DNA of 20,842 bases from a virus. The position numbers were made by a program, and so were the translations under genes. The notes below the pieces were generated by a model. That model ran no database searches. It saw only the letters and a list, made by a program, of their open reading frames with translations, and was not told the DNA's origin. The stretch is from positions 1-20,842 of the IMG/VR virus record IMGVR_UViG_3300025809_000163; one strand, written 5' to 3'. Shown here piece by piece: positions 1 through 20,842 of this stretch. How positions within the stretch are numbered: the stretch's first letter is position 1; the number at the start of each line of letters is the position of its first letter.

Positions 1-28
1 GCCTTTCTTCTTCTTCGCACAAGAAGTA

Positions 29-77
29 TAAGCCTTTCCCCGGCTTACTGTAAAGCCCCCGCAATGGGGGTTTTATT
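29..77 (+). terminator. Two tandem hairpins at left edge, second one terminator-like on plus strand
   Basis: The 77 bases left of the HTH gene hold no gene I can support. Hairpin one pairs TAAGCC (29-34) with GGCTTA (42-47) over a 7-base loop. Hairpin two pairs AAAGCCCCC with GGGGGTTTT around the loop GCAAT and is followed by a T-rich stretch on the plus strand. The second stem includes a G:T wobble that becomes an A:C mismatch on the minus strand, so it folds better as plus-strand RNA. It could end a rightward transcript coming from outside the window, or act in both directions at the end of the HTH gene. A minus-strand frame rich in Lys codons is open at the left edge, but it has no start codon in view. 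Confidence 0.45.
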
Positions 78-281
78 TTATTCTCCTTTTAGCTGGCAAA
101 ACTGATCCAGCGTCAAGTCAAATATCTTGCACAATCCCTGCACAGTGTGCAGCTTCATGTTTTCCTGCTTACGCCACTGAAACACTCTCTGGCGGCTTAC
201 GTTCATTAAAGCGGCCAGGCGGCTAGAATTGATGTTATTTAGCTCCTGGGCGGTTATTAAGCACTGTCCTGCATTAGTCAT
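78..281 (-). CDS. Small Cro/C1-type helix-turn-helix regulator
   Basis: A 67-residue protein that is little more than one DNA-binding domain. Residues 18-40 form a helix-turn-helix: SSRLAALMN is the positioning helix, and SRQRVFQWRKQ is the recognition helix with the Trp-Arg-Lys pattern seen in XRE/Cro-type domains. A further helix (about 44-65) closes the fold. No dimerisation or protease-sensitive domain follows, so this resembles Cro more than a full CI repressor. An AGGAA ribosome site lies about 9 bases before the ATG. The gene stands alone, separated from the recombination operon by a 110-nt structured spacer. I infer that it controls phage promoters, and the palindrome at 2020-2031 is the best visible candidate operator. 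The fold is clear; the target is a guess. Confidence 0.8.
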   Translation of the reverse strand: MTNAGQCLITAQELNNINSSRLAALMNVSRQRVFQWRKQENMKLHTVQGLCKIFDLTLDQFCQLKGE

Positions 282-311
282 AATCAGTATTCCTGTGTTA
301 TCCTTGGGACG

Positions 312-336
312 TAGGGCTGTTCCCCCGGTCCTACAT
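312..336 (+). other. Imperfect hairpin favouring plus-strand RNA
   Basis: In the 282-391 spacer the plus strand can pair GTAGGGCT with GGTCCTAC (8 pairs including two G:U) around an 8-base C-rich loop. On the minus strand the two wobble positions become A:C mismatches, so the structure is better as plus-strand RNA. Alternative pairings of the same bases exist, for example GGAC with GTCC. I see no coding potential here: the only minus-strand ATG is followed at once by TAG. Confidence 0.3.
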
Positions 337-352
337 TCTCCTATGGTAGTTT

Positions 353-389
353 GCCCCCTGAAAGCACTTGTGCCGTAAGGGGGCTTTTT
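353..389 (+). terminator. GC-rich nested hairpin with T-tract on plus strand
   Basis: GCCCCCT (353-359) pairs perfectly with AGGGGGC (378-384). Inside is a short inner stem (GCA/TGC around 364-373) separated by a small internal loop. TTTTT follows at 385-389 on the plus strand. Read as minus-strand RNA, the same stem is followed by AAACTACC, so it is not an intrinsic terminator in the direction of the flanking genes. Either an unseen rightward transcript ends here just before running into the ssDNA-binding gene, or the element is a structured spacer in the leftward message. Confidence 0.5.
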
Positions 390-391
390 AC

Positions 392-688
392 CTAGAACGG
401 GATGTCTTCATCGAGCTGTTCAATGCTCATATCGGCCTGCTTTGCAGGTGCTGCTGCCTGGCCGTCAGTGTAAATCACCTTCACATTACCCAAGATTGGC
501 GTCTGAACCTTAGCGTCGCGCTCTTCTTTGGTGACCGATTGAGATATAAATCCATTGTTCTCATATTGGTCCTGCTGATCGGTATCTACAAAGGTAGTCA
601 GGTCCAGGTACGTGCCCTTGGCGCCTTTGTACAGTCGTGACTTGTCGATCTTGGTAACATCGATTCGTACAGATAATCCTACTTTCAT
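392..688 (-). CDS. Putative phage single-stranded DNA-binding protein
   Basis: A 98-residue protein that I recognise as a small phage OB-type or ssDNA-binding-like protein, based on its C-terminus and position. Residues 1-75 are mixed beta-type sequence (KVGLSVRIDVTKI, GTYLDLTTFVDT, NVKVIYTDG). A flexible Ala/Pro/Gln linker follows at about 76-90. The protein ends in DEDIPF, like the acidic Asp-Ile-Pro-Phe tip with which bacterial SSBs recruit partner proteins. The ATG overlaps the stop of the upstream YqaJ exonuclease as ATGA, with a GGAG ribosome site, so translation is coupled. In the operon it is the third partner of the annealase and exonuclease, and probably coats the single strands they make and use. 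It is shorter than cellular SSB (about 170-180 residues). Biochemical function is inferred. Confidence 0.72.
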   Translation of the reverse strand: MKVGLSVRIDVTKIDKSRLYKGAKGTYLDLTTFVDTDQQDQYENNGFISQSVTKEERDAKVQTPILGNVKVIYTDGQAAAPAKQADMSIEQLDEDIPF

Positions 689-1284
689 TTTAACTTCTCC
701 ACTTGGTTTAAAATTTCCGCTACGGCCTTATCGACCTCGGCAGACAGTTTTGCGATATAGTCATCATCGCGTTCTACACGCACTAGAACGTGCGGCATTT
801 CTGGATGGTAGGCAAAAAAGTCCCACCAATCACGTTTAGTTATCCACATACAGCCTTGGATTTGCTGCCAGTATTTCTTAACACCGACCTGCGGGTCTCT
901 GAGATAGCTGACCATCGTTTTAGGGGCAGGCGCTTTTATTTCTAAGCCGCCCTCTTCTCCGATCAAACCGTCAGGCGAGCAGCCAAACTCCCAGCTAGTG
1001 TCGAGAATAAAGCCAGTCTCGATTACATCATTGCCAGAAATGAATTCGTAGGACTCCCTAGCCTCTGGCTCAATCTCATTGCCGCGCAGCATCCACTCAG
1101 TAACATGGAAGGGCTCAGAGTGCCCTGTAAGGCGTTCTGCGATCAATTCATTGATGTACCCATCAGCAGAGGTGCTAGGCTTCCCAGTCTGAGTAATTAG
1201 CTTGGAAAACATGCTAGCGGATGGCTTGCCCAGTCTTGCAGCAAGCCACTCTGGTGAACCCTGCTCATGGTCCAGGATGATCAC
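685..1284 (-). CDS. YqaJ-type viral recombinase (lambda-exonuclease-like)
   Basis: A 199-residue nuclease of the YqaJ/lambda exonuclease family (PD-(D/E)XK fold). This family resects double-stranded DNA ends to leave 3' overhangs for an annealase. The N-terminal signature GSPEWLAARLGKPSASMFSK (about 9-28) is typical. The active-site residues are visible: D105 in CSPDGL, and E115 and K117 in GLEIKAP. A Gln/Trp-rich helix follows (YWQQIQGCMWI, 139-148), as in relatives. Length matches the family. The start is GTG, and GTGA overlaps the stop of the ERF gene by four bases; GAGG lies upstream. Paired with ERF upstream and an SSB-like protein downstream, it forms a Red-like recombination set, probably used for genome concatemer formation, repair of cut ends or exchange with other phages. 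Confidence 0.93.
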   Translation of the reverse strand: MIILDHEQGSPEWLAARLGKPSASMFSKLITQTGKPSTSADGYINELIAERLTGHSEPFHVTEWMLRGNEIEPEARESYEFISGNDVIETGFILDTSWEFGCSPDGLIGEEGGLEIKAPAPKTMVSYLRDPQVGVKKYWQQIQGCMWITKRDWWDFFAYHPEMPHVLVRVERDDDYIAKLSAEVDKAVAEILNQVEKLK

Positions 1285-1844
1285 TTCTTAGCCTCTAGCG
1301 CGGCAACAGCGCGGTCATAGTGCATAGCCAGTATCTGATCAACAGAGCGAACCTTCAGCCACTTGCAAAACTTATCGCTGTCGGCACCAGTCTCATCAAG
1401 TAATTTCTTGATGGCTATGATCTGATCATCAGACACAACTTTCTTGTCATCACCGCGCAGCATTGCAGATTCTGCATCATCGTCGGCCGTAGGGATTCCC
1501 GCGATAGACTGCAGGGCGTACCGTCTTGCGTAGGTGATAGCTGACCCTGAAGCCTGGGGGTCTTTCTTAACAGTTGGCAGGGTGTATTCCATCTCTAGCC
1601 ACTGACCTGATATGTGCATCAGGCGCGTAGATACGCCAACACCGTTTTCGTTGCTAACTGGGAACTGCGTGTAGCTCAGGCCGTTATCAGCAAAGGGCTG
1701 CTTGATCGCCTTAATTACAGACGTTAGATCGGCATAGCTTGACTTGAAGAAAGGGTTAGCGCTGTCTTTGACAGCACCCCCCATCTGAGATTGTGCAGCA
1801 CATAGTGCGCTGGCTAGTTCATTGATTGATTCACTTGATTTCAT
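1281..1844 (-). CDS. erf: ERF-family single-strand annealing recombinase
   Basis: A 187-residue ERF superfamily protein. ERF (first known from phage P22) anneals complementary single strands and promotes circularisation or recombination of phage DNA. The core spans about residues 5-125. It contains the early motif NPFFKSSYADLTSVIKAIK (30-48) and the hallmark GSAITYARRYALQSIAGI (100-117) followed by an Asp-rich stretch (DDDAE, 121-125). The C-terminal 60 residues (VSDDQIIAIKKLLDETGAD onward) are a separate helical part that is variable in the family. The ATG is preceded by GGAGG, which lies inside the end of the preceding 51-residue gene; the two genes overlap by 14 bases. The GTG of the YqaJ exonuclease overlaps its stop. 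Family assignment is secure; the exact role in this phage is inferred. Confidence 0.95.
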   Translation of the reverse strand: MKSSESINELASALCAAQSQMGGAVKDSANPFFKSSYADLTSVIKAIKQPFADNGLSYTQFPVSNENGVGVSTRLMHISGQWLEMEYTLPTVKKDPQASGSAITYARRYALQSIAGIPTADDDAESAMLRGDDKKVVSDDQIIAIKKLLDETGADSDKFCKWLKVRSVDQILAMHYDRAVAALEAKK

Positions 1845-1986
1845 GTTGACCTCCTACAGTCTGTTCTTTTGCGTACCGCTCACCATAACCTGCATAGTAA
1901 GCCTCTGATTGCCCGTCTAGGGCTTGATAACCTAAAACGCAGTCATACTCACCGCGTTCCAGATCGTTTAGATCGTTGATTCCCAT
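1831..1986 (-). CDS. Small hypothetical protein leading the recombination operon
   Basis: A 51-residue protein beginning MGINDLNDLERGEYDCVLGY and containing a Tyr/Gly-rich stretch AYYAGYGERYAKEQ (29-42). I know no function. Short peptides with a similar GYGxxYAxEQ pattern occur in phage early regions, which supports reality but not a role. Support is positional: GGAGG seven bases before the ATG, placement as the first gene after the promoter at 2017-2045, and a 14-base overlap with ERF whose ribosome site lies inside this gene. It is acidic to neutral, with no membrane segment, and could be a small regulator or partner of the recombinase. Translation of this ORF may help open the ERF start site. 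Confidence 0.65.
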   Translation of the reverse strand: MGINDLNDLERGEYDCVLGYQALDGQSEAYYAGYGERYAKEQTVGGQHEIK

Positions 1987-2016
1987 ATTGCCTCCTACAG
2001 CATTGATTGAGGTGCC

Positions 2017-2045
2017 ATTGTAAAGCTTTACGACTACTCCGTCAA
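2017..2045 (-). promoter_or_regulatory. Near-consensus sigma70 promoter for the recombination operon
   Basis: On the minus strand, TTGACG (2040-2045) and TACAAT (2017-2022) are separated by exactly 17 bases. Each hexamer differs from consensus at one position. The predicted transcript starts near 2010, some 25 bases before the 51-residue gene. The promoter lies in an 80-base spacer directly downstream of the late-operon terminator, as expected for the head of an independent unit. It is the only strong promoter-like sequence I found in the window. Confidence 0.8.
2020..2031. promoter_or_regulatory. Perfect 12-bp palindrome over the -10 box (candidate operator)
   Basis: GTAAAGCTTTAC is a perfect inverted repeat that shares three bases with the -10 hexamer and fills the downstream part of the spacer. 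A dimeric repressor bound here would block RNA polymerase. The HTH protein at 78-281 is the only visible candidate ligand. Occurrence by chance cannot be excluded for a 12-bp palindrome; its position is the argument. Confidence 0.5.
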
Positions 2046-2066
2046 CACTTTCAGTAACAAACAGGC

Positions 2067-2093
2067 AAAAAAAAGCCCCGCACTAGGCAGGGC
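2067..2093 (-). terminator. Intrinsic terminator ending the late operon
   Basis: On the minus strand GCCCTGC (2087-2093) pairs with GCGGGGC (2075-2081), seven pairs with one G:U, around the loop CTAGT. An unbroken run of eight T follows (2067-2074). It lies 17 bases after the endolysin stop and just before the next promoter, so it cleanly separates the late unit from the recombination operon. Confidence 0.93.
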
Positions 2094-2110
2094 ATGTTCT
2101 ATGTGGAACC

Positions 2111-2455
2111 TCAGTATGACCAGATGACAGGCATTGAGTCCCTTATGTCTACATGGATAAACGTCTTGGCGACCCCTATGCCATTAAACCCCATCTCCTG
2201 GGCGTGCTTAATGATCTGGTATGCCTCGTTGCCATTGTTGATCTTAATGTCTGCGGCAATTCCGCGTGCGTGGGTGCCTGGCTTGGCCTTCGCTTTTTCA
2301 ATGCTGTGGCCTTCTGGATCGCGGTAGCCACTGGTAATGATAAACGGGAACCCGCAAGCATGGCGCAGAGAGTCAAGAGCCCAAAGAAATTCCTCGGACA
2401 TCTCGTTGTTGCCGGTCTCCTGGCAATCAAAGTCTGACAGCTTAAAATAGCGCAT
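2111..2455 (-). CDS. Endolysin, M15-family zinc peptidase
   Basis: A 114-residue, single-domain M15A-type metallopeptidase that should cut peptide bonds in peptidoglycan (D,D- or L,D-type specificity cannot be read from sequence). The active site is complete: H62 and D69 in GTHARGIAAD and H101 in FIHVD are the zinc ligands, and D103 fits the catalytic-side acid. The ITSGYRDP motif (40-47) and N-terminal YFKLSDFDC (3-11) are typical of this phage branch. There is no signal peptide or cell-wall-binding domain, so export needs a holin; the likely one is about 15 kb upstream (16969-17349). The start overlaps the preceding stop as TGATG. It is the last gene of the late unit, followed by the strong terminator. 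Confidence 0.92.
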   Translation of the reverse strand: MRYFKLSDFDCQETGNNEMSEEFLWALDSLRHACGFPFIITSGYRDPEGHSIEKAKAKPGTHARGIAADIKINNGNEAYQIIKHAQEMGFNGIGVAKTFIHVDIRDSMPVIWSY

Positions 2456-2739
2456 CAGTATGTTCCCTTCCAGACCCTAAACTTGTCAAAGTCGCCAGAC
2501 AACATCTTGCGCTTAATAACGTCCTTTTTGGCCTCGTTATCATCCCAGGATAGCCCAGCTTCCTTCATCCACTCTGCGACAATGTGCATAGGGATAGTGC
2601 CTACCAGGCGGCTCTCACCAGTCTGTCCTACACCTGCCTCACGCAGCATTCTAGCCTTCTCAATATGGACATCGTTGTCATACGTCTTCTGTACGATGAT
2701 CCCAGAGTCGGTAGCTTTTACAGATTCCTTCAGCAACAT
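2455..2739 (-). CDS. Conserved phage protein of unknown function
   Basis: A 94-residue soluble protein starting MLLKESVKATDSGIIVQKTY. It has a central ESRLVGTIPMHIVAEWMKEAG (42-62) and an aromatic-basic end, FDKFRVWKGTY. I recognise this layout from uncharacterised proteins near capsid genes of aquatic phages, but no function is known to me. The WMKEAGLSWDDNEAKKDVIKRKM region suggests a small helical domain. The ATG overlaps the stop of the 39-residue gene as TAATG, and its own stop overlaps the endolysin start as TGATG, so the three are translated as a coupled block. Possible roles are a minor virion protein or a lysis-timing factor; nothing in the sequence decides this. Confidence 0.8.
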   Translation of the reverse strand: MLLKESVKATDSGIIVQKTYDNDVHIEKARMLREAGVGQTGESRLVGTIPMHIVAEWMKEAGLSWDDNEAKKDVIKRKMLSGDFDKFRVWKGTY

Positions 2740-2858
2740 TACTTCTTGCCTCTCTTCTTAGCCGGCGCCTTCTTCTTTTTAGCGGCTGACTTAGCTCTCG
2801 CTGCAGCGGCCATGCCTGACTTTGTGTATGCGTACTTCTTACCGTTGACCATTGGCAT
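2739..2858 (-). CDS. 39-residue lysine/alanine-rich basic peptide
   Basis: A tiny protein reading MPMVNGKKYAYTKSGMAAAA and then a tail of Lys and Ala with Pro (residues 21-39), giving a strongly positive charge like a histone H1 tail. The N-terminal PMVNGKKYxYT pattern is one I associate with short phage proteins found next to a second basic mini-protein, as here. It is reached from the upstream mini-gene's end (the AGAGGA lies in the last codons of that gene), and its TAA overlaps the next ATG as TAATG. Likely a nucleic-acid- or capsid-interior-binding peptide, by charge only. Its small size alone would make it easy to dismiss; reality rests on the coupled start/stop geometry and the recognisable motif. 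Confidence 0.72.
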   Translation of the reverse strand: MPMVNGKKYAYTKSGMAAAARAKSAAKKKKAPAKKRGKK

Positions 2859-2860
2859 AT

Positions 2861-3016
2861 CTATTTCCTCTTTGCTGTCTTAGCGGCCTTCTTAAAAGCC
2901 GCTTTAGTTGGCGCACCCTTTGTGCCAGGCTTGCGCATTTTTTCTACCTTCTTTCCGGCAGCTTTCTGCTTCTTAATGCGAGCTCGCTTCTTATGAATGT
3001 TTGCGTAAAGACTCAT
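2861..3016 (-). CDS. 51-residue basic phage protein (MSLYANI family)
   Basis: A small, extremely basic protein: MSLYANIHKKRARIKKQKAA, then KMRKPGTKGAPTKAAFKKAAK (27-47). I recognise this arrangement, MSLYANI at the start and EKMRKPGxKGAPT in the middle, from many tailed phages, where its function is unknown. About a third of the residues are Lys or Arg. A GAGGAA ribosome site precedes the ATG, and its stop is two bases before the 39-residue gene. It is the middle one of three consecutive basic mini-proteins downstream of the capsid gene. A structural or DNA-condensing role is plausible but not shown. Confidence 0.85.
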   Translation of the reverse strand: MSLYANIHKKRARIKKQKAAGKKVEKMRKPGTKGAPTKAAFKKAAKTAKRK

Positions 3017-3017
3017 A

Positions 3018-3272
3018 TTACTTCCTCGACTTAGCCCCAGAGCACTTCCATCTCTTGCGGCTTAAATTATTAGGGGTGTTGGGGTCGTTCTGCTTAGATT
3101 TGGGCAGACCCTTTTTGATGCCTAATGACCTGGCGCAATAACTATCACCCTTGCTGGTTCCAGGATTTACCCTGGCGCCGCCTGACTTGGCCTTACCTGC
3201 CTGGCCATAGGATACCTTTTTGCCTGATGCGGTTACTTTTACTTTCGCTTTGCCCTTTGCCGGCTTTGCCAT
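3018..3272 (-). CDS. 84-residue basic conserved phage protein
   Basis: Begins MAKPAKGKAKVKVTASGKKV and ends in a basic Cys-containing tail (RKRWKCSGAKSRK). The middle, GTSKGDSYCARSLGIKKG, is a pattern I have seen in aquatic phage genomes as a conserved hypothetical. Two Cys (SYCARS and KWKCSG types) could form a disulphide or metal pair. The start was set at the ATG at 3270-3272 because GGAG (3279-3282) lies six bases upstream; an in-frame TTG four codons earlier would overlap that ribosome site. It follows a hairpin terminator after the capsid gene, with the ribosome site touching the T-run. Function unknown; high positive charge suggests contact with DNA or with the capsid lining. Confidence 0.82.
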   Translation of the reverse strand: MAKPAKGKAKVKVTASGKKVSYGQAGKAKSGGARVNPGTSKGDSYCARSLGIKKGLPKSKQNDPNTPNNLSRKRWKCSGAKSRK

Positions 3273-3282
3273 AAAAATCTCC

Positions 3283-3305
3283 AAAAAAAGGGGGCCGGAG
3301 CCCCC
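3283..3305 (-). terminator. Terminator after the capsid gene, abutting the next ribosome site
   Basis: On the minus strand GGGGGC (3300-3305) and GCCCCC (3290-3295) make six G:C pairs around the tetraloop TCCG, closed by C:G. This is a UNCG-type loop, which is unusually stable. Seven T follow (3283-3289). It lies 17 bases after the capsid stop, and the GGAG of the next gene begins immediately after the T-run. It probably caps and stabilises the abundant capsid message and lets only part of transcription continue to the basic proteins and endolysin. Confidence 0.9.
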
Positions 3306-3322
3306 CTTCTGTACTACATCGA

Positions 3323-4279
3323 TTAGGAAGTCGTGTTATCAGCAATGATACCAGACGCCTTCTCGTTTTTACAAATAAGAGTCAGCTCAGTCAGAACCTG
3401 ACGACGGCTTGAGTCGCCAGTCTTGGCCAGAGCAGTATTCTTAGTAGGACGGAGCATACCAACTGCCCACATGTCGTTCTGCATGATGAACACGTCACGG
3501 CTACGGTTCTCACGAGTAGGAACAAACTCAACAGTTCCCCAAGGAGTAACGTATACAGCCAGAGACTTAACAACCTTCTCGTCACCGGCCTGGACCTGTG
3601 AACGCTGGTTGTTGTTACCTGCAAAACCCAGAGCAACATTCATCTGGAAAGCAGACAGGTATACTGAGTCAGGCTTGCCGCCCTCTGCCCAGATGCTCTG
3701 CATAGTAGCGTCGAAACGCGCCTGAGAGAATGCAACTGGAGTGCCGTCATCGGTACGAGCGTCAGTGCCGTCGCCGGTGGGATCAGCGCCAGAGTTGCCA
3801 GTTTCGTTGGTAGAGTTAGTTACCAACCAAGCTGGAGCACCAGCAAGCTCACGAGCAGTAGTGCTGTTACCAGCAACGCGAGCGTTGTTAGCGAACAGAG
3901 CTGCTTCGATATCGAGCTTCTGCTCTTTAGCGATTTTCAGGGTCTGGTACGCCATCTCTGCTGCGCGGCCTGCCTTCTTAACGCCTTCGTCAGTGTCAGG
4001 AATAGATACTGAGTTCTTGAAAATCTGAGTGTAGTTACCCAGGCGAGTAGTAGCAGAACGGGCTTCAGAAGTAGTGTCGTCGCCTTCGATGTGCTTGTTG
4101 TCAGCGCTTGAACGGAGAGTATCAGTCTGCCACTCGTGCAGAGTGTTGCTAGCTTTTACTTTCTTACAAGCTGAGTAGAACGGAGTCTCTTCTGGGCTGA
4201 TTGAATAAATAACGTCCTGCAGGTCTTCCCGGATGCCCACGCTATCGTATGTGTCAAAAGTGTTTGATGGCTGTGCCAT
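3323..4279 (-). CDS. Major capsid protein, SU10/DUF5309 type
   Basis: A 318-residue protein that forms the shell of the head. The N-terminal region NTFDTYDSVGIREDLQDVIY (6-25), then SPEETPFYSACKKVKASNT and HEWQTDTL, is characteristic of the SU10-type (DUF5309) capsid family, which has an HK97-like fold. The later segments (IWAEGGKPDSVYLSAFQMNV, then the C-terminal LTLICKNEKASGIIADNT) fit the same family. A Gly/Thr/Asp-rich insert (about residues 158-180) looks like a surface loop. There is no prohead-protease-type extension; a separate scaffold gene precedes it. A strong GAGGTAA ribosome site lies six bases before the ATG, and a UNCG-loop terminator follows, both fitting high expression. I am confident in the role; the family name comes from remembered sequence patterns. 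Confidence 0.93.
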   Translation of the reverse strand: MAQPSNTFDTYDSVGIREDLQDVIYSISPEETPFYSACKKVKASNTLHEWQTDTLRSSADNKHIEGDDTTSEARSATTRLGNYTQIFKNSVSIPDTDEGVKKAGRAAEMAYQTLKIAKEQKLDIEAALFANNARVAGNSTTARELAGAPAWLVTNSTNETGNSGADPTGDGTDARTDDGTPVAFSQARFDATMQSIWAEGGKPDSVYLSAFQMNVALGFAGNNNQRSQVQAGDEKVVKSLAVYVTPWGTVEFVPTRENRSRDVFIMQNDMWAVGMLRPTKNTALAKTGDSSRRQVLTELTLICKNEKASGIIADNTTS

Positions 4280-4290
4280 GATGTATTACC

Positions 4291-5274
4291 TCAAGTATTT
4301 AAGATTAATCCAAGAGCATCATCGATACTCCCGGTGGATTTAAGTTTTGTTCGTCGCTTTTCCAACGCCTTCTTCCTGCTCGGTGTAGGTTTAGACCCAG
4401 CCTTCACTGTCCGCGATCTGCGGTTTGCAGGGTTGGCTTTGTCCTCAGCAGCTTTCTTCCCATTCATAATTTCACGGTACTTCATGGCATCATGCAATAC
4501 TCTGATTGCGCGGTGGTCCATGATCTGACCGATCTCTTCCGGCTGATATCCATAAACCTCGGAACCAATAGTCAGCATCTTTTCGCGTACTGCGGATGCC
4601 TTCTTGTCGTCCGAAAACTCTGGAATCTGCTGTTTCAGGGTTTCCATTTCTTGCTGGAGGTAAGCCTGCATAGCGGCCTGCTGCGCCTGGGACTGTTGTT
4701 GTGACACAGCCTCAAACTGTTGCATCTGACCGTTATATGCGGCCACGTCGTCATCGTATTTCAGCTTGGCATCCATGTACCCAATAGGGTCGGTGTCAAA
4801 CAATTCACGCGATGGCGGTTGTGGCGCTTGCTGAACTCCACCAGCTTGTATCTGCTGATACATCTGAGCAATGTTCTGGCGCTCGTTTAAAAGGGCATTG
4901 TAAACCTCTTCGGCCTGCTTACGCTGCGCTGCAGCTTCTTGCATACCCCTTTGGACGTACTTCTGACCACTGTATCCTTGCTTGAGCTCATCTAGGGTTA
5001 CAGCCACTTCCTGTCCGTCTACCTTAACAGTGAATGACTGGCCCTCCTGGGCGGCATCTTCAGTATCTTCGTCGTCCTCGGAATCTTCCGTTTCCTCATC
5101 TGACTCATCCTCATCGGATTCATCGTCAGGTTGCTCATCTTCACTCTCACCTTCAGGCTCGCTTTCAAGCAGCTCTTCTTGCTCTTCTGCAGGCTCATCC
5201 TGTTCGATAATGTTAGCAATGGCTCCCTCAATAGAGCCGTCAAATTCTACTACTTCGGTATCAGTCGTTTCCAC
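4291..5274 (-). CDS. Capsid scaffolding protein
   Basis: A 327-residue protein that should guide head assembly and then leave. Residues 24-77 are almost wholly Asp, Glu and Ser. Residues 80-115 (FTVKVDGQEVAVTLDELKQG, then YSGQKYVQRG) form a motif common in phage scaffold proteins. Two Gln/Ala-rich helical stretches follow (111-147 and 183-217), and the C-terminal 45 residues are basic (RRSRTVKAGSKPTPSRKKAL), matching the coat-binding basic tail of P22-type scaffolds. It lies directly before the capsid gene. The start is GTG (5272-5274) with AGAGGAA about nine bases upstream, inside the end of the preceding small gene, giving a 25-base overlap. Role inferred from layout and position; no protease motif is seen. 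Confidence 0.88.
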   Translation of the reverse strand: METTDTEVVEFDGSIEGAIANIIEQDEPAEEQEELLESEPEGESEDEQPDDESDEDESDEETEDSEDDEDTEDAAQEGQSFTVKVDGQEVAVTLDELKQGYSGQKYVQRGMQEAAAQRKQAEEVYNALLNERQNIAQMYQQIQAGGVQQAPQPPSRELFDTDPIGYMDAKLKYDDDVAAYNGQMQQFEAVSQQQSQAQQAAMQAYLQQEMETLKQQIPEFSDDKKASAVREKMLTIGSEVYGYQPEEIGQIMDHRAIRVLHDAMKYREIMNGKKAAEDKANPANRRSRTVKAGSKPTPSRKKALEKRRTKLKSTGSIDDALGLILNT

Positions 5275-5513
5275 GGTGCTGTTCCTCTTTCTTTCTTATC
5301 GAATATTGCCTCGTCTGCAAATACAGTGTTGAAGTAATCTTCGATCTTGTCTAGCGCCCTGATTATATCATGCGCATCGTTAATAGCCTCTAATTGAGAC
5401 TGGCCGTTCAGAAATACACTTACTTGTGCATTCCGAATCTCTTTTATGACTTCCTGATAGGTGTCGTCATTACTCAGCGTCCGTATCTTGGCCGCCTTGT
5501 CTTTTATGTTCAA
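5250..5513 (-). CDS. Small conserved protein between portal and scaffold
   Basis: An 87-residue, mainly helical protein (IKDKAAKIRTLSNDDTYQEV, then LEAINDAHDIIRALDKIEDYF). I do not know its function. It sits between portal and scaffold, and small proteins in that place are common in phages with this head module. The start is TTG (5511-5513), overlapping the portal stop as TTGA; no other start codon occurs before the conserved-looking body, so TTG is the only choice that keeps the protein. No strong ribosome site is visible, which suggests translation by ribosomes finishing the portal. Its end overlaps the scaffold start by 25 bases. Possibly a minor head-assembly factor. Confidence 0.78.
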   Translation of the reverse strand: MNIKDKAAKIRTLSNDDTYQEVIKEIRNAQVSVFLNGQSQLEAINDAHDIIRALDKIEDYFNTVFADEAIFDKKERGTAPWKRLIPK

Positions 5514-7606
5514 AATCTACCGCCAGTTACAGCTTGTGCAGGTGACTCTGCCGGGTATCGTGGCACGTTCTGCATTTGCTTGATTTGGGCAACGTCTACG
5601 GCTGTACCGTACTTGCCAAGTATCTCCGCAGCGTTAACCAGGAGGTCTTGGTCCATCTTATCACGTTCTCGGTCATCTGCAGCAATAGCCTTTTGCGCAT
5701 CAATCTGCAGCTTCGCCATGTCGGTCTGAGACTTAGCCTCGGCCTTCATCTGCTCTGCCTGGAGGTAAGCGGTTGCCTGGTCCATTTGTGGCTGCTGCTC
5801 CTGGCCTTGCTGCTGCTGTGCTAGTAGCGCCTGCTCTTGCTCTGGATTCATCGGCGTAAAGTACCTGTCAGCGTTTCTAACGCCATTTAGCGCTAGCATG
5901 TCTGCCAGGGTATTGCGTATCTGTGTCATCGTCACAAGGCCATTCCCTGGGCCGTATGCCTGGAATATCTGCATCTGCATCTGCAGGGCTTGAGTCAGGG
6001 CAGCGTTACGCTGATCTTCCCGGCCAGTACCCAGGCCAACATTGACAGAGGTATCCATCTTCTTGTTCCAGGATCGCGGATCGACGGGGATATAGTCCTC
6101 GCCACTAATGCGCATAATCTTTTCTTCATCGCAGTTCTCGATCACCAGCTTCAGCATCAGCTTAAACATATGCCGAACACCGCCTTCTGCCAGGTTGCGA
6201 GCCATGACTTCAATCTGACCTGCAGCTCCCTGCATAGTAGCCTGGACCGCAGTTGCAGTAGTTGCCTGCAGCGCATCTGGATTAAGCCCTAAACTGGCCT
6301 TTGAGATGCCTACTTTCTGCTCAATAGTCGTGTCATAGTATTCGATAGCCGCTAGCGTTTGATTGGCTACAAATGGCACTGAAAGGGGCTGTATTGCCCC
6401 TCCCTGACGTACCCGAACGATACCGCCGATCTCATTGTTCAGCATGTCGTCCATGTTCACCGCGCCATCAATAACCTCGGTGCGGGGGTGGTTAGTCAGC
6501 GCCACGTTGTCCAGCACGCCACGGATCATCATGGTGGCTGCGTCCTGGTCCTCAAACAGCAGGTCAGCAATAGACTTGCCATAGAACGTATGCGGCTCAG
6601 GGTCTATCTCAAAAGCAGCAAAGGGCTGGTCACCCCAGGGCTCATAACTTAGTAGCTGATACTCGCTGCCGCCTAGTACGACTTTCTGCATCTCTGCAAC
6701 GCCAGTGCCGTTAGTGTCTATCTTCATGTACAGCTCGGTCAGAGCTACAACACGCATAGATGGGTCCATAGGGTTTTCTGACTGATAGTCCTGCTCATAG
6801 CCTCGGCGCTCGTAGTCCTCAACCTCAGAGAATGTGTCAGAGTGCCCTAGGCCGGACATCTCAGATACAACGTCAAAGTCATACCCCATAGCCACCAGGT
6901 CACTTACTCGGACCTCAGTTCTGTGGCCAACAACGTAAGCGGTCTCGATGCTCTTTGCGTTACGATCTATAAAAAACTCTTCTGGCGGTACAGCCTCAAC
7001 ACACAAGTCACCCATCTCTCTGATCTTGCTGACCTTGAGGTCGTGACGTGGCATCTCTACCTCTGCGCCAAACTCATCCAGCTCAATCTCTATCTTTGTG
7101 GTGTGCTCGATAACCTCAACGTCCTGCTCGTTAACAATGGTCGAAAACTCCATGTCGTTCAGGTTGTTAAAAGTGTAAGTCTCGCTCTCGTCGTATGTAT
7201 CCCAGTAGACCTTTACGATGCCTGTCTTCTTTAGCAGGGCATCATGGAATACATCGTTCAATACGTCGTAACCATTAAGCTCCTGGAACTTGTACTGTAT
7301 GTACTTAGTGGCCTGCTCGGCAAACTTGATGTCTTCTGGGCCGGTAGGGACAAACTCAACCGGGCGATCAGTAGACAGGAATACACGCAGCAAGCTGGGC
7401 TTAATAGATCGTATAGCGTCACGCACCTTTGTAGATACGACGCTAGATCGGCCTTCTTCCTCACCGATATCTACCTCGCCGTTGTAGTAGCGCTGGGCCT
7501 TAATACGGTCCTCAGCCACTTCACTCTCAACAAAGTCAACAGCGTCCAGGATGGCCTCGCGGGCAATGTTTTCTACGTCATCTGCTTCTAATGGTTTTAG
7601 TTCCAC
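5510..7606 (-). CDS. Portal protein, P22-like
   Basis: A 698-residue portal, close to the length of P22 gp1 (725). It should form the ring at the capsid vertex through which DNA is packaged and ejected. Recognisable pieces include YNGEVDIGEEEGRSSVVSTK (near 42-61), then VRDAIRSIKPSLLRVF, the HDALLKKTGIVKVYWD segment, and GKSIADLLFEDQDAATMMIR before the long stem helices. After NADRYFTPMNPEQEQ the last ~110 residues are Gln-rich and coiled-coil-like, fitting the barrel helix that points into the head. The start is GTG with GGAG eight bases upstream, three bases after the stop of the 631-residue gene. Portal-small protein-scaffold-capsid is the usual head order. Confidence 0.93.
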   Translation of the reverse strand: MELKPLEADDVENIAREAILDAVDFVESEVAEDRIKAQRYYNGEVDIGEEEGRSSVVSTKVRDAIRSIKPSLLRVFLSTDRPVEFVPTGPEDIKFAEQATKYIQYKFQELNGYDVLNDVFHDALLKKTGIVKVYWDTYDESETYTFNNLNDMEFSTIVNEQDVEVIEHTTKIEIELDEFGAEVEMPRHDLKVSKIREMGDLCVEAVPPEEFFIDRNAKSIETAYVVGHRTEVRVSDLVAMGYDFDVVSEMSGLGHSDTFSEVEDYERRGYEQDYQSENPMDPSMRVVALTELYMKIDTNGTGVAEMQKVVLGGSEYQLLSYEPWGDQPFAAFEIDPEPHTFYGKSIADLLFEDQDAATMMIRGVLDNVALTNHPRTEVIDGAVNMDDMLNNEIGGIVRVRQGGAIQPLSVPFVANQTLAAIEYYDTTIEQKVGISKASLGLNPDALQATTATAVQATMQGAAGQIEVMARNLAEGGVRHMFKLMLKLVIENCDEEKIMRISGEDYIPVDPRSWNKKMDTSVNVGLGTGREDQRNAALTQALQMQMQIFQAYGPGNGLVTMTQIRNTLADMLALNGVRNADRYFTPMNPEQEQALLAQQQQGQEQQPQMDQATAYLQAEQMKAEAKSQTDMAKLQIDAQKAIAADDRERDKMDQDLLVNAAEILGKYGTAVDVAQIKQMQNVPRYPAESPAQAVTGGRF

Positions 7607-7609
7607 GTC

Positions 7610-9505
7610 TTACTCCTGGAAAAAGTTTGGCACATTTGAGTTAGGGCCACTTGGCACTTTTGCGCCTTGCTGCGCACCTGCCGTCCTGCCTGCTTGAGCA
7701 ATTGTTGCCGCAGCTTTATCTACTTTTTTCAACAATTCGCCAAATACAGTATTATCCTTCAATGCTCGCTCTACCAGCTCTGGCGACTCACTATACAATA
7801 TTTTGGCAACTTCGACCATTTGTCGGTCAGACAATCCCTCACCAGATGGGACCATGTTAACAGCAAGTTTAATCATAGCTAGAGGATCGCCACCCATACC
7901 CCTGGCAACATCATCCATCGAAACGCCGCCACCGCGCAACTGGGCTTCTCTTTGCAGCGCCTGCGTCATTGACTGCGCTCTTGGCTGTATTAACTTGTCC
8001 ATTGAGGTAGCCTCAGCCGCTCTAGTCACATCTTGCACCACTCTCGCTGCTTGCTCTTCTGGCAATAAAATTCTTAAAACGGTGCCAAGCTGCATATCTT
8101 CTTTAGCAAGATTTTCAATTGTGGTTCCTGACCTACGAGCCTTATCGTTAATGTTGGCCATTGCGCCAGCTCTAAAAGCTTCTAGCTCAGCTGTATTTAG
8201 TCTGCCAACTAAAATTTCAAGCTCATCAGCGTTCATGCTTAAAGCCTTGCGGCCAGCCTGAAACATCTCATTCTGAGACATCATGCCAGCATATTGAGCC
8301 CTGGCTTGACCTAAATCTGGGCTGGTTTGATCAATTGCGCCCCTTAAAGTTTTTTCTTTTGCTCCAAGCACCTCGCCCATAGTGCCTTCGCCGGCTTTAT
8401 ACCTAGCTCCAGTCTGTTCTTTAACATTGCGCCGGAGTATTTCGGCATCTTCTAAATTTGGCGCTCGCGTAAACTGAATTGAACCGTCTTCCATTTCTCT
8501 AAATAACGGAACAATGCTCCTTGCTTCGTAGATTTCTTTTAATGCCTGGCGGCTTGTAGGCACGGTTTGCAATATATTAAGCATCTCATCCGCAACCTCC
8601 AAAGTTACAGTTTGGCTTTCTGGCCGCGCAAACACTTCACCGTATGCCCCGCTTCTATCTTCTTTCAGCCCTTCTTCAGTTGCAGCCCTTGCCCTGAGTA
8701 TATTTGGATCAGAGACATCTGGAGATAATGCCCCAGACATAGACTCACTGGCTTGCCGGGTTGTGGCTGTTCTTCTGGCCTCGCTTGCGCTTAGTATTGT
8801 TGGTTTAACTTCACCGCCCTCGGTAACCATGCCTTTAATTGCAGCAGTTAGCGTGGCGTTATCTGCCATAATTCTGCCGCTGGCAACGTCTTGAACTATC
8901 TCATCAACAGTCAACCCGGTCGCCTCAGCTAGACGCAAAAGCTCTTTCTGTACTGCAGTGTCGGCGCCTTTCATTTTGCGCCTTGCATAGTCAATAACAG
9001 ATCTTCCTAGCCGTCCCAGCTTGCCCATAGCAACTTCTGCGGTTGTTCCAGCAGCAGTACCTACAGCAGTTCCTAGACCAACGTCTTGCACTCCCTGCCC
9101 GCTAAACATGTCAGCTTCAGATGAGCCTATTGCGGTTAATGCAGATTCTCCTGCAGCCACTTTTGCAATTCGAGCTAAATTAGACCCTGCGGCTGGAGCT
9201 CCAACGCCAGTCATGGACATCATAACAGACGGAATGAAAGCACCAGCCACTTCTAGGGTGATAGCTTCGCCAGGGTTTGCTGTCTTATATTCTGTCAGCT
9301 TGCCCCTTAATTCATCCCTAATGACCTCATAGTCCCTGCCGCCCATCGACTCAGGAAGAAGTGATTTTACTGCGGCTTCGATCTCATCTGCAAAACCAAA
9401 AGATAAGCCTTGGGCGACAGTTCTAAGTTTTTGGCTTTCAACAGGACCTTGTGCTATCGCTTGCGGCCTGTACTTCGCTAGTATCTCTTCTTTGGTTCTA
9501 GCCAT
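7610..9505 (-). CDS. Putative DNA-ejection / internal virion protein
   Basis: A 631-residue protein that I place among phage internal or ejected proteins by pattern. Residues 28-50 (LRTVAQGLSFGFADEIEAAV) followed by YKTANPGEAITLEVAGAFIP (73-92) resemble the conserved front end of large phage virion and tape-measure-like proteins. A hydrophobic stretch (82-108) and a Gly/Ala zipper (about 138-166: GVQDVGLGTAVGTAAGTTAE) could insert into the host membrane, as ejection proteins do. The remainder is a long helical body. A polar Ser/Pro/Asn end follows. No lysozyme or transglycosylase motif is visible. The ATG overlaps the preceding stop as TAATG. Its place just before the portal, in a row of virion proteins, fits a particle component; the pore role is inference. 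Confidence 0.7.
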   Translation of the reverse strand: MARTKEEILAKYRPQAIAQGPVESQKLRTVAQGLSFGFADEIEAAVKSLLPESMGGRDYEVIRDELRGKLTEYKTANPGEAITLEVAGAFIPSVMMSMTGVGAPAAGSNLARIAKVAAGESALTAIGSSEADMFSGQGVQDVGLGTAVGTAAGTTAEVAMGKLGRLGRSVIDYARRKMKGADTAVQKELLRLAEATGLTVDEIVQDVASGRIMADNATLTAAIKGMVTEGGEVKPTILSASEARRTATTRQASESMSGALSPDVSDPNILRARAATEEGLKEDRSGAYGEVFARPESQTVTLEVADEMLNILQTVPTSRQALKEIYEARSIVPLFREMEDGSIQFTRAPNLEDAEILRRNVKEQTGARYKAGEGTMGEVLGAKEKTLRGAIDQTSPDLGQARAQYAGMMSQNEMFQAGRKALSMNADELEILVGRLNTAELEAFRAGAMANINDKARRSGTTIENLAKEDMQLGTVLRILLPEEQAARVVQDVTRAAEATSMDKLIQPRAQSMTQALQREAQLRGGGVSMDDVARGMGGDPLAMIKLAVNMVPSGEGLSDRQMVEVAKILYSESPELVERALKDNTVFGELLKKVDKAAATIAQAGRTAGAQQGAKVPSGPNSNVPNFFQE

Positions 9506-10779
9506 TATTGAGCAGCCTCTAGGTAATCTTTTCTGTCCTGGTTAGACATTTCACCCCATAAAGCATACGTCATGCCAGGGTCGCCAGCTGGGTACTGAGC
9601 AGTGATGGCTGTTGCAGCATTTATCTCGTCCTGCATATCGTTCATATATTGCCCAAGACCAATACCGCTCTGCAGCTTCCTGCCCATCTTTGTCATCTCT
9701 CGATACAGCTTGTTTTGCGCAGCTATCTTTTCGTCTAAATAGTTAATTAGCTTCTGGCCTTTTAAGCTGTTAGGGATGTCCCTACTTAAAGCTAGGTCTA
9801 GCTCTCGCTCGCTTAGCGCACCAAACGTGGCGCTGTTAATTACATCAATACCAAGGGTGGTTCTAAGTGAGTTAAACATTGCAGTGTTTTCGTCAAACGC
9901 AGGCAAAAACCGCTTAATCCAACCAGTTTGAACGCCTTCTGGGGACGCAGCTAAATCCCTGGCTTGCTTCATAATATCGATAGATCGATTAACCTGTTGA
10001 GACTGGTCAAATACTTTCTCGCCTCTCTCTCTTGCGGCTTCAACGTCAGCAAGTTTAAATTGAGATTCACTTTCAAATTGCGCTTTTGCCTGAGAAGTCA
10101 CTCCTCGCGTGCCTAGTTTAGTAACAGAGTATCCGTCTTCTGCATTAGGATCGTAAGTAATAACGTACTGATCGCCAGCCTTAAGCTGCGTATCGCCGAC
10201 CGTCATGTCTTCTTCTGCAACCTGGATTGATCCGATGTTTTTAGAGGCGTAGCTGGTGCCCATTTTCTTCTTTGTAAACTCAGCAAGAGCATCTTTTGCA
10301 AGGGCTGGATTAGCCTCAACCATAGCGGCAAGCTCAGGCTGTCCCTGCTGTCTTAAATAAGCGGCAGTCTGGTTAGCCTGCGAGGATACTGTGCGCATCT
10401 TCTGACGGTCAGCATAAGCCTGCTGTATGCCTGCATCTGGAGCATAGCGCATACTGTTAAATGCTGCAGCCAGGTCCATCATGCGGTCCTTGTCCTGCAC
10501 AAAGTCCTGAACGCCACTGCCGATACGAGACAATAGCCCTGGCTTCTCCTGGGGAGCTTGTGGGGCTTGTGGCATCTGTAGGGGCTGCATTGGCTGCATT
10601 GCCTGCGGTATTGTGGCAGCAGGCATCATGCTCTGATTTACAGCGCTCTGTATGTTATTGACAGCGCCTGGCTGATAATTAGCCCCAGGCATCTGTGGCA
10701 TCTGTGGAAGCTGCTGTGGGCCAAATGTGCCCATTGCCTTCAAGCGCTCCATCTCAGCCTGCATTTGTTCTGGTGTCAT
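9505..10779 (-). CDS. Putative internal virion / ejection protein with Gln-Pro-Met-rich N-terminus
   Basis: A 424-residue protein in three parts. Residues 18-80 are low-complexity Met/Gln/Pro. Residues 100-175 are a helical domain (AAAFNSMRYAPDAGIQQAYA, then AYLRQQGQPELAAMVEANP) of a kind I recall from uncharacterised aquatic phage virion proteins. After a short beta module (about 183-223), residues 263-365 are helical (SIDIMKQARDLAASPEGVQT; then SATFGALSERELDLALSRDI), again a recurring virion or injection-protein domain. No membrane segment or enzyme motif is seen. The start overlaps the preceding stop as ATGA, with GGAG upstream. It shares a PGA(V/I)(N/D)N motif with the neighbouring 167-residue protein. 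Best guess is an ejected or tail-hub component. Confidence 0.65.
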   Translation of the reverse strand: MTPEQMQAEMERLKAMGTFGPQQLPQMPQMPGANYQPGAVNNIQSAVNQSMMPAATIPQAMQPMQPLQMPQAPQAPQEKPGLLSRIGSGVQDFVQDKDRMMDLAAAFNSMRYAPDAGIQQAYADRQKMRTVSSQANQTAAYLRQQGQPELAAMVEANPALAKDALAEFTKKKMGTSYASKNIGSIQVAEEDMTVGDTQLKAGDQYVITYDPNAEDGYSVTKLGTRGVTSQAKAQFESESQFKLADVEAARERGEKVFDQSQQVNRSIDIMKQARDLAASPEGVQTGWIKRFLPAFDENTAMFNSLRTTLGIDVINSATFGALSERELDLALSRDIPNSLKGQKLINYLDEKIAAQNKLYREMTKMGRKLQSGIGLGQYMNDMQDEINAATAITAQYPAGDPGMTYALWGEMSNQDRKDYLEAAQ

Positions 10780-11279
10780 GCTCCGCTCCCTTTGTTTTTA
10801 AACAAGTCTAACAAGCCGCTAAAATCTACTTGCTCTCCTGTTGCCGGGTTAGTCATTGGAGAAGATGATGCCAAGTTTGGAATCTCAGGAAGCGCCATCA
10901 TGCCTCCACCGCGCTGCAAGGGAATCATCCCTGGAGGTGTAACCTGGTAAGACATAGAAGATGCCATGTCGCCCAGGTTGCTAATCATTTGCTCTCTAGC
11001 GATATCTGACTCAGCATTCTGCTGTGCTTGTAGGAACGCAGGGTCTAGAGTCTGAGCCTGGCTTAAAGATTCCATAGCAGCCGCAGTGTTGTCGATTGCG
11101 CCGGGTTGAGCCTGCACGCCTAGCATGCTTTCAGATGGAGCCGCCGGGGCAGCAAAGTTATTGATCGCGCCCTGGTTAGCAGTCATACCCGCCATCATTG
11201 ACGGGTCTACCATGTTAGAGCTCATAAGAGCCTTGCGCAGCATCTCTTCTTGATCGTTCTTTTTTTGGTATCCAAACAT
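10776..11279 (-). CDS. Small Met/Ala/Gln-rich virion-associated protein
   Basis: A 167-residue protein of unknown function. The N-terminus is charged (MFGYQKKNDQEEMLRKAL). Then two related segments, NQGAINNFAA (35-44) and QPGAIDNTAA (58-67), form an internal repeat. A helical Gln/Ala region and a Met/Pro/Gly-rich region with LQRGGGMMALPEIP (121-134) follow. The C-terminus is SGLLDLFKNKG. It has the disordered composition of internal head or tail-accessory proteins. It lies between the 778-residue repeat protein (stop one base before the ATG) and the 424-residue protein (ATGA overlap), which carries the same PGA-x-N motif in its own N-terminus. The two may bind the same partner. Enzyme activity is unlikely. 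Confidence 0.6.
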   Translation of the reverse strand: MFGYQKKNDQEEMLRKALMSSNMVDPSMMAGMTANQGAINNFAAPAAPSESMLGVQAQPGAIDNTAAAMESLSQAQTLDPAFLQAQQNAESDIAREQMISNLGDMASSMSYQVTPPGMIPLQRGGGMMALPEIPNLASSSPMTNPATGEQVDFSGLLDLFKNKGSGA

Positions 11280-11280
11280 T

Positions 11281-13617
11281 TTATAATCCCTTGTAAAGCT
11301 CGCCGTATTTCACAGCCTTGTATCCAGACGGGGTAGTAACGACCATCTCAGGCATTACACTCTCAACTTCCTGGGCCATTACACCCAATGTCATGCTACT
11401 GCTTAACCCTTTCTCAACAGCCTCATCATTCCAATCCCAAGTATACAAGCCTAATCCGTTTGGAAGATGGCCTACTTGGTTTATATTGGTTTTAAGACGG
11501 GCGTCGGACATCGCCGCCATCTGAGCGGCCATAGTCATGTAGTCCATAGCGCCAAGGTTTTTCTGCGTGGTTTGACTCTGGGGTATTGGAGCCGCGCCAA
11601 GAGCCTGTGACAGTAATCCGATAGATGTGTACGGAGCCTGCTGGTAGCCCTGGAACTGAGCCTTAGCTGCGTCGATAAGCTGCTGTTGTAGAGCCTGCTG
11701 TAGCATACCCTGCTGCTGTAGGTTCTGGTTAACCGTCTGTCCCATGCCGAAACCAAGGTTAGACAGTGAGCCCAGTTGACCTGCCGCGCCAAGACGCTGC
11801 GATGAGCCAGTAAGACCTGCAGCCTGGTTAGCAAGCTGTGCCTGAAGAGACTGTGAGGCGTTAAACTGTCCAGCCTGGTTAAGTGCTGACTGGTTCGCCA
11901 AAGCCGCCTGATTAGCTGCGCCTGCGCCAAACTGCGATGCCTGGTTAAGCGCTGCCTGATTAGCCAGGGCTGCTTGGTTCGCGGCAGATGCCCCAAACTG
12001 AGAAGCCGCCTGCTGTTGCGCTGACGCCTGGGCCATAGCCTGGTTCTGAGCAGCGGCACCGAATTGTCCTGCCTGATTCAATGCTGCCTGGTTAGCTAAG
12101 GCTGCCTGGTTGGCTGCTGACGCACCGAACTGAGAGGCTGCTTGCTGCTGTGCTGACCTCTGTGCTGCGGCCTGATTAGCTGCTTGAGCACCAAACTGCG
12201 CGGCAGCCTGCTGTTGTGCAGATGCCTGTGCAGCGGCTTGGTTCTGAGCCCCTGCGCCAAACTGTGCCGCTTGATTCGCTGCAGCTTGATTAGCAAGAGC
12301 AGCCTGATTGGCAGCAGATGCGCCAAATTGACTTGCAGCCTGTTGTTGAGCAGATGCTTGCGCTCCAGCGACGTTGCCAGCCTGAGCGCTAAACTGTCGA
12401 GCCTGGTTCTGCGCAGCCTGGTTGGCAAGAGCCGCCTGGTTAGCAGCGGATGCACTAAACTCACCTGCACGCATGCCAGCCGCCTGATTGGCCAGGGCTG
12501 CTTGCTGTGCCAGGTTAGCGCTAGTAGTGCCAGCCTGTAGACCCGCCTGCTGGTTAGCAAGGCTAGCCTGCATTCTGCCAGCAATGTCTTGTTGCGCCAT
12601 GCCCTGGGCTTGAGTAAATCCAGCCTGACGTAACTGACCTGCAGATCGTGCGGCCTGTTCGGCAAATGCGCGATTAGTCTCGGCCTCCATCAAAGCCTGT
12701 CGAGAGCCACCAAAAGCACCTGCTGCGCTTGCTTGAGCTCCAGCTTGGCCCATTGATATCTGTCGGGCGCGATCTAGGTCAGACAGTGTAGACTGCACAA
12801 CCTGGCTTTCATAAGGGTTGTAATACTGACTTAGGTCAGTGCCAGCTAATTGGCCAGCCGTCACATCTCTGGACGTTACTGTCGGTGCGCCGCCTAATCT
12901 TTCTGCGCCGAATCCAGTTGCCCCAGTGCGAGCAGCGTCATAACCCTGAGCGCCGAGTCCAGCAGCCTGGAATCCAGTAGCGCCTGCACGCTCTGCGCCA
13001 TAGCCCTGAGCGCCTAGCCCAGCAGCTTGGAAGCCCTGAGAGCCAACATCTGCGGCACCAAAGCCAGTGGCTCCAGCCTGAGCTGCACCATAGCCTGTTG
13101 CGCCTACATCAGCACCCTGGAACCCTCTAGCGCCAGCTTGTGCCGCGCCGTAACCTTGTGCGCCAGTCTGAGTTGCCCGATAGCCAGGAGACCGCACGTT
13201 CATGGGCTGATAGTTCATCTCTCTAGCAGCGCCAGCCATAGCGCCCTGAATACCCTGCGCGGCACTCTGATTAATATTTGGAGCTTGCGGAGCTTGCTGT
13301 TGCTGCTGCTGTACGCGACCGCCAGCTTTACCGCCGCCACCAGGCCGTCCGGCAGAATCCAGCACTTGCGGCATAACGGGAGGCGCCAGCTTAGGTCCAG
13401 ACTGTGGCGTAGGAGTCCTTTTGACAATTAAATCGCTTGGCGGCCTTACAGGGCCTCCTACATTCATTACATTCTCATCTTGCGGTACTGGGCGCTGTCC
13501 TGGCGGTTCCGTTACTGACGGGCCATAGTTAACCTGAGATGGGGATATAGGGCCAGGCTGCATTCTTTGCTGTCCAGCCATGCCTACTTGTTGTGGTACA
13601 CCGTTACCTGAAGCCAT
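11281..13617 (-). CDS. 778-residue repeat protein with C-terminal S74 (intramolecular chaperone) domain
   Basis: Likely a long virion fibre or tail appendage. Layout: Pro/Gln-rich N-terminus (1-140); nine 10-residue repeats of form xGAxG(Y/F)xxxx (151-240) preceded by a degenerate one; a helical linker (about 250-340); ten 22-residue Ala/Gln/Asn repeats in perfect register (386-605), with two degenerate units before them (342, 364); a Gln/Leu-rich helical region; and a short S74 domain from S704-D705 (MSDARLKTNINQV) through GVMAQEVESVMP to the end. S74 domains trimerise and fold phage fibres, then often cut themselves off at the Ser-Asp site. Here only about 75 residues remain, shorter than in endosialidases. 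Strong GGAGG ribosome site; TAATG overlap with the gene before. Fibre role is inferred from S74 and repeats. Confidence 0.75.
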   Translation of the reverse strand: MASGNGVPQQVGMAGQQRMQPGPISPSQVNYGPSVTEPPGQRPVPQDENVMNVGGPVRPPSDLIVKRTPTPQSGPKLAPPVMPQVLDSAGRPGGGGKAGGRVQQQQQQAPQAPNINQSAAQGIQGAMAGAAREMNYQPMNVRSPGYRATQTGAQGYGAAQAGARGFQGADVGATGYGAAQAGATGFGAADVGSQGFQAAGLGAQGYGAERAGATGFQAAGLGAQGYDAARTGATGFGAERLGGAPTVTSRDVTAGQLAGTDLSQYYNPYESQVVQSTLSDLDRARQISMGQAGAQASAAGAFGGSRQALMEAETNRAFAEQAARSAGQLRQAGFTQAQGMAQQDIAGRMQASLANQQAGLQAGTTSANLAQQAALANQAAGMRAGEFSASAANQAALANQAAQNQARQFSAQAGNVAGAQASAQQQAASQFGASAANQAALANQAAANQAAQFGAGAQNQAAAQASAQQQAAAQFGAQAANQAAAQRSAQQQAASQFGASAANQAALANQAALNQAGQFGAAAQNQAMAQASAQQQAASQFGASAANQAALANQAALNQASQFGAGAANQAALANQSALNQAGQFNASQSLQAQLANQAAGLTGSSQRLGAAGQLGSLSNLGFGMGQTVNQNLQQQGMLQQALQQQLIDAAKAQFQGYQQAPYTSIGLLSQALGAAPIPQSQTTQKNLGAMDYMTMAAQMAAMSDARLKTNINQVGHLPNGLGLYTWDWNDEAVEKGLSSSMTLGVMAQEVESVMPEMVVTTPSGYKAVKYGELYKGL
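11284..11508 (-). other. S74 intramolecular chaperone domain (second copy in window)
   Basis: Residues 704-778 of the repeat protein. Ser-Asp at the domain start, RLKTNI, WDWNDEA and GVMAQEVESVMPEMV are the S74 landmarks, matched by SDEREKKNI and [14 protein letters not shown] in the tail fibre at 18717-20825. The copy stops directly after the core, without the helical tail seen in that other protein. Confidence 0.8.
11803..12462 (-). repeat. Ten tandem 66-bp units (22-residue coding repeats)
   Basis: Ten units of exactly 66 bases, each beginning (Q/E)F, with no insertion or deletion. Two unit types recur: one with ASAANQAALANQAALNQ, the other with AGAQNQAAAQASAQQQ. Their order is A-B-A-B-B-A-B-A-A plus a diverged last unit. 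The 22-residue length equals two 11-residue (hendecad) helical repeats. Two degenerate units extend the array upstream to 12594. Confidence 0.93.
12898..13167 (-). repeat. Nine tandem 30-bp units (decapeptide coding repeats)
   Basis: Nine 10-residue units such as AGATGFGAAD, LGAQGYGAER and VGSQGFQAAG in perfect register (protein residues 151-240). A weaker unit, VRSPGYRATQ, precedes them. The fixed features are Gly-Ala at positions 2-3, Gly at 5, Tyr or Phe at 6 and Ala at 8. This is a different repeat class from the 22-residue array in the same protein. Confidence 0.92.
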
Positions 13618-14399
13618 TATGAAATCCTCCCTACGTTCCGCATATCGAACATCATCTGATCAATGCCTTTCTTTGGCGCTGCAGGCAGGCTTAACTGATT
13701 GCCAGGAGCTGAGGGAACATTAAGTTGCTGTAGTTGCGGCATTACTGTCTGGGGCGCGGCTGCCGCCAATGAAGGGGCGTTCATAGCTGGCAATGCTGCG
13801 CTCAACTGGGGCCCTTCAGGAAATACCTGCAGTTGTGATCCGTAGTCATAGGGGTCGATTCTATTGTTGCGACCACTAAAGTCTTGCCCAGCGACTTCAA
13901 TGTTTCCTCCGCGAGTGTCAGGCATTGGAGCTGTGTTTCTTAATCCTGCGTAGGGGTTATAGTCAACCGGAATGCTGCCAACTCTGTCAGAGCCAGGGTA
14001 GGAAGGATAGGGATTAAAATTATTCGTATTTCCGCCAGCAAACAGCTCACTGTATTCTTTTGCGTAGGCAGGCTCTCTTCTCTCAAACTCAGCAACAGCC
14101 TGGTCAAACAAATCGCCAGAGCTGTATCCAGACATACCACCAGCAAAGTCTTGAGCTTGCGGCATGCCAGCCATGGCATCGGCAGGTGCACCCATTCCAA
14201 ATGCAGATGCAGCGGCTAGGTTATTTTCCATTGCGGCCTGCTGAGTAGGATTAAAGCCAGCAACGTCTATACCATAGTATGGCATGTAGCCAATCTTCTG
14301 GACCTCTTCAGCTCGCGCTAGATTCCGCTTTGTTGCGTTCTCTGCCCACACTGGTATTTCTGTTTTTGTGGATTGACCACCGCCCTTGCCACCGCTCAT
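13617..14399 (-). CDS. Virion-associated protein, unknown function
   Basis: A 260-residue protein starting MSGGKGGGQSTKTEIPVWAE, with NLARAEEVQKIGYMPYYGID (31-50) and AGFNPTQQAAMENNLAAASA. I recognise this N-terminal arrangement from uncharacterised structural proteins of aquatic phages. The middle and end are Pro/Gly/Gln-rich and probably disordered, closing with PKKGIDQMMFDMRNVGRIS. There is no membrane segment or enzyme motif. It starts after AAGGA, just past the stop of the GNAT-like gene. Its TAA overlaps the start of the 778-residue repeat protein, suggesting the two are made together and may assemble together. A tail-accessory or internal head role is the best guess. Confidence 0.62.
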   Translation of the reverse strand: MSGGKGGGQSTKTEIPVWAENATKRNLARAEEVQKIGYMPYYGIDVAGFNPTQQAAMENNLAAASAFGMGAPADAMAGMPQAQDFAGGMSGYSSGDLFDQAVAEFERREPAYAKEYSELFAGGNTNNFNPYPSYPGSDRVGSIPVDYNPYAGLRNTAPMPDTRGGNIEVAGQDFSGRNNRIDPYDYGSQLQVFPEGPQLSAALPAMNAPSLAAAAPQTVMPQLQQLNVPSAPGNQLSLPAAPKKGIDQMMFDMRNVGRIS

Positions 14400-14400
14400 A

Positions 14401-14769
14401 TCATATATCCTTGCTAAGTGTCGTGAACGCCTCGGTCCACCCTTTGCTTAATAAGACCCTTGCCCAGCCTCTACGGCCAGCAACAGTCATGCCCGTGCAT
14501 CCTTGCTGTCTTGCAAACTCTACCGCCGACTCGTCCATGTCAACTATCTGATTCTTCTCGCCACCCGCCAAAAAAATGTGCAGCACTTTCTTCCTGGGAA
14601 ACGATATTATCTCTGTAACAGCGCAGCCGTGTTCTGCTGGCCAAAACTGCATGTATCCGTTCTTTATGGCTTCAACAATGTCCTGGTACTCGTGCGTCCC
14701 GCCACTGTACTCCAAGGCTGCCTTTATCCACTTCTCGCAACGATCTAGCTCTTCTTGTAAATCTGCCAT
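14401..14769 (-). CDS. GNAT-like small protein of the virion gene cluster
   Basis: A 122-residue protein. Residues 10-20 (RCEKWIKAALE), YQDIVEAIKNGYMQFWPAEH (28-47), VTEIISFPRKKVLHIFLAGG (51-70) and FARQQGCTGMTVAGRRGWARVL (85-106) follow the strand-helix order of a small GNAT acetyltransferase fold. The GRRGWARVL end resembles the final helix-strand of that fold. I recall close relatives in podoviruses annotated as acetyltransferase or internal virion protein A. The usual acetyl-CoA pyrophosphate loop (Q/RxxGxG/A) is not evident, so the protein may be structural rather than catalytic. Preceded by a 33-base gap containing an extended -10 promoter sequence and a GGGGGA ribosome site. Confidence 0.68.
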   Translation of the reverse strand: MADLQEELDRCEKWIKAALEYSGGTHEYQDIVEAIKNGYMQFWPAEHGCAVTEIISFPRKKVLHIFLAGGEKNQIVDMDESAVEFARQQGCTGMTVAGRRGWARVLLSKGWTEAFTTLSKDI

Positions 14770-14792
14770 ATATCCCCCTAAATAATTGGCCG

Positions 14793-14801
14793 ATTATAGC
14801 A
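14793..14801 (-). promoter_or_regulatory. Possible internal promoter (extended -10)
   Basis: In the 33-base gap between the C1q-like and GNAT-like genes, the minus strand reads TGCTATAAT, a perfect extended -10 element. No good -35 hexamer lies 16-18 bases upstream (AACCAG at 17). Extended -10 promoters can work without one. The gap is among the few non-overlapping spacers of the late unit, which makes a functional site more likely than inside a gene. Confidence 0.4.
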
Positions 14802-14802
14802 T

Positions 14803-15462
14803 TTATTGACGGCTTCTGGTTATTGTAAGGTCAATTGGCTTGGACGCTGGCGCAAAAGATGTTGCGGCAGACCCATCAAGCCATAAATCGGTATCACTAA
14901 CCGCAAACCTTGCCTGCATATAAGAGCCTGCAGTTACCTCAACTTGATCACTAACAGCCAAGACAATAAACTGATCGTTAGCATGCACCGTAACCCTTTC
15001 TGAGTGGTCCAGGTTTGTGCCATTAACAGCCATCCAATAATACGCTGTCTTCGTTGATCCGCTTGACGATTTAAGCTGCAGGTGTCCCGCAATAGAATAC
15101 ACCCCCGCTTCAGCAAACCTAATTTTTGTATTATCGCTGGGATCAATGCTCAATCCACCATTAGCGCTTACCGACGTAAACGATATATTGTACGCAGTGT
15201 CTGCCGACGCCGCAGTAATGCTGCTGGTGGCTGAAAACTCACCATAACCGTCAGCTAATACAATTTGCCTAAACTCACCATTCTTGGATATTACCGGGTA
15301 ACCAGTTCGGTCCCACAATACGACGCCATCTTCTGCCGCCGTATCACCCGCTATGTAATAGGCCAGCTTGGTTTTAGTCCTGGCTAGAAAGCTAACAAGT
15401 CGCTCTCCCCAGGGCTTCCATTCTGGACCTAACGGGGGTGGCGGGTTCTCAGCCAGGCTCAT
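14803..15462 (-). CDS. C1q/TNF-like fibre or capsid-decoration protein
   Basis: A 219-residue protein in two parts. Residues 1-72 contain PPPPLGPEWKPWGERLVSFL and a short beta segment (VLWDRTGYPVISKNGEFRQI), a phage attachment-type N-terminus. Residues about 88-214 form a C1q/TNF-type jelly roll: AYNISFTSVSANGG, IRFAEAGVYSIAGHLQLKSS, YWMAVNGTNLDHS, ANDQFIVLAVSDQVEVTAGS and a final beta strand. Such domains trimerise and serve as fibre tips or head decoration in phages. The ATG overlaps the stop of the gp10-like gene as ATGA. A host-recognition or particle-stabilising role is likely; which one cannot be told from sequence. No collagen-like stalk is present. Confidence 0.8.
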   Translation of the reverse strand: MSLAENPPPPLGPEWKPWGERLVSFLARTKTKLAYYIAGDTAAEDGVVLWDRTGYPVISKNGEFRQIVLADGYGEFSATSSITAASADTAYNISFTSVSANGGLSIDPSDNTKIRFAEAGVYSIAGHLQLKSSSGSTKTAYYWMAVNGTNLDHSERVTVHANDQFIVLAVSDQVEVTAGSYMQARFAVSDTDLWLDGSAATSFAPASKPIDLTITRSRQ

Positions 15463-16937
15463 CGCTTGCCGCCTGGGATTACATTAAGCCGCATCTTGCC
15501 TGCACGCCAATCTTTAAGCTCGGTGCCATTAATACGCATCCTGACCTGGCGACCACTAAACCTGGCGCCTGTTGGGTTAGCAAGAGCGAACGGCCCGTGG
15601 CTAACTTCTGAGTCATTAGGGTAGAACCTGGTCTTAAAGGTCAGGGTAACTTCGCCCTGGTTAAGCTCGTCCGGGATAATCTCATTTACTTTGGCGATCT
15701 GATCGCCCTGAGCAATCGATATAGGTCCACTCTCTAGGAATGTCTCACTACCATTGTGTGAGTACCCGGTCTCATGGTTTAGCACGTTACCAGAGGTATC
15801 AAACATAATAGGGTTAGTGAATACGCCTGCATCAACTGCAGAGCTGCGAGATAACTCACCAATGTTCCAGTGGCCTTCCTTGTAGTCGAACACAACGTAT
15901 CGGTCGTTCTCTAGAGAGTCGGCGCTGGGGTAGAACCACCACACCTCACCAAACTGAGAGTTGTTGACTGCAAACGCCTTGCTTTTCTGGGCGTGGTTTA
16001 TGTCCTTAAAAACGTGATCTGAGACATCGCAGGGCATTTCCTGTACAGATGATCCGTTGTAGGTAAAGAAGCTCTTAGAGCCCATCCAGAAGGCTCCCTC
16101 GTCCACCGCAACTGCAGCCATGCGAGATATGGTGCCGCAAGATGTACCAACTCGCTGGAAACCATAAACAGTTGGCGGGCCATTGTATGTGGCAACGTGC
16201 GCGTCCAGGGAGGTTAGGATAAGTGTACGGCCCCTTACTCGGATACCGCACATAATCTCGCCAGAGGTCTGCAGCTCAAGATCACCAGCCTGGTTAATCG
16301 CTGTAGGCGTCCAATCTGTGTTGTCTTCTCTGTCACACCACTTTACAAGGCGCGGATTACTGCCTGCACCTAGAGCAAATATAAAGCGCTCTTCAGTAAC
16401 AACAATAGCGCCATTGCCTACAGGGGCATTTGTAATTGCTGCAGCGGGGGTGCCGGTATTTAACTGCCACTCGTATATCTTGCCGTCCTTTGATGAACAG
16501 GCGATCAAATATTGACCCCAGGTATCCATGGACCAGGATGTGGCCTCTTCTGGCACGCCGTCACTAGGACGTTCTGTGCTGTAGTAAGAGGTGCCATAGA
16601 ACGATCCGCCATAGCCAAGATTCTGGTCTGCGTTAAGGTCGCCAGTGGTAAAGCTAGTAGGGGTAATGTCAGAAACCGTACCCACTTTATTAACGTGGTA
16701 CAGCTTTTCATAAGTACCTGCCGCGATGTGGGAGTCTGCACTGTTGTCAGTCCATGTAATAGCGCCTCTGGGGGCGTAAGTGAATGCACTGGCCTTACGG
16801 GTAGTCCAACCGCCAACAGGCCGCACAGAGCCATTCTGCCACCTTATGAGGTTGGCATCTCGCCACCGGCCTACAGAATCCAGGTCAGTACCATGCTTAA
16901 AGATACCTGCTGGAATGTCTACGCTAACATATGCCAT
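15459..16937 (-). CDS. Tail/head-closure protein resembling P22 gp10 (stabilisation protein)
   Basis: A 492-residue, almost all-beta protein. The start, VDIPAGIFKHGTDLDSVGRW, then RWQNGSVRPVGGW, is a signature I associate with podoviral tail or stabilisation proteins. Repeated strand pairs with Trp and Tyr (SWSMDTWGQYLIACSSKDGK, then LVKWCDREDNTDWT; MAAVAVDEGAFWMGSKSFFT; DRYVVFDYKEGHWNIGEL) suggest a beta-propeller, which is the known fold of P22 gp10. That protein joins the tail hub below the portal, closes the filled head and holds the needle and spikes. Length is close to P22 gp10 (472). AAGGAAG lies before the ATG. With a P22-like portal in the same operon the role is well supported. Confidence 0.78.
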   Translation of the reverse strand: MAYVSVDIPAGIFKHGTDLDSVGRWRDANLIRWQNGSVRPVGGWTTRKASAFTYAPRGAITWTDNSADSHIAAGTYEKLYHVNKVGTVSDITPTSFTTGDLNADQNLGYGGSFYGTSYYSTERPSDGVPEEATSWSMDTWGQYLIACSSKDGKIYEWQLNTGTPAAAITNAPVGNGAIVVTEERFIFALGAGSNPRLVKWCDREDNTDWTPTAINQAGDLELQTSGEIMCGIRVRGRTLILTSLDAHVATYNGPPTVYGFQRVGTSCGTISRMAAVAVDEGAFWMGSKSFFTYNGSSVQEMPCDVSDHVFKDINHAQKSKAFAVNNSQFGEVWWFYPSADSLENDRYVVFDYKEGHWNIGELSRSSAVDAGVFTNPIMFDTSGNVLNHETGYSHNGSETFLESGPISIAQGDQIAKVNEIIPDELNQGEVTLTFKTRFYPNDSEVSHGPFALANPTGARFSGRQVRMRINGTELKDWRAGKMRLNVIPGGKR

Positions 16938-16968
16938 TTATACTTCCTTTGCAGAGCGACGGAGGCGG

Positions 16969-17349
16969 CTACTTACCGCGCATCTCCATAATTTTTCCGG
17001 CACCGCGAATACCAAAACTGGAACTGATCGCGATGAATAATAAATACTGATACCACTCAGGCAGCTTGTCTAGCGCCTCAAATCCTTCAGCCACCCGGTC
17101 AATTACCGACACGTCATTGGCTGCTATTGCGTAGCCAACCATAAACACGGGGATAGCTAACACAATGGTCCAAAACTCATCCTTCCAGGAGCTGCTAGAG
17201 GCATCTGCCATCTTGCTCTCCCAGTCAGCACTGTTCTGGATAACATTCATCTTGGCGTCATGCTTGGCCTGCTTTTCCGCAGCCTTATTGGCCAGGAACG
17301 TCTTGCCAATATCAGCAACCGGGCCGATTAACGCCGTAAATATACTCAC
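16969..17349 (-). CDS. Putative holin with two membrane segments
   Basis: A 126-residue membrane protein. An amphipathic N-terminal region (1-22) and a charged helical part come first. Residues 60-77 (WTIVLAIPVFMVGYAIA) and 100-117 (YQYLLFIAISSSFGIRGAG) are membrane segments, separated by a short acidic loop ending LPEWYQY. The WKDEFW motif before the first and the SFGIRGAGK after the second recur in phage proteins annotated as holin. The start is GTG, and GTGA overlaps the stop of the preceding 61-residue gene. If a holin, it would release the M15 endolysin encoded about 15 kb downstream. It sits in a cluster of small proteins, three of them with membrane helices. Holin function is inferred. 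Confidence 0.68.
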   Translation of the reverse strand: MSIFTALIGPVADIGKTFLANKAAEKQAKHDAKMNVIQNSADWESKMADASSSSWKDEFWTIVLAIPVFMVGYAIAANDVSVIDRVAEGFEALDKLPEWYQYLLFIAISSSFGIRGAGKIMEMRGK

Positions 17350-17531
17350 TGAATAAGCCTTTCAAGCAAAGGTGATGCAATGACCAGCGGGTAAAGAAAC
17401 CACAGGCGCTTATCTATATCATCAAAGCGCTTGGTTCCAGCGTCCAGTTGCTTCTCGATGTTTTTGTATCGAGCCAGGCATTCACGTTCGTGAGCGTCTA
17501 AACGCTGGATGGCTTCTTTAACCGTTGGCAT
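17346..17531 (-). CDS. Small coiled-coil protein with C-terminal membrane helix
   Basis: A 61-residue protein. Residues 1-42 are a charged coiled coil (KEAIQRLDAHERECLARYKN; LDAGTKRFDDIDKRL). Residues 43-58 (LWFLYPLVIASPLLER) are a short hydrophobic helix. The layout resembles XhlA-type phage lysis proteins, which have an N-terminal coiled coil and a C-terminal membrane anchor, and which work with a holin. The next gene, overlapping by four bases, is the putative holin, supporting a shared lysis role. AGGAGAG precedes the ATG and overlaps the stop of the gene before. The membrane helix is short, so peripheral attachment is possible. Confidence 0.7.
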   Translation of the reverse strand: MPTVKEAIQRLDAHERECLARYKNIEKQLDAGTKRFDDIDKRLWFLYPLVIASPLLERLIQ

Positions 17532-17537
17532 GTCTAA

Positions 17538-17753
17538 TTACTCTCCTGGCTCTTCTTTGTCCAGGTCAGCAACTAGCATGTTGATAAATGCATCTTTGCC
17601 TACTGAAAGCTGATCGAGGTTAAACTGAGTAGACCTGATCTTTCTATCCAGGTCATTGCAGTGATTTACCATCACCTGCTGCTGCTCAGTCATGTCTTCA
17701 AAAATGTACTCTACTTCGTTTATCACTATGGGAGTTGTTTTTTTCTCGCCCAT
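17538..17753 (-). CDS. Small coiled-coil protein (DUF6447-like)
   Basis: A 71-residue acidic protein. Residues 8-20 (PIVINEVEYIFED) give a short beta hairpin, followed by a long helix (MTEQQQVMVNHCNDLDRKIR, then STQFNLDQLSVGKDAFINML). The layout, a short 'ITIDGKEY'-like hairpin plus a helix, matches what I recall of DUF6447 proteins near phage tail and lysis genes; function unknown. AAGGAG lies before the ATG. Neighbours on both sides carry membrane helices, so it may be a soluble partner in lysis or a chaperone. The family name is from memory and should be taken as tentative. Confidence 0.68.
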   Translation of the reverse strand: MGEKKTTPIVINEVEYIFEDMTEQQQVMVNHCNDLDRKIRSTQFNLDQLSVGKDAFINMLVADLDKEEPGE

Positions 17754-17770
17754 GTCGTGCTCCTTCCAGG

Positions 17771-17932
17771 TTATTGTTTGGCTTTATTGCCAAGGAATGC
17801 GAACTGCTCCAAAACCTTGTAGGCTTTTGCAACAAATTCATCGTCTTTCGGTGTATCGGTGTAATTGCACACTACGCTGGCTATTGTAACCAGTGACGTT
17901 ACAAGCACATATAAATCGAGTAAATATTCCAC
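17771..17932 (-). CDS. 53-residue single-pass membrane protein with GTG start
   Basis: Sequence begins (V/M)EYLLDLYVLVTSLVTIASV and ends DEFVAKAYKVLEQFAFLGNKAKQ. Residues 3-22 are a membrane helix; the rest is a short charged helix. Start choice: GTG at 17930-17932 overlaps the stop of the upstream gene as TAGTG, and a full GGAGG (17939-17943) lies six bases before it, so translation is well supported despite the GTG and small size. I recall short phage proteins of the same layout (a hydrophobic 20-mer, then a 30-residue charged helix ending in Lys) near lysis genes. A pinholin, antiholin or lysis accessory are possible; nothing decides between them. Confidence 0.72.
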   Translation of the reverse strand: MEYLLDLYVLVTSLVTIASVVCNYTDTPKDDEFVAKAYKVLEQFAFLGNKAKQ

Positions 17933-18387
17933 TAGAATCCTCCAATAATCATGTAGTAACTGCCGCCAAATATAGTTAGCACCGCGATTGTGACCAGCAC
18001 ATTCTTGACTGCGTCACCTACCTGGCGTTGCTTCTTGAGCTTTGCCAGCCGTATCTTCTCCAGCTTGTGTTTGTGATCCAGTATAGACTTGTTCTGTATC
18101 ATCAACATGTCACGCCAGACTAGCTTAGGCGTTATCTTCTTTAGCTCCTTCTCCTGCTCGCGTATGGCGTTCTTAGCCCATGCAAGCTCCAGAGCCTCTT
18201 CCTGTGTCAGTACATGGTCGCCTGCCTTAGTAGCCTCTTCAATGCTCTCTACAGCTACCTTGCTGTCAGTGAGGCTAGTAAATAATCCCGACAGACCAGA
18301 CAAGTGATCCCCAGACTCTTTAACGGTAGCAATGCCATCGTTAAGAGCCTTGAGGATACCTACAACTGCGGAGATTTCTGCAATCAT
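17932..18387 (-). CDS. Helical protein with C-terminal membrane anchor, unknown function
   Basis: A 151-residue protein. Residues 1-22 are mildly hydrophobic and amphipathic (IAEISAVVGILKALNDGIAT). A Gly/Ser/Leu segment (SGLSGLFTSLTDSKVAVESI) follows, then a long charged helix (about 63-125; EEALELAWAKNAIREQEKEL, then KKITPKLVWRDML). Residues 127-148 form a membrane helix (VKNVLVTIAVLTIFGGSYYM). The ATG was chosen over an in-frame TTG two codons upstream because ATG overlaps the previous stop as TAATG. The same architecture is familiar from cyanophage and other marine phage hypotheticals, with no known role. Position next to three other small membrane or coiled-coil genes suggests lysis or envelope interaction. 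Confidence 0.75.
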   Translation of the reverse strand: MIAEISAVVGILKALNDGIATVKESGDHLSGLSGLFTSLTDSKVAVESIEEATKAGDHVLTQEEALELAWAKNAIREQEKELKKITPKLVWRDMLMIQNKSILDHKHKLEKIRLAKLKKQRQVGDAVKNVLVTIAVLTIFGGSYYMIIGGF

Positions 18388-18704
18388 TACCAAGGAGTTC
18401 CAATAGCTAACGCAGGAGCTTTGCTGTCAGCAATCTGTGCAGCGATAGAATCTTCCAGAGCTGTTACTGCTTCTTCGCCCATGCTGTCCTTGCACCAGCC
18501 AATAACCTGAGCTTCTGTGATGTCTGCATAGGCTGTGTAGCCGTCAGCAGTGCTGTCAGGAGTAAAGCTACAAGTGCCGTAGCTGCTGCCTGAGTGAGTG
18601 TCTTCGCCCACTACTTCGCTGTCTGATGCTCGCCAATGTGCTACAACTACACCGTCATCTGATGTGTTGCGTTCTAGTGTTGAGATTGTCCAAGTTACTG
18701 CCAT
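18387..18704 (-). CDS. Conserved small phage protein of the tail region
   Basis: A 105-residue acidic, Ser/Thr/Asp-rich protein starting MAVTWTISTLERNTSDDGVV and VAHWRASDSE, with beta-type sequence to about residue 60, then a helical part (TEAQVIGWCKDSMGEEAVTA) and the end APALAIGTPW. I recognise this VTWxIxxLxR...VVxxxHWxxxD pattern from marine phages, where it follows tail fibre genes; I think it is catalogued as DUF7936, but this is from memory. It could be a small tail-fibre attachment or capping protein. AGAGGAA precedes the ATG, 12 bases after the tail fibre stop, and its stop overlaps the next ATG as TAATG. No catalytic residues are evident. Confidence 0.75.
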   Translation of the reverse strand: MAVTWTISTLERNTSDDGVVVAHWRASDSEVVGEDTHSGSSYGTCSFTPDSTADGYTAYADITEAQVIGWCKDSMGEEAVTALEDSIAAQIADSKAPALAIGTPW

Positions 18705-18716
18705 GATTTTATTCCT

Positions 18717-20825
18717 CTAGTTGTTTTCAAGTTCTGTTACGCGAGCTTCTAGTGTTTCAATGCGGGTCTGTGCTTCTTGAAGTGCCTTGATAGCCATCCA
18801 CACCATCTGCTGTTCTTTAACAGCCATACGAGTAGTGTCATCACCTACTTTAAACTCACCGATAAGTTCTGGGTTGTGAGTTTCTACTTCTTGAGCAATA
18901 ACACCTAACTTCTTGTTATCTGAATCAGCGTCAGCGTTGTAATGAAACTTCTTTAAGCTCCATTGCTTTAATGAATCCCATTGAGATTCTAAAAGTTCAA
19001 TGTTTTTCTTTTCACGCTCGTCTGATAGGTTTACGTTGTTTCCGCTATAGTTATATATGCCACCATTGGCATTAACATAAAACTTATAAGCATTTGTATC
19101 GTGTAATAAAAAAGTATTTCCGCTAGGAAGTGTAGAAATCACTTCTCCAGTATCTTCAATTATTAAGCCTCTGCTTGCGGTAGAAGTAGAAGTCTTCCCC
19201 ACAAGCAAGTTGCCACTTGAGTCTATGCGCATGCGTTCTGTTGTGCCGTTTGTTCTAAAGATTAAATTCTTACTATTGTCAGCATATATATCAGCAAGAG
19301 TATTGTTTGTTATATTTTCAAACTTCAACACTGCATTATTTGTTGTTGACCCAGTAATTGCTACTTCAGCATCTCCAGATGAAGATTGAATATCTAATTC
19401 GTAGCTAGGCGAACTAGTACCAATACCCACGTTACCGCTATAGTTTATGACCAGATTGTCAGCACCTCTAGTACCAAGCCTAAGAGTAGTGCCTCCAAAA
19501 TTGCTATTGTTAAGCAATCTCATGCTGTCATCTGATTGGTCATAGGTGATAGAGCCTAGAGTTCCAGTAGTGACGCCTGACGCTTCTATACCAAGAATTG
19601 TCTCATTGGATGCAGTGGCTTTCTTTATTTCAAGCCTGCCGTCAATTGCGGAAGTACCAATACCCACATTACCGCTGGCGTCTATGCGCATACGTTCTGC
19701 GCCGCCAGTAAACATAGCCATGTTGCCGTTATTGTTCTGAAATACAGTTGTCCCACCAGTGGTTATTTGATAAAAATTAGTTAACGTAGACTGGGATTCA
19801 ACTTTTAAATTATCAGCCGCACCTCCTCCGTTTACTTCCAGAGTAAAAGTAGGTGAACTAGTACCAATACCCACATTCCCGCTGGAGTCTATGCGCATGC
19901 GTTCATCAGAGCCTGTGTAAAACTGCATAGAGTTGTCACCGTGGTAAAACTGGATTAATCCACGGTACTGCTCTGTTGTGTTTGTCCCGTCTGCAAAAGC
20001 AAGCCTACCATATCCGTTAGTGCTGCTATAACAGGTGACACCCGCATCACTAGAACCTCCGCCTATCACTAAATGGGGGGAAGTGCTTAGGTAATTAAAA
20101 CTACTAGGCGATGTAGTCCCCACGCCCACATTACCGCTGGAGTCTAGCGTCATTTGGGGCGATGAAGAAGCATTCGTTCTAAAGTTTAATGAGTTATCGC
20201 TGTGTGCGTAATTTATTTGTCCTCTGAACCTATCGTCACCGCTTGTACCATCAGCAAAGTAAATAGTTCCTGAGTTGGTAGTGCCTGAGTATATGGTCAT
20301 ACCTTCAGTGCCAGAGCCGCTACCAATAACTAAATTATTAGCACCTCCGTCCATGCTAGACGCAACAGTGTTACCAATACCCACGGAGCCGCTGGAGGAT
20401 ATGCGCATGCGTTCTGCGCTGGCTGTGTAATCAAAAAACTTTAATGCACTGCCGCCGTTTTGTATGGCAAATATCTTGCTAGTGTTTGTGTCATTAAAAA
20501 CAACACCAATATTTTTAGAAGCTCCAGACCCTTGAATGTTTAGCAGGTTTACATCGGTAATTGTAGAGCCGCCAATACCCGCGTTACCATCAACAGTAAG
20601 CCCATCCATCGTAGCTGTGCCAGTAACGTCTATGCCTGTGGAGGTGGTTGTCAATTTAGCGCTGTCAGTGTGTTTTAGCGTAGCCGCACCCGACTTACCC
20701 TGGATAGAGTCAACGGTCGTGTCTAGAGTGTCCAGGTTGGTGTTTATCTTGGTTCCCCAAGTATCTTCTGAAGCGCCGACTTCTGGCTTGGTCAGACCAT
20801 AATTGGTTGTAGTTGTATCAGCCAT
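18717..20825 (-). CDS. Tail fibre protein with S74 intramolecular chaperone
   Basis: A 702-residue receptor-binding fibre. The N-terminus [20 protein letters not shown] (7-26), then [15 protein letters not shown], is a common phage fibre attachment motif. Residues about 60-600 are Gly/Ser/Thr/Asn-rich beta sequence with a recurring hinge of type [18 protein letters not shown] at about 138, 225, 308, 377, 455 and 530. An S74 domain begins at S601-D602 ([34 protein letters not shown]) and runs to about 680. A coiled coil ([19 protein letters not shown]) ends it. S74 domains drive trimer folding and are commonly released by self-cleavage at the Ser-Asp. A GGAGG ribosome site lies eight bases before the ATG, at the window edge. 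It is the first late gene seen. Confidence 0.93.
19202..20412 (-). repeat. Dispersed imperfect direct repeats in the tail fibre gene
   Basis: Segments of roughly 30-50 bases encoding the (ERMRI)[13 protein letters not shown] hinge recur at about 19202-19240, 19410-19450, 19645-19700, 19860-19905, 20108-20153 and 20365-20412, with close DNA identity between several copies (for example the stretch encoding GNVGIGT and ERMRI). They divide the fibre into modules of 70-90 residues and are natural sites for unequal recombination. Confidence 0.75.
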
Positions 20826-20842
20826 TTAAGCGGCCTCCCATA

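Follow-up and report, generated by a model that had tools for sequence, protein, structure and literature searches.

A candidate autoregulatory link between a Cro-like protein and its operon's early promoter in a marine SU10-like phage

In the virus DNA analysed here (a 20,842-base IMG/VR virus record, hereinafter the window), a sigma-70-type promoter, P1, heads an early operon that ends with the gene for a 67-aa Cro-like helix-turn-helix (HTH) protein, and comparison with relatives reveals that the word GTAAAG in P1 goes with one type of this protein. Judging from these sequences, the Cro-like protein probably binds GTAAAG half-sites and turns down its own early operon. What is informative is the half-site, through its link to the HTH type; the palindrome that the half-sites form in the window is a feature of one clade. 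If true, this is a very small circuit (one 67-aa protein, one promoter) in abundant, little studied marine phages, and one that would explain a limit on the dose of annealase and exonuclease during infection. The relatives would then form a natural series for following joint changes of regulator specificity and operator, as well as a change of operator geometry under a constant recognition helix.

The early operon and its Cro-like protein

A profile search identifies SU10-type capsid and portal proteins of a tailed phage in the window; the closest named capsid protein is that of Octadecabacter Antarctic DB virus 2 (66% identical). Every named gene is on the minus strand. The window also encodes two long proteins with repeats, namely a 702-aa tail-fibre-like protein (18717-20825), in which SSGNVGIGT-type motifs recur and which has a Peptidase_S74 chaperone domain, and a 778-aa A/Q/N-rich protein (11281-13617) with many degenerate repeats (NQAALANQAA), the C-terminal stretch of which (SDARLKTNI...) resembles an S74 chaperone by eye only.

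The gene for an M15 endolysin (2455..2111) is followed by a terminator, P1, and a series of genes on the minus strand: a 51-aa open reading frame (orf51, 1831..1986, the first operon gene in the window), an ERF single-strand annealing protein (187 aa, 1281..1844; PF04404, E=3.8e-24; phrog_2324), a YqaJ-type recombination exonuclease (199 aa, 685..1284; PF09588, E=4.6e-21; phrog_149), a 98-aa protein (392..688; phrog_24909), and the HTH protein (78..281). For orf51, an ORF call, there is no match in Pfam (E<=0.1), PHROG (E<=0.01) or NCBIfam (E<=1); for the 98-aa protein, gene position alone suggests an SSB-like function. The profile matches of ERF, YqaJ and HTH, along with the gene order, bear out the original prediction that P1 heads a recombination operon with a Cro-like gene 1.7 kb downstream (the HTH gene, 281..78, starts 1.74 kb downstream of the P1 -10 box). 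By gene order, the regulator gene is located within the operon read from P1; its putative operator is assigned by association. Many relatives carry extra genes between the promoter and orf51, and therefore the promoter heads a variable early operon: the recombination genes are indeed part of what it reads, but in relatives the operon is longer, with variable cargo, and not devoted to recombination alone. The cargo slot between the P1 leader and orf51 holds differing small genes in relatives (L002-L137) and is empty in the window and in L007.

The HTH protein is of the Cro/C1 type, as predicted: it belongs to the Pfam HTH_26 family (PF13443, E=1.8e-6; 28.5 bits against a curated cut-off of 22). 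An AlphaFold2 model (pLDDT 91.9) is all-helical, with a predicted five-helix fold (residues 4-14, 19-26, 30-38, 44-54 and 58-62), in which helices 2-3 form the helix-turn-helix and residues 30-38 are the modelled recognition helix. Foldseek matches of the model include C.BclI, C.AhdI, SinR and P22 c2 (best E 1.4e-3). Each of the 9 records tested encodes a single HTH_26 protein; the HTH_3 profile finds the same gene, plus one weak second match in G024 only. Accordingly, no second, divergent Cro/CI-type gene with shared operators, as in a lambda-type switch, is seen among the HTH_26 genes of these 9 records. The tyrosine integrase profile PF00589, used as the sign of a temperate phage, matches in none of the 9 records, which are possibly incomplete, compared with 14/14 control genomes. 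With one HTH_26 gene per record and no tyrosine integrase, the circuit would thus be Cro without CI. A scan of genome contigs and phage records detects no homologs in cultured phages or genomes, and no publication on this phage system is among the matches listed from one open library, which does not prove absence.

Promoter P1 and its palindrome

P1, the predicted promoter of the early/recombination operon (2017..2045, minus strand), was identified from the sequence and by a promoter scan. It consists of TTGACG (2045-2040), a 17-nt spacer (2039-2023), inside the 16-18 nt range of a sigma-70 promoter, and TACAAT (2022-2017), and matches the sigma-70 consensus at 10 of 12 positions, so that its description as near-ideal is confirmed. 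The overlap of a palindrome with the -10 box is confirmed as well: GTAAAGCTTTAC (2020-2031) is a perfect 12-bp palindrome that covers TAC, half of the -10 box, and can be read as two back-to-back (everted) GTAAAG half-sites, a candidate operator. Directly upstream of P1, the scan detects an intrinsic terminator-like hairpin with 8 T (GCCCTGCCTAGTGCGGGGC, 2075..2093, minus strand), the putative end of the late (endolysin) transcript. In relatives, P1 is preceded by the conserved unit GGGGCTTTTTTTTGCC, and the arrangement of terminator, promoter and leader (CCTCAATCAA or similar) is widespread.

By counts alone, P1 and its palindrome could be chance: a 4-kb stretch contains 5 promoter-like sites where shuffled sequence gives 3.7 +/- 1.9, and the whole window has 2 perfect palindromes of at least 12 bp where 4.96 are expected from mononucleotide shuffles. 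By hand arithmetic from the shuffle expectation, the probability that a chance 12-bp palindrome touches the 29-bp P1 is about 1%. The two elements are taken to be more than chance because of their position, the conservation of the terminator-promoter unit in relatives, and the association with the HTH type described below.

The conservation of the palindrome itself can be traced in relatives collected by searches with the ERF, HTH and endolysin proteins (80, 55 and 80 loci, respectively). The exact pattern TTGACN9GTAAAGCTTTACAAT occurs in 11 further viral contigs, and the 12 records including the window form a tight clade; the HTH gene is in view in 9 of the 12, and it is of the window's type in all 9. 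Conversely, 11 records show both P1 and an HTH protein at least 95% identical to that of the window; the palindrome is present in 9 of them and missing from 2 (L037 and L038, one lineage). Because the records that carry it are near-identical in this region, the palindrome's own conservation is weak evidence. Conservation of the palindrome as such is not supported: it is confined to this one clade and is not kept in relatives that retain the promoter, where the half-site GTAAAG is what persists. A palindrome directly upstream of ERF is seen only in the window and in L007, but its absence from that position elsewhere was rejected as a refutation, given that variable cargo separates P1 and ERF.

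The suggested search for similar sites at other promoters gives no match to GTAAAGCTTTAC with at most 1 mismatch besides P1, either in the window or in two relatives of about 34 kb, each of which holds a single copy (sites with 2 mismatches do occur); the idea of a genome-wide regulon of such sites was therefore rejected. Everted sites with wider spacing are likewise found only at P1 in the window-type genomes.

The half-site GTAAAG and the type of HTH protein

In the wider relatives, where the HTH gene lies 1-2.5 kb downstream of P1, the slot about 1 kb after ERF holds either a type-1 HTH protein (72-100% identical to that of the window, with the helix SRQRVFQWR) or a type-2 protein (35-48%, with the helix SPQQVLRWR). 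When all hexamers are scanned with no prior choice, CTTTAC/GTAAAG is the best separator of the promoters by HTH type. In the first set of distinct loci, GTAAAG is present in P1 of 24/25 type-1 and 0/23 type-2 loci; after two more searches, GTAAAG/CTTTAC is present in 26/27 and 0/26, respectively. These counts leave out loci without ERF or with ERF identity below 70% (first set) or 60% (larger set), as well as loci without an HTH match downstream of ERF or without the GGGG(C/T)TTTTT terminator before P1. Identical rows were merged; the first set comprises 53 distinct rows, of which the 48 with the HTH gene in view were used in the association and tree tests.

The flanking and intervening genes serve as a control for the phage backbone. 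Endolysins of one family precede P1 of both kinds, and neither the endolysin upstream nor ERF downstream follows the type split as P1 does; ERF, located between P1 and the HTH gene, recombines freely. On the ERF tree, the HTH type changes 8 times, GTAAAG changes 8 times, and the two jointly 9 times, whereas the lowest value in 200 shuffles is 18. Of 8 branch-disjoint pairs on the best ERF tree, 7 agree, none is opposite, and one (L037) shows no difference, so that a two-sided sign test on the 7/7 agreeing pairs, calculated by hand, gives 0.016. When the count is restricted to well-supported branches, 2-3 independent pairs remain, a number that does not suffice for a test. The association on the tree is therefore good but not conclusive.

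The recognition helix is identical in the window and most sister lineages, and the same half-site is therefore expected in them. Two groups deserve mention. L037 and L038, members of one recombinant lineage, go against the association: the HTH protein is 95.5% identical to that of the window and P1 lacks GTAAAG. In L181, L185 and L187, which have no recognised terminator and were treated apart from the counts, the ends of the HTH protein are type-1-like, the helix is QPQQVMRWRK, and GTAAAG is absent from the region before ERF, which speaks for the association. The proposal of a self-contained switch between the HTH protein and P1 is supported in part: promoter sequence and HTH type co-vary, but the palindrome is not conserved and L037/L038 lack the word. 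In one recombinant, L130 (5347-5480), the DNA matches the window through TTGAC of the -35 box and from there on is that of a type-2 promoter; this locus combines an ERF that clusters with type-2 phages and an HTH protein of type 1.

Site geometry, rival explanations and known regulators

In most sister type-1 promoters, the half-sites form an inverted dyad with 3-4 bp between them (CTTTACATTGTAAAG or CTTTACATATGTAAAG), the left half of which is the -35 box; in some sister promoters, the left half is decayed (CTTGACGCTGTAAAG). In the window clade, GTAAAG is located 6 bp nearer to the -10 box than in the sisters, and its mirror lies over the -10 box, so that the pair is everted. The inverted form CTTTAC-N1-5-GTAAAG is absent from the window and from the ~34-kb relatives G001 and G002. 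The type-1 genomes G015, G016 and G018 each contain exactly two copies of the inverted dyad. One is at P1; the other, as CTTTACTGAGTAAAG, covers the -35 box of P3, a promoter located after a terminator and ahead of the terminase genes (L392, G016 13944; L393, G018 12780), which suggests control of late genes, too, by this regulator in the sister phages. Window-type genomes have no second dyad site, and their late promoters lack GTAAAG.

Under the favoured reading, the window belongs to a marine SU10-like tailed phage with P1 as its early promoter, from which host RNA polymerase would read through ERF, the exonuclease and the 98-aa protein to the 67-aa Cro-like protein. The latter would recognise GTAAAG, present in the window as two back-to-back half-sites (GTAAAGCTTTAC) over the spacer and -10 box, and in sister lineages as an inverted dyad over the P1 -35 box, in some of them also at the late promoter. 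The bound protein would keep the polymerase off and lower operon expression once enough had been made, a Cro-style negative feedback for which no CI partner is known. The sequences establish the promoter, the operon, the fold class, a single such gene per record and the link between half-site and HTH type. We infer repression because the candidate sites overlap promoter boxes; the binding, the timing, and the working of the flipped arrangement in the window, are likewise extrapolated from sequence. This is a known kind of circuit. A bolder version, which we regard as rather unlikely, is that in a freely recombining early operon the two end elements, P1 and the HTH gene, act as a single switch, coupled and exchangeable, that comes in several specificities (SRQR paired with GTAAAG, the PQQ types with other operators), similar to immunity groups but in phages without a detected integrase. 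The operator would then have been rebuilt under a constant helix, with the half-sites moving from an inverted dyad over the -35 box to an everted pair over the -10 box and either orientation tolerated. The difference in geometry also counts against the favoured reading, since a rigid dimer of the Cro type would be expected to fit one arrangement, inverted or everted, and not the other. So do the L037/L038 lineage, the missing inverted dyad in the window, G001 and G002, the late promoters of window-type genomes, and the word kept at P2 in L181 and L187 (see below).

It is conceivable, albeit doubtful, that the HTH protein acts on P1 via GTAAAG but the palindrome of the window clade is incidental, with one half-site used and the mirror CTTTAC made up of TACAAT plus chance. 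In L067-like and L120/L121 promoters, the right half TGTAAAG alone survives, and the left half has turned into a -35 box TTGACG; furthermore, TACAAT fixes three bases of the palindrome, and the shuffles indicate that 12-bp palindromes are not rare. However, CTT occupies NNN in 11/11 family members found with GTAAAGNNNTACAAT, although these sequences are near-identical. The protein might instead activate P1 or P3, given that C proteins of related fold and P22 c2 can activate and that the P3 dyads precede late genes, but this appears improbable, considering that the dyads overlap the -35 or -10 box itself, a position rarely used by activators of this class.

Two explanations remain. Promoter and HTH type could be linked only through a common phage backbone, with the HTH protein acting elsewhere, e.g., at P2 (see below) or on the host, and leaving P1 unregulated. 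The uncoupling of the two in L037/L038 without evident loss, the small number of well-supported independent switches, and a similar link between the HTH type and the kind of P2 are compatible with this explanation; nevertheless, it is unlikely, because neither the upstream endolysin nor the ERF within the operon shows the split in the way P1 does, and type-1 genomes carry the dyad a second time, at another promoter. That GTAAAG is the target of a host regulator, with the HTH type marking host range, gains some room from the lack of a known host (the scan of genome contigs and phage records yields no HTH relative) but leaves the co-change with the HTH recognition helix unexplained, and we consider it very improbable.

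P2 is a promoter-like sequence of uncertain role detected by the scan immediately after the HTH gene (25..55, minus strand; TTTACA-18-TATACT, with a hairpin in the spacer). A CTTTAC word (50-55) covers its -35 box and is kept also in L181 and L187, in which the helix differs. An operator common to P1 and P2 is not convincing, given that the P2 word is partly terminator tail and -35 box and persists with another helix type. In all type-1 relatives, the region 3' of the HTH gene (1-76 in the window, minus strand; 16000-16530 in L217) contains a terminator followed by P2 with a dyad in its spacer, and beyond it about 430 nt without an evident gene, partly common to type-2 phages (GTATTCGGGCTAGAGGCTGACGG...), that possibly represent a new structured RNA. 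There is no Rfam match for the stretch at E<=1, and the single-sequence stem count is mixed; strong covariation is not confirmed by RNAalifold, which predicts 11 pairs in the first 142 nt, none with a compensatory change.

Among known regulators, the best fold matches of the HTH model are the restriction-modification controller proteins (C.BclI, C.AhdI, C.Esp1396I), which are small autoregulators; in this case, however, no restriction-modification genes are seen in the window, and the HTH gene is not in a C-R-M operon. The only sequence relative in the PDB, and a weak one (E=0.075), is the 66-aa CylR2 from Enterococcus faecalis, which has a beta-sheet, unlike the all-helical model. Lambdoid and telomere phages encode lytic Cro repressors that are similar in being small single-domain Cro/C1 HTH proteins of an early operon with a palindromic candidate operator in the promoter; the differences are that neither a CI gene nor an integrase is found here and that the protein, with its 67 aa, is all-helical in the model. 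For Cro of the telomere phage PY54, a single 16-bp operator is on record, a likeness to the window, and this Cro is reported not to repress its own synthesis, unlike the present case, in which the protein's own early promoter carries the candidate operator (PMC4488713). SinR from Bacillus subtilis, a fold neighbour of the model, differs in its length of 111 aa, its oligomerisation domain and its partner SinI, neither of the latter two being present here. It resembles the present system in the reported use of one short motif in several orientations at promoters, with single sites bound about tenfold more weakly (PMC3163267).

Follow-up and report, generated by a model that had tools for sequence, protein, structure and literature searches.

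A candidate DNA ejection protein of a marine bacterial virus with a hendecad arm that appears to vary in length by 11-residue steps

The repeat-bearing gene and its surroundings

The window, i.e. the whole stretch of 20,842 nucleotides of the viral record IMGVR_UViG_3300025809_000163 that was analysed, encodes a 778-aa protein with two tandem arrays, a conserved core domain and a C-terminal S74 intramolecular chaperone (ICA) domain (Table 1). The larger array was described in a first-pass annotation as ten 22-residue units in exact register, and autocorrelation and unit alignment bear this out: every unit opens with (Q/E)F, there are zero indels among the ten, and for lags 22 and 44 the identity autocorrelation of the protein has z scores of 11.2 and 14.7, respectively (versus 500 shuffles). 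The two decayed leading units reported with it were recovered in the same register. The 220 residues of the array comprise 87 Ala, 52 Gln, 21 Asn and 10 Phe, three charged residues, a single Val and a single Thr, and neither Ile nor Pro. Two unit types are indeed present, while their supposed alternation is partial (ABABBABAAA). A resemblance to antifreeze proteins was rejected, as the type I protein has an 11-residue Thr-Ala repeat, whereas a single Thr occurs among the 220 residues of the array, and the context is unrelated.

The smaller, decapeptide array is of the type G-x-x-G-[YF]-x-A and shares period-10 G-[FY]-x-A repeats with Legionella DotG/IcmE (phmmer E 1e-20), a likeness that is below the Pfam cut-off (PF25296, 19.6 against 45 bits) and possibly due to compositional bias. 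In alignment A1 the core domain has invariant Y265, N267, D280, G303, G304, S305 and R306, and it is 40-51% identical to array-free phage proteins (MW202496, MJing1, CV-1-33). Among the ten window proteins scanned, no long-tail or tail-tube genes were recognised. The slot of the GNAT-like protein is annotated as acetyltransferase in DB2 and as GNAT in CRP-902, and a 219-aa protein at 14803-15462, in tail position, gave a weak BclA C-terminal-like (C1q/TNF-like) match.

Table 1. Position of the features in the window, with the residues of the 778-aa protein and the basis of each assignment.
Feature	Position	Strand	Residues	Basis or remark
Array protein (P0001), 778 aa	11281-13617 (ORF)	minus		proposed ejection (pilot) protein, P22 gp7 / T7 gp14 slot
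Pro/Gly-rich N-terminal linker	13279..13617	minus	1-113	length free among relatives; AlphaFold pLDDT below 50
Second array, decapeptide, period 10	12883..13212	minus	136-245	autocorrelation at lags 10-50
Conserved NPY ... AFGGSR core domain	12700..12882	minus	246-306	alignment A1
Hendecad region	11776..12717	minus	301-614	length 5 mod 11, no Pro, helix in AlphaFold
Two decayed units, same register as array	12463..12594	minus	342-385	starts at residues 342 and 364
Ten regular 22-residue units	11803..12462	minus	386-605	repeat analysis
Conserved segment, array to chaperone	11509..11775	minus	615-703	ICA-less relatives stop at or near its end
S74 intramolecular chaperone (ICA)	11284..11508	minus	704-778	Pfam PF13884, E 1.5e-9
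Neighbour of array protein, 260 aa	13617..14399	minus		PHROG 4287, E 8.6e-7 on its residues 4-73
GNAT-like small protein upstream of the neighbour	14401..14769	minus		phrog_22172
Virion structural protein, position of P22 gp10-type tail protein	15459..16937	minus		phrog_3287
Downstream protein, 424 aa, second-ejection-protein slot	9505..10779	minus		position only
Last-ejection-protein slot, 631 aa	7610..9505	minus		phrog_5880; relative in roseophage CRP-902
SU10-type portal protein	5510..7606	minus		PF23899, E 1.3e-195
Separate S74-ending tail fibre, 702 aa	18717-20825			Gly-Asn-Val-Gly-Ile-Gly repeats

Age of the array and gain and loss of units

DNA identity between array units is 76% at most for any pair, and codons at identical residues agree as often (0.394) as codon usage predicts (0.408), so that recent duplication leaves no trace and synonymous sites between units are saturated. 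Three contigs from other metagenomes (L025, L027, L042) carry the same ten units in identical order, with 88-98% DNA identity between orthologous units and 56-76% for the best non-orthologous ones. An assembly artefact was rejected on account of this one-to-one match in separate assemblies and, together with the saturated synonymous sites, the match marks the array as old, stable and under protein-level selection. Unit number varies among relatives, where the first-pass annotation had suggested looking for it: close relatives lack units 5-7 (L017) or units 3-4 (L004) or have two additional units (L011), and other relatives differ by half units, single 11-residue half units being present. Change is therefore not confined to 44-residue pairs, and the proposed growth by duplication of such a pair was not upheld. 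In the related contig L001, the gene of which otherwise matches that of the window, a single-base difference at codon 313 of the array protein turns GAG into an in-frame TAG, either a variant or an assembly error.

Period and length of the repeat region among relatives

We read 18 diverse representatives in one continuous phase from AFGGSR and determined the information that phase carries on the residue, which amounted to 0.917 bits modulo 11, 0.992 modulo 22 and less than 0.07 at every other period tested. F-F spacings within the arrays of relatives are 11, 22, 33 or 44, and the hendecad consensus is [A/Q]-x-A-x-N-Q-A-x-[L/Q]-[F/A]-[N/G]. By this comparison, the true family-wide period of the repeat is 11 instead of 22, in agreement with the earlier remark that 22 equals two hendecads.

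The length of the region was taken as the distance between AFGGSR and the conserved QL that follows the array; in the window it spans 313 residues from AFGG (28 x 11 + 5). In a first set of 50 distinct sequences, 48 had a length of 5 mod 11 (148 to 643 residues), a count that includes L066 and L068, in which the end anchor lies inside the array and which are invalid as support; of the two exceptions, L026 is truncated where its contig stops and the other is array-free. For a second set, the rule was reworded with a broader end pattern after a few new genome-contig sequences had been seen; it held in 37 of the 40 scorable new sequences (60 to 467 residues), the other 22 of the 62 sequences lacking an end anchor and being left unscored. 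Of the three exceptions, two (L127 and L137) appear mis-anchored. As the sequences in both sets are related, neither count represents independent trials. Array-free proteins in the second set, with anchor distances of 60 and 71 residues, also obey the rule. As a control, we took the N-terminal linker in these proteins; its lengths (3-260 aa) are spread over the residues mod 11, and the decapeptide stretch has its own preference, mostly 3 mod 5. No period-11 signal was found in the other window proteins or in SU10 gp19-24. As measured between these sequence anchors, the arm thus varies almost only by 11-residue steps in more than 80 related proteins, from 60 to 643 residues. In-register recombination could account for part of the preservation of the phase; the phase is shared by array-free and array-bearing lineages, which argues for a structural register besides recombination. 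An annotated ejection protein of Pseudoalteromonas phage H6/1 (gp17, L085), which has an S74 domain and matches phrog_598, shows a weak lag-11 signal (z 3.9), and judging by this protein hendecads may be more widely spread.

Predicted fold of the hendecad region

The hendecad stretch contains no Pro in 5,324 residues, versus 5.6% outside this stretch in these proteins. A first AlphaFold run placed helices at residues 304-448, 478-538 and 544-632, with breaks, and a run on a crop gave a nearly continuous helix; in both, confidence was low (array pLDDT roughly 50-74, pTM 0.20-0.24). In the first run, helix and coil with no strands were predicted before residue 709. Hendecad positions 2, 6 and 9 (Ala, Ala, Phe/Ala) fall on one face, and Asn and Gln predominate at positions 4, 5 and 10. 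The hydrophobic moment of the hendecad profile singles out no helical angle and is no proof of a helix, and a Foldseek search of the model against the PDB gave zero matches with E <= 0.001, the best hit being the ICA domain of MyRF. From the two low-confidence models and the absence of Pro, the arm is probably helical. The 330 angstrom given in the first-pass annotation for a fully helical array finds no support as a single helix; the models draw mostly helix, with breaks.

We weighed three other views of this region. S74 domains are commonly preceded by beta-solenoids, and one built from coils of 22 residues, in which Asn would form ladders and Phe a stack, would suit the coil length, the aligned Asn and Phe and the adjoining S74 domain, but with so little Val, Thr and Ile in 220 residues, half-unit steps of 11 and helical models in both AlphaFold runs we regard it as hardly probable at all. 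An 11/3 amphipathic helix that, like those of alpha-synuclein, perilipins or LEA proteins, lies on host membranes or inserts into them is very improbable as well; 11-residue repeats and an Ala/Phe/Leu face would fit, and ejection proteins must meet membranes, but Lys/Arg or acidic residues are nearly absent from the repeat (3/220) and the hydrophobic moment is weak. Low pLDDT, low complexity and the widely variable unit number could also indicate unstructured Ala/Gln/Asn-rich filler or an aggregation-prone tract, loosely packed in the head and devoid of a defined fold. Disorder does not, however, explain one 11-residue phase over 60-643 residues, nor fixed Asn, Gln and Ala positions with Pro wholly absent, nor amino acids that are conserved while synonymous sites are saturated; we hold this explanation unlikely. 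Prion-like aggregation was considered and rejected.

Relation to known ejection proteins

Residues 481-774 of the array protein match PHROG 4287 ('DNA ejection protein') with E 3.7e-13, a match that is partly due to S74. The same PHROG is matched by SU10 gp21 and gp22 (E 1e-118 and 4e-109) and by the array-free relatives MW202496 (2e-32), MJing1 (7e-16) and CV-1-33 (5e-5), and array-free homologues of the core match it along their length. In MJing1 and MW202496 the N-terminal domain of the 260-aa neighbour and the NPY core are fused in one protein (profile of the neighbour's domain: E 3e-9 and 6e-8, respectively), so the 778-aa and 260-aa genes look like one split ancestor; the same profile had no match in the fused deep-branch proteins (L049 and others). 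By these profile matches, PHROG 4287 is the joint counterpart of the 778-aa protein and its neighbour. When alignment A1 was compared directly, profile to profile, with SU10 gp21, gp22 and gp23, no signal emerged, and the link to SU10 thus runs via the PHROG and the array-free intermediates; an NCBIfam search returned nothing useful. SU10 gp21/gp22 and other PHROG 4287 proteins (Kuravirus) resemble the window family in PHROG, portal family and ejection gene cluster; unlike SU10 gp21/gp22, which are free of hendecad and decapeptide arrays and show no signal at period 11, the window family is split in two genes and has S74.

The gene sits in an ejection cassette of the short-tailed phage type, and its position in the cassette agrees in H6/1, PVA1, DB2 and MW202496. 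It shares with P22 gp7 and T7 gp14 the position upstream of two larger ejection-protein slots, while those proteins are about 200-240 aa and have no arrays; a direct sequence match to either was not found. According to its annotation, gp27 of phiM5, composed of the NPY core and an S74 chaperone, was detected in the particle proteome; it directly precedes three internal virion proteins. For SU10, gp20-24 are reported to be present in the virion and lost once the genome is released (PMC9509320), and ejection proteins in general, including P22 gp7, gp16 and gp20 are needed for DNA delivery and dispensable for assembly (PMC4992974). On family profile and gene order, the array protein is most likely carried in the head and injected, and would help the DNA to cross the cell envelope.

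The C-terminal chaperone domain

S74 domains usually chaperone trimeric beta-helical fibres. The first-pass annotation had thought of a phage fibre, and a trimeric tail fibre or tailspike, with the array as shaft and S74 as the chaperone folding it, would account for the domain and for public records (L082, L091 and hits H1, H66 and H75) in which family members or their S74-bearing relatives are called tailspike, tail fibre or S74 peptidase. These annotations, however, apparently follow the S74 domain alone. Four close relatives (L017, L018, L028, L042) have no S74 and stop at the expected cut site or no more than about 3 residues from it, the C-termini of S74-less relatives being ...GAGMFS, ...GAGMYS, ...GASII and ...LAAS; L014 and L028 have nearly identical cores, one with S74 and one without, and the tree requires at least 3 changes of S74 gain or loss. 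Furthermore, upstream of the ICA no beta-helix or receptor domain was predicted (Pfam, and AlphaFold at low confidence), the gene is part of the ejection cassette, and a different gene of the window encodes a tail fibre with S74. We therefore consider a fibre improbable; family profile and synteny, as well as proteome annotation in relatives, favour an ejection protein instead.

The S74 domain itself was modelled with pLDDT of about 70-90 and has SD-x-R-x-K with a Ser704...Lys709 dyad, the spacing of which parallels MyRF S587/K592 and endoNF S911/K916 (PMC8326128). It thus resembles S74/ICA tail fibres and MyRF in its C-terminal position, motif and dyad spacing, and differs in that the part before it is predicted to be a helical arm and that close relatives can do without it. 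The domain is predicted to cut itself off, leaving mature residues 1-703, and seems to be optional in the family. An array-poor family member with S74 (L095) comes from a bacterial isolate (Enterovirga aerilata), where it lies on a contig of 375 kb, possibly in a prophage.

Proposed mode of action

Starting from the array identity, the 11-residue rule, family membership, synteny and S74 gain and loss, all supported by the data, we infer an oligomer and a conduit in addition to the helix and the self-cleavage. With moderate confidence we favour the reading that the 778-aa protein and its 260-aa neighbour constitute an ejection protein whose helical hendecad arm bundles into a DNA conduit. The protein would be packed in the head near the SU10-type portal and released ahead of the DNA. 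After its conserved NPY ... AFGGSR core would come an arm of alpha-helical hendecads, each making 3 turns in 11 residues. Helices would pack against one another through the Ala/Ala/Phe positions, and the fixed Asn and Gln would form uncharged amide surfaces. Several copies could bundle into a helical barrel that extends the tail across the envelope, and the DNA would slide past its amide-lined wall. The arm would grow and shrink by whole hendecads only, because other changes would break the packing register, and the S74 domain would serve as an optional folding aid that removes itself.

The nearest parallel in design, by analogy rather than homology, is the H-tube of phiX174, a decameric tube of hendecads and heptads in which 18 of 23 lumen positions are N, Q or R (PMC7354561). 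Common to both are hendecads with Gln/Asn at fixed positions and, as proposed here, a role in DNA passage; protein H differs in having 3 hendecads and then heptads, in being charged and in belonging to a different virus group, and a tube in the window family is drawn from it by analogy. A PDB sequence search with the array protein gave only DotG up to E = 1, and no homology to H. Tape measure proteins have 11-residue units marked by W/F (Belcaid et al. 2011; PMC3271669), and the array protein shares with them tandem 11-residue units, an aromatic marker and gain and loss of units; in contrast, it belongs to a podovirus ejection cassette and its F comes mostly every 22 residues.

Significance

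Ejection proteins are essential, poorly understood, fast-diverging and often misannotated. Ejection proteins, hendecads and S74 domains are each already known; within a partial coverage of the literature, we came across no published ejection protein whose hendecad arm varies widely in length and does so in quantised steps. We also entertain, as a doubtful extension, that the hendecad number is a length ruler which sets the reach of the injected conduit in short-tailed phages. If so, each hendecad step would add about 16.5 angstrom if fully helical, lineages would tune the conduit to the host envelope in 11-residue steps, and the protein would be the tape measure protein's counterpart in podoviruses. 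The 11-residue rule is open to direct test by structure and length mutants. An arm that ranges from 60 to more than 600 residues, nearly always in steps of 11, is a natural experiment on how short-tailed phages construct their DNA conduit, and may also bear on whether conduit length matters.
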